64,000 bases of DNA, from NCBI GenBank assembly GCA_000310025.1, contig FN649749.1:2530912-2594911 (forward strand), given 5' to 3'. The stretch is from Ectocarpus siliculosus. Lineage: Eukaryota > Sar > Phaeophyceae > Ectocarpales > Ectocarpaceae. How positions within the stretch are numbered: position 1 is the first letter of the stretch; each line of letters begins with the position of its first letter. A model generated the notes under the pieces. It made no database searches and had not been told where the DNA came from. It saw only the letters and a program-made list of their open reading frames with translations. The position numbers were made by a program, and so were the translations under genes. Below, piece after piece: positions 1 to 64,000 of the stretch.

Positions 1-3000
1 ACAAAAAGGAGGGGAAAGTGTACTTGATTGGGTTGGGAAAAATCCAAGGGACTTCCAGGGAGTTTTTTGGGGCATGGAATAAAGAGGGGGAGGGGACGGT
101 AGTTTTGGATTAGAAAGTGTTTTAATAATGGGGGAAGGGATTTTTTTGGGATAAACAGATTAGGGAAGACATTTTTGACCCCCCTTTGGAAAATTAGGAA
201 GGAAGGTTTGGCCTTGGGTGTTTTTTCCTGGGGGAAAAATGTTCCTTCCTTTGGGGGCGGGGGGGTCCATGGTTTAACCGTTAAGGCATCAAAAGCATAA
301 GATTAGGCCCCCCCTTCCCCCCTTCCGTCTTCCGTCTTTTGGGGGACGGGTGGTCCATGGTTTAACCGTTAAGGCATGAAAAGTTTAAGAGTAGGCCCCC
401 CCCCCCCCCTCCCCTAAGGTGGTGGGTATCGTGACGAGAAAGGACCTGCTGCCGGGACACCTCGCGCAGCGATTGGCCGAAGTGCCTAGGACTCGCGTGT
501 GGGACCCGCCAATGGTGAGGCGGCCGCCTCCCTCTCGGGGTTACGACGACGACAACGACAGCAGCCTCTGAGTAGAAAAAGAACAAAATAAAATCGGGGA
601 GAGGGAGGGAAGACTACAGAAAGAGCGTGGTCGACGTTTTTTGCTATTATTAGTACGGCTACGGACGACCCGTGGTTTCTGATTGGCCCCAAGTACTTTT
701 TCCTTGTTGTAGTGGTGGATGTGTCTCAAAACAGTTATGGCTTTCTGTGGGCAGACGGAGTTCGACGGGTGGGGGTGTTGTGCCCACTACAACAACCGTC
801 TACGATTGGATGAGGAGAGAGATAAAGAGCTGGACCTCAAGCGTGTGGATACGAACGAATGCGTACAACCAACGGTTGCTCTTTTCCCATGTGCGCATGC
901 TAGAAGGCGAGTCGCTAGCTGTTGCTCCAATGAGCATGACCTTCTGCAACGCGCAAGAGCTGGCCGCAGCTGCTGTGATTGCTCCACCAATCAAACTCAA
1001 GAGTGTGCGCGGCGACAGGGACGTGGTGGCGTTCTTCTTGCGACCCATCACGATCGCGATATGAGGCTTCTGGGATAGATGGAGGCAAGGTTGTGGCAAC
1101 CACAGCGAAGTTAGATTGCTGAAGCAGTCGAGCGGCGTGGACCGCTTGGTGGCAGACAAGAGAGGTGGAGATTGTTGTGTGTGTGTGTTTTTTTTTTTTG
1201 GCAAGGGCGACGCTCGGTGAGGCTGTGGTCGCCACTGCTGTACGCCTTGGCATGCCTTTTGCATTGATGATGGCCATGGAAGAAGTTGTACGTTTCTTTC
1301 TCGACTCTGTCGTAGCCACTGCCCAACATTGTCCACCACGTTGAGGGAGGGTGTTGACCGCATGGCACTTCGTCGGCCTCCTCGGCGAGGAAGATGGGAA
1401 TCTAATCTCTGACCTTAAGCCGAAGCGTGTTCGGAAGTGGGGGGAGAGGGGACCGACTTCTGCTCTTTCGTGTGTATCTTTATCTTTCGTTGTTTGATGG
1501 GCGATGTAGTGCTTGTGTTTTCGTGCTTTTGGCTCAACAAAGAAATGCAGAGGCAAGTGTGATTTGTTTTTTTGCGGCGTCGCTGTCGATCGCGTAGCCG
1601 CTGGACGGCTTTGAGCGACACCAATAACCAGGAGCCGTCTGGCTTGAAATAGAAGCTTCTCTTCGAATGGGATGTGTATTGATTTCATTCCCAGATTGAT
1701 TCGTGCTCCTTATTGTCCATCTTGTGTGGGTTTTGAGTTTTGGAGGGTGGGTGGGTGGGGGGCAGAAACCTACCGATTGCTTTTCGTGGGAGGAAGTGTA
1801 GTATTTTTGGGGTCCTAATAATTGTTGAACTTATCCACTCATGCACGCATGCGCTGCTTGCGGTTTGGCTATTGCTGTGGTGCTGTTGTTGCTGTATCGG
1901 TATTTATGCTTAAGACGACGCCAACCAAGAGTCCAGTATTCCTCGACTACTGCTGTAGACTACTGCTGCGGCGGTATTTTGGTTCTTGGTTGCTTTCGTG
2001 GAGAGAGACCGAAAATTTACACGTACGTCAACAAGTGTTTTGTACAGAACGCCACCGCAAAAGCAAAACAACAAATTAGTCTTATAGTTTTGACTGAGGA
2101 TGGGGTTCTTACTGTATGCCTAGGGTCATGCTACGAATGGGCGCTATATAGGTTTTAGTATGAGGGTTAGGGCTGCAAATGGTGCTCAACAACAAGTTCT
2201 TATTTATTTTTTACGCTCAATTTCTGTAACGCACAATATCAAGGTGAGCAGGCCCTCTTCGATCTTGATCATGACAGCACGTAAGCAAGCGGGAATGGCA
2301 AAATTGCCTTCGTGTGTAGTAAATGGCTTCCACATTTTTTCTAGCCCACCGAACGCAACCCGATCAAGAACTTAATTGGCGCTTGCTGTAATATGTGACT
2401 GACTTTGTGTTAAGGAGGACCCGATTCGCAGGGTATCCGTCGATTGACTTTTACCAGAATCGGTACACCTTCGCATATGGCGTCAGCTGGATACTGGTTC
2501 GAATCTCCTTGGGTGCACGTTTTTTCTCCTGACTTGAACATTTTCCCATGGACACAATGTGTGTCAGTCCTGAGAACACCTCTTGGAATCGATCCTATAA
2601 AGAACCTTGTGACACTTCCATCGAATTACCCGTCCTGGCCACAAGAGGTTCCCAGTTGAGGGTAAATTCTGTGGGTGGAGAGTGTTAAGGAGGACCCGAT
2701 TCGCAGGGTATCCGTCGATTGACTTTTACCAGAATCGGTACACCTTCGCATTTGCATGTGCCTGGTGTACTTCATGCGCGCACACATGAATGGCCAAAAT
2801 TTATTCGGCCCACGACAGGAATATTCCGGCGAACTTTGCGCAGACTCCCGCTGCCCCCGCTTTACTCTTTTTGTACTCCCTGTGAGGTATTCTAGACTAT
2901 TTTCTTCGTTTTTACTGTGAAAAACATAATTTCGTGCAAGTTAGTGCTCGTGTTACCGGTCGTTGTGTTCGAGTTTGTGTTGTTCGTTGCAGCCGGGGCT

Positions 3001-3465
3001 GGCAGGGCACACACACATGGCTGAAATAACGCTGCTATTCATATCCAAGAACACAGCCACGCGTACACGATAGATAGCAGTACACATGTGCAGTCACTGA
3101 CCCACGGATGGCCAACCTCCAACCTCGGTGGCCGCAGAGGCTCCGCGAGCGACAGGCACATCCCTCGTAGTTGTGATATCGAAATCGCGGGGCTCCTGGC
3201 GCACTATCGACAGATGCTGCTGTGTGTGTGCAGCAACACAACCAACGCGCGCTCAGGCATTGAGGCCGGCAACCTCTAGCGAGGGTACAGAGAACGGGGT
3301 TCCCAGCTTCGACTGCGCTATTGCTCTGCGTAGCCCAAGGATTCGGGAGAGCAAGCGCAGCATTTCAAGGAGACGCGTGGCTTTTGTTTGGGAGAACGTC
3401 GGAGAACATTCAGCAGCAGCAGCGGTAGCAGCGGTAGCAGCGGAGGCAGCACCAAAAGAGCCAAG
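1..3465. other. Left edge: poor-quality sequence, repeats, no supported gene
   Basis: Bases 1-420 are dominated by G and C homopolymers and look like an error-rich contig end, similar to the sequence beside the gap at 58086. An ~88-base unit is repeated there (about 265-309 and 352-397, core catggtttaaccgttaaggc). Open frames at about 670-1080 on both strands overlap one another and match no family I know. A direct repeat lies at 2408-2752 (own entry). Bases 3412-3450 are (AGC)n/GGTAGCAGC repeats that run into the 5' UTR of RPN10. Confidence 0.6.
2408..2752. repeat. Direct repeat of ~68 bp flanking a ~205-bp spacer
   Basis: The segment starting tgttaaggaggacccgattc at 2409 recurs at 2683. 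It continues for about 68 bases with essentially no mismatch, through ttttaccagaatcggtacac to ccttcgcat. The copies are about 274 bases apart in the same orientation. The spacer holds no recognisable gene. Possible explanations are flanking repeats of a small element or two units of a longer tandem array; the near identity implies a recent duplication. Confidence 0.8.
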
Positions 3466-6400
3466 ATGCCTCTCGAAAGCACAATGATATGGTGAGTAGT
3501 TAGTCGTGCTGGTGATGGAGGGGGTTGAACTTGACGATGGTGTTTTTTGTTTGTTGTTACAACGCAAACAACACTACAGAGTCTACGATCGTTGTCGTTG
3601 ATCCCCCCCGGGGTGCCTCTTGAGTAACGGTAAGGCTTGGGCTCCCAAACAGTATTCCGTAGTATACATGTATACTGCTGTACAGCACACGTGCCACAGA
3701 AGCTGAAGTCCTTGACCCGTTGCTGGAAGATAATTGTTGTTCTTGTGATGCTCGCATCATCTCGAATAACACACGCTACCATGCGCAGATCTGTAGATAG
3801 TTTTCAGCGCAGGTCCTGCAACCTCCCCCCGGGCCCTGATTCTCGACCTCTGTATTTAGAACTCAGCGCCTTCCACCCACGCGCACTGAAGACAGCGACA
3901 AAATCCCAATCGTCCGCAAGTCACTGCCTAGAGTGCTCCCTTGAGTCTTTCGTTCGGCTCGGCCCCGTCTCCAGTGTGGTGTACAGTAGTGGACGGGGGT
4001 GAGAGCCTCGCGCGGGCGAAGGAATGTGTGGTGTTGTTACCGTAGATCGGATGCGGCAAGCGAGCGCCGTCGACTACATAGCACTCGAAGCGTGACACCG
4101 CACACAAGCCAAGCTCGTCAGCCGCGTGCCCAAGCTATGGCTCGGACGGACCGACGTCATGACGACGCCATGTCGCTCACTCATCACCCTCTACATCTTT
4201 TTATTGCAACGAACTGCTCAGCAGCAGCACGAGCAGGGTATCTACTGAGTTCCGTTTGTCCCCCTCACACAGTTACCCTCCAACTACAGCATGTCGCCGT
4301 TGTTCGGCGTGAACGCAGAGGAGAGGTACGCTCAGTGGCTCTAGGACCGACATTTGTCACAACGCCAAATCTGTCGTAACCCGCCTAACCCTAACCCTAA
4401 CTTCTACAGCGGCAACCTGCTACAGCAGCAAGAGCAGCCATGTACCAAGACATAACCCTCCCAACAGCTGCATGCCGCCGTTGTTCGGCGTGAAGTACTT
4501 GGACGCGAAGACGTACGTACAATACTGAGTGTGGTCTTGTCCCGTTTTTTTTTTCGTGAAGCCCGCGACCAACAGCAGCAGTCGTCGTCAGTTGTCGTGT
4601 GTGAAACGCTTGAAGAACAACCCAGCCGGTCACATCGTTGACCCTCATGGCCTTCCTCCGGCCGAGAGCTTCATGCATTGCTCGTTCGTGTCAGACTTCG
4701 CCACGCGCATGACTGTACCATCTCAGCCCTCGTTCCGTTACCTATACAGTAGTGGGCCCTGTAAGTGCCGGTATGTCCAGAAATTTTACCGCGCGGCACT
4801 ATGCCGTGCCACCGGAACTATTCACGGATATTTGAATATATAGGTTTTAGTATGGGAGTGGACACTCGTGTCCTGAGATTTGACCGGCGCTTTACCTGAC
4901 TGTAGTACTATTCAACCAGCACTATTGAGGGCCCACTACTGTAGTGGTACTACTGCTGTGTGCATGCACAACATGAGATTGACCGTGTATCGCGTTGCTA
5001 TCTTTGTTTTTGCTTCAGCCTCGACAACTCTGAGTGGATGAGAAATGGAGACTACATCCCCACCCGGATGGAGGCACAACACGACGCAGCCAACCTTCTC
5101 TGCGGCAGCAAGACCAACTCCAACCCGGAGAGCACGGTGAGATAAGCGATCTGGGAGGGGTTTCGGGGTGAGGGAAGCCCCCAACATGGAGGTTACACCA
5201 ACACGATTTGCTGGCAAGCCGAATGAGTACGCACCACACCTTCTTCTCTGTACAATACTTACAATTTTGGCTGTGTTGAGCAACAGATGGACCCCCCCCA
5301 CCCCCCTTCCTGACCAGCTTCAGCTTCTTCATCCTTGTGAAACGTTGGATGGGCCAGCATTGCGCCCCGTGATCCCGGCGTTGTAGGGATGCGAGGTCGT
5401 CCGTCCATGGTCCAACACCTACAGCAGTAGTGAGTAAGTACACTTACCCTTGATGTGACTCGCTCATTCTTTTTTTCTCATTTTCGTGATTTTTTTTTTT
5501 CTCATTTTTTTCGTTCCTGTGAGAACCCGTTTCTTTGTTTCCCCCTTCATTTTTGTGCAACCACGACAACGAACCCATGCACAGGTCGGCGTTCTCACCA
5601 TGGCCGGGAAGGGCCCCGAGCTCCTGGTCAGCCCCACCGACGACATGGGCAAGATCCTGTCCTCCCTCCACGGCGTGTCCGTCCACGGCAAGACCAACTT
5701 CGCGGCGGGCATCCAGATCGCCCAGCTCGCCCTCAAGCACCGTCGTAACAAGCACGGGGGGCAGAGGATCATCATCTTCGTGTCGTCTCCTATCGAGGAC
5801 GAGGTGGGATGGATGTATGGTGGCGGCGTCCCCGCTTGTGCGTGTTGTTTCACCTGCCTGTCTGTCTGTCTGTCTGCTTGTCTATCATACTCTCTCTTTC
5901 TCCAATATACCTCTTTCGTTCTAACTGTCCCGCTCTCCCGTCACTCTGAGATTGGGTTGATCCATCGAAAATTACCGTAAATAGATGGAATGTGCCAGGA
6001 CCAGCTTTTCTGTCTTCCGTGAGATACTTGTTGTGCGGCAGCGTCAGCCGAGGGCGAGGCACGTACCCTCCCCCCCCCCGATGGACGGCACTCGCCTCTC
6101 GTCCAAACCCGTTGAATGACCTTTCGTTTCTTTCACGAAAAAAAGGCAGACGATAGTTTCAATCTTGTGCTGGACACGCTCTCTGAAAACCCCTTCCCGC
6201 CAGAAGCCCTGTCGTGAAGCGTGCATTACTAGTACAGTAGGTGTCGCAGTATATTGCCGGTGCGATCCAGCTGTTTGATGCCGACAATCTCGCGGGCAGC
6301 CTTCATTGTTCAGAGTATGAAACAACTTGAATACATCCATCTGTGACAGACGATATCGCCGGCATTATAGCGGGCAACCGGCACTGTTCGGAGTATTGGA

Positions 6401-9400
6401 CAACTTGAATGTCCCATCTGTCCCAGACGATGTCACCGGCTTTGTACACGGGGAACCGGCACTATTCAACCGGCACTATTCAACCGGCAATTGTACCGGA
6501 ACCACTTCTGTACGGAACCTGTAATGCAGCACGATTTGTTCTTTCTCGGATGTAGAGCACCCCCGTGACATAGAAGATGGAACACAACCAAACGATCGCC
6601 ACTGGCACAGTTACCGATTTCGTCTCTGCTGTTGCCTCGCTGTCCAGACGAAGACGCTGGTGAAGGTGGGCAAGATGCTCAAGAAGAACAACGTGGCTGC
6701 GGACGTTGTCTCCATGGGGGAGACTGACGACAACCAAGTGCGCTGGCCTGAAACCCTGGCGGTTGTCCAGGGAGTGTTTTCTGTGGTTGTGGGAGTGTTT
6801 TAGAGCTAACACCGACGTCGCGGACCACCTGACCAACGAAAATGCGCCGGTCTTATGGCGGGATGATTCACGTCATCATGTGTGCGTGTGCGTGTGTGGG
6901 TGTATTTTTTATTGTTGGCATCGGCCGCGCTATCCGCTGACGAATGAAAACACGTCAGTCTCAGCGCGGTTGAAAACGAAAAATGTTTCTAGAGACCATG
7001 ATCTGGGACCCCTTGAGTGGGCGTCGTAGGGGAGGCTACTCTACTCTCCGGGTTATAGAGACGGATACGGTAGCAACAGAAGAAAACTGCACTAAGTTTC
7101 GATATTTTTTTTTGGCATTCCCTTGCTCCGTCTCCATGGAACAGCATTTCGGTCTTCAGACTGTGTACGGATTTTTTGTTGTTGGTTCGTTGGGGTTGAC
7201 TGGGCTGTGCGAGTCAGAAACACGTCAGCTGTTTGAGCTTGGGGAACGTCACAGCTGGCAAGCCAGCTGTAAGTTAGGCCCGCTGCCTTTTTTTTTTTCA
7301 TCTTTCTTGCATCACCCCTTGTTGACGCTTCTGTGCTCTCGTGGGCCCACTCCCGAGGGATCACCTTGTGATATTTACTGCTCTTCATTGAAAATAACTG
7401 ATCGTCAAGAGACGGCGCTGCTAAAGGAGCCAGAAAATACCTGGCAAGGAACGCTAACGTCAGAAAAGGACACCACCACCAATCATGAGTTTATGCTGAT
7501 AAATCATTTGTTTTGGATTCGGAAGTTGTTGTCGTTGATGATGCTGACTGTCTGTTTGGTTTCGGGTGCTTTTCGTCAGTGAATCACAAGTGGCAGATGA
7601 GGGCCTGCGGTGCTTTTCGGCGATGAAACACAGGTGGCAATCGAGAGACTGCTGTGCTTGCTTGGCCTTCCCTCGCGCTCATTACGACCATTTTGCGTTT
7701 TTGCCCGCTTCCACTGTTCATCACCTTGCGGCCGGCCGCTTTCTGCTGCTGTGTTGTCGTACTCCCCTCCTCGTTGTCGTACGCACGCACAGCATGCTCT
7801 CGTTAGCAGCTTGTGTTTCGTCGACGGAAGATATCCGAACACAAAACGACAGGCACCATCCTCCACGACAACATGAGTTTTATTACCATCAGCACTAACG
7901 TCACAAAAGGCACCGGGAAGGGGGACTACCCCTCCTGCGTGACCGTGGATTGGAGCTCCTAACCCCAACCCTAATCTAACCCTAACCCTAACCCTAACCC
8001 TAACCCTAATGCTAGGACAGCAAAGTGAGCGTTAATCTAAATAACGACACCAACGTCGACGTTCCCGCCCTGTGTGTGAACAGGAGAAGCTTGAGGAGTT
8101 CATTGGTGCGGCGAACTCCGGGGACAACTGCCACCTCGTGACCATCCCGGCAGGCGTTCTTCCGTCCGACGTCCTCATCTCCTCACCCATCGTCAGCGAA
8201 GGCGGCGGGGGCGGTGGGGGCGGGGGCGGGGGCGGCGGTGGCCTGGCCGCCGGGGGAGGCGGGGAGTTCGGCGGGGCCGCCGACTTTGGCGGTGAGAGAG
8301 AGAGAGAGAGAGAGAGAGATTGATTTGTCGTGTTATGAGTAAAAAAAAAGAACGGTTGCAACAACCTTTACAAAATGACAACGTGGTATCTACTGCTGTA
8401 CCTTTCTTGGTGGACCCCAGCATGGACCCCGAGCTCGCGATGGCGCTGCCACTCTTTGTTTCATGAGAAAAAAAATAATAATAATACATCCACTCACAAA
8501 CGGTTGCAGCAAGCTTAACAAAAAGACAACGTGGTATCTACTATACCTTTTTCTGGCAGGTGTGGACCCTAGCATGGACCCAGAGCTCGCGATGGCCCTG
8601 CGAGTCTCGATGGAGGAGGAGAGGGCTAGACAGGAGGCCGCTTCCAAGGCCACCGCCGAACAGGAAGGGGCGGCAGCGGCAGACGCGGCTCCGGCGGCGG
8701 AGGAGGGCGAACCAGCTGCTGCTGCTGCAGCTGCCGGCTCTGGCGAGGAAGCGGCAAGGTCTGCGGAGGAGGGGAAGGGGGCGGAAGGCGGCGACGCTGC
8801 GGGGGCGGCCACCGCTATGCAGGTTCGTGGCGTAGTCAGGAACCGCTATCTTCCGTTCTTAGGACCCTAGCGGAGCAAGAGATTGCTGACGAATTGTTTT
8901 TTTGTATTCGAGTTTTGTACGACCCCGTACCGAACACAAGTCTCGTTGGCAGAAGCCAGGCAACCAATGCCGTAGGGTGGGCGGCGAGTCGTGGAAAAAG
9001 ATGGGGGTGAACGGGAGTGACTACAAGAGTTCAAGGCTTGATAATTGAATTCATACAACAACTTAAAAAGAATAGTACGTATGTTTTAACGAACAAAAGT
9101 TAAGCAGAGCAGGGAGTGACGGTGGAGCGATAGAGGAGCGACGCGCGATGCCAAGGCAACTATTTTTTTTCATGTACAATTTGTGTGTTTTGTGAGCACG
9201 AGCTTCTTGGCCGTCTCCACACAGCAGGTGTTGTGCTTGCAGGAATTGTCTTCTTGCGGCGAGACATGTCCGTTTCGACATGTGCCGTTTCGTTTTGCGC
9301 TGACTGTCCTGCGCGCGGAGCTTGCCCATCCTTCCAAAATCGTCGATGTAGATCGTATGGGAGTGAAGTGAACCGCGTGATCTGTAGTTAGTAAGAACAA

Positions 9401-11597
9401 TGTCATATCATGTGTGTGTGATGACGTGTGTGTGCTAAATAGAGGCCTGAACGAGTCATGCGTCCATCATTGCGGCTGATGTCTCCTATTCTACCGTTGC
9501 TGATGCTATTGTATCGCGTGATCCCGCGTGTGCTCGGTCTCTATACCTTGCCCTCCCCTCCCCCAATAACAGGTAGATGCCGATGACGACGACGGAACTC
9601 TGCTGGCGCAAGCCCTGGAGATGTCTATGATGGAAGGAGACGAGGCCGAGAACATGCGGGTGAGTCCTTCCTGAAAGAAACAGATGTTTGGCTTTGTTGG
9701 TTTGCGGTGGAGAGGAGGCGGTGTAGGCCAAAGAGAAATTGAGTCACGTGCTTATCGTGGGAAGGAACGTCTATGCAGGCACTGATAGAGTTTGTTGTCT
9801 CTTGGTGTTTGGTGCGTCAAAAACAAACGATCAAAACGAACGAACACAAGGTCCGTGTGTTTTGTGGCTGGTCCGGTCTCTCCATCCACGTCCTTGTCCT
9901 TGCCACGCCGCGCGAGAAGCGTGCGGGAGGGTTGAGGAGGAGAGGCTGCGTTTTTTGTTTTTCGGGAACGGAGCGGAAATACTTTGCGGGCACGTGTCGG
10001 ACCACACGTGTTTGGAGATTTAGTCCGTAAAGAAGATGGGTGTTTTGGAGAAAAACGGTGGAGAGGGTGTCAACGTGCCTGTTACCGTGGGAATAGGCGG
10101 TTAGTCCGTGAAAGAGATGGTGTTTTGGAGAAAACCGTGGAGATGGCGTCCCCGTGCCCGTTGCCATGGAACAGGTTGCCCCGCTCCGCATCTCCGTCTG
10201 GATCAAGGGTGTACAGTACTCGCATGCATCCGCTCTCGTTCATTTTTTTTTTTATGTCATCGCGCCTCCCTCCACCCGCGTAAGCCTTGTTGCCGGAAAA
10301 AAAAAAAAGCGTGGTCAATTGAGATGAAAATGATGTAACACCGCCGCCGTTTGCGACGAAAACACCATTGCCTTACAACGTGTGTGCTGGGAATGCAAAC
10401 GCATGACGTGTTTTCTTGCGGCCCCCAGATCGCCATGGAAATGAGCATGGTGCCGGACACGAGCGATCCACCAGCATCGTCAACAACGGCAACGACAACG
10501 ACGGCGGCGGCCGCGGCGCAACCCCCAGCCCCTACCCCCCCCCCGGCCTCCAGCGGCGCCAGCGCAAACCCTCCTCCGGCCCCGGCGGGGGGGGACGGAG
10601 GAGGAGGCGCAGCAGGGGCGGGAGAATTTTTCGATCCCTCGTTTGTACAGTCCCTTTTGGACCAGGTGAGAGAACTGCTTGAGGTTTTTTGTCTCGAGGG
10701 GGAACGGGAAGTGCATGTTTGTGTGTGTGTGTGTTGACTACTCCGTTAGCATCGACCCTGCTACATTACCGGCTAAATCAACGAAATTACGTCAGTCTCA
10801 GTGCGGTTGAACACAGAAGATGCTTTCTAAAGGCCGTGATCTGGGGCCCTTCCCGTAAGGGTGGGTGTGTGTGCGTGTTGCACAGGACGTTTTGACGGGT
10901 TCTTGTCTCCAGTAATTGTGTGTACGACAAGCGCAGTCTATATCCTTGTAGACGACAGACTGTGAAAACGTATGTACTTTGGAAGTATGTTTTATTTGTA
11001 GAACCTCATCACATTTCACGACTGCAACATACATCTGATGTGCCTTTAACATGGCATGCTGCGCTGCACACTCGTGCCTAGTCCGTAGAGCAACAGACGA
11101 CCAATGCAACGTCGTTTTTTTTTCTGGTTTCAAAGAACAAGAACGTCCAGCGTTCACACACGAGACGCGTTAGGTCTTTACGCCACAGCTCACTTTTCCG
11201 ACATGGCCGCGAACGAGCGTTTGCGCAATTCAACACAAGCAGATACTTCTAATGTCAGGGTCGGGGTTTGTCCTAGGCAGATGTTCCTCCCTCTCTCAGT
11301 CTCGGAGATCACACTCCACCCAACATCCCGCAAGGAAAGAGGCTCTCACGATCTGTCTATCCCCCTGTTATGTCTACCTCTTCTCCCACGCGGCCCGTTT
11401 TCCAACACCGCCTTTTTCTGGCACCAAATTCTCATCGTGCGTGTGTATGTGTGTGTCTCATCGTCGGGGATGTATCGCGACAGATCCCAAACTTAGACCC
11501 GAAAGACCCTCGCCTCCAAGCCGGCGGGGGTGACGGGAGCGAGGCCAAGAAGGAAGGGGAGGAGGACAAGAAGGAAGGGGACGACTCGAAGAAGTAA
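3466..11597 (+). CDS. RPN10: 26S proteasome regulatory subunit RPN10 (ubiquitin receptor), 9 exons
   Basis: Exons 3466-3491, 5019-5136, 5585-5803, 6648-6737, 8084-8291, 8560-8822, 9573-9659, 10429-10665 and 11484-11597 join in frame at GT-AG borders into 453 residues. Rpn10/PSMD4 sits at the base-lid interface of the 26S proteasome and captures polyubiquitinated substrates. Residues ~1-190 form the VWA domain: [20 protein letters not shown], then [20 protein letters not shown], then [20 protein letters not shown]. Exon 5 encodes a poly-Gly linker. Exon 6 carries UIM1 ([20 protein letters not shown], ~residue 227) and exon 7 a second UIM ([12 protein letters not shown], ~320). The tail ([12 protein letters not shown], then a Lys/Glu-rich end) matches the family C terminus. 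The protein is longer than human PSMD4 (~377 residues) because of Gly- and Ala-rich linkers. The start matches the conserved N terminus and follows a CAG-rich 5' UTR. Intron 5 holds a broken duplicate of exon 6. Confidence 0.95.
4384..4403. repeat. Short interstitial telomere-like (CCCTAA) repeat
   Basis: cctaaccctaaccctaac lies in intron 1 of RPN10, about three units long. Similar short runs occur at about 44578-44592 and 52252-52271, and a longer one at 7959-8010. The TTAGGG type is common to many eukaryotes. Confidence 0.7.
6300..6488. repeat. Tandem ~80-bp duplication plus CCGGCACTATTCAA mini-repeat
   Basis: This lies in RPN10 intron 3. Two diverged units share the order (t/g)gttc.gagtat..aacaacttgaat, catctgt..cagacgat and caccgg; one runs about 6305-6382 and the next 6383-6460. 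They are followed by ccggcactattcaa repeated head to tail at about 6458-6488. A related accagcactattgagg piece is at about 4916. It is non-coding. Confidence 0.6.
6932..7023 (+). repeat. Dispersed repeat, copy 1 of 3 (core GATCTGGGACCCC)
   Basis: This lies in RPN10 intron 4. It shares with 10770-10865 and 61371-61440 the ordered blocks gtcagtctcagcgcggttga, then a variable aga..ctttct segment, then a(c/g)gcc(a/g)tgatctggga(c)ccc and a gagtgggcg-like end. It has the size and dispersion of a small non-autonomous element; its class is not determined. Confidence 0.6.
7959..8010. repeat. Interstitial telomeric array (CCCTAA)n
   Basis: About eight CCCTAA units, some degenerate at the left end (ccccaaccctaatctaaccc), lie in RPN10 intron 4, 74 bases upstream of exon 5. 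The TTAGGG-type motif is reported for many stramenopiles. Its presence inside an intron points to insertion during break repair or to an old telomeric sequence, not to a chromosome end. Confidence 0.85.
8293..8320. repeat. (GA)n microsatellite at the donor site of RPN10 exon 5
   Basis: A pure gagaga tract of about 28 bases starts within the splice donor that follows the poly-Gly exon, so the donor itself (ggcg/gtgaga) is part of the dinucleotide repeat. Confidence 0.85.
8351..8448 (+). pseudogene. Truncated duplicate of the RPN10 exon 6 acceptor region (pseudo-exon)
   Basis: This stretch repeats 8499-8600, which is the end of intron 5 and the start of exon 6. Both contain a cggttgca block, then gacaacgtggtatctact, a pyrimidine tract, and codons for [13 protein letters not shown]. 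In this copy the acceptor is destroyed: the real site reads ttctggcag/gtgtggac and the copy reads ttcttggtggac. After the thirteenth codon the match stops. The protein-level match to the start of UIM1 is intact, but no AG/ border remains, so it should be skipped in splicing. Confidence 0.85.
10019..10170. repeat. Tandem duplication of ~75 bp
   Basis: This lies in RPN10 intron 7. The block ttagtccgt(a/g)aag..gatgg.tgttttggagaaaa.cgtggaga recurs with about 82-base spacing, with a diverged tail cgtgcc(t/c)gtt.cc. It is non-coding. Confidence 0.75.
10770..10865 (+). repeat. Dispersed repeat, copy 2 of 3
   Basis: This lies in RPN10 intron 8. It is the same ordered blocks as 6932-7023: gtcagtctcagtgcggttga, then ctttctaaaggccgtgatct and ggggccc. 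Confidence 0.6.
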
Positions 11598-12001
11598 GCA
11601 CAGCTGTGCAACGCGTGACAGCTAGCACCAGCATCATCATCATCAGCAGCAGCAGCATCATCAGGAGCGGAGAAAAAACACTCAGTGTGCTTTCTGGAGG
11701 AAGAGCAGCAGCAGCAGCAGCAGCAGCAGTAGCAGAAGCAAGAGGAGCGCGGTGAAATCTACGCCGCGGATGAGGGTACTGCTGTTGTTGTGTCGTGTTG
11801 CAGCAGTGTTGGGAGGGAAGTAAAGACTTCGCGGGGAGGGGAGGAGGGGAGAGGCTCGTCTAACCTGAGGTTTTGCCACAGTTTCGATAGGCGTTTTTAT
11901 TGGCGCGGGAGGCTGTCCTAGCTGATCGCAAAACATGACTGTCCTATGTGTCGGAGGTATCGCCGTCGAAAGTCCTTTTCGGATGCCCCACTAAGGGTTC
12001 C

Positions 12002-12002
<1 letters not shown>

Positions 12003-12039
<37 letters not shown>
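12003..12039. repeat. (CAG)12 trinucleotide repeat
   Basis: An uninterrupted CAG/AGC tract. It is the longest of several pure CAG runs in the window (others at 11704-11730, 14369-14394, 15400-15422 and 17150-17172). It is not inside a supported coding exon. Confidence 0.9.
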
Positions 12040-12040
<1 letters not shown>

Positions 12041-14470
12041 TTTGGAAAAGTACAACAGCAGAGGATCTGCGTGCGGTCTAACTTTGCCGACCAAAACGAA
12101 AACAACAAAATGTGGTGGGTGTTCTGCTGACAGTGCAGCTTGTGTTTTTTTTTCTTGGTCCTCCCATCCTTGTGTGGAGGTGCGCAGAAAGTACATCCGT
12201 CCCTGTGTACGCGTGGTGATGGCGACGAGGTGGTTGCTGTCGTGCTTACGTGATGTTATGTTATGATGGTTCTCTGCTGTTGGGAGGACCTGTAGGGCGG
12301 CTGGAGTTCCATGTTTTGTTGTTCGGTGATGATGAGGATGGGAGGGGTACATTTTTTTTTTGTCGCGATGGACTGATCAACATAACGAAATTACTTCCAT
12401 GTAAATCGGACGGCACAGATTCGAGCGATGATGGTGATCTTCTCGCTCCCTCTGTTCTCCGCCTCTCGCTCTTATCTTCTAGTTCCTCTCAGCTGATCTG
12501 TCCTCACCTCCCTTTTGCTCTGATTTGCGCCATCTCGAAGCTAACGCGTTCTCTGTTCGCCGTGCTACCAGAGAGATCGTTTTGCGCGTGCTGCGCATGC
12601 ATGCAGAGGAACCCTACAATCACAGAAAAAGACTATGCACCGGTTCGAGGTGATCGCCCCACATATCGAACGGATGCATGTGTTCCAACGTTCTTAGTTC
12701 ATATGTTCTTGTTTTGATTCATGTCGCCAAAGTTTCGCTGCGAAAGATGTCTTGTCCGAGCGCAGCTCATCCATGTTTGTCAGCGTGCGCGTGATGCGTG
12801 AGAGGGATCGATAGCTCGCCGATCACAAACATAGACTAACACGGGGAGCCGGAAGACTTTATATTTGTTGTCATCCCCATTTTTCTGTAGACGTCGGTCC
12901 TTCCACCTTTCGGTACAATTCTGGATTCACCAGCCGTGGTCACACAGGGAGTGCCTGCTGTAGTTGCATTCTCTACGTTTCTGCGGTGGTTGCCTTGAAG
13001 GCCAGACAGTTGTTTTTTGCAAGGTTTCGCAAGCGTACCACGACGTCAAATCAGTCGCCGTTCGGCGCTGTCGATGCCGGAAAAACCACAACACAGCAGT
13101 CCCCCACGCAATCGATCTGCCAGCGCGAAATACTGAAACAGATTGTTCCACTCATAAAAACTACATGGAAATCTACATTGGACAGCAACAGTCAGCTCGG
13201 AGTACATAAAAACCGAGCATTTACATAGATTCTGATAACGAGAGTGATGTGATGTTGTGCCCTGAACAACTACGTGGCCGAAAACACGGGAACACCTTGG
13301 ACAAGCGAGACAAACAATCAGGTGCACGTGAAATACTCGAATACACCAAGGAGCCGACACCCCCGCATCGTCGACAAATACTTTCCTACCAATGGTTTGT
13401 CACAAGTACAAAGTACAGACGAGAGCCCTTTAGTACTCCCCCAGCCGAACAACGAAACTCCTATTTCATCAATTTTCCATCGGGGCGCGAACTGAGGCGT
13501 AAATTAATGATCTTAATAATTTTGCAAGACTACCTGTGCGCGGCCCCTTCGGGGAGCAACTCTGCCGCAGATTGCGGCTTCCCGGCGCATGGTCTCGAGG
13601 CACCGTAGTCCAGCACCTTTCTCCCAGAGAACTTACGCCTCCCCAGAACCAACGCCCCCCCTTATCACTTCACGCGGCGCGCTGTGTGGGCTGGCCAGCA
13701 ATACTTGCCGTCCAATGCTTACCGTCGACATTGCTTGTAGCTGGGTATCACTTGGAAAATGCGAACTCGGTGACCGCCGTTTTCTCCCTCTCAACACAGT
13801 CTCACCACACGGAAAAAAACTCGACTCAATAGCTCATCCGCTACTGTCGTAAAAACACACTACGCTATGTGTGGGTGAGAAACAATTGAGGGGCTAATCG
13901 CTGTGAAGTACTAGTTTTCTACTTACCTTCTAAACAGAGTTGGGAAGTAACGAGTTTCTCCATAGCGCAGCAGCCCAGCTGCGCGGCGTTGTTGGCCGGC
14001 CGTCGAAACAAACTGAGAAAAAGGCTACAACCCTTTGCTGTCCTGCAAGACATCCAACTTCAAACACTCCAAACTAGGTACTTCGACATACACACAGACG
14101 CATTTTGTGTTTTCAGCGGCACGCAGACCGACGTCTTTTCATTGGTCGCCCGGTTAGCGCGGTCGACGCTAATACTTAAGACCCCGCCCCACACGCAGGG
14201 CGTGTTCCAACAAAAACCTTGCCACGAGACAAATTACCATACAAGATGTGCAGATTCTAGCACAATTGTTAGTGAAACAGATCGAAACGTCTATTTAGCG
14301 CAAACGACGACACCACGCACACCTTTCCCCGTCCTGCACCATCACCATTCCCGGCGCGTACGCATAGCAGCAGCAGCAGCAGCAGCAGTAGCAGCGGTGC
14401 CGGCCGCAATACTGGTGGGCACAAATGTACAACAGTTAAAGGCACAGAAAGCCCGCAAAAAGCTGACGAA

Positions 14471-14735
14471 GAGCTGCAAAAAACAGTGAAAAAACGCACC
14501 AGTTCAAGCCGCGCACATTAAACATCGACAGACCATCGTCCGGCATTTCTAGACTGACATAGAGCTGCAAAAAACAGTGAAAAAACGCACCAGTTCAAGC
14601 CGCGCACATTAAACATCGACAGACCATCGTCCGGCATTTCTAGACTGACGTAGAGCTGCAAAAAACAGTGAAAAAACGCACTAGTTCAAGCCGCGCACAT
14701 TCAACATCGACAGACCATCGTGCGGCATTTCTAGC
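14471..14735. repeat. 91-bp minisatellite, three copies
   Basis: The unit starts gagctgcaaaaaacagtgaa and includes aacgcaccagttcaagccgc and catcgacagaccatcgt. Copies start at 14471, 14562 and 14653, exactly 91 bases apart, with only a few substitutions. No coding frame is kept through it. Confidence 0.9.
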
Positions 14736-15128
14736 CCCAAACACCGGGGCACGATGCTCGCACTACCATTCGCGCCAGACCACACCGACACCTTGACATC
14801 AGGGAAGAGATCGAGCGGGCTCTACATGAGGTGCTGCTACTGAGACCTCTCACTCACACCAGCGGACAAACTTCTGTTGCAGCAATAGGCATCGCCAAAT
14901 GTGCCCACTGGATCCCCTAACCAGAACCTATTTCCACAAAAAAACATCGTACATACATGCCACACCAAGCGGGATGCGCCTTTCCGGCACCACCCAGGCA
15001 AGCAGCACCCCGTATTTTTAAATCACAACTTCAACTACAAATACGGGTGCTGCGGGGTCCACTTTCCTTTTACTATGCGAACCTCTCTCTCGCACTCGAG
15101 GTGAAACAAACTGTACGCACCCACCATG

Positions 15129-18100
15129 TCAGCGGGGAACTGCCGCACCAACACCGCCACCTCCTTCGTTCCGCTTCTCCTCCGTTCTTCTGCGGAACGA
15201 GTTGTACCCCCCTCGGCAGAAATCATCGCGTCCCCCCTTGTCACTAGCTCTCAGCCCGAACCGTGCGCGGGCGCGATCCAGCCGCGCGGCGGACCTGTCC
15301 CGATTTCGCAGGTCGTCCTGCATGGCTTGGTAGACTCGGTAGCTCTTGGCGTAGTCGAACTTGCGGGCGAACAATGCGCCGCTGGACTGCGGCCCCAGAA
15401 GCAGCAGCAGCAGCAGCAGCAGGGCAAACAGACGCGCAGGGTCACGACGAACGTCAGAACCTTCAAGCACGGAGTGTCTCGTGGAAGACAGGGGGCTTTT
15501 TCACGCAGCGCCACCAACGCCTTTCTATGCATACAAGAACTCAGGACACACCAATCACGCTCATGTCCCCCCCCGCCACAACGACACATACGGCCACGAC
15601 TACCTCACCCCCCCCCCCCTCCCCCCTCCAAACAAGCGGCACCAGTAACACTTGCCATAATTTTGTCGACGCTAGCGATTGCCAGAGGCTCCGGGTGGAT
15701 GAGGATATGCCCGTTGGCATCGATCTTTCGGCCGTGGCTGTCCCTGTGGTGCTCGTTCCAGCTGGTGAAGCGAAAATTATCGCCATGTATTGGGAACACC
15801 TTGCCCTGCGATTGGGATCGGATCGGACACGCGGTGGTTCCACGGGAAACGCGGGCCTACGAGTTAGCACCGCATCGCAGTTTGGGCCTACGAGAATCAG
15901 AACTGGAGGCCCCATCGGCGATAGAAAACTAGCATCCCCCCTTGTTGTTCCGGGATGGCAACCAGACCTCGCGAGATCACAGCAGATCACAGCAGTAGAT
16001 AAGGTGTAGCCCTCCCCCCTCCCGTCGCTTGGTGATATGCAAGCCTGGTCCGGCGAGAACCCAGCGTGCTCGGTCCCGGCTTTGTAGGGATGCGAGGTCA
16101 ACTATCTAATCGTGGCATGTACGGCTATGAGTACCCCTCCTCGCCCCCGAGGTTTCGACCGAACTTTAGGTAGCAAGAAGCATGTCTGCTGGCACCCCAC
16201 TTCGCGGGCGGGCTCACCCCCCCCCCTCCCCCCTCCTCCCCTCACCTCTGGGTGGCACGCCAGGGTCTGGAAGTAGCTCTCGTCTGAGATGCGGTACCCC
16301 GTGAAGTACGCCGACAGGGTCCTCGCCACGTTGTCCGGCGACCACGACGCGTACTCGCAGAATGATCGGTGGAACGCTCCCCAGAACTCTCCCTTGTACA
16401 GCCGGAACCGCTGCGGGTACGCCCGCTGTATCCGCCCCAGCGTCTGCATCGCCACCGACGTGTGGTGATCCGCGCGCCGCTGCAGCCCCTGGTCTTCGGT
16501 GTATCCCTGACAGAGTAACGGGGGTTTCGGAGGAGGGGGGGTACTCATGTTTCGCATGCCTTAGCGGTAAGAGCATTGCCCACGCGTCCTCGAGAGGACG
16601 GAGCATTGTTCCCACAAGACCGATCACCGATGGCCAATCGTTCCTTCCTACTTTGCCAAAGGTGGCTCAAAAGTGTCTTCCCTAGTCCATCTATCCTATC
16701 GATACCACTTGCCTTTTCAAACCACTTCCTATTCCCCAGTACAGCCACCGTTTCGGAGAGGTACCGAAAGAGTCGGAGAGATGGCACCCCCGTGGTAGCG
16801 TTTTTGTATAGCGTATTTCTCCACAACCACACAACACGGGGGGGTACCACTGCCGAAAAGGGTAGTTTTGGAAACATCTCGTCGAGGGCTTTCCTGAGAG
16901 GTATCGGTTGGTGTTCGCACCCTCCTACTTGTGGAGAAATACGCTACAAACAAACGCTAACACGGGGGTGTCATCTCTCCGACTCTTACGGTACTCTTGT
17001 TTTGAGTGCCTTAGGGGTTCGACCGTTGACTATAATAGGCGTCCTCGAGAGATGATATGGGGGGGGGGGGGTCTCTACGGAATTTCTGAACCGCTGACGG
17101 GTCGTGAACTGCACCGCTGACTCCACAACGCTTCGGAAGACTGCCAGCAGCAGCAGCAGCAGCAGCAGCAGCCAGGATGGCATTCCGTATACATAAAAGC
17201 GGCCACGGCAATCGTGAAGTGAACGTTGCACTAACACTCCCCCCCGCCCTCCACTTTGAGTGACGCGCACAGAAATCGTGTCACCTGCCACCGTTTCTCG
17301 AAGCCAGTCATAAGCTCCCCGTCCATGAAGCTAACCCCGGCGTCGGCGTGCTCCCCCAAGAACAGGGTCATTTCGTCCTGTTTGTAGTGAAAAATTGGCA
17401 GTTGGAGTTGTTTTCAATGAAAAAAAGTGTGGAGTCGGCAGGCAAAAGAAAGGAGTCCCGTGAGAAGGTGGGTGGGTGTAGTTGGATTCAGTGTGATAAC
17501 GTGCGCTTTACTTAAAACACACACAAAGAAGAAACACTCCGAGGGAGAGGTCGAAGGAGGTGCATGTATCCGTCAAAATGCAAGTCAGCGCTGGTGAACT
17601 TTGGGCTCCTCATCGTATCGTCTTTCCACTGAGGCGTTCGGTAGCACGAGAGACTAGCGTTGAAGTCGAGACGCGCTCTTCTGTAACATGCAAGCATGTT
17701 CAATCCAATCGCGCCCCACAGCGTTTCTGTGTGTTCACAAATAAAATCATTGGCCGTCAAGCAAGCCTAGTAAGGGCAAGACAGGGCTCTTCACAACAAC
17801 GTCGGTTGTCACCGCCCCTACGGTACTTCACGACCGGCAGTTAACCCGAAGGCAACTGCAAAGCGAGCAAATACCGCGGCAGCAGCAGAGAAACACACCA
17901 GACGCAGAGAAGAGGGTTTCGAATGAGCATTCCCGAAAACAAAATGAGCCTAGGAAATAGAGTCTGATGGGCCATTCCACTCCCCGCGCTCAACGATGCT
18001 AGATGGACCACGACAACACTCCTCCTACCTGGGTCACAACCGGGAAGTCAGAGGTGCTGAGGTTGATGAAGTAGTCCCACCCCTCGTCCCACAGCAGCGC

Positions 18101-19339
18101 CGCCGCGATTCCGTACAAGCAAGCCAGCGTTATGGAAAACCCGCCCCACGAGACGATGCCCGCAGGCTCCAGCAGCCTGCCGTTCGGAGGCCGGCCGTCT
18201 GCGGCGGGAAAATTAGCCCTGACCACCTCCCTAATCTTCTCCGTCTGACCGATCGTTGTTGATCAAGGGATTGAAAATGTTGTTGAATAGCGGCGACGGG
18301 TAAGTGAGGGGAGGAGGTATTCGGTGAGGGTTGCAGCATGGGGGGGGCTGTTTGGTGGTCGTTTATCGGTGTTGCAGGGCGGTAGCTTGAGATGGCCTAC
18401 AGCAGCAAGAGTTTTTTGCACGGCAGGGTTCCTACGTGTACGGCTGTAGATGCCCCCGATGCCCTCAAACCTACAGCAGCAGCGGAAAATTACTGTAAGA
18501 TTCCGATGTTCGTCGAGTATTTATGAAGGAATAATAAAAACACACACAGAAAGACTACCCATTCGAGATATACCGTTCGTGCCGTGTGTGTTTTCGCCCC
18601 ATCCGCACAAGTACAAAATACCAACGTTTTGTCGAGTACTCTTGTGCTGTGTTGTTGCCCCATTCACTACGGGAGCCAGTCTATAGTTGTACACCTTTCG
18701 GCATAACCCCGCAGCAGCCGGGTCGCTCGCACAGCAGGAGGACGGGGCCCGTAAGCAGAACAAAGGGGGGTTGAGTCTCATGGTTGAAGCTTGCCCTGCA
18801 CACGACAATCTCTCGTTTTCCTTGCGGGGCGCCAGGTCGAAACTCAACTCAACTCTCCACCCGTACCGATGCGACTATTTTTCACTCTGTGAGCATGCTG
18901 ATTGGGCGCGTGTGCCTTTGACTCCTCTCTGCCTGCACACACACACCTGCTCTCGCGGGGCTTTCGCGTCAACGTGCACAAGGTAGATGTTGTCCGGGTG
19001 GTAGATCTCGGGCAGAAGGACGCTCAGCTTGGCGATGTCGTCCCCCGAGGACATGATCAGAAAAGCCAGCCGCGCTCTCCGCTCGCCACGGCCATCGCGA
19101 GCACCCTGATCGAAGAGACCGCGATGTTGGCTGCTGCTGTTGACTTCTCCAATCTCCTTCTTGCCGTCGCCAAAGGCTGATGATCCGGAAGCAGTACGGT
19201 GTGACGCGACGCTTCGATCAACACTCGTGAAAGAGAGGCTTCTTTTGACATTCCAGCTACCCTGTAGAGTAACTCCAGCGAATACAAGAAGTGCAGCCAG
19301 CAAACCTACCACCACCATAAAACGTTGGGAACAGAACAT
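15129..19339 (-). CDS. GT14-type glycosyltransferase (core-2/I-branching / xylosyltransferase family), type II membrane protein
   Basis: Exons in order: 19339-18947, 18244-18029, 17377-17285, 16506-16246, 15805-15650 and 15386-15129, all joining at phase 0 into 458 residues. Residues ~8-25 (MVVVGLLAALLVFAGVTL) form one signal anchor, typical of Golgi type II glycosyltransferases. Family signatures follow in order: ARLAFLIMSS and IYLVHVDAKAP (~residues 90-130), WDYFINLSTSDFPVVTQ (exon 2), RLYKGEFWGAFHRSFCEYA and YFTGYRISDESYFQTLACHP (exon 4), GDNFRFTSW (exon 5) and SGALFARKFD (exon 6). This order matches plant-type GT14 proteins and metazoan xylosyltransferases. The product probably transfers a sugar from a nucleotide sugar in the Golgi; acceptor and donor cannot be told from sequence. 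The donor after exon 5 (AAGT/gttact) is weak, but phase and family alignment support it. Intron 5 ends in a (CTG)n tract that serves as its pyrimidine-rich region. Confidence 0.87.
16036..16130 (-). repeat. Dispersed ~110-bp repeat (copy in GT14 intron 4)
   Basis: Read on the minus strand, it matches 58668-58786 (+): tacatgccacgattaga, then gttgacctcgcatccctaca, then a GC-rich middle and caggct(t/a)gca and catcaccaagc. A shorter related piece lies at about 5365-5396. It has no coding capacity. The partial A-box-like start could make it tRNA-derived, but this is not shown. Confidence 0.6.
16764..16991. repeat. Fold-back element: 61-bp inverted arms
   Basis: The left arm 16764-16824 (ccgaaagagtcggagagatg ... 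gcgtatttctccac) is the reverse complement, with a few changes, of 16931-16991 (gtggagaaatacgctacaaa ... tctctccgactcttacgg). About 106 bases separate the arms, and the whole lies between exons 3 and 4 of the GT14 gene. Related arms occur at 55710-56032. The size and structure are like a MITE or hairpin element; no target-site duplication was identified. Confidence 0.75.
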
Positions 19340-22300
19340 CTCGTTGAGGCGCCGGGTGCCTAGTGAGAGCCAGCCCTAATAAGCGGCAACGGCAGCAACG
19401 CTGCAACGACCACCCAACATCCAACAATCCAACACTGATTCACGGAACCCCAAGGTTCGGTTCGCTGAAGAGCTGGTTCGGGTACCGCTTGGGGAGGCGT
19501 TGTCATGGTGTCGTTAGATTTGCGCTGGGCCTCGCGGCCTCGCCCGTCAGGTGCGCCGAAGTCGTGCTCAGGCTCGCTAAAAAAAAAGTGGGCTCAGACA
19601 AAATATAAAGCATTTACCCAAGAATTTACCTGACGTACATACTGGCGTGGCTCTCTCCGGGTTCTGCCGGGAGCTGCGTTAATTTATGTAATAGGAAACT
19701 AAGTACAAACACAGAATACAGGTAGACTAGTAGTCTACTGCTGTAGGAGCAATCAGGTAACGACACCATGAGCAGTCTCACAGGCAAACACCTGATAGAA
19801 ACACCTTCCCAGGAAGCAAGTCAGGCATCAGGCATCTTGAGAGGGGTGACAAAGGGGGTCCTCAGCGAGCAGTCATACATATACTGATTGGGCCCGAGGG
19901 CTGATGTCATGGGTCTCTGTCCATTGGTTTGCGAATTCCGTATACCAAACCGTGTTCTGCTCCGCCCTTCCGCCTCGCCGAATGGCCCCTAGACTAGAGA
20001 AGGTGTGGAAAACAGGTGGAATGCTCATCACGTGACACCATCACCCCGGCAAGCTTCGAACCCACTGTAACTAAGAGCTGCGTAGAGATTATCCAGTGAA
20101 GGTGTTCAATGTAGTACGTGGGGGCCAGAAGAACAGCATAGACTACAATAGACTATTGGGCAATTTTGCATTCAAGAAGGAGGCTGTAGAGACAGCCAAA
20201 GATGCCTAAAAGTCTACCTAGTCGTTTGGAGCCGGGTTAATGCTCGCTAGAATGACCCATGCACACTGTAGTGCACGCCGCTTACGCGGGCAAGAAATGC
20301 GTCGCGGCACAATTATCGTGGCTTCGCGTTCAGGAACCCCAAATCATTCAGCGACATGTGGGGTGCAAAGTCAAAGTCGGGCAGATTTATGCAGTGTGCA
20401 TCCAACCAACCCCCTACGCCATGCAATGTTTTCCTGATACGATGGACGCCGGCATGTTCTTGTCCATGGACAACGCCCGACGGCACGCCACATTACTACA
20501 GATAGGGCGGGGTAATGAGCCGCAGGGTAGCCGACTCAATACCGTGCAGTAGATATTGGCGTGCGAGGGGCGCGACAGGTGCTTGAAAGTGGGCTATGCG
20601 GCGCGAAAACCAGCCGAAACGGTGTTCGTTGCCTTTTTCGCTCACCTCGCCACCGCCCTTTCCGAGACTTGCGCAGCACGTCTATTTGTCCTAGCGCATC
20701 GAGCCGCGGCCAGCATGGGGCTGTATCTTGCTCGGTTGCGGAGAACGCCGTGATGAAAAAAGGGGTGACCAAAGCGGCGCCTCCGCGCCTCTGACTTGGG
20801 GGGGTAGACTTATTTTTACTTTTTCGCTCGCGAGGTGACACGCTCGCCGTGCTGGCGAGGGCTGCGAACCTCGTCGTCGTGGCGTTGTTGAGCTCGGAGA
20901 ATTCAGCTGTGGATAAGAAGAAGAGCAAAAAGGCAGACACGCTAAAGACGCTAAAGGGATGCCGGTGAAGACAGAAGCAAGACAACATGCTTGCGTTTGG
21001 CACCGGTGTCGCCTCGATTGAAATTCCTTGGAAACGGTCTCGAGGTTAAGGTCGCGCGAAGGCACAGCCGCGATTTCGTGCTCGCGGCTGTCGCGAGCTG
21101 GGAGACATCGGCCGCATCAAGGAAGACACGGTCAAGATTTCTTACGGTTACTTTTTCCCGCAGCAGGGAAACCAATCCAATGCAGGATTGGAATGAACCA
21201 CAAGGCGTTCGTTTCGCCATGAATGAATTCGACGCGAAGGCCCACCAGCAGCAATAGCAGGCAGGGCAGACGGCTTTGCGAAGACACTTAGTAGCGCGTC
21301 GCAAGTACTTGCAACCTGAACCGATCTCGGGCAACCATCCCGACAACACACAGCAGTAGACCCTCACGCCCTCGGCGGTTTCTCCCTATGGCAGGTGCGC
21401 CCTGGACTCAGAAAGGTGTATGTAACGTTGTGTGTGTCAGATCTCACCGCTCTGCCGTTTGATTGAGCAGTCCGTTAGACCCATTAAACATCAGTAAACA
21501 CTCGCCAGGTTACACATTGCGCATAACTATGGCCACGGCGCACAGATAGAACAAATGTAGGCTCGACCCCTCCTGGTTTTCATAGCTGGCCTCGGATCAG
21601 CGCCCCAGCGGTGATGCGTTTTTGTTTTTTGCTGGTGTTGCGTCTCTGTCTATCTGTTTTTTCCCCTGGCTTGAATCGCGCGCGCGTCAGATCTCCGGTT
21701 TTGTGTTCCCCCGTGCATGTGGGAATACCCGGGGACAGGGTGAGGAATCTCCGACGAATTTGGGCACAAAAATCTGTGACGCACGGCCATCTCTGCTGGA
21801 GCACGACCAAAACGGTGTGACGAAGAACGCGCTATGTTTCTTCTTCCTCAGAAGTGAACAGATCGTCAATCGTTGTCGTATGGGTCTTGGTTGGGTCCCA
21901 AAGGCGGGTTGTTTAGGCTTTCCGAATTCAAATCTTGAACCCCTGCAGCGCTATTGGAACAGATCGATAGTTCGAGCCACTTTTCCTTCAGGAAAAAATG
22001 GCGGCTTCGCCGCTCTACGGCTCATCATCACAGGCATACACCAGTACCATAGCTGTGACAATTCGCATGTCATGATCCGTGCAGTACAGTAGTCCAGAGT
22101 GCTTACTACAATGAAAATTTGCCTGAGGCTTGACCTTTTCGCGCAAAGCTTGTGATCTGCCAGGAAAAAAAATCTGGAATAGCAACGTACACCGCTATTT
22201 GCTCTTCGAGTCTCAATGTTGTGGTTTTTCTACACCTACAGATGACTGGTGCTCTTGACTTTCGCGATACTTGTAGTACATACCGTGCTGCACACAACAC

Positions 22301-23003
22301 TCTAGACCGCAGTGCTGTCGACCAGCGTACATTTGTAAGCTCCCGCGTATGCCTAACACAATCCTAACACAATCTTCTTGAAACCACGACGGCTCCCTGG
22401 AGGGAATACATGGCAACACCGATGACACCACCTGTACAGTTTGTACCACCAGGAGAAACCTGGTCAGGTCAGACCCTACAGGAAGTGGACAAGAGAATAG
22501 GAACGCGTGGATACATCACTTCTATTGCCTACAATCCTTGTATGGCAAACGCAACAAAATAACGATGACTCTTGGCAAAAGCGTCCTGTTCAATCCAGAA
22601 AGCAGCGGCAGCCGAGTTTAGAGGTCGCACAATCTTGATACTGTATACCCATCTTCACGCAGGCTATCTCTTCTTGCAGTACCTGCAAGACGGGAAGGTA
22701 TTGCGAGAGCGTTGCGACAATTAAGAAAACGTGAGTCCACAGGCAGCCCTGACAAAGCCATTGTGAACATCACAACGAATTCCCACAGGGACGACCAACC
22801 GGGGCCGTCGGCTACCCTTCCCTTCAACTAAGCCGCAATAGTGAAGAACTCATTGTGGTTGAGTCTCGGGGCCACGATGACGGCAGAACATTAGGCATCT
22901 AACCGAATGGCGTGTGAGGTCGTGGGAACCCATGTGTGGAAATTTTATGCATCCATCGCAGTCTGTTCGCACCAGTCAGCACTAAATCTGACCGGCGATA
23001 ATC
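19340..23003. other. Intergenic region, no supported gene
   Basis: This lies between the 5' end of the GT14 gene and the 3' end of the ankyrin gene. A minus-strand frame at 21003-20536 has a hydrophobic stretch near its N terminus (VFSVSAFLLFFLSTAEF) that could be a signal sequence, but nothing else is recognisable. A plus-strand stretch near 22381-22560 stays open without a known domain. A palindromic motif copy is at 19721-19746. Confidence 0.5.
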
Positions 23004-24642
23004 CTACGCGGAGCGATCAGTATGCGGCTCGAGAGGGCCTTGTGGCCTCTTTGTAAACGGGGAAAGTTGGCTTAAGGTGTGTAACAACAATCTCGCATCC
23101 CACCGCAGGGCGGAAAGAACGACGGTGGTGCCGACGACAGAGAGGATGACCAGGCCAATAATTCCGGTGCTTTCTCGGACAAAATTATATATATGAGGCA
23201 CGATGTTCTTTGGCATACGATGGCATACGCTCACTGTCGGCACGCAATGACACACCATCGAGCAAACAACTATGTTGATTCGTAAACTCCAGCGGGTCTT
23301 CGCGGAAAACAGGCAACGGTGAAATGAAAAAAGGTCCTTGTCCACGTGACATGACCTCGAAACAAAGGGACAACCCCCCAAGGGCACCAAGTCACCTTGA
23401 AAAGCGCGCCGAGAAGAACTGGTTGCCCGTGGGTCGGAAGATGCGGACATCTAACGTGGCCCTTCCTCCTTTCATGGAACAAACCGTCCCCGAAGCAGCG
23501 GGAGCTTCAGAAGACTCGGCTGCCCACGCCCACGACCGTGCCCGGAACGCCGGCCCTCGCTCAAGCAGCCGACACACGGCTGCCGAAGTATCTGGGTTCT
23601 TCTTATTGGCCGGTAGGGCTGCTCCAACACAGCAGCTTGCGCCCTTGTCAAGTCCGTTGGCTGTGCCTTCGTCTGCGCCTGCTTGGAGGAGAATGCTTGC
23701 CGCAACGAGAGACTCGCAGGCAGCGGCGAGATGAAGCGCGGGGGTGCCGTCCGTGTGTCGGAGTCTGGCCCACTTCACCCGCTTCTGTTCTCCCTCAACG
23801 TCAAGAAGCATCTGGAGGATTCTCGGGAAGCGCTTCAGAATCGAGCGCCTTAACGCGTAAGACATCGCGAGCTCGCCTCCGACCGCCTGTACTCCTCGGT
23901 CAAGCAGGACGCGGACAACCTGCTCGTGGCCCAATTCCACGGCAATCAGAAGCGAGCCGATTCCGTTGGCGAACAGAGAGGGGTTGTCACGCGCCCCTGC
24001 AGACAGCAAACACGACACGGCGACCTCCATCCCCTCGGATGCAGCATAGCAGAGCGCGGTTACGCCCTTCTTGTTCGGCAAGTTCACCGTCGAAGGTGCC
24101 CGTGACAGGAGCAGTCCCAGCAAGTCGGGTGCATTGAAGGTCGCCGCGACATGCAACGCAGTCTCCCCTTTCAGGTCCGCTACCCTCGGATCAGCGCCTG
24201 CGTCGAACAATTCTCGCACCGCCGTCAAAACGTAATTTTTCGCGCGGAAATATTTCAGACACGTCATCATGAGGGGAGTGCAGCCCTTGCCGTCGGCGAG
24301 GTTGGGGTCGGCGCCAGCGAGCAGAAGAAGCCGGAGGGCGTCGAGGTTTTCGCCTGCTAATGCACCGTGCAACGGTGTGGTGCCCCCCTCGAACGGTAAG
24401 TTACCGGTGAAGCCATCCGCAAACTTGTCCAGGGAAGAAGTTCCGTCGAGATCTGCGCCATTGTCGATGAGAAGTTTAAGGATGTCTATTCGACCTCTGT
24501 TGGCGGCAAGAAAAAGGGGGGAAGTAGCTGCCTCGCTAGTACCATCGGCATTCGCGCCGGCTTTGAGCATTTCAATGGCGCCCTGAAGGCTCCCCTTTTC
24601 GACGTGGTGAAGAAGCCGGAGCTCTTTACTGTATTTGGTCAT
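23004..24642 (-). CDS. Ankyrin-repeat protein with C-terminal transmembrane segment
   Basis: Exons 24642-23396 and 23169-23004 join at phase 2 (TTTTCAAG/gtgact ... gagaaag/CACC) into 470 residues. From about residue 8 to 360 there are roughly nine ankyrin units. Clear helix-turn-helix cores are SPLFLAANRGRIDILKLLID, TTPLHGALAGENLDALRLLL, GETALHVAATFNAPDLLGLL, VTALCYAASEGMEVAVSCLL and TPALHLAAACESLVAASILL. The second exon adds a probable single membrane span (GIIGLVILSVVGTTVVLSAL) and a short basic tail, so the repeats should face the cytosol if it is tail-anchored. Ankyrin repeats bind partner proteins; no catalytic domain is present. The start ATG gives a charged N-terminal helix that leads straight into the first repeat. 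Open frames on the opposite strand are shadows of this GC-rich exon. Confidence 0.85.
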
Positions 24643-27600
24643 CGCGGCCCAGCCGTCCTTCGGAAAAACCGAAGACCTTGGTCAAAGCCTGCCGCACCAC
24701 CGTGCTTTAGTAGCAACCCGCAGCCCCGTGGTCTTCTCTCCGCCAGTTCCACTTCCGCCTGCAAGTGCGACAGTTCTGTATTGCCTCCCTTTCTTTTCTG
24801 CAGCACAAAAAGTCACCGGTCGGAGAGGGCCGTGTGGGGAAGGTCGATAGGTTGAAATGGCGTTTCGTCGAGGGGTCTTCAGGCTGAGCTTCATTCTTGT
24901 TATCGTGGTAACCGCCGCCGGTGAGAGGTCCTGTGGGCAGACGCCCCCCGACGCAATTACAACTTAACAGTACTGAATTCGTTGCTGATATCTCCTTGAA
25001 GTTCGACCTGTGGATCCGGCCATTCATATTAACTTCGAGTCTCGGGTTGCAGGCTACCAACAAAAAGCAACACCAAGAGCCGTACAACACCCGCAGACAA
25101 AAAAAGTGACAATGGGGTTTCCCGAGAAACAAAGGTACAACGCTGCCCACCAAGAGAATATAATCACTTCTCAGACTTGTAGGCTGAGTCGAACACAAAT
25201 CATGTAGGAGCAGAACTACAACTGGCACTCCTGGGTTGTCAATACTGATCGAAAATTGAACCGGTCTCGATACTATTGATCTCCGCTGCCCGTGGCTGCT
25301 TATCTCGGGGCAATGGGGTATTGCGCGTGAGTACATCCATCTTGGTTTTGGTAAATGACAGGTAGCCTCGGTGCCCTTCTCTCTCGCATTGATATAATAT
25401 ACTTGTACATACATTCGACTCCGAGCTGGCCCTTCCCGTCGAGGTGACCAACTGAGCAGACCTCCTTGCGTATGAACCCCCTCGAGTCTATCGAAAATCA
25501 CAGCGGCAGGACAGCTTGTGCAAGGCAGCTTTTGATGTGCCCTACGACAATTAGTTCGGGGAATTGAGTCTGTGACGACATGTAGGATTGTGAATGGTAA
25601 ATGACCAGAATGTGGACATTTCGGAGAGCAGCTGGTTCGTTCGGCAGCAGGGTTCCAGCAAGAGATTTGGGTGTACCAATGCGGAGGCCCGGTCCACCAT
25701 GGTTTGTGCCCCCGTTTTCTGTGGCTTTGCACCCGTCCCACTGGGTTTGTGCCATAGGGTGCTCCCGGCCCGCGCAGCTCTCAAGGGGCTCACTGGCCCT
25801 AGTCCCATCTACCCATCGCCACACAACTGCAAACCAGCGTAGCTTAACCACAGCGTATTCGCTGTTGTGCCGACCAACTCAAACTCTCGGTCTGGTTTGC
25901 TACAAAGCGGTTGAAGCCCGCCACCATTTTACTCCCAGAGTTCTGTGGACCTTCCCACTCCAACTCTGGGTTTGGGAGTGACGTCTGTGCACAATTCCGG
26001 TGTTTGTAGGAAACCGCCCTACAGTAGTGGTAGACACAGTGCTGCTGTAGCCGGAACGAGGTTTCGCCGCTTCTGCTGTTGCAAGTTTCGATATTTGCGG
26101 ACCGCAAAGAACACTCTGTCATGAATGCTTCAGTCGTGCAAACACCACTCGATACTAGCACCCATTCCCGGATAATGCGGGTGCAGCCTTCATATTCGAG
26201 AAATGCGATGGTGTATGTACTGGTATCTGGTCTTCCTGTGTACCCAACCGCTCCGATTTGCTCACATCAAGTCGTGGATGCCTTCAGTCTCCCAGAGTGA
26301 CAGTATGAAGTGTGGTGTGTGTGCGCGGCTCACGGGTGGGCTGGGGAGACAGGTGGCAGCAGTTTTGGCGGAGGACTCTATGGAGCTATGGAGCCATGAC
26401 ATCCGCGGAGTGCAGGTTGTGCACACATACCCATGCGGCAAAGAATGACACACGGAACCCCGATATCATGACGAATCATATGTGGTTGAACGATCTTTTT
26501 AGAAAGTAAACATACCCCCACAGAAAGACTTTTACGTGCATTCATTGTATGTATGATCACAAGATACCACCACACGCGCATATCACACGGCGTTTCCTTC
26601 CACACGATATCTTGAGAGCGGCGTTGGTACTGTTACCCTTCTTTCATCTCGCCAGAAACGTTTTGTATGTTGCGTGCTTCTTCGATGTTCTGCATGGCTC
26701 ATGCTGTGCAATCCCCGATCGGGTGGCTACCTTTAGGGGCGGCGGCGAGCAGTGCCGAAGCCTCTTCCGAGCGCGGCAGTGTTCAGATTGCACAGTGCAC
26801 AATTGAGTGCCGAAGAGCAGTGCAGCATGGGGATGACAGCTCGTGTGGGTATTGTTAGCGCTGGCCAAGCCCAAACACGCAAGCACTTCGACATCTGACA
26901 CGTCTGACGTCATGTTTTGTGATGGTGCACTCAAGTTTGCAAGACTGATGCGCACAAGCCCAATGGAAAAAAAAAAAAACTCTCGCATTCTATGTATACA
27001 AGTAGGCCAAGCATCCTCAAGGCCACTTCAGCCATATTGCCGCCGTCTCTCTCAGCGATGCAAGTGCATATGTAGTTGGCGGAGTCGCGGAGGGCAAGCA
27101 ATTCCGAGGAACGGCACCGGTTGTTATTTTGTTGCCACAGGGTACGAAGGAGGATTGGTATGAGCACGTCGTCGTCCCTGATCGCGTCGGACTTCGACTA
27201 TCGTCGCCGGTAAAGCCGAGAAATAGTCTTAAAAAATCGGATTCCCATATACATATGTATCTGGAAAGCAAGATCCCTCGGCAGCAAACCATACGTGGGG
27301 GCCTCAGATGACGGGTGAAGACCGTGCCCCAGTGGCGCTTGTGGATGTCAACGTGCATTTGCTACGATATTTTAGTACGGGTCTTGAATAAAATGAGCGC
27401 ACCAGCTTCAAGTGCGTTCGAATGTGTTCTAGTCGACAATAGCAGTTCCTTGACTTCCAGGAACCTCGAAAAAACTGCCAGCTACACTTATTGCTACTAT
27501 CACCAACATGTTGCGATACAAACTCCCGGACCACCGAGGGTGAAAACCCCTTCCGCTGAAGACAAGCGTCGTCTCTACAGCCAGAAAAACGCGAGGTATC

Positions 27601-27697
27601 GACCCTCGTGGGGTACTTTCTCTTGCCAGGCAGATTGACCCCCCTGTTTTCAATGATTGTTGTTACCGCGGTCGTGGCTTGTCTGCGTGCACCCGCT
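24643..27697. other. Intergenic region, no supported gene
   Basis: This lies between the 5' end of the ankyrin gene and the 3' end of the LRR gene. Several frames of 80-340 codons are open on one strand or the other (for example 25741-24707 on the minus strand). None shows a domain, membrane pattern or plausible splice joins to a neighbour. Confidence 0.5.
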
Positions 27698-30200
27698 TCA
27701 GTCGCATGCGGTTGCCGCGGCCACCACCCGGCTTGCCGTTCCGATCCCCTTCGGCATGGTGTTGGTGCTTCCCGAAGCACCCCCCCCCCCGGCCCCCGAA
27801 GCTCCCCCGGCCCCCGGCAGGGAAGGACCGCTGTTTGCCGCGTCGCCGCTGCCGCTGAATCTTCTCGACTTGCTAGCCTTAGCTCGCATCATCGCTTTGG
27901 CATCTGACGGCAACACGTCGAGACCCGGGAGTCTTCGGGTGCTGTAGCCTGGCATCTGCCCCCAATAAAACGTGTCGCGGCAAGCCATCGAGAGGGGGGC
28001 GACGACGACTGTTGTTTTAGATATGTTGGCGTGCTAACTGTGTACGTGCGTTCTACCTACACTTTGCGGCCCCATGATACGAAACGGTATTCGCGGCAAA
28101 GAAGGGCTCTCTTGGATGCAGTTGCCGATAAGAGACACTCCCCAGCTGGTGGATTTCGAGAAGTGACCCTCATCTAATAGGAAACATGGACCAATTGCCA
28201 CACACAGGCCTCTGGCTATTTTGTTGCCCTCATTATCATGTGTCCAACCGCGGTATCCGAATATCATGACACGCTTACCTTATCTCTAATTTCCGGCAGT
28301 CGGTGCTCCGGTACGCTCGTCGGGCGGCTAACACGCTTGTTCCCGGGCACAGCTCGAAACCCTCCTTTCTCGAATCCGTGGTGCTGCTGTTTCCCTTGCG
28401 ACGGTGTGGACTCCACGGACGAATCGGCGTCCTCAGGCCCGGCGGCCGCACCTGCGTTAACGGAGAGCTCGTCGAGGCGCAGCCTGGCTTCGAGCTGCTT
28501 GCCTTGTGCCCGCCCGAGCATCGTTCCGGCCAGGTTCAGGCGCGAAAGGTTTACCAACGCGAAGAGGACCTCCGGGATCTGCGACACGCGGCGGGGTGCG
28601 GGTTGGCCCTGCGTTACTGTTGGCCATTCATGGCAACGAACGCATACACCACAAACTAATTGTTCGATACCTCCGCACGTCTTTTCGAGCTATGTAGGTG
28701 AGGCACAGGCTAGTTGGGAGGAGAGCATGGGGGGCCACAGCGGATTTTAGTGGTAGGGTGAGGCGCATCGACGCCGCAAGTGCCTGGGCGTGAAGGCGGG
28801 AGAGGACTCCGCCAATTTGGCATTGAGCTTGCCGCGTAAGGCGGAAGATACGTGGCGTAGAAAATTCAGAGGGGGGAACGAGACACCCAATGACGACCGA
28901 AGTGGGCAAATGAGCAGCTCCACACAACTGGGTACTCATTCCTAGTGGTGCAAAACCACAGACCTCGGGCCCAATGGGGTTTCCCTCGAGGTCGAGGTCG
29001 AGCAGCGACCGCAGAAACTTGAGGTCAGGTGGGAGGGTCGTGATGGAGTTTCCCCGGAGATCGAGCACCTCTAAGCTTCGGAGCTCGGGAACGCAGTCGG
29101 GCAGCCTCGAGAACTGGTTGCGGTCTAGCCGCAACTCCCGGAGGTTCCTGGCATGACGACAAGCGCGGTTGGAATGTGTTGGTCAACATCATCCGTCAAG
29201 AAGGTGCACAGGATAGTACAAGGGATCAAAGCCAGAGGGAAATAAGTACGTATTGTTGGGCGGAACAACCGCGGGATCGGGTGTCGCTGTGCGATCCGCG
29301 AAAAACATTCCCTTCGCGTCGCTGGGAGCTTGTGCTGGGTAGCAAAGCGGTTCAGGGTTTGTAGCACCCTTCCGTTTGGATGAGACTGGCGTGAGAGGAT
29401 GGCTTTCGCCGGTGCTGGCATGGCAGCGGGGTTGCCGCCAAGTGGGTAGCGAAACACGGAGTAGCATTTTCGAGTAGAACGACTATGAACAAGAATTTCG
29501 TGGTTCGAACCAACCCCTGTGTCACTAGAGGAATCGTCGAAGACGTTTCAAGTCAAGAGCTGAATGTATGTGGTCCTTCTTTAGAGGCAAACCTGCACGT
29601 CGCCAGCTCTTTCGGCAGAGTGCTGAGCCAGTTATTCTCCGCGTACACGTGCTCCAGGTCAGGCAATAGCCCCAGCTCTCCGGGCAACCTTTCGGAACAG
29701 TGTGGGGGAGGAGGGCTTTAGGGTAATTCGGTCTCAGCAGCAACGCCAAGCGGCACCGACACTGGATGTATCGTTTCTTCTTTCAAGGCAAGACTAGCTC
29801 CGAAAGCTGTTCTAGCGCGATCTTGGACGTTACGTGGGCGGAGGCAAGCGACACAACCCAACAACAAGCTTCCAATGTCATGCAAACGAAAACGACCTGA
29901 CTGTCGACCGTTTGGGTGACTCGACCAGATAAGGCCGCACTTAGGATAGCGTTGCGCATAATAGCTGATGCGGCTGAGCAGGCAGGCTTCGCACCTGCTA
30001 ATGCGGTTGCGGCCGACCCCCAAGGTTCGGAGATACCTCAACTCTCGGATCTGAGGCGGGAGCATCTGGATGTCGTTGTTGGTCAACCAAAGCTCTTGTA
30101 GCCCAGTTAGGTGCCACACCTTCGTTGGCGAGGGTAACGAGAGGCGAGGTTTGCAATTAAGGAAAGTGAACCTGGTATTGCGGCCAATAAATCCTACCAT
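27698..30200 (-). CDS. Leucine-rich-repeat protein, 6 exons (5' end uncertain)
   Basis: Exons 30200-29995, 29688-29593, 29147-28964, 28608-28279, 28145-28061 and 28008-27698 join in frame into 403 residues. Across three splice joins the leucine-rich repeats keep a strict 23-residue period: LTGLQELWLTNNDIQMLPPQ, LRYLRTLGVGRNRIS/RLPGE, LPDLEHVYAENNWLSTLPKE, RNLRELRLDRNQFSRLPD and LRSLEVLDLRGNSITTLPPD. This is the short Ras-suppressor/SHOC2-like type. Exon 4 has one more repeat-like segment and a Gln/Ser-rich linker. The last two exons encode a conserved-looking segment (YHGAAK, TFYWGQMPGYSTRRLPG) and a Gly/Ala-rich tail. The protein is likely a scaffold; no kinase, membrane or signal segment is visible. 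The start is a guess: an acceptor-like AG at 30120 could instead join exon 1 to an unseen exon upstream. Confidence 0.8.
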
Positions 30201-30427
30201 TTCAAGAAGACGGAGTACCGTCGATCTCAAAACCAATCGCAGTCGAGACTAATCGGCCACGTGGGGGCTGTTGGTGGGTTTAGTACTAAGCACGTCCGCG
30301 TTCAAGGCAACCTCGCGTTGCAACGAATGGGGATGAACCTCGTCAAGGGAGACAAAGGGCGCAATATGTAGCGGTCGTGGTTGTTGTTGTTTGTTGATGT
30401 TGTTTGTTGTTTGTTGTTGTTGGTTCG

Positions 30428-30730
30428 ATGTATTCGTTTAGGGCAGGGGGAGCCATCTCGAGGGCATTGGCGGGAGAGTCTCTTTCGGTTATTTTGCAGA
30501 GAGCGTACCGGAAGAACCCGAAGAAGGCATGGAGGTACATGAGGCTCATGGAGGTGGTAGCGCCAGGAGAAGGAGGCGAGGGCATGGTAGAAGGTATTAC
30601 GGAGGAACAGTACCGGGAGTTGAACGAGTTTCCATTGAGCGAACAGAGTCGCTCACTAGCTGCTTTCGGAAACAAGCGTTTACTATACGGACAGGCGGAC
30701 AGACCAAAAAAAAGAAAAAAAAAGGGATGA
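30428..30730 (+). CDS. Small basic open reading frame, function unknown
   Basis: One hundred codons from ATG, between the LRR gene and the 3' end of the EF-hand gene and on the opposite strand. The product reads like a protein (RAGGAISRALAGESLSVILQ, KNPKKAWRYMRLMEVVAPGE) and ends in a Lys/Arg cluster (RPKKRKKKG). I do not recognise a family. A longer frame lies antisense (30987-30343), so coding is not proven. It could be an exon, a fragment of a mobile element or a chance frame. It is preceded by a ttgttgtttg-rich tract. Confidence 0.3.
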   Translation: MYSFRAGGAISRALAGESLSVILQRAYRKNPKKAWRYMRLMEVVAPGEGGEGMVEGITEEQYRELNEFPLSEQSRSLAAFGNKRLLYGQADRPKKRKKKG

Positions 30731-31041
30731 ATATAGTATGGGATGAAAACACTTTCCAATCGGTATTGGAAGCACGCTGGGTTAGGTTTGGAAATGGTGA
30801 CTTCACCAGCCGCGGGAGGTGAAGCCACTGTCTTATCCCACACTACAGGGGAAGAATAAACGGTGACGGAGATACTATCGTATTGTGACGACCGGTCCAG
30901 GAAATGTTCCAAACATTTTCCAGGAACGTTCGCACACGAACGTACACGTATCACAAGGACGATCCTCGTCCCCACTTCTTTGGGCAACCGAGTGCCGACA
31001 CGGCAAACAGCAAACAGGAAGAAAGAGGGTGTGCTGGTGTC

Positions 31042-31047
31042 TTTATT
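31042..31047 (-). terminator. Polyadenylation signal AATAAA of the EF-hand gene
   Basis: On the minus strand the hexamer AATAAA starts three bases after the TAG stop at 31050-31052. Its position directly behind the proposed last codon supports the 3' end of the 22-exon model. Confidence 0.6.
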
Positions 31048-31049
31048 CG

Positions 31050-34000
31050 CTAGCCGTTAGGACCTATTTCCAGTAGCTCCTCCTCTGTATTCTCCAAGGT
31101 AAGATACGCATTTCCGTTGCCAATGGATGGAAAACCCTGGCTCATGTACATGAATGACCTGCCTTGAAACGACCACTCGCGAAAAGTATCACATTGTGGA
31201 AGAAAGTGATCCAGAGATTCGAACGACGGATATGGGTGAAACGCGATAAAGGGAGCATAGACCGAGACCGGAAGCCAAGTTATTCAAAGAACATTGCATA
31301 CAAGAAAATTACAACGCTGCAACCTAGATCAAGGACGAAGAGGCTCTCCATAAACTCCCATGAAGTCAGCAGCGTTTCAACCGACCAGGCCAACCTCCGC
31401 TGAGTCCTCGGGATGTGAAGGGAGAAGCATTGAACATAGGGAAAACCTGCACGTTCCCAATCGTTGTTGAAAGTTCCCGGAAAACCTCGGTCTGGAAAAA
31501 AATGTCGAACGCCCGAAAAATATCTGCATGTCTCACAGTTCGAGGCACCCTGCTGAGGAGGAAATCCCCCTGCCTCCGGTTGGCCCACGTGGAGAGGTCC
31601 AGCCTCTTGGTAGCCCGCGCTCTGGAAACCTGTAAACGGATTCTTTCCACTGGGTCCATCGCCCGACCGCCTGCCCTAGGCCCGGCGCCTCCTTTGCCCC
31701 CTTTGATGGCCGCCCTACAGGCGAAGGACGACGTACGGAGTGGATATCGCAGCGAATTCCGCGCGCAACAACGATTGGTGTTGCAAAACAAGTCTGCTTT
31801 TCGATGACAATGAATCGACCGGCCAAGAAGTAGCCTGAGTCCCGCGGGCAATCGAGTTGATGGAGGTAGCGGTAATTCCACTCGCGTCCCTTACTCGCTG
31901 AGTTCGCCCAGCTTGTGGAGGCTAGCTCAATCGTCCCCGCGTGATTTGTCACCGGTGAATATCCAAAGGCATTCCCTCACACAATGTTCGACGACTTGTA
32001 CGCGTGTTACCCTTGTCTACTTCATACCAGTAGAAGTCTGGCCCCCATTTTCTACCTCCAAGTGCAATAGAATAACCAGGTTCTGAGCACGAAATATCCT
32101 TCGTCACCTCTTCAAGCCGCTGTCTGCGGTAAGAGCTCTCTTTGGCGGGTTGTCACGCATCGCTTTCAGGGTCCGCCTGACCTCCTCCTGCTGCGCGAGG
32201 CGCTCCTGCATGGCGTTTGTGGTGCAGGTGGTACGTCGCCGAACAAGGGAGGCTGGTTGCGGGGGGCAAATCGACATATCTTCTTGTTTCAAGAGCGGGG
32301 CGAAGTTGGAATCACAATCAGGGGAAGCCATAACCAGTGGAGTGTGAAATCAAGGCTACCACAGGAGGAAATTTTCCAAACAAAAAGGAAATGCTGCAAA
32401 GTTCTACATTGCCACTGTAGTTGAAGGTTCTTCCGGAGGGGAAAGCGGAATTCACACACGGCCACCTCCACAATAAGGGGTGAAGAAACACCATGATCTA
32501 CTCTGCTTGCGGTTGGGAGCATAAGATAGTTGTTTGGCGTTCACGCTTTTGTGTGAGCACATTGATCGGAATGGCTCCCACCATAGTGCCCATGTGCGAA
32601 TATTCCTCGTACGTTGGAGCTGAAACTGGTGCACGACACATGATTGCTGTAGGGAAAATGTCTTCCCGGAAAGGATTTCACTCATTTCTTGATGGGTCTG
32701 GGAGATTACTCATGGCCCCAGAAATCTTCCAAACTCGGTAATCATAGAGAGTTAATATACTCGAATTCACTACAACAAACAATGGTGCCAACATTCCGCG
32801 GTGGTCGGGAAAAATCGTTGAGCGATCCAGTTGTGATGATGCTGGTCACTATCAATCGCACCTTGAGAGCAGCCCGGTACTCGCTGAGCCTCGCCGCCGA
32901 ATCGCTCTGCGCCGCCAGCCTTTTGGCGACGGCGGAAATTTTGAAGAAAGTGGTGAGAAACTCCGGCACTTCGATCTGCACCGGCGGCGCGAACGCTGCA
33001 CGGGTAGAACAGTCCAGGCGGGGGCAGTGGCGACGAAAAAAAGAGTGAAAGATGATCATCAAAGGTATCTCCGAGAGGTTTCCTGCTGGGCGTCTCGGGC
33101 AGGTCCAGCCAAGGGCTATTTGCGGCCTGAATTCGGCTTCGAAACGTACGAGAGACCATGCCGCGCCGCGCAATGAGCGGTTTGGTCTAGACGAAAGAGC
33201 TAGAAAATGCGGCTCTACATGACGCCATAGGCACACCGTACCTTTGTGGAATGTCACAGTGGCATTTACTGTCCGAATCTTCCATCACGACGGCCTTTAT
33301 TCAGGGTGAAGAGTAATAAATGAATGGTTGATAATCAGCACTTCAACTACCACCAAATTCACTTTGGGTGGGTGCACACGCTCTCAACGCCAGCTTTTCT
33401 TGAGGCTGCTTGACGAGGACTGTCGTCCGTGACAAATCAAAGCTTGGCTTCCTTGCACTTTGAAACATTGTGTGATGCACAGACGAGTTGCAGCCGCCGG
33501 GGGTGATCTAAATAGGCTACACGGTCCAGTCCAGCCTGAAGCCAATGAGATACCTCCGTCGCACAAGTCTGCGTCGGCCGCGTCCCCTCCTACCCCGAAG
33601 AGATGCGCCACGGCACCTAGCTGGGACGGAGACAGGCGGATGTCAAACGTTCGCTGGAGGGCGGCCTTCAGCTCCGTCGGTGTCATACACTTCACCTAGG
33701 GAATCCACGGGACGTAGACAGGGACGAAGGATATGAGGCGCTACTACGTAGCCGCAATAGCATTTGTTTTCGGTGTTTTCCCCAGCAGAGTTGAAAACAG
33801 CAAAGGCGTTCGATTCACTACGTATCCACTTCGTATTCACTTCATATTCACTTCTTTTTCACTTCGAATGCTCACTTCGAATACTCACTCTGATATTTTT
33901 ATTTCACTTTAATTTTTCACTTCACTTCGTATGACCAAGTAGATTGGGCAAGTATACCCGGAAAGTTGTACTTTCTTTGTATTACGAATGAACGATGTGG

Positions 34001-37000
34001 TCCGGGCCGGAATCTTGGTGCCATGGCGTATCAATGCTTTCCGTTCCCCAGAAAATATGGCCGCTATTTTCTGAGGCAACGTATCCGCATTTTTCACCGT
34101 TTTGGCCTACGCAGGTAAATAGGTACAGGCCGTGTCTGATGGTCGGGCGTCGGCTCTGTTTGGAATCTCACGACACTTCATCTGAGGGGTTTGGGGTTGT
34201 TCCGGGAGCAAAGGACGTGTCATCTGTGCCTTGTACCCGTTGTGACGGTCAATTACCTCCCAAGCCTTGAGCCCGCCCGGACCTAGTTGGCGCCTGTCGT
34301 ATCGAGCCGCCGCCTCAATGAGGGAGTCTAGCGTGTCATCCAGGTCCTGCAGAACGCCATGCGAACAGGATGATCGTCAGCCTGTGGGTTTAGTCGTGTC
34401 CACTTGTTATTCACTAGCCTGCAGCAACAATGCACCGTAGACGTTGAACTGCAGCGACTGCAGCTACTCAAAAGCAATACACACATTGGACAACAGACTA
34501 CTTGCGTGTAACAAGAGGGTCACATGACAAAGGAACACGCATCCCGAAACCACTAGACTCGGCGTTTCGGCATGCAGATAATTGAAATGCAGTGCGACCG
34601 TACGATCAGCATCGGATGAGCCGTGTTGGGTACCGCAAATCACAACACATGACTTGCAGGAGTGCGCGAATCAGGCCCTGTGGATACCAACGTGGATTTA
34701 CCACACCTGACCGAAAACGAGCGTGTACATTTAGGCAAGTTTGGGATGGTATTTCCTGCCCGTGAATGGGTCTTAGCATGGCGTGGAACGGGCTCAGTTT
34801 GAGTAACCGGCAACAGCACATATTGAGCGCAGCGCTTGCTACCGTCCCAACTGAGGAGGCGCGCTTGCCTAACCTCGCTGTGCACCATCCAGCATTGTTT
34901 GGGACCAATGAACACACGGTTCTAGGAAACCCAGGATAAATCCACCGGTGAAGCTTACCTTCGTCGAGCCATCCGATAAAATATGATGAAGAATGTATCG
35001 ATGATTTCCACATTATTCGTCACTCTGAATCTGCGAACTGCTTGCTTGCCTTCTCGGTATACGGGGCGAGGGCGTCCTGAAGTCTTCTCCTTTCCGCCTC
35101 GAGGTAGCGCCTGTTCTCCTCCTGTTCCGTCCGCTTCGCCCTGGCCGCCTCTTCTTCCCTCCGTCTTTGGTCCCGCCACAAGAGTTTGGACGAGCATCAC
35201 AGCGGTCGGCACGGCATATTTCCCCGAACGAAAAATCAGTGGACCAAAAGAATACAGGCATGCGGCGAGAGCAATGCACAGGAGACCGAAAATGATGTCA
35301 GCGTATAGAACCAGCAGATCGTTAAACTCATACTTCGGATTGTGGATGTACCACTTCTTCTCGTCCCAGTGCATGCGGTTCACCTTTCACTCCTTCATAG
35401 AGTGGGTCTCTTCGACAAAGAGTGGGTCTCTTCGACAAAGAGTGGGGCTCTTCGACAAAGAGTGGGTCTCTTCGACATAGAGTGGGCCTTTTCGACAACA
35501 TAAACCTTTGCTTACGCCCGTTCAATCCACAAGAGCCACGTTGGCCATCTGTCCTTATCCTATGTCCTGTCTACTGCTGTCACTGGATGGGCGATGTAAG
35601 ACTTCAGCACGAAGAGTTTCTCCCGACAAGGCCCGGCCCATGCTCCCCCGGCGAACCGCAGAACGCCTTACGGAGAACACAATGAAGTCAACCACGCAAC
35701 TTCGACCCGTCTACAAGGCCACGGGTCAACCGACGCTCGTTCCTGCGAGTTACTGTACCTCTGGAGCGCTCGGTTTCGGCTCTCGAAGCCAACCCGGAAA
35801 AACGTCAGGAGGAACTCGGCACAATTAACCGTCCCGTCGCCGTCCTTGTCGAACTCCTGCATCATCGCTCCAAGCTCACTAGGGCTAAGCTTGAGGCCGA
35901 ACACCTTATGCAAGGGTTTGGCATTGACCGAAGTGCGATCGTCGAGTTCACACCACGAACAATGTGCATCAACGACGAAAACTGCAGTGGAGAAACGGTT
36001 AGCCTTGTGTACACTTGTACCTCCTCCAATATTGGAGGCTGTGCACTGTTGGATCCCATGAACAGAGGACGCCAGCAGGAATACCAAACGCTAGGCGTGA
36101 ATTGATCTAGGTAGCTGCCTTTCTGAAACGGGTGATTCACGTATTCAACAACCTAAGTAATTGCTGAAGCCTGAAGGCATCGAAATAGTCCACCGACCGA
36201 CCAAGGGAATGGAAGCAATCTGTTTGTTTGGAGTCTCTTGCACACACACCCGCCTACGAAACCTACTGGCTCACGTGAACCTCCAAATGCAGGATTCATA
36301 GTTGGCGGTTGACATATTCTTCTACCGGTTCATCGATTCTACCTATTCTGGTCATTGGGTGCCCTGGTAAATGGGCCAATGCCCCGGTCTTCGTTAGGAT
36401 ACCTGAAGCAGGTCACGCATGTGTATCGAAGTCTTCATTGCTGTTTGAGGCATTCATTTGATTCGAACTTGAAGCTGATCATATCATATCCTTCTTCAAA
36501 ACGAACGATAGATATTGTTGTACACATTCGTGAATGCCGTGATACCATAATATATATTTCACGGCGAACGGGGTAATTCCCACACTGTTTACGAATGTAA
36601 AATTCAGCTCTGTGAGAAACATCTCTCTTACCCTTTTTAGCTGCTCCTTGAAGATGTGTGGTGGCATCAAGGCCCCCTCGAAGCCATCGAGCCCCAGACA
36701 GCTCGGGTGATTCTTGTCGTACCTGCCGCGCGAGTACGCGCGTTTCGGGACAAGAATACTGGTTGTTCAGAAAAAACATGTCCTTCGGACGAGGGCGGCG
36801 GATGCCCCGCCCGTGGATTTGGGTGTGGAAGAAATAATTCATCGGGGTTCTGGGGGACAAGCCGTGTAATTGTCGCAACACCTGACGAATCTTTCTTCGC
36901 TCAAGCCAACCAACTTAGCATACTACACAAGTGGTAGAAAGGAGTCTTTGCGGTTCGGGATGCTTCAGCCACCTGGATGCTGCGTCAGCAATCTTGGCCA

Positions 37001-40000
37001 TCGCAGACTCCTTGTCGTGCTCATCGAAGCTTTCGCTGACCTTAAGCGCCGCCTTGCGCTCAATCTCCCGCTCCTTTCGGTTCATGAACGTTCGCAGCCC
37101 ACCGTTGTTACATTTCATAAAGCAATACGCAGACGGGAATGATACAGCGGCGATTGTGATCGCAGCAGTCGGAACGGCGGCAGCAGCAGCAGAAGCAGCA
37201 GCAGAGCGTGTGTGGAACTTAAGCTTCGCATTCCCACAATGTCAGCCCTTCGAAACATTTCAGTAGTGATGAACGCTGCCATTCTGTTCTAACAAGAAAC
37301 AAATGAGGGGCAATTATTGTGTCTGATATGAGGTTCTAAATATCTCCTCAGCAGCGCTTCCCGTCGTTGCACCTGTTTGAGGCAACGTTAGAGTTAGGGT
37401 AGTGCGATCAACATCTGCTGTATTTTCACGATAAAACTACCCGCTTTGGGGACGGCTGCCGGTGTGGGCTAGCTCACTTTCTCGGCCGCCTCCTCCTCTA
37501 CCCTCCTCGCCATCTTCCGGTCCCTGGTTCTCCTCCTGGTGCTGGTTTCAGATTTCACCTCAAACCCTGCCTCAATGGGCCGCCCAGAGAGAAAAATCAA
37601 GGAGTGGTTGTAGACTCAACGTGGGATGTCAACGCGAATACGATGTGTTGTTGGGGCGGCAAGGGTGCTTTGCAAACCAAGGTCAAATATTGCGTGTGGA
37701 AATATGTTTTCGAGAAGTTCTACCCGCTCCAGACGGTAACTATGTTGCTGTCCATTCCCCCTTTCCCTCCAACCTCTCCACCTTCCGGAAACATGTGAAC
37801 TTTCTCACCAAGCCTGAAAAAAGTGCGGAGGAACTCCGGGCAGCTGATCGACCCATCGCCGTCTTTGTCGAAGGCGTGGATGGCAGCGCCCAGCTCAGGT
37901 GGTGTCAACTGTATCCCGAACGCCTGTTTGGGGAGTGGGAGAGAGAGGGGCTCGCGTGATTACTTCTTGACAACCTTGACCGCTCCTCTCTCGCGTGCGG
38001 GCCGCTCAATCGTAGGGCGCACCCCATGTCAGCATGAGCTACGGTCAGAATCCCGAACGCGGGGGGGTGTATGGGGTGGTGACATGTACCGATGGATAAT
38101 AGTACACTCCAACTTCACGCAATATGATGAGCTCGCTCACCCTCTTGAGCTGTTCACGAAACACATGAGGCTCCATTTGCGCCCCATCAAAGGCATCCAG
38201 AGACACGGCGCTGGGGTGGTTCTTGTCGTACCTGGAAGAAAACGTTCGAGCGCCGCACAGAAACAAAGGATTGAGAGGAGATGCGAAAACCGCCGACTTC
38301 TCCTGTACCACGGAATTTGCGGACATCTTCGTGGTTTCCTACGTGAAACGACCATGTCGGAACGAACAATGGCGTGCCCTCATTATTTTCCCACTCATGC
38401 CAACGGGCGTAGTATCATGAAAGAAGTCTGTCCGCCGTGTCTTGTCCGGAGTTATGTCAAGGGCGGCGACGTGCGCGAAGTATCGTAGGTGACATCATAC
38501 TCAACCCCCACTCGCTGTTTCCTGGACAAAATTTCTTGCCCGGCTATTCCGTAGTGCAAACGGCGGTGCCAAGGCCACGCGGCATGTTTTCGGAAAGCTC
38601 TTAACCCACAAGTCGTCTCTAAATGGTCGGCAAGACATTTTCCTAAGCCTTCTTTCATGGTACACCTTCAACGCTGGAGTATACGTGTCCAACAGGGTCC
38701 TTTCTGATACCACATGGCGAAACTTCCCCCAAGATGGGCATCGGAACACCCCTCTTTGTCGATGAATTCCCGCGAGGAATTGCTGAGGAGGGCGGGTCGC
38801 CGGGAGTGCGTACCTGGCTGCGGCCTTGGTTATCTTGGCCATCGCCGACTGGTAGTGCCGCTCAGAATATGACCTGTTTATTTTCAGAGCGTTCTTTCTC
38901 TCCTCCTGCCGTCGCTTCCGCGCTTCTTCCTCCGCCAGAAGGGCCTCCCGTTTCTTGGCGAAGCAGGAACAAGTCACAGGAATAGCAGTCGCACAGTCTG
39001 ATGATTTACTTGACAGATTCCGCAATGGCGTTATTGAATGATATACAATGTCCCTGCGCGGGAAACACTCGGTTGAAACAACGTTTCAATCCCTCCACCC
39101 GCGAGGTATCACCGCAAGGGCAGGTACATACCCGCACTCTCTTACCGCATCAGCTTTTCGTTTCTTCTTTGTCCTCCTGTTCCTCTCGTCAAACCCCATC
39201 TTGAAGAACATCTTCGTAAACTCCACGACGTCCACAGTTCCATCGTCATCCTTGTCAAACCGATGCATCACGCCCCCGAGCTCCTGCAACAAGCAACATG
39301 CAGGAAGCGAAGGCACCACTTGTCTGGGGTTGCTATTCAAACACGGGGCTGAAGTTATCCGACTTGGCGAAAGCAAAGGGCACACCATGGCATTCGATGT
39401 ATCGCCCCTTTGTCCTCGTACATACTTGGGGGCGCGCACACTCTACCTCCTGCAGCAACCCACAAAACCAGACATAACGTATCAAATCATGCAACCGCAG
39501 TGTTCTCCTCTGAGTAACTGCTCTTGAGATGGGGTAGCGTTTTCCAAGACCCCCTTGCCACGGCCGTGCATCCCCTCAAGGAGCTCTATAAACGGAACAA
39601 TAACATCTCAGGCAGAACGTGTTGTGGCAACGACGAACGGGGTTGAATCGATCATCAGACACCATGCCGTCAAACCTCTCGCGGCAACAAATACCCCATG
39701 CCCGGCTTAGACGTGCAAAGATATCTAGGGGTCGTTTAACACTGATCGTACCCTTGTCGAGCCGGGTTTCACCCGGATAAGCCAACCACCGAGGTCTATT
39801 ATTAGTGCGAACGGCAAGCCAATCAAACACCACTTACCGCAGGCGTGAGCTTGATGTTGAAGACCTTCCTCAGCTGTTCCCGGAACACATGAGGCGGCAT
39901 GTTGTGCCCCTGAAACAACGCAACGAGTAGAAGACCGCGGCAGTAGCGGTGGCGAAAGCAACATAGAGTCAAAGGACAGAACAGGTCTTTCGTTCGGTGT

Positions 40001-43000
40001 CACATGAATAGCTATCGCGAGACAAGCAACTCGACTCTACGCATTCCGTGTTGTTGCAGTACGTTCCACTAGACGGGTGACGAGGTGCTGATACAAGAGT
40101 TTCCCTACCTCCAGCACGCGCGTCCCCATTCTCTCTGGACATACAGAAACGCTGCCTATCTTTCTTGCCTTCTCGTATATTGCGTGCTCGCTTGCACAGG
40201 TGCTGTAGCGATTTAAAGTGTGTTGGATGAACGTACCTGAAACGCTCCTAGGCCAAGGGAAGCAGGACCTGTGGCGTCGTAGGCTACGGCGGCCTCCACC
40301 AGCTTGGCCAGACCACTCGCTTGTTCCTCGCTAGTATATTCGTAGTCCACCTAAGCGTTTGTGTGTACCCCGGGAAACAAGCTTGTGTTTTTGACTTTGT
40401 TTCTGCATGAGGACTTCTTCGCAAGCATCATGCACGATATGTGCGGGGGGCTAGCTTTGTCGGCGGAAACACCGACTACAAACACTGTCGTCTTCGGACC
40501 AAAGCCTATTAGAGATGCTTTAGTTGTAGCTGTAATCCAAGTACGATCTGCTAATTCTACTCCAGGTTTATGTTGGAGAGATGGGATTCGTTCTGAATTT
40601 TCCTCTGCCCTTAACTGTATTGCACCTCTTCGGGCTTGGCTCTCTACGAAATTTCACTGTCTCGTGTTGGGCTAGCTTCTGAAGGCGAAATATATCGTCA
40701 AAACGATTGTAGAAGTCTAGCCGAGAACAATGTCAAGAACAGCATCAACAACGGTATGGGGTCTGGGCAGCGGTTTACGTGTGATGATATTGTGCAAGTA
40801 CATGTGCTCATTGCTGTCCTCCAACACTCGCTCGAAGGCTATCGTCGATATTGTACTAGGCGCCGACCTGTTGCAGCACGCCCACACCTTTTGCCTAGCT
40901 CGTTCCTCTGCCTCCGCCCGCCTAGCCTCCGTTTCCGCCTCTTCCTTCTCCTTCCGCTTCCGCTCACCCTCTCGCCGAATATGGAGGCGCCTGGACCGCT
41001 CCTGTCCAACCAAGCAAACGACGTGGCCCGAACGTAACGAACGAATGTGAGACCTAAAGCTTTGTCACACGAGGGCGTGACCCAATCTCATGGACCCTCA
41101 ATCACGAGGGCAACAATGTCGGGTTCTTATGGACGCTAATAAGTACGGCAATGCAAATCACTGCTGCTTTCCTGCTGGGAGGTTTCCTACAGCCCTCCAC
41201 CACACACACAAATAGCCGGATTCTGCCTCGCTAACCTGAAACCCTGTCATGAAAAACTTGAGCAGGAACTCTGCGCAGTTGACGGAGCCGTCGTGATCCT
41301 TGTCAAAACTCGCCATGACCGCCGCGAGCTGCGGAGGAGATAGCTTGATGTTGAAAACCCTGCACAAATATTGCAGCAGTGCCAGCTGAAGCATCGGAAC
41401 GGGATCATAGCATGGGTTTGATTCCGAAGCCCCTTAACTACCGTCCTAGTTCGCTGAAAGTAAGACCGATATCGAAGCAGGTGTGGGGGCAATCATGATA
41501 TCAACGCGAGCATTCTTTTGTGCTCGAAGAAAGGCTTGCCAAGGAAAGAAGGTTCAGAACGCATAAAACGAGTGCTGATGGACCGGTACAAGCCTCTGAT
41601 GTCTAGCGCGAGGGGAGGTGCGTGACAACCGACCCAACCCGGCAGCTCTCCATACCACCGGTGTCCTAACTTCATCCTCCAAGACCGTGCGTATAGCATA
41701 CTCCCCCCCGAAGCCACTCCGTTGCTCGACCCACGCGAAGAACAACGGGAGGAAAAATTCTACCACCATTTGTGTTCCCAGGGTCTGGGGTTTGAAATCA
41801 CCCGTGAGAGATGTGCTCAAAAGCCGAGCACGATACGGTCTGCTTGGCAGGATTGCATGATAGGGTCGAACCTGCGAAGTTGCTCCCTGAAAACTAGGGG
41901 AGTCATGGTGGCGCCTTCGAAGGCGTCGAGGCTAATAGACGCCGGGGAGGTCTTGTCATAAGCCACCGCTGCCTCAGTAATCAGTGCCATGGCGCTAGCC
42001 TCGTCCTCGGGCCCTGCGCATTGTATTATTAATAGCATTTCGTGGCGTCGCTTAGTGCCGTCCTTACAGCTCTTATTATCTCGGTTGTGTCTCTCTCCAT
42101 GAGCTCCTTTGAAATTCGGCTCTGGCTGTGCTCCCCTTTCTGTCCGTTGCTGTGTTTCCTGTCTCATGGTTTCGTGCTTTCGCGTATTCTAGCAGACGGT
42201 TTTTCAGATTTTCAATGAGCGACTTCGTTTTCCGGCACGTTCGACAGCGTGAAGTACCAAACTCCGGGCGTGCGAGAATTACCATGACGTCACCTCCCCA
42301 GATACCAACTTGTTTGCGGGTGAACATATATAAAGGCACCTTCGGCACCTCATGCCTTTAAAACTCTGCGAGACTCACGGGCCGGCGAAACTCCTCTTTC
42401 CAGATGCCACTCCCGAGACAACTTGTCCCTTCTTCGGCATGATATCTACGAATGATTCCGCTCAAAGCCTAAGCCTTGTTACCAAGAACTGCCTCCATGT
42501 TAAATCTTGTGGTGAAGCAGTTCTGCTTCACAAAGAAGCGTTGCCAATGCCTATCCTGGGACAATTCAATGTTGGTTATTTTTTCTTGTGAACAGAATGT
42601 TTGTGAGTCCAGACTTCCCTCAATATTGACCCTAATGTTGCTGGTGCTTTGGACAGCTGTGAAGGGTGGTAAGTTCGCACTGAATCCCGTAACGTCTTCA
42701 AAAGCACATGCCAAAGTTCTCACCCCATTTCACATCGGGGTGGAGGTGGTTCAATGCCTCTGCAGGGTCGGGTGGGTTCAAGAGCTCCGCCTCCTCGAGC
42801 GCCTTTTGCTCCATGTGCTTGCGTTCAAACTCCAGGCGCTCTACCCTTCGACGGTCCCGTTCAGCCTGTCCCATCTACAGTTGGTTGTGGCAAGATCAAC
42901 GGCAGCGCGAAAAGTATGCGCAAAATCGTCATGGGCCAGCAGCTGGTGGTTGAACATCGGGACCGCGCGCAGCAGCTTAAATCGTCACCTACAGCATGTG

Positions 43001-45621
43001 ACTGGGCTCAGTCACGTTAGCAAAGGAAACATTGTGGACTTTCCGTTGACCACAATTGATGATATGGACGGCAAGACCTCAAGGCAACCAGATATGTTCC
43101 TTCTGTAAACCTAATTAGACTACAGACCAGACTGCTGCCGTGTAATGTTGGATCCTGTGTACGGCTGTAGTCGACGTACCACCTATGCCGACGGGAGAGA
43201 AGCTGATGAATGTACGAACTTCTTTCTGGCGCATGCACCTGTAGGAACGAACTGCTGAACCCGTCTTGCATAAACATACCACAGGTTTACGCCCAGAGGA
43301 GCTCTTCTAAGTGGTTCCGGATCGGAACGCTTTCGTTTAAGAATACATTGACCACCAGCAGCGGTAAGCTGACGTTTGCATGTGACAAATCATTCAACTG
43401 CGGATTGAAATGTTATCAATCGCGCCCGCCCGGTTGTCGACCGCCTGGACACATCTGGGTACTCCCGGCCCCGAACCTTCCTTTCCATAGCTCATGACCG
43501 TTTGAAGAGTGGCTCTGTCTCAGCACACTTGCCATGATATGTAGTGAACAGCGCCACACCGGGTCGGATTGCAGTCTAAACGAGATCTAGAACTGCGGAG
43601 GAAGATGTTTGCAACTCACCTCATTTGCTAACAAAACGCCCGGTTGTTGAGCACCGTGGCCACATCAGGATGCTCCGGATATAGCACCTCCTCTTGTATA
43701 GCCTGTGACCGCTCTAACAGTCGCTCGGCCTCAAGGTACTTGCCCTGGCATGCAGTACGACTGAACACCAGGGCACGTACGCTGAGGCTGAGCCACTGTA
43801 CGAGCGGTCANNNNNNNNNNNNNNNNNNNNNNNNNNNNNNNNNNNNNNNNNNNNNNNNNNNNNNNNNNNNNNNNNNNNNNNNNNNNNNNNNNNNNNNNNN
43901 NNNNNNNNNNNNNNNNNNNNNNNNNNNNNNNNNNNNNNNNNNNNNGGAGCATCCTGATGTGGGCACGGTCCTCAACAACCGGGCGTTGTTGCTGGCTAAT
44001 CAGGTGAGTTGCAGACAATTTGAGCACCGTGGCCACATCAGGATGCTCCGGACCTAGCACCTTCTCGTGTATGGCCTGTGACCGCTCGAACAGTTGCTCG
44101 GCCTCAAGGTACTTTCCCTTGCATGCAGTACGACTGAACACCAGGGCAAGTACGCTGAGGCTGAGCCACTGTACGGTCACAGGCCATACAAGAGAAGGTG
44201 CTAGGTCCGGAGCATCCTGATATGGCCACGGTCCTCATTAACCGGGCGTTGTTATGTCTAATCAGGTGCGTTGCAGCAATCTTCCTCCGCAGTTCTAGAT
44301 TTCGTTTTGACTGCAATCCGACCGGGTGTGGCGCTGTTCACCACATTTCATGGCAAGGGTACAGAGGCAGACCTACTCTTCAAACGGTCATGAGATATTG
44401 GAAGGAAGGTTCGGGGCCGGGAGTACCCAGATGTGTCCAGGCGGTCGACAACCGGGCGGGCGCGGTAACGTTTCAATCCGCACTTGTATATCCCACTTTG
44501 ATTTAACCATGAGTACAGCTCAGCCACTTGTAGCTTGTAGTGAAATAGAGAGGCAAGGGGGAAACCGTAACGCCACCACCCTAACCCTAATACCCCGCCC
44601 GAAATTCCACCGATGCCGTATCCAATAACATGTTTGCTATTATATATAAACCTGCGTGGGGTCCTCTGTCTATGCATCGAAGGTTTTAGCCCAATAGTGT
44701 AGAGGGCAACATGACAGACACATTCAGGGAGGATGGGGTGCTGTTTAGGGCGACGAATATACACCGCTGTCCAAGCCATCGCAAGCAAGCATAGAAAACG
44801 CTGCTCTCTACATATGTATGCCGGGGTTGAGTGAGAGGCCGTGTGTCGTGGAACCGCCAACAACAACGCGGTTTTGAGTTCTGAGTTCTGACAGAGAGGG
44901 CTGGGTTACCCGAGCACGCCCACCACCTATTCATTCTTCCAAGCACGCCCACAACCTATTCTTTCTTCCAAGTACACATAACTTAGTTAGTTGTTTGCCA
45001 GACAACTGCCGGCTAGTCGTTCGTCAACAACTAGTGCACGATCCCGGAAGGTTGATGGCTACAGGCCAGTAGACTACTGCTGTAGTCTAGAAAGCCATAC
45101 CGACACTGCAGCGACACCAAGCGGAAAAATACTTCAAAACACTACTGTTTTGACTGCTGGTCCGTTGGCACCTGAATAAAGTGAATGACGAAGGTGTTTC
45201 CATCGAGTTCCATGCCACCGTCGGGCACAAAGTGCGCAAAGACGGCCGAGAGCTCGGGCTCTGTTAGTCTGATGTGGAACAAGCGTCGAAGCATGTCTCG
45301 GAGCTCCGGGGGAGTCAGCCCTTCTCCAGCAAACCCCTTCTTCAGGATGCGGTCCTTGTCCGGATGGTATCGTACTGACGCCTCCACTAGCTTCGAAAGG
45401 CCTGATTGCAGCGGTGTTCTAGGTGGTTCTGCGGGAGAAGCCTTGCGCTTCTTAGGGGGAGAGCTAAGCCTGACGGCGTACTTGCCTCGTGCAACATTCT
45501 TGCCTTCCCTGGTCTTGTTAGGTTTGGGAGCATCTCGTTCGATTACTGTTTTTCCGCTGGGGAAGACGATCTCGGCCGCATCGTCCTCGTCTGCTGCCTC
45601 TATAGTGGGCGACTCCGCCAT
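31050..45621 (-). CDS. Six-module EF-hand / charged-helix protein, 22 exons (~990 residues)
   Basis: Exons (5' to 3'): 45621-45172, 42874-42724, 42013-41872, 41359-41236, 41001-40888, 40350-40237, 39909-39838, 39283-39146, 38953-38814, 38231-38141, 37923-37809, 37566-37478, 37073-36973, 36722-36632, 35904-35759, 35164-35050, 34346-34257, 33695-33554, 32995-32862, 32205-32108, 31714-31486 and 31136-31050; all phases agree. The protein repeats one module six times: a helix (SAMAKITKAAARYDKNHPS), a linker (SLDAFEGAxMxPHVFREQLKR), an EF-hand (VFGLKLSPSELG ... FDKDGDGTVNCAEFLLTFFR), then a Glu/Arg/Lys-rich helix. Canonical calcium loops start at residues 267, 399, 531 and 663, exactly 132 apart; loops at ~132 and ~795 are degenerate. 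The N-terminal ~70 residues are basic and disordered. It probably is a calcium-sensing scaffold; no enzyme domain, signal or membrane segment is seen. I know no name for this architecture. Exon 16 uses a GC donor (AAG/gcaagc). The junction of exons 18 and 19 is the least certain. Confidence 0.82.
33818..33930. repeat. Degenerate ttcact-rich short tandem repeat
   Basis: A run of ~12-base units of the form (c/t)acttcgtattc, ending in ttcacttcacttcgtatg. It is AT-richer than its surroundings and lies in intron 17 of the EF-hand gene. Confidence 0.6.
35400..35499. repeat. 20-bp minisatellite, five copies
   Basis: The unit gagtgggtctcttcgacaaa is repeated head to tail five times with no spacer and only a few changes. 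It lies in intron 15 of the EF-hand gene. It is not a CRISPR array, because no unique spacers separate the units. Confidence 0.9.
40440..40760. other. AT-rich segment in an EF-hand gene intron, origin unknown
   Basis: Intron 5 contains a stretch that is AT-richer than the flanks (for example gatgctttagttgtagctgt and aattctactccaggtttatg) and is open on both strands. The plus frame reads PIRDALVVAVIQVRSANS; the minus frame reads KPGVELADRTWITATTKASL. I recognise neither. It may be an organelle-derived insertion or a retroelement fragment. It contains no splice-consistent exon for the host gene. Confidence 0.35.
43395..44470. pseudogene. Inverted cluster of kinesin-light-chain-like TPR exon fragments around an assembly gap
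   Basis: Within intron 1 of the EF-hand gene at least six pieces of one TPR unit occur in alternating orientation. Minus strand: 43800-43625 (GKYLEAERLLERSQAIQEEV then LYPEHPDVATVLNNRA, broken by a stop), a worn copy at ~43540-43395, and 44180-44040 (GKYLEAEQLFERSQAIHEKV then LGPEHPDVATVL). Plus strand: 43946-44003 (EHPDVGTVLNNRALLLANQ followed by gtgagt), 44175-44266 (RSQAIQEKVLGPEHPDMATV then LINRALLCLI followed by gtgcgt) and a worn copy at ~44350-44470. The left and right sides form a large imperfect palindrome. The TPR consensus and donor sites suggest exons of an NB-ARC/TPR or kinesin-light-chain-like gene. Here they are scattered, stop-containing and unlinked to an N-terminal domain. 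Confidence 0.78.
43811..43945. other. Assembly gap (135 N) inside the TPR palindrome
   Basis: A run of undetermined bases interrupts the centre of the inverted repeat, as expected where a palindrome defeats cloning or assembly. Both flanks are TPR-exon sequence, so the missing bases probably are too. Confidence 0.95.
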
Positions 45622-45871
45622 GGCACTAGGTTATAAGTCTCGCCTAGTCTTTTATGCACATTCCCACAACAAGTAGCCGATTGAGGCTTGAAGCTGTAAG
45701 CACGGCCTGCCTCCTGCCTCCACGGGGAGTCGAATCTCGCCGCCTCGTTTTGCCCAAGAGGAACCTAAAACATCCCGCAGAACCCACTTGAAATCCGCCG
45801 CTTCTCGCCGCATTGCCGTCCACAGGCCTGTGTCAAGACCTCGCATCACACTCCCCTCCGTTGCACACGCC
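45622..45871. promoter_or_regulatory. Shared divergent promoter region (EF-hand gene / NBP35)
   Basis: Only 250 bases separate the start codons of the minus-strand EF-hand gene (45621) and the plus-strand NBP35 gene (45872). The region is GC-rich with no obvious TATA box near either start. It must hold both 5' UTRs and promoters unless a 5' non-coding exon lies elsewhere. Bidirectional transcription is inferred from geometry only. Confidence 0.55.
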
Positions 45872-48800
45872 ATGGCAGACGCAGCATCCACCACGCCCTT
45901 GCCTCCGGTACCTACGGCGCCGATGGCGTCGGGCATCCCTTCCAACGCGAATGAGGGGTGTGTGGGTCCGGCTGCCGAGGAAGCAGGCAAAGCCGCAGGC
46001 TGCGCTGGCTGCCCCAACAAGACGGCGTGCGCCTCCGGGAAAGGTCGAGAGGTCGACCCAGGTGAGAGGACCAGGGCGAGGAACAGCAGCAGCACTCGTG
46101 CTCAGCACCGCCGGTTGGGTTACCTGTGGTCGTGTACTCGGTACACTCGGAGTTTGTTATATTTTAGGCAGAAAGAGTCCCCCGCCGTACACTACAGACA
46201 CAACGCGCTTGCTGCAAGTCTGCCAGGGCACGATGCTGGGTCCAGCTTAGGCTGTGGTGGTGTTCAAAGGTAGGTTCGGGCGCTCCACGAAATGTCCCCT
46301 CGGCAAATAGAGGTTTGAATGTTTGAATTACCTGCAAGGAGGCATGCACTCGCGGAATAACGGGGAACCTCAGTCCTTCTACCGCGAGAACCTTCTCTCG
46401 GGCCACAGAAGTTCAGCCGCGTCCGTCTGCCCTTCGGTAGAAAGCGCCACTTGGGGCAAGCGCGGAAGAAGCACCTAGCCCACCGATGAAAGGCGGCACC
46501 AGGCAAAGCTAGGGCTTGGGTTAGAAGGTCTCGCTTTCCCTCTAGAGGAATATTTTGAAAACCTCCTTTTCGTGCCGCGTTTACCACGCTCCCGCAAGTT
46601 GTTGTCTTTCAGACAAGAGACGGCTCCGGTGGGAAGGCAGTTTTTGCACTTGCACCCAGGAATGGAATGCCTGCATCATCCAATCAGCAGGCTTACATTT
46701 CAGAAATTTCCCAAGAACACCGTGTTTTATGTGCGTTGTAAGGGGATTTACACGGCCATGTGGATGGTTTGAAATGAGCGAAGTACGTCGTATGCATGCA
46801 CAGCTGCAGCCGGAGATGTTGATTAGAGCTACATGTAGTTCCAAGGATTGTTCACATTGGCCCGAGAAAGGCCGCAATGATATTCTTCATCTGAAAGGAA
46901 GCTATGGTCAGAGTGTTCCACTGAAAAAGTTCCAAGCCTGGTTGCAAGTTGCCGTAGCATCCCCAACGATTCCCCCCCCCTCGGGTCAGTGGTCGCGCTC
47001 CCCGCGGGTTGTTCACGAGGCCTTGGCGTTTCCTGCATAGAAAATTGTGCAGGATCCGTCGCGGTATATACTGTCGCCTCACGGTCTTGAAGGTTTGGTC
47101 CCAACTAAAGGGTAAGCCTTTTGTAGAGGCTCAGTATATCGCCACAACCATTCACTACAATTGTATGTTTCCCCCTTGCCTACCTTCCAGCGGTGGCCGA
47201 GGTGGCGGAGAGGCTATCGAGCGTGAAGCACGTCGTCCTGGTCTTGTCCGGGAAGGGGGGGGTCGGAAAGAGCACCGTCTCATGCCAGCTGGCGTTTTCT
47301 CTGGCCGCTCAGGGAAAGCAGGTGATCTGGTTACAATCGATACTGATTGGCTAGATTGCCACGAACCCTCCGCTTATTTCGCAAGACGTGCAACAGAGCC
47401 TCTGTGTTTGCTGGTTTTGCCACCTTGCCACTTTGTTTCCGGGTACGCCTTCACGTCTCCGCTTGCCCCTGCTCTGTGCATCAAATCAGCTTACATTTTG
47501 GGTATCCGTCGATGTCTTTTGGGCGATACACCGACTGCGTTACTGGCCACCTTCTAGTGTCTAGAAAACCTACAGCAAACGTTTCCGCCGAGCGTCCTTG
47601 AGAGCTTGATTAAGTGAATCAAACGCGGTCGCAGCCTCTTTGCGCGAGTTTGTCGTGCCAAGTTTTCGAAGCCTCTCCAGTGCGCGGTTGTCTCGCCTGA
47701 ATGTGTTTTTTTTCTGACGCGGGAAGGCGGACAACGAGGCTTCAAGAACATTGGAGTGTACGCGCATTGTACACGTACCTGTTTTTTTTTCGGAGACCTG
47801 ACGAGAGCAAAACATGCATTTTGCAAGCAAGAACACGACAAACCGTCTCTCAAGACACGCAAACTCTCTTGAACAGAGCCCCCGTACAACCGATTTTTCG
47901 TGCCGCAGGTGGGCTTGCTGGATATCGACATCTGCGGCCCCAGTGTTCCCCGCATGCTTGGTCTCACGGGGAGGGAGGTCCACCAGAGCTCGTCTGGGTG
48001 GTCGCCGGTGTGGGTGACGGACGGGCTTGGGGTGATGTCGATCGGCTTCATGCTCCCACAGCAGGACAACGCGGTTATCTGGAGGGGGCCCAAGAAGAAC
48101 GGGCTTATCAAGCAGTTCCTCACGGTGTGAACGATGAAGGGGTCGGAACCCCGGCATTGATGTTCCATGCGCTGGTTTTGGGGAACTCGCGCCGTTTGGA
48201 ACGCTGGAAGGAGGCACACTATTTGACAAAAATTGTTTAAGGTTTCATTCCTTGTGTATCTTGCTCAGCTTGTATGGGTCACGTCGTGCGGTAGGATAAA
48301 ACAGTCCAATCTCTCGTAGTGTCTACACACTATCATGTGTGGGGAGGGGAGGAAAATCTACCTTCCATTACCGCGTGCGCCTCTACCAACACGAGCCTCG
48401 AACGCTTCGCGCCACAAGCTGGATCTACCTCCCTTTCGTAAGAATTTCCGGAAAGCTGTAAATATGTCGAGACTATCTCCTGGAAATGGGTGAGCCGCCT
48501 CATCGGTCGCCCGTTTGCTCACTCAGGACGTTGATTGGGGGCAGCTGGACTATCTGGTGATTGACACTCCGCCTGGCACAAGCGATGAGCACATGTCGGT
48601 CGTCAAGTACTTGGGAGGCTGCATCGTGGACGGGGCTGTGGTGGTAACGACGCCTCAGGTGCGGTGTAGAGTATAATCGTTGTTCGTACAGAGTCGGAAC
48701 TGTGAGACAGAATAGTTGGGGGTATGTCTCATTATTCTGCTGGTTTGTCGCCCGACATTGCGCCTCGAATCGCAGATCGATGAAACATTTTCCCTTTTTC

Positions 48801-50661
48801 TTTGGCGTTGTTGTTCTGCTTGTTCTCTAATCGTATTCTGCTACCAGAAGATGTTTTTAAAGGGATTTGCTGCAGTAGGGGCAGCCCACCAAACAATGTT
48901 TCCGACGATCAGACCTTGGGAATTCCTGTCAAATCTCTTTCGGCAACAATTGCTTCCCCCTGTACTACTTTCCCTCCAATTCCGAGAAATAGTCGTCGTG
49001 CAGCAAGGTGCTTTTGCGTTCATGCGCATGTACTCCCACTCCCTTTCTTATGCTTGTGGTTCTCGTCGTCGTATCTGCAGGAAGTGGCGATGGCGGACGT
49101 GCGGAAAGAGCTCAGCTTCTGCCGAAAAACCGGGCTGAACGTGTTGGGTGTGGTGGAAAACATGAGCGGGTTGACGGTGAGCGCTGCCATAAACTCTATC
49201 TGGAATGATTATTTTCGCCCACCGGAATGGTTGGGATACATCCCTGGAAGAATGGTGTTGCCCGTAGCTTGAACCACATGCACAACAAGCGAGAGGAATG
49301 CCTTTTGAGGAAGCGGTGCGAGAAGACACGTAGCTTCAAGCGTCGGGCGTTCAATGTTGTCCGCCCTTCTTGTGCTCGCAAAACGTCGACGCTCGAAAAC
49401 CAATCGCTGCCTATGTGTGTGATGGTCGCGGTGTGGTGCAGTAGCGCGTTGCACCTGTACACTAACCACGGTGGTGTTTTTGGGTGCGACGCGAGAATTT
49501 CCTCGGCACATTTATCACGAGTCGCCAACAATTCAACGCACGTGATAGTCCGGTCGTCCTTCAGGCGGTGTCACACGGATTTAGTTTAGTCCAGACGTTT
49601 GTCCCTCCGGTGTTGCATGTGCGACTTGGCACGTTTGCACAGGTGCTACACGTTTGTTCAGACACCGCTTGCAGCCCTCCCGATGTAGTCTAGCCTACGA
49701 ACTTTCACACCGTTGGCGGTTGCTCTACCCTACACGTGATCTTCGGACCATGACACGTGATGTACAACAGGTGCCCGTTTCTGAGCTGTTGTTCGTGGAT
49801 AGGGCAACGGGAGAGGATAAGACGGAGTCTGCACGGGCGATATTGCGAGAGAAAGCACCGGAACTCCTCGAACTCATGGCACAGGTGACAACGCACACCA
49901 ACGATGCAATCACGACAACAGTCCACTCTTGTTTTGGGCCAATCAGATAAGGCTTGTTCCGGCACGGAAAATTACCATTTGCAGAGCCCCCGGAATGGCT
50001 TACCCCCCTTGGCACATCTCTCTTGGAACAACAACCTCTCGAGAACCGACAGGGCAGGAACAGTGACAAACTTGTATATAGGACGCTTTGAAATATGTTC
50101 ATGTATCTTATGCACGCAACGTAGAACCGCCGCAGCGTATGTATGATTATCCCGATGTGTCTAAGCAACGTTTTCATTTGGTGCTTTCTGCGGCAAACGT
50201 GGTAGTGGCTTCACCTCCTGCGGGAAAAATACACGTCAAACGACGCCTATCGCACCCCCCCCACCGGTGATATCTCCTCGCCTCCACGAGCCCCTCACCT
50301 GAGATTATTCCACTCTTTTTACTCCGCGTACACTGCACGTTCTCACGGCCATCTGATTGTGATCCATGGCGTTGGTTTCGTGCCACGCCGATTTCCCCCT
50401 CACCGTTTCTTTTCCAATTTGTGCGTTGTTTCGCCCGGATCACAGACGACCGTGTTTACATCTTTCGGCAAGGGCCCGCGTGGAATGGCGGAGTCGTACG
50501 GAGTACCATTCCTGGGATCGATCCCTATGGACCCGAACCTTCTCAAGGCGTGCGAGGAGGGCGAGGCGTTCACGACGATGTACGCAGAGTCCCCCGCGGC
50601 GAAACCATTCGTGAAAATCGTGGGCGCGGTTGTTGATGCCACACCGGATGCCTCCGACTAG
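45872..50661 (+). CDS. NBP35: NBP35-type cytosolic iron-sulfur cluster assembly P-loop ATPase, 7 exons
   Basis: Exons 45872-46061, 47191-47321, 47909-48124, 48527-48658, 49081-49176, 49771-49884 and 50446-50661 join into 364 residues. Nbp35 (NUBP1) is the scaffold on which the cytosolic machinery (CIA) builds 4Fe-4S clusters for cytosolic and nuclear proteins. The N terminus has the exact four-cysteine ferredoxin-like motif C-x13-C-x2-C-x5-C (C30, C44, C47, C53). A deviant Walker [10 protein letters not shown], starts at residue 84. Family blocks follow: [83 protein letters not shown] and VVENMSGL. The C-terminal CPxC pair of yeast and animal Nbp35 is absent; instead there is [10 protein letters not shown]-like text and [10 protein letters not shown], as in land-plant NBP35. 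An in-frame upstream ATG at 45788 would add 28 residues. The 45872 start has a good context (cgccATGg) and fits a cytosolic protein. Confidence 0.95.
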
Positions 50662-53600
50662 TATTGAACCCAATCCAGCTGTTCGTCGTTGTCGTCGTCG
50701 TCGTCGTTGTTGTTGTCGTTGCTGTTGTTGTTACCTTCACACTAGAGACCGTCCCGATCTCTGGTCCATATTTACAGTCCGTTTGATTGGACGTCTTGCG
50801 TGGTCCTGGGGCAAAATTAACCAACGAATGAAGGGTAGGTTTTGGGCCAGCAGCGAGGGCGGGGGTGTAGCCATGCGTTGCGCGGTCGTTTGGCCGTTGG
50901 CCTTGCGACCCGGTGGGACGGGGGTGGAACACACCGGGTCATGCTCGTATTGCACCAAGGTTGAAGCGTGGCGAAGTGTTCAGCAAGGCGCTATGAGGGA
51001 TGAGGTTCACCCTACTCACGGGGAGAGGATTGATCGTGGCAAGGACGCTGTTGAATGACTTGGCTCAAGTCAAGAGATTGTGGGGTGTGGTCCTCGCTTT
51101 TGACTTTGAATGTTGGGTGCGCGTTGTGGAGTGCGCGGGGGGCGTGTTTGGTGAGGGTAGTGGAACGGGCAGAATGCAACGGACATGGTGCACCATCTCA
51201 CCGAAGTGAACAGCGTACAACAGTGTACCAAGTAATTGTGTGTGCGCTCTCATCCTTTCAAATCCAGGACAAGCTGAGAGAGCAGGGAGGGACACCTGTT
51301 GCCTTGGTCCTTTCCGAGCTTCCTCGCACATCGAACCGAATGGAACAACACCGCCCCGCTCCTGCTGTCGTTTCCTAGCCTATTGGATTATGGATAGGTT
51401 GTATTTTGCGGAGTACAGTCGTGGTCCCGGTTTAGCGGTTCCCGGTTTAGCGGTTCCCTGTTGATCGGGATGCTCTGAATTGCGGTCACAAAATCTCGTG
51501 ACACGGCTGCACCCCGACACGGCTGCACCCCAGTTTCGCGGGTATACAACCGCTAAACCGGTCGCGCCCTCAAAAGCAGTCATTGGACATGTTTTTAGCT
51601 ACCAATATCGGTTATCGGTTCAAATTTTGCGGAGATCCAGCGCGCGCTTCGCTTGCACACACAAGCATAGCACACAGCGACATTGGTCAGCCGGTTAGCG
51701 TGCTTGATGCTCATAATGAAAACCATACAGCGAGACCTTCACACCATGCGGTGCGCTGGCGGATAATCGTGCTTCCAGCACGGAGTCCAAGCGGCGCGCA
51801 CGATTGTACAGGTGACTGTGGTGGCCGCATGCACGGCATATGTGGGGGCGTGGAGAAATAGGATGACAACGAGGTGCACCTCATTCGAGTGTGCAACCCA
51901 GAAGGCGCAGAGTTTGCCTCGCGTCTCAAATCTACCCAAGCGCAAAGAGGTGAAAGGTGCCTTTCTCACACTAGGCGCGCGGAAAAAAACAACTCGCGCT
52001 ACAGCTGCACAAAAGCCCCGCACGCGGCTCAACGTTGGCCAGAAGCTTGAGCTTTTCAAGTTTCTTGGCCAGGAGGTGGTGCACTCATTGCCGCAGTCAT
52101 ACGAAGGTGCGGATGAAGAAGAAACCTCGCTAAGGACGACAACACAGCGAATACGTTAGTGCGTTTCAATTCACGAAAGAAAGCACAAAGAAGTTTGTTC
52201 CCCCTTCTGTACTGTAGGCTCCTCATCAACACTGGAAAACCGTTCCGTCTATAACCCTAACCGTAACCCTAAGGCAGTTAGTTGCGTTGAACGTGACCCA
52301 AACGATGTCAGTTGTAACATTCAATTGCGCCTCGGCTGTTTGAAGACTCCGAATATCCCCCATGTCGGCGCCTTCAATGTTGCGGTGCTCTCGTTATTGC
52401 TGAATATCCTGCGTCACGAGCAGGACTTCGTCATTTCTTGAACGGTGTCATATTTTCTGTTTCTTTTGTACCACATATTCCTCGCGGTTTGAGTTATTTC
52501 CGCCAGATCGTTGTACTCGTGTCGAGAACTGGCTAGTAGTACCTAATCAGACCTTATTCCACCCGCAGACCTTGTAGAATGATGTCTCCAATGTTCTCGT
52601 CCGTGACTTTTCCTCCAATAAAACGAAGTTGCTCCGCCAGATGCCACACAGGAGTGATAAAATATCGGGATATCGGGATCCGTTCCAGATCGGATGGTAG
52701 CTGACTCCAATTCGCGCTCCAGGTTCCATCTCCGGTGATCACCAGCTGGTTGGAATTTTGCTTTGAGTTCTTTCCAAAAACGGCGAGTCCGCTGCCGCTT
52801 GATTCGTCATCGGGCGCATGTCTGCGCGCAGAAATTGTGCCGCGCCGATCAATAATTGATAAAAAGTATTTGAGCAGAGTTCGGCATCTACTGCATTCGC
52901 ATGGTCGTCCAGATCCTGTTGACTGATAGCAGTTCGAGACCTTCCGGCAGAAGGTGATGACTTCCTCGCAGTTGGTCTCTTCCGCGATTCCCATTGATCT
53001 GGTCTGGTGCAGAACGCCTCAGTTCCAGTATATCCTTGTACAGCTGTACGATCGTCTCGGCTTGAGTCGCAATTTCGCCAGTAGAATCAGCTGCCCCTCA
53101 CGCATCGCCCGTGTGACAGTCTTCTCTTCAGCTTCAGCATCAGTAACATGTTACAACAACCTTGCTTGTTGGTAATTAATATAGTCTCGCCTTCTCCCGG
53201 GCTTCCAACGCTGCTGACTGCGCCAAGCTTAACTCCCTTCAAGCGTCTTCGTGTGTCGCTTCTTCCAGGTATGCAGATACCTTGTCATTAACAAATTGTC
53301 GCACTTGTTCTTGGGCTTCTTCCTTGATACTTTGTATAAGCCAAATCCTTCGCACAGCACTACCCTTGCTCTTGACATAGTTTGTTTGGTCATTTCTCCG
53401 TGGAAATTTAAATTTCCCCATTGTTAGGACTCGCCTGGCATTTTCCCATCGTTTGCTTGTCCACACATCCTACTGATTATCGTAAACCTAAGTAACAAGA
53501 AAGAGAGAATTGCGGGGAAGTTTAGCTCTGGCGTATACACGCCTTGGATCGTTGCTCGGACCCTACTACACTGCTGTACTGGGGTCTGTACACCAAGCAT

Positions 53601-53791
53601 ACATCGGAGGGGTTCCGTACATTCGTTTGCAACACCATGTGTTACCCTCGATCGGGGAGCCCCCTGCGGCGCAAATATCGAGTCAGCCCTGTGTGTGCAG
53701 CTGCAGCAGACACCGCACAGCGCGGTACCGCACAGAGTGGAAAAAATAGCGCTCTCCCTTAGCTCTCCCGCAGGTCGAATGGGCAGTGGCT
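50662..53791. other. Intergenic region with transposon remnants
   Basis: This lies between NBP35 and RGP1, both on the plus strand. It contains the pogo/Tigger-like remnant (51415-52159), a short telomere-like run at 52252-52271, and minus-strand frames at 53466-53239 and 52994-52554. The latter ends in HLAEQLRFIGGKVTDENIGD followed by IILQGL, which resembles the UBN2/gag region of Ty1-copia elements. The intervening sequence needs frameshifts, so it would be a decayed copy. Confidence 0.45.
51415..52159 (+). mobile_element. Possible pogo/Tigger-like DNA transposon remnant
   Basis: A TA dinucleotide followed by CAGTCGTGGTCCCGGTTTAG starts at 51415; TA-CAGT with a ggtttagcgg motif is typical of Tigger/pogo ends. 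The motif ccggtttagcggtt occurs twice at 51427-51454 and inverted (aaccgctaaaccgg) at about 51549. About 400 bases on, a plus-strand frame ends in TRLNVGQKLELFKFLGQE, which resembles the N-terminal helix-turn-helix of CENP-B/Tigger transposases. No DDE domain and no matching 3' end were found, so it is at most a truncated copy. Confidence 0.4.
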
Positions 53792-56700
53792 ATGGATGCT
53801 TCTACAAGGCGACGGGCTGACTCTTTGCATCAGAAGCAGGGTGCCCAACAGGGCTCTCCGCAGGACCGGTGCAGGGTAACCTGTGCGTTGCAGCGCAACA
53901 CGTTTTTGCCTGGGGAGCACGTTCGCGGAACAATCAAGTTTGGCGTTTCGTCCGAGGATCAAGACGGCGTGGACATCGAGGAGGTACGGTCAGGGAGGCC
54001 AGGGGGGATCCATACGCGGTGGGAATGTGTATGGTATTCAGGTCTTTCTCGCAGCCGCAGTTTTTTCACTTTTGCGGTGGAACGTGGAAAAGACAGTCTG
54101 GAGTCGTAGTAGAGAATCCTTGCCACTTGCCACGACTATGCATTGGTACATGCTTTGTCGGCGGCACTACTGCTGTATGTATGTACGTGCTTCTTCTGTT
54201 GCTTGGATTTGACAGTGTTTTTTTTCGATTCCACAGAGTATCTGTACTTGTGACTCTTCTCTTTCTGAGAGTTGGCATTGGTTCCAAACGATTTGCGTAT
54301 GTTCTTGCTGCAAAAAGTTGACAGCAAAACGACGAAAATGCCACCACGGTTCGACTATAATAATGCACAAATTTACAAGACGGCCAGCAACCCGGAACCT
54401 CCTCGCTCGCTTGCTCGCTCTTGTCACTGGCGCTCTCATATGTATCCTGTCTCGCCGTCTGCACGTTGCATCAGTGTGTTCCGTGAGGGCTCATGTGCAA
54501 GCCATGGTCATAAAGATGAATCCCTTTGCAGTGCATTCCTACCGCAGCTTTTTCGCGACGAAGCATCACGCAATCATCGAGCTTCAGGAGCCGAAACCAG
54601 CCGTTAAGACTACAGCAGTAGTCGGCCGATCGAGCTCTAGCAGCCGAAATCTTGTCCATCCTGTTATCCACAGGGGAGATGTCGCTGAATGCTGTTCAGG
54701 AAAAGGTAGAAATGCAAGTTGGCCACCGTACAATACGAGACTTTAAATTTGTTGCTTGTCTATCACGGACTCTTTACCTGGGGAAGAGATGATATTTTGT
54801 TGTGATTTTACAATTTTTTACGCATAAAAAAAACGTTGGACTGTAAGTCAGCGCTTGACTACAGTATATGGTCCAATGGATTTGGTCCGGCTTCATAAAA
54901 TAGAAGCTGATGGCGGGCTCCGAATGGCCCAACACTTGCTTCGGCTCCTTAAAGAGCTCTCCAAACATGTATGAGCAATGCAGTCGGGCGATGTCGGAAA
55001 TCCCTGTCTGTCAAGCTTTGGAAGATCCACCCGGGGGACTACAGTTAACTACTGCTGGGTTCCAGCTGCTGTAATTACGTCTGTATTTTTTTCTTTGTGA
55101 TCGGGGGAGAGGTTCTTCGCCTCCTGCTGGTTTGCAGTGTTCTTCGCGTCGCTACCGCACTTCTGGTTCTAAATTCATCTTGACAGGCACCGATGCTTTC
55201 GGTCCAAGAGCGTCGCCATCACTATCCTTTCTACAAGTATGGTGCATTCTGTTTTTCGCACAGGCTCAGCTCTGGACGTCGCTGCAGCACATGCATAGAC
55301 ACAGATGCCGCTCCAGCTCGTGTATGTACGTACCTGTACCCTCCTTTTGCAAGTGGGTTAAACTGGTGTGTGTGCACATACTTATGCCTTCTTTTTTTTT
55401 ACGTCAGGCGACGGTGCAAGCGCACGGCTACGTGAAGGTTGACCCGAGATGGATCGCGCTTCCGACCTCCCTTCGTAGACTCTTTCGCCAGGAAGAAGGT
55501 AGTGGTGGTGCTGGTGGTGCTGGTGGTGGTGCTGACGGCGACAGGAAGCCGGTGGATCAGGCTTTTCCGGTCCCAAGGTGTGCGAGGTCGTTTTCGGCAT
55601 CTTCCTGCGTGCAATCCCCGCCGCAGAACAGCAGCATCGTTTGGTTTTGATCAGGCTTGTGGCGGTTGGCGAAAGTTCGTCTGGACTGTATAACTGTTTT
55701 CTGCGAGAGGTGGAGAGATGGCGCACGTCCCAAAACTGAATTTCAACGCTCGATAGCTCCACGACCAAGCGGGTGCGGAAAGAGCCGGAACGTCTGCGAA
55801 AAGCCCTCGACGAGAAGCGCTCCCGAAATAACCATTTTTGGTGCTGGCACAACCTTGGTTGTGGAGCAATCGAGGTTTGGAAATCGGTCTAGGGGGGGGT
55901 GCCATCTCTCTGATTCTTACGGATATACCACGGTACGGTATACGGCACGGTACAGACAATCTTGGTTGTGGAGCAATTGGGCTTTGAAAGTCGGTCTTTG
56001 GGGGGGACTGCCATCTCTCCGCCTCTTGCGGTGTTGTTGTTACCGTCGTTCACGGTAATGGTCAGTGTCACTGCTTCCGCGCTGCTACATTACCGTGCTT
56101 GCCGGGGGATACCACGAGTTGGGCGACGTCATGCCGTTTCTGTGTTCTCCGTCCTCAGGTTTTGTTCGGGCGTCCCGGCACAGAGTGCGCTTCGCCGTTC
56201 CGGTTCGTTCTTGCTCTCCACTTGCTCCACAATTTACAGGGTTTTGCAAGACTCCACGCCCGAAAAAAAAAACTCTTCCCTATCACGTTCCCGTCTTCCG
56301 CCGGTCGATAGAATATACCCGCTGCTGTGATGGCTTTGTTTCTCTATCCGAGGACAGCAACCGCGCCACAACACGCGTCTTTTGATCTACGAGACGAGAA
56401 CGTTCGCTCCAGAAAACGCGTAGTTTGGTTTTCGACACACCGATGCAGGTACAGCGGTCTCACGGACGACCGTTCTGCGTGCGTCTTCGCCTCGGAGGTT
56501 GCCGTCCTGCTCAAGAAGGAGAGGGTGGACGGCGGCAGGCACCCGGCCTCTTTCCGGTTCAGCTTCGTGCTTCCCGAGAACCTCACGCCCACGTTCCGGG
56601 TGAGAGAGAGGAAGTTTTTTTTTCTTCTAGAACATGTGTCGTGACGCCGTGCTTTCGGCTCGCGGAGTCGCACGATAGACGCTCGTTTTTTTTTTTTTTT

Positions 56701-59700
56701 CTTGACAAGTGGTGGTGGTGGGTATATCGGTGCCCCGACCCCTTTTCCCCGAGCCTCCTCCAGCAAAAAAACACCAACAGCACCACTAGATCACGCCTTG
56801 TTTCTTCCTCTGGACCATATATAAAATGAACGCGGGTGGCAGGGCGTCGGAGTCCGGTACGCGTACGCTGTCACCGTGCGCGTCCGGCGAGCGCTCCCGC
56901 CCCCGCCGGCGGCCGGCCGCCTCCTCGGATTGGTGCGAAGAAGACCCGCCGCGGGGTCCTCGGCCTCCGCCGGGTTTTCCACGACGGACGTCCACGTGTC
57001 GTTTACGGTTCTCTCTCGCGGGCCCCCCGCGTTCGACGGCGTCGGGGGCACCGCGGACGGGATTGGCGACGGGGGGGGTTGGGGGAGGGTGGCGTTCGCG
57101 GAGCTGGAAGCTGAGCGGCAATCCGCCGACGCGTTCGAGGTGGAGGCGGACAGGGCGAAGGCGGGTGGGCTGGTGTCGGGGACCCGCGCGGTCACCTGGA
57201 ACATGCAGGTGGGTGTAGGGTACGTGAGCCGCTGTGTAGTTTTGGGGCGCCGTCGTGACGTGTGTGGTGACAGGTGGCGTAGGAGGTTTGTGTGTCGTCG
57301 CAAGAGGGGGTTGTCGCGGAGAGTTTTTATATATATATATATATTCGCGTACATGTCACGGAAAGACTACCTGTTCGAATAATACCACAGCAGTCAAAGG
57401 GGTGTGTTGAAGTCTTTGTAGATAGTGGGGACCGGGCTGGACACTGGGCGTATTTTGAATGTGCCGAGCCTCTACACTGTATTGTGGTGATGCCAGCTGG
57501 AGCTACTCTTTGTTGGATTGGTGAGTTGATCGTGGTATGTACAGTAGGTTGATTTAGGTCATGGTTTAAGACCACGCGGAGCTCCATCGTACCTTCAACG
57601 CGTCGAACCAAGAAGTCAAAGCAACCAACTCTCGAAACGGCGCTTGCGGTCGACGACAACTGCGGAAGCCGGTAGCGATGAGAGTATTTGACGAATCATT
57701 GCCGCTTAAGCTCTGCCGCTCTGTCGCTTTCTCTTTTCTCTCTCAACTCTCTCCGTTTTTTGTCTTGAGCCCTGACGGTAGAGACGCCGTTTCGAAGAAC
57801 TCCATCATGGGCTTTTGTATTTCCATCATTTCGCGTCTTTCTCTTCCTCTCTTTGTACTCTGCGTTAGCAAGATATCCGTCAGCCCCCCCCCCCCCCCCC
57901 CCGAAACGAAAACCGAAAATTTCAGGGGGGGAAGAACCACCACCGGTTTGGGAACATTGGGGCATCCGCCTTTGTACTAAGGGAAAGGGAACGGGGGGGC
58001 CAAAAACCCCCCCCCCCCCCCCTGGGCTACTCCAAAAAAAACGGGGAACCTCCCCTAAGGGGTTTTCTCCCGGATAAAGGGGAATNNNNNNNNNNNNNNN
58101 NNNNNNNNNNNNNNNNNNNNNNNNNNNNNNNNNNNNNNNNNNNNNNNNNNNNNNNNNNNNNNNNNNNNNNNNNNNNNNNNNNNNNTTGTCGCATTTTTTT
58201 TTTTTTTTCAAACTTTTCCCTTTTTTTTTTAGGACCCCGGGCGGGGGGAACCGCCTTTTGAAAAAACCCCCCCAGGGGCTTTTGTATTTCCACCATTTCG
58301 GGTTTTTTTTTTCCTTTTTTTGTATTTTGGGTTACCAAAATTTCCTCCACCCCCCCCCCCCCCCCCCGCGACACGACAACCGACAATTCAAGGGGCGGAT
58401 GATCGACGACGGTTTTGGGAGCATTGGCGCATCGGCCTTGCTACTAGGTGAAGGCGACGGCGGGGCCGAAGATCCACCGCCCCCTCCCATGGTCTACTCG
58501 ATAAGAAGCGGGGACCATCGCATAGGGAGTTTCATCCTGCATAAGGCGGAGTTCTGTGCCGGTGACATCGTCCTTGGCAACTTCGACTTCTCAGGGGCGT
58601 CGACTCGTTGTTTGCAAGTAAGGGGCATGAGATTCCGTGGGTCCCGAATGTGTTTTTTGGGGGAAGGGCGCACTCATATCGCCGTGCATCCTGTGGTGGT
58701 TAGACCGTTGACCTCGCATCCCTACAAAGACGGGACGGAACACGTCGCGTTTTCACTGGAGCAGGCTAGCACATCACCAAGCACGATGCGCCGTGAGGTC
58801 GGCGAGGGGGTTTGCAGAAGTATGCTTGCGGGATTTTCAATAATCCTTTTTCATATTTGGCTATTTGATTACCGCGAGAGCCCGGTCTTTTTCTTTCTCC
58901 GCCGGCTTCACAACATGCCGTCAAGTTAACAAATTCTAATGTTTTTTCTTCAACCAAGGGATTGAAGACGAGCACAGGAGAAATGTGGAGAAAATAAAAT
59001 CACGCTTTGTATTTGCTTCCTGTGTGACCCCGGCCGATGTGGCAAACGAATACCAAAAGGTGTAAACTGGCGCGCAGAACAAAAATGGAGCCAAAACACA
59101 AACACGCCTGGCGCGCTCTGGGGGGGGGGGGAGGGATAGGTACCCAGCACTGATTTGTAACGCATATTCGGGTTTTGATGCCTTATAAGGAGCCTGTCGC
59201 CGTGACGGCGGCGGCGCTTTTATGTAGCTGTTGCTTCTCCCTGTGCCTTCAGGCTAGTAGATGCGCAACCTTCGTCTGCTCGCCGTCTCACAACTCTGGT
59301 TGCTAGCCGGTTTCCTCCTTGATGGCGGACGTACTTGAACTCTATTAACCTGGCTCGTTACTTTAAGTAGCAGGTTTCTTCCTTGGCGATGGCCGTACTC
59401 GAGTTCTAACCCCCAAGCGCACGCCCCTCCGTCGAGAAATTCAGGTGTGTGCGTGCTTGGAGGTTTGCGAAGAGAACCAGAACGCGTTTACCGGGGACTC
59501 GGCGTCGTCAGCCCCTGGGAAGCCGAAGCCGTCGCCGAACGCCCGGAACACCTGCCACAAGCGCGTTGTGGACTCGTGCAAGGTTTGTCCGTGCTGGGCA
59601 TGCAGAGCCTGTCGAACGCGTGTTGCAACAGCGAACGAGTACTTGCTGTTCTTCACCTATCGCTCGTAGTGCCTAGGTCGTGACACTCTTTTCGTGGTAG

Positions 59701-61308
59701 CGTGCCCAAAATGTAGGCCGTGTAACGAGAAAAAGGGAGAATTTTTGGAGCATGATGGCGATGATGATGTCGCCGGCTTGAGTACCGAGTGAATTTGTCT
59801 TTTTTGGGGGGAGACTGCCTGTAGTTGAGTTCGCCTGTCGACACAATGACGGTCCTCCGAAGACGATGCTGAACCACCAAAGCGATATTTCAGGCCCGTG
59901 ATAGAAGGCGCGTGACCTCCGCTCCCCTGGTGTATTGCGCAGATCGAGGCCCCCACGTGCTGTTTGAGAATCGACTTCTGTTGTTATCGGCCTCAAGGCA
60001 CGACGCCGCATGAGAACCGGAGGTTCTCAAGAGCACCTACGCTGACTCTTTTTTTTCCAAACAATGGCCGCCAACGGAATTTCGGGCGGCCTTTTTTTGT
60101 TTCCCTTCTTTTGTGTTGGCACAAGTACGGTATCCACTTCCTACAGGTAGGTCTCCGACGGGGCCATCTTACCCGCCTCTTGTCTTGTACGAGACATGTA
60201 TTCTGTGGTGGCTTGACATTCCTACTCTCTTCCGGCTTTCAATACGCTCCTTCGTGTGGATCGGCAGGAGCTTACGCCGTGCTTGGTGCAGTCCTCCGTG
60301 ACCCTTTCCGTCCCCATGGACGCGCCCGTCACCTTCTCCACGGAGCTGGTGAGCGTCTCCTGGAGCCTCCGGTTCGAGTTCGTCATTTCCCCCCCGGAGT
60401 CTCGATGGGGCCTCGGCGGTACGTGTGCAAGTGTCCTTGCTGTTGGTGGTAGCCGTGACCGGATGGTTAACGGTGTACCGATTTCGCAGACAGATGCAGT
60501 AAGTAGCTGGATGGAACTTTCTGTCGAGCGAGCGTCGTGCTGGCTGACGGGGGGCCAGCTCACATCGGCAATGTTGACGAACTTCTGACGAGCGCCGCAA
60601 AATCTTTTGTGTTTTCAGCGTATCACAGAGCGTTTTCTCATGCTTGTGGATTGTTTCTCGCGACCGCTGATGGTGCCTTGTGCTTGCGAGTGACGGGGGT
60701 GAGCGGGGTTGATCTCTGCAGGAGAACCAGCCTAAGAACGACGCGAATCTGTGCGTGTATCGATTCAAACGAGCAACGCCGGGGTCGTTGCCTGCCTGCA
60801 AGATCAGCGGCACGTTTCGTATCGAGAGAGCCAAAGGAAAGCGTTCGATGGATCGTTCAGAAAAAAAAGCGCTTCCAGCTGCTCAAATATCTGTTGCTGC
60901 TGCATCTCCATGTAATGTATACATTTTTACGGCACGGCACGATTATGTTTCTCCCTTGGCTGACATCCATCAGCTTAATTTCACAACGGTCCTGGGCAAG
61001 GTTCAACAGGCGGGTTTGCCTCAAAATTCCTCTCTTTGGCCACTATTCGTTTTTTTCCTTCGGTCGACCGGGCTTGACGGTCATCTCGTCCCTCTTCTCT
61101 CTGTTTTTGTTTGTCCACGCGCTTTGAACACACGCGGCTGCTGTGGACAGGATTTTCGCCGTCGAAGGCCAGCGTGCTGAAGTGGGCCGTGCCCATCCGA
61201 GTCGCGCCGCCGAGCCGCATCGTGCTCGCCGGTGCGGGGACCGCAGGCGGAGGCGGAGAGCTTGGGTGTAACGCTATGGATGCCACGGGCCGAACGGTGC
61301 TTTGCTAG
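53792..61308 (+). CDS. RGP1: RGP1-like protein, arrestin-fold subunit of the Ric1-Rgp1 Rab GEF, 8 exons
   Basis: Exons 53792-53983, 55408-55577, 56449-56599, 56843-57208, 58393-58617, 59445-59582, 60268-60418 and 61151-61308 join in phase into 516 residues. Ric1-Rgp1 activates the Golgi GTPase Rab6/Ypt6. The order of blocks follows the Rgp1 family: CALQRNTFLPGEHVRGTIKF (arrestin-like N domain), ATVQAHGYVKVDPRWIALP, then FRFSFVLPENLTPTFR/GVG with RYAYAVTVRVRRA, then SGDHRIGSFILHKAEFCAGD with IVLGNFDFSGASTRCLQ, VTLSVPMDAPVTFSTELVSV with SWSLRFEFVISPP, and VLKWAVPIRVAPPS near the end. The last three correspond to the family's C-terminal domain. It is a peripheral Golgi protein, with no membrane segment. 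Exon 5 begins right beside the assembly gap, and its acceptor (ttcaag/GGG) sits in error-prone sequence. Exon 1 could be extended by an upstream exon; the ATG chosen is the first in frame. Confidence 0.88.
55710..56032. repeat. Fold-back / direct copies of the 16.8-kb inverted-arm family
   Basis: The left arm at ~55710-55765 (gagagatggcgcac ... cgatagctccac) is inverted relative to 55859-55922 (gtggagcaatcgaggtttgg ... gccatctctctgattcttac). A further direct copy is at 55965-56032 (gtggagcaattgggctttga ... gccatctctccgcctcttgc). The same terminal words occur in the arms at 16764-16991. It lies in RGP1 intron 2. Confidence 0.65.
57721..58550. other. False duplication across an assembly gap (100 N at 58086-58185)
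   Basis: Left of the gap, 57721-58085 repeats the locus seen right of the gap from 58186 to about 58550. Shared landmarks at a constant offset of ~465 bases are gcttttgtatttcca(t/c)catt, the long C run, and (g/a)ggttttgggagcattggcgca in clean versus corrupted form. The left copy decays into homopolymers toward the gap. The right copy begins corrupted and becomes clean after ~58370. The two contig ends therefore overlap, and about 465 bases including the gap should collapse. RGP1 exon 5 is intact only in the right copy. Confidence 0.85.
58668..58786 (+). repeat. Dispersed ~110-bp repeat (copy in RGP1 intron 5)
   Basis: This is the plus-strand partner of 16130-16036: gccgtgcatcctgtggtggt, then gttgacctcgcatccctaca, then gcaggctagcacatcaccaa. 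It is non-coding in the host gene. Confidence 0.6.
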
Positions 61309-63386
61309 GTTAGCACGTACGGGATATAACGCTGCGCTTCGGGCCTACGGTGTATTTGTGGTTTCTTCTTTAGCGGATTGGTGCGGTTGAAAGTAGAAAC
61401 GCTTCTGAAGGCCATGATCTGGGACCCCGTGAGAGGGCGCTCCGTTTTTGGCGCATCTGTTGGAGCCAGGATATGTTGGGTGCATGTACGACGTGCTTGT
61501 TGTTGGTGGCATCTTTGCTGATTCGCCCAAAGAATCCCGTCACCACTTACTCCTTGTGCACTTGCACGGCCTCCATACTCTTTGGGCGCGGCCATATAGA
61601 TCTGCCGTAGGCTAGCGGGAGGACTGTCGGTATCATTCCTGATTTTTTGTATTATATATACACCAGGCGTTTGTTGTAGCTGGTGCAGGCGTGCACGCAG
61701 TGTTTTTACGCATGGTTACGTCATCTTGCGTGTATGTGCTGTTTGTCACGTTTTCGGGTGACATTTTGTGTGCCGCTGCCGGCAATGCTGGCGCTGGTGC
61801 TACAGGGATCTTTTGAGCCGATTCTACGCCACAACTTCTGATGCGGCTGGCAACACCTGTTCCTGGAGAGCTCCTCTCCAAGTTTTTTTTTCTCCCACCT
61901 TCGGTCTCAGCTTGGCTACCATTCTTAGCGTAGATCTATGTGCAAATAAATTGGTTACGTTGTTTCGTGCCGTACGTTGTTTTGCGCCCGTGTGCTCAAG
62001 CAATCGATCCCTAAACGTGTGTTGGCTGCCTGCTAAAAGTTACGTCCACGGCTCCGTACCCGACCATCACTCAAGGCACACGGTGAGAAGTTTCAAACTG
62101 GATCTTGGCCGCACCAACAAGGTTTCTGGGTCGACGGTCATCCTGCCTAAATCATCTGCCATTCGAAGAGGTTCCACCTTCGGAAAGCATGCTTTGCGAC
62201 TGTATGCGTCTTGCAAAATAAGCACTCCACTTACTTTCAGCGTGGAGGACTTCACGCATATGCATGTGGCAGAGTCTAGGGTCGGCTTTTTTGTGAATAC
62301 ATACATAGCTCATCTCTCCATTCGGCTACCAAGCCTGGATGTTTCAACAGCCTGGACGTTTCAACAGTACATAGCATGCAAACAAGACGTGAAAGGGAAA
62401 TTAATTCTATTCCGTGCACTAGTCGCACTCAAACCGACTTGCCCACGGTTGGGTTCCTGACGGATGAAGGGCACGGGACGCGGTGACAAATTACTGTAGG
62501 TGGGAATGTTTTCGTCGGCCGCTGCTAATTGTAATTCGTACTCCGGAAAGAATCGTTGTCCACCGTGCAAAACTAAAGAAACAATTTTGAAAGGAAATGG
62601 TCACTCCTGAGCTCCCCAGAGCGCATCGAACCCACAGTCTGCCGCTACAACATTACTTCGAGGTTGCCCACTAGGGAACCGGGGTGACCAAATTCACAGT
62701 TGTCATGCCCATCTGGACGCTTGTACTACGAAAGCCATGAGCGCCAATCGGGCTGCTGTACCGTAGACTACCCTGCTGCTGTACTCAAACAACGGATTCA
62801 TCTCTATCCACAGACAAGAGCATGAGATAAAAGCAATGGAGTCATTGCGTTAGCGGACACACTACTTGTGTTTCAACGGTTTTCCTAGCTGCATATTTCT
62901 CCCCTGGGTGTGACAGGTTCAACTAGATGACCATGCGGGTTGCGGCATGATTGGTGGCGTGGATCCAAAGTGGATCTTTAATATGGGAATCTGAAACGCT
63001 CGTGTCAGTTCGCGCATATCTTGCTTGAACTGTCGAAAATGGCAGAAAATGCTCATCGAGCGAGGGACTAGCGCTGCATGCCCAATCCCTAATCCTAGCG
63101 TATCACACATGAGCATGCAATAGTACCGACGCCCGTCTGTGGATATCTCGGTGCTGATATAAAGTCTAGTCTAGACGCAAACCAACGGCGTCGTATCATG
63201 AACGTCAGAACACACGACATCGTGTTGTTCAGTCCGTCATCGTTGTCGGGCTTTCTTGGCACTTGGCGCTCTAGAGCCACCGCAGAAACACCAGCTACCG
63301 AGACGGGCGGCGTTCAGACGGCGGCCGGCTGACTGCAAGCGGATGCATGGAAGCACGACGTACTACACCAGCTACACTGTACAAGC
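61309..63386. other. Intergenic region, no supported gene
   Basis: This is downstream of RGP1. It contains the third copy of the dispersed repeat (61371-61440). A 230-codon plus frame at 61768-62460 is open but shows no domain or plausible composition. A minus frame near 63116-62919 is short and unrecognised. A copy of the ctgctgtac-type palindromic motif is near 62760-62785. Confidence 0.5.
61371..61440 (+). repeat. Dispersed repeat, copy 3 of 3
   Basis: It shares gtgcggttga, then cttctgaaggccatgatctg, ggaccccgtgag and agggcgc with 6932-7023 and 10770-10865. It lies 63 bases past the RGP1 stop codon, so it may be inside the 3' UTR. Confidence 0.6.
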
Positions 63387-64000
63387 ATGAACTCACAGTT
63401 GCTTCGAGAAGACAGTGCATGTCTCCTTGGAGACGAGAACAGCCTGCGGGGAGGGGCAGAGGGAGGCCTTGCAGGGCGTACGAGCGAGGAGGAAGACGGC
63501 GGGGGTGGTGCCGACAGCAAAGACATCGAGACAGCAGAGATGGAAGAGCTGATGGACGACATCCTTAGCCCTCGGTCGTGCTCTCTGGCGAGCACGGCTG
63601 ACGGTAGCAGCAACGGCGGTACTGAGCCCCACAACGAGGGGAGCGCTGGGAATGATGACAGCAGGAGGTGTTCGGTGAAGAAGCGAGGCGAGGAATCGTC
63701 TTCGCTGAGGCACGGGGGGGGCAATAGTGGTAGGAGAAATAGTGCGAAGGATGTCGATGAAGAATTAGGCGGGACCGTCGTTGCGAAGGCAAGGCGAAGA
63801 AAGAGTTCGACCGGTGGCGAGAGAGGAAAGCTTGGTCGTACTGATGATGGGGACAACGAAGGAAAAGCCTCTGGAGGGATCATTGATAGGTGTGTCCGTG
63901 GGTCGGCTGATGTACCGCGAAGACAAGCAACAGGTAGAGCTCTGCTCGTCGAAAGTTACATGTCGTCTGCATCGCTTCCAGCTATTGGCAGCGATGGGGT
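63387..64000 (+). CDS. Acidic, low-complexity protein, N-terminal part; runs off the window
   Basis: From the ATG at 63387 the frame stays open for 204 codons to the window edge. The start reads MNSQLLREDSACLLGDENSL. Then come Glu/Asp/Gly-rich stretches (RTSEEEDGGGGADSKDIETA, EMEELMDDILSPRSC), a Ser/Arg/Lys-rich middle (VAKARRRKSSTGGERGK) and SADVPRRQATGRALLVESYM. It looks intrinsically disordered, with basic clusters that could serve nuclear import. I recognise no domain. A 189-codon frame on the opposite strand (63883-63314) is Pro/Ser/Leu-rich and is probably its shadow. An early splice donor within the shown part cannot be excluded. Confidence 0.5.
   Translation, partial: MNSQLLREDSACLLGDENSLRGGAEGGLAGRTSEEEDGGGGADSKDIETAEMEELMDDILSPRSCSLASTADGSSNGGTEPHNEGSAGNDDSRRCSVKKRGEESSSLRHGGGNSGRRNSAKDVDEELGGTVVAKARRRKSSTGGERGKLGRTDDGDNEGKASGGIIDRCVRGSADVPRRQATGRALLVESYMSSASLPAIGSDG

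Follow-up and report, generated by a model that had tools for sequence, protein, structure and literature searches.

Tetrahymena CFAP115 is a 110 kDa protein with four tandem EF-hand pair domains and a 32-nm repeat, while Chlamydomonas FAP115 has one EF-hand pair domain, a mass of 26 kDa, and an 8-nm repeat (PMC10105768). A different account gives FAP115 two lobes, with two EF-hands in each, bridging protofilaments A02 and A03; without the protein, defects arise and spread along the axoneme (PMC8742875). In STPG1A, five motifs are separated by ∼40-residue stretches acting as 8-nm spacers across the 48-nm repeat, so that repeated units spaced to successive tubulin dimers over 48 nm have already been published (PMC10105768); each GFG repeat spans a tubulin pair (PMC10973386). 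Calcium-binding proteins are reported to have joined doublets independently in different lineages (PMC7617938), and those of the Chlamydomonas doublet were suggested to serve the calcium control of algal motility (PMC8595878).

Here, we describe a gene in a 64,000-nucleotide stretch of Ectocarpus siliculosus DNA (the window; contig FN649749.1, positions 2,530,912 to 2,594,911) that appears to encode six EF-hand modules in series. With CFAP115/FAP115, the predicted protein shares tandem EF-hand units, a fixed pitch, and a series in which longer forms arise by unit multiplication (one unit in Chlamydomonas, four in Tetrahymena; PMC10105768). However, the FAP115 unit is ∼26 kDa (PMC10105768), as against ∼15 kDa for the module here, and it is described as two lobes (PMC8742875) or one pair domain (PMC10105768), whereas our module has one canonical loop and possibly a degenerate hand. 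The module also contains a charged linker of ∼42 residues, and no sequence relation to CFAP115/FAP115 was found outside the calcium loop, within the limited reach of our profile. Since no sequence relation was found within that reach and the unit is smaller, we set membership aside and did not file the protein as a CFAP115. The likeness to STPG1A would lie in a repeated motif, each copy of which meets one tubulin dimer, but STPG1A and the other repeat microtubule inner proteins (with PG-rich and GFG repeats) use short motifs and not EF-hands. The mammalian inner-junction protein EFCAB6 resembles our protein in holding several EF-hand motifs in one chain (PMC8595878); a profile built without the calcium loop found no credible chain in a library stated to include all PDB entries.

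Gene model and pitch of the modules

The gene model joins 19 spliced exons on the minus strand, from 45621 to 32862, into an open frame of 853 residues; the six-module product has a computed mass of 96 kDa, with the 3' end open. Splice sites were read from the sequence and joined by script. Exon 1 (45172..45621; this and all following exons are on the minus strand) contains the start codon, an N-terminal extension, and the intronless core of module 1 with its degenerate EF loop, and exon 2 (42724..42874) supplies the module 1 linker. Module 2 is divided among exon 3 (first part; 41872..42013), exon 4 (canonical EF loop at residue 266; 41236..41359), and exon 5 (charged linker; 40888..41001). 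Module 3 begins with exon 6 (first part; 40237..40350) and exon 7 (the predicted pre-loop helix; 39838..39909), continues with exon 8 (canonical EF loop at residue 398 and start of the charged linker; 39146..39283), and ends in exon 9 (38814..38953), which holds the remaining linker and the start of module 4. Exon 10 (38141..38231) encodes the middle of module 4, exon 11 (37809..37923) its canonical EF loop at residue 530, and exon 12 (37478..37566) its charged linker, which ends in exon 13 (36973..37073) together with the start of module 5. The middle of module 5 lies in exon 14 (36632..36722), its canonical EF loop (residue 662) in exon 15 (35759..35904), and its charged linker in exon 16 (35050..35164). 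Module 6 comprises exon 17 (first part; 34257..34346), exon 18 (degenerate loop at residue 794; 33554..33695), and exon 19 (32862..32995), which also enters the next segment. These assignments follow the spliced model, joined by loop sequence for exons 4, 8, 11, 15, and 18, by linker analysis for exons 5 and 12, by splice sites for exon 15, and by the splice-site scan described below for exons 9, 13, and 16.

The donors are GT in 17 of the 18 introns and GC in the remaining one (intron 16, at the end of exon 16), and all 18 acceptors are AG. The donor of intron 15, upstream of exon 16, is weak, and AAG acceptors precede exons 9, 13, 15, and 16 (introns 8, 12, 14, and 15). In our alignments, one of them of 11 modules with several incomplete, module homology crosses the exon junctions, including that of the long intron 1. 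As a gene model built from the sequence, the repeat is real and well supported. Two tentative exons, proposed from splice sites and open frame, would add 92 codons: exon 20 (32205-32108), which continues the charged segment, and exon 21 (31714-31537), a basic C-terminal segment. The sequence-only reading had counted 22 exons with an end at 31050; neither that count nor that end was confirmed, and neither the last exon nor the stop codon could be placed.

Several introns hold repeats of other kinds. By eye, intron 1 contains several same-strand tetratricopeptide-repeat-like fragments (43628-44240), a region interrupted by a 135-base run of N (43811-43945). A 20-base unit occurs in four tandem copies and a partial fifth in intron 15 (35395-35486), and imperfect short repeats of the GAAGTGAATAC type were seen by eye in intron 17 (33800-33930).

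In the 19-exon model, the loops start at residues 131, 266, 398, 530, 662, and 794. The spacing is 135 residues between modules 1 and 2 and 132 residues at each of the four following steps, which reproduces the period reported earlier. Comparing the protein with itself gave a mean BLOSUM62 score of 1.273 at offset 132 and 0.958 at offset 264, far above the maximum of −0.40 that 200 shuffles reached over all offsets between 20 and 299. We chose the splice sites knowing both the module homology and the earlier claim, so the gene model is no blind check of the period. We scanned for in-frame alternative sites at seven of the 18 introns, all in or beside linkers (introns 4, 5, 8, 12, 13, 15, and 16). 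Near alternatives alter the length by −1 at intron 4, −3 at intron 8, −1 or −3 at intron 12, and −2 or −3 at intron 15, and larger ones exist, such as −7 and +12 for intron 13 or −5 and −11 for intron 16. The exactness of 132 thus leans in part on splice choices, and the pitch is fairly stated as 132, give or take about 3 residues in most spacings. The spacing of module 2 to module 3 is the firmest, as it involves CAG and TAG acceptors only.

Anatomy of one module

Canonical ligand positions are present in the loops of modules 2-5 and absent in modules 1 and 6, in agreement with the earlier observation that only the outer modules had lost them. A segment conserved ahead of the canonical hand is, on inspection of the consensus, patterned like a degenerate first hand. 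Each module would then probably start with an EF-hand pair whose first member is degenerate; a charged, probably helical linker follows. What had been read as one EF-hand unit per module is probably such a pair. In searches with the whole 853-residue protein, the Pfam pair models aligned best onto the second hand of the module. The 132-residue module has a mass of 15.2 kDa.

We then compared the two parts of the module among modules 2-5 (six pairs). The EF part (86 residues) is 49-64% identical, and the linker (46 residues) 26-39%; mean linker identity is 0.30, against 0.135 (SD 0.019) for shuffled linkers. MAFFT placed no internal gap within these linkers. With gapless linkers at 26-39% identity beside an EF part at 49-64%, the linkers have conserved their length more than their sequence. 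Even if the protein is not flagellar, it offers a clear case of this kind.

Charge was analyzed in five linkers (modules 1-5), each trimmed to 42 residues. Charged residues make up 55-64% of four of them, none of which has more than one proline or glycine, and 45% of the module 1 linker, which has three. Opposite charges are favored at i+3 (z = 2.36) and i+4 (z = 2.21) and disfavored at i+1 (z = −2.25), as judged over eight lags with 2,000 shuffles. The pattern modestly resembles that of a charged helix, although these statistics are weak, and the module 1 linker, which holds prolines, may not be helical throughout.

Relatives within and beyond the genome

Searching the E. siliculosus genome with module 5 returned 19 matches, of which 11 belong to this gene, two to a locus on C12, one to C19, and five to weaker others (C12:3181066, C484, C62, C481, and C10; four of these five overlap generic EF-hand matches). 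With the last C12 module as query, all 10 matches at E up to 1 fell within the three family loci, and tblastn with the whole protein hit several exons in each of the C12 and C19 loci. Both are multi-module EF-hand genes, which we spliced by eye: the C12 paralog (L001, 2229-6608) has at least three modules at a pitch of 131, and the C19 paralog (L002, 4613-2243, minus strand) at least two at a pitch of 126. Each of these pitches is one complete spacing with splice sites chosen by eye; a small exon sought in the C12 locus was not found, so the first C12 spacing was left out. A stop codon follows soon after the last module of the C19 gene. Judged by eye, some loop positions in both paralogs do not fit the calcium consensus, and GC-AG introns with GCAAGC donors occur in two family members, at exon 16 of our gene (35050) and at the third exon of L002.

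The presence of the module in two further loci at spacings of 131 and 126 defines a gene family of this genome. Two introns occur at identical place and phase in modules 4 and 5; another is common to modules 3 and 6, again exactly, and has a counterpart within one residue in the C12 paralog. The shared places and phases suggest that modules were duplicated together with their introns, partly before the genes separated.

The six-module protein belongs, by its sequence, to the EF-hand superfamily. Its canonical loops resemble those of the calmodulin-type families (PF00036, PF13499, and PF13833), and five Pfam models (EF-hand_1, _5, _6, _7, and _8) scored over their cut-offs with the whole 853 residues, at most two stretches per model being individually significant. 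EF-hand_1 reached 71.2 bits (cut-off 25.4) with one such stretch. However, the generic loop region alone matches, and long charged linkers lie between the units here. Calmodulin also has its four hands in about 148 residues, whereas the four canonical loops of our protein spread across ∼400. Pfam gave no named family beyond EF-hand for the whole protein, and NCBIfam gave no match for a 223-residue part covering modules 2-3. An MpAgo_N-like match scored below the Pfam cut-off and was discarded.

PDB searches with queries that included the loop gave 231, 284, and 277 matches; the best 60 of each were all calmodulins or calmodulin fusions, and FAP115 was absent from these best 60. A loop-free profile of the six modules, searched against 177,635 PDB sequences, had no match at E ≤ 1; at E ≤ 10 it matched three chains, all unrelated, so that no solved axonemal component is known as kin. 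In a control with filters off and E-values scaled to that library, the same profile recovered a C12 piece (1.4e-17), a C19 piece (6e-9), and a short C12 piece (0.013). The best single paralog modules scored 2.4e-8, 0.0044, and 0.024, and the single C19 modules 0.0044 and 0.016. The profile recognizes paralogs, but it could overlook a relative that has diverged further than C19. A profile search of the module had been proposed as a check in the sequence-only reading, and it has now turned up no credible PDB relative within this limited reach.

None of the pattern matches in viral contigs (239 and 6) or in prokaryote contigs (115) was a relative, as expected for a eukaryote gene. In the literature passages searched, including those of PMC4415241 and PMC3652789, we found no description of this protein; the main text of an oomycete flagellar paper (PMC3471859) has "EF-hand" and "FAP115" zero times and "calmodulin" once. 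The claim that no named family has this architecture therefore holds for Pfam, for the PDB matches listed, and for the loop-free profile, but a comparable architecture had already been published for CFAP115 (PMC10105768). We could not match this small gene family to any named one, and it appears to be a calcium-binding-type repeat family for which no name was found in Pfam.

A proposed rod of fixed pitch and its alternatives

Among several readings, the likeliest, to which we give a probability of about 0.4, is a pitch-locked EF-hand rod that would work like CFAP115/FAP115 and lie along a filament with a regular repeat, the doublet microtubule of the flagellum being the most likely one. Charged α-helices of near-constant length would separate the six EF-hand modules and so present binding faces at a fixed pitch. 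The best candidate for the filament would be the doublet microtubule of swimming reproductive cells, on which each module would contact a single tubulin dimer of about 8 nm, the constant helix setting a distance of about one dimer between successive EF-hand units. The canonical loop in each of the four central modules is predicted to bind calcium, while the two outer modules would probably be calcium-free caps or contacts to neighbors.

The dimensions are compatible with this arrangement. At 0.15 nm per residue, a helix of 42 residues is 6.3 nm long, and an EF-hand pair measures 2.5-3 nm; together they would put the module at 8-9 nm and six modules at ∼48 nm. We count in favor of the pitch-locked rod that the pitch is kept without gaps in diverged linkers and is near-equal in the paralogs. 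The charge pattern of the linkers and the published parallels, FAP115/CFAP115 (PMC10105768, PMC8742875) and the independent recruitment of calcium-binding proteins to doublets (PMC7617938), also speak for it. By its EsV-1-7 repeats the genome looks like that of a brown alga, and these algae produce spores and gametes with flagella. The genome has six matches to the DM10 domain (RIB72/EFHC-type), three of them neighbors on C2, one of those three with an internal stop. These matches suggest that axonemal inner-protein machinery is present; RIB72 is the neighbor of FAP115 in the A-tubule lumen. Against the rod, one paralog has a pitch of 126 where our gene has 132, and with at least three and at least two modules found, the paralogs do not show the six of our gene. 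No PDB chain was recognizable as a relative outside the calcium loop; the exact 132 is in part splice-dependent, prolines in the module 1 linker may keep it from being helical throughout, and the statistics on charge are weak.

A more specific version, which we hold to be rather unlikely, is a stramenopile axonemal ruler in which six modules of ∼8 nm would span exactly one 48-nm luminal doublet repeat, with the calcium-free end modules joining head to tail. If true, the idea of Tetrahymena CFAP115 (four units, 32 nm) would have evolved independently and been matched to the 48-nm period. Maps have so far left unexplained how the doublet repeats of 48 nm on the inside and 96 nm on the outside are set (PMC10105768). 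A protein whose units, counted at one tubulin length each, add up to 48 nm would be a ruler open to direct test.

The alternative that survives best, though we consider it somewhat unlikely, is a soluble cytoplasmic calcium buffer or sensor scaffold. Its modules would be beads that recruit partners, and the even linkers would result from tandem duplication of intron-bearing units and not from constraint. The introns shared in place and phase by modules 4 and 5 (two), and by modules 3 and 6 (one, within one residue in C12), indicate that duplication with introns did occur, and we count this for the scaffold. Duplication by itself, however, fits less well with linkers that have drifted to 26-39% identity yet stayed gapless, and with separate genes that hold the pitch within 6 residues.

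We think it improbable that the protein forms a calcium-driven contractile or elastic fiber of the rootlet or basal body, in which the charged helix would be the in-cis target of the EF-hand and calcium would fold the modules and shorten the protein, in line with the calcium-responsive spring suggested in the sequence-only reading. Canonical loops in four of six modules and a charged linker adjoining each EF core would suit such a fiber. Calmodulin targets, however, have hydrophobic anchors, unlike strongly charged sequences, and four of the five linkers here are strongly charged with few such anchors; moreover, a spring needs no fixed pitch.

That the protein is a six-unit, diverged ortholog of CFAP115/FAP115, and hence a known microtubule inner protein, seems to us very doubtful. 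The series of one, four, and here six tandem EF-hand units would accommodate it, the single EF-hand pair domain of the Chlamydomonas protein (PMC10105768) is close to the module here, and a profile that scores single C19 modules at only 0.0044 and 0.016 has limited reach. Yet a 26 kDa unit (PMC10105768) of two two-hand lobes (PMC8742875) contrasts with a 15 kDa module, and the loop-free profile matched no PDB chain at E ≤ 1 and just three, all unrelated, up to E = 10.

It is highly improbable that the model is mis-joined from two or more genes, or that the exons of module 1 or 6 belong to other genes: intron 1 is 2297 bases long with the tetratricopeptide-like fragments inside it, and the gene, known from sequence alone, has an open 3' end, but module homology continues past the intron junctions, and none of the 18 interrupts the open frame.

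Two further repeat types occur in this genome. EsV-1-7 repeats (PF19114), which mark brown algae, are abundant, with 880 candidates and all 150 of the 150 scored lying over the cut-off. Elsewhere in the window, the minus strand has a 429-codon open frame at 23392-24681 with repeats that look ankyrin-like by eye.
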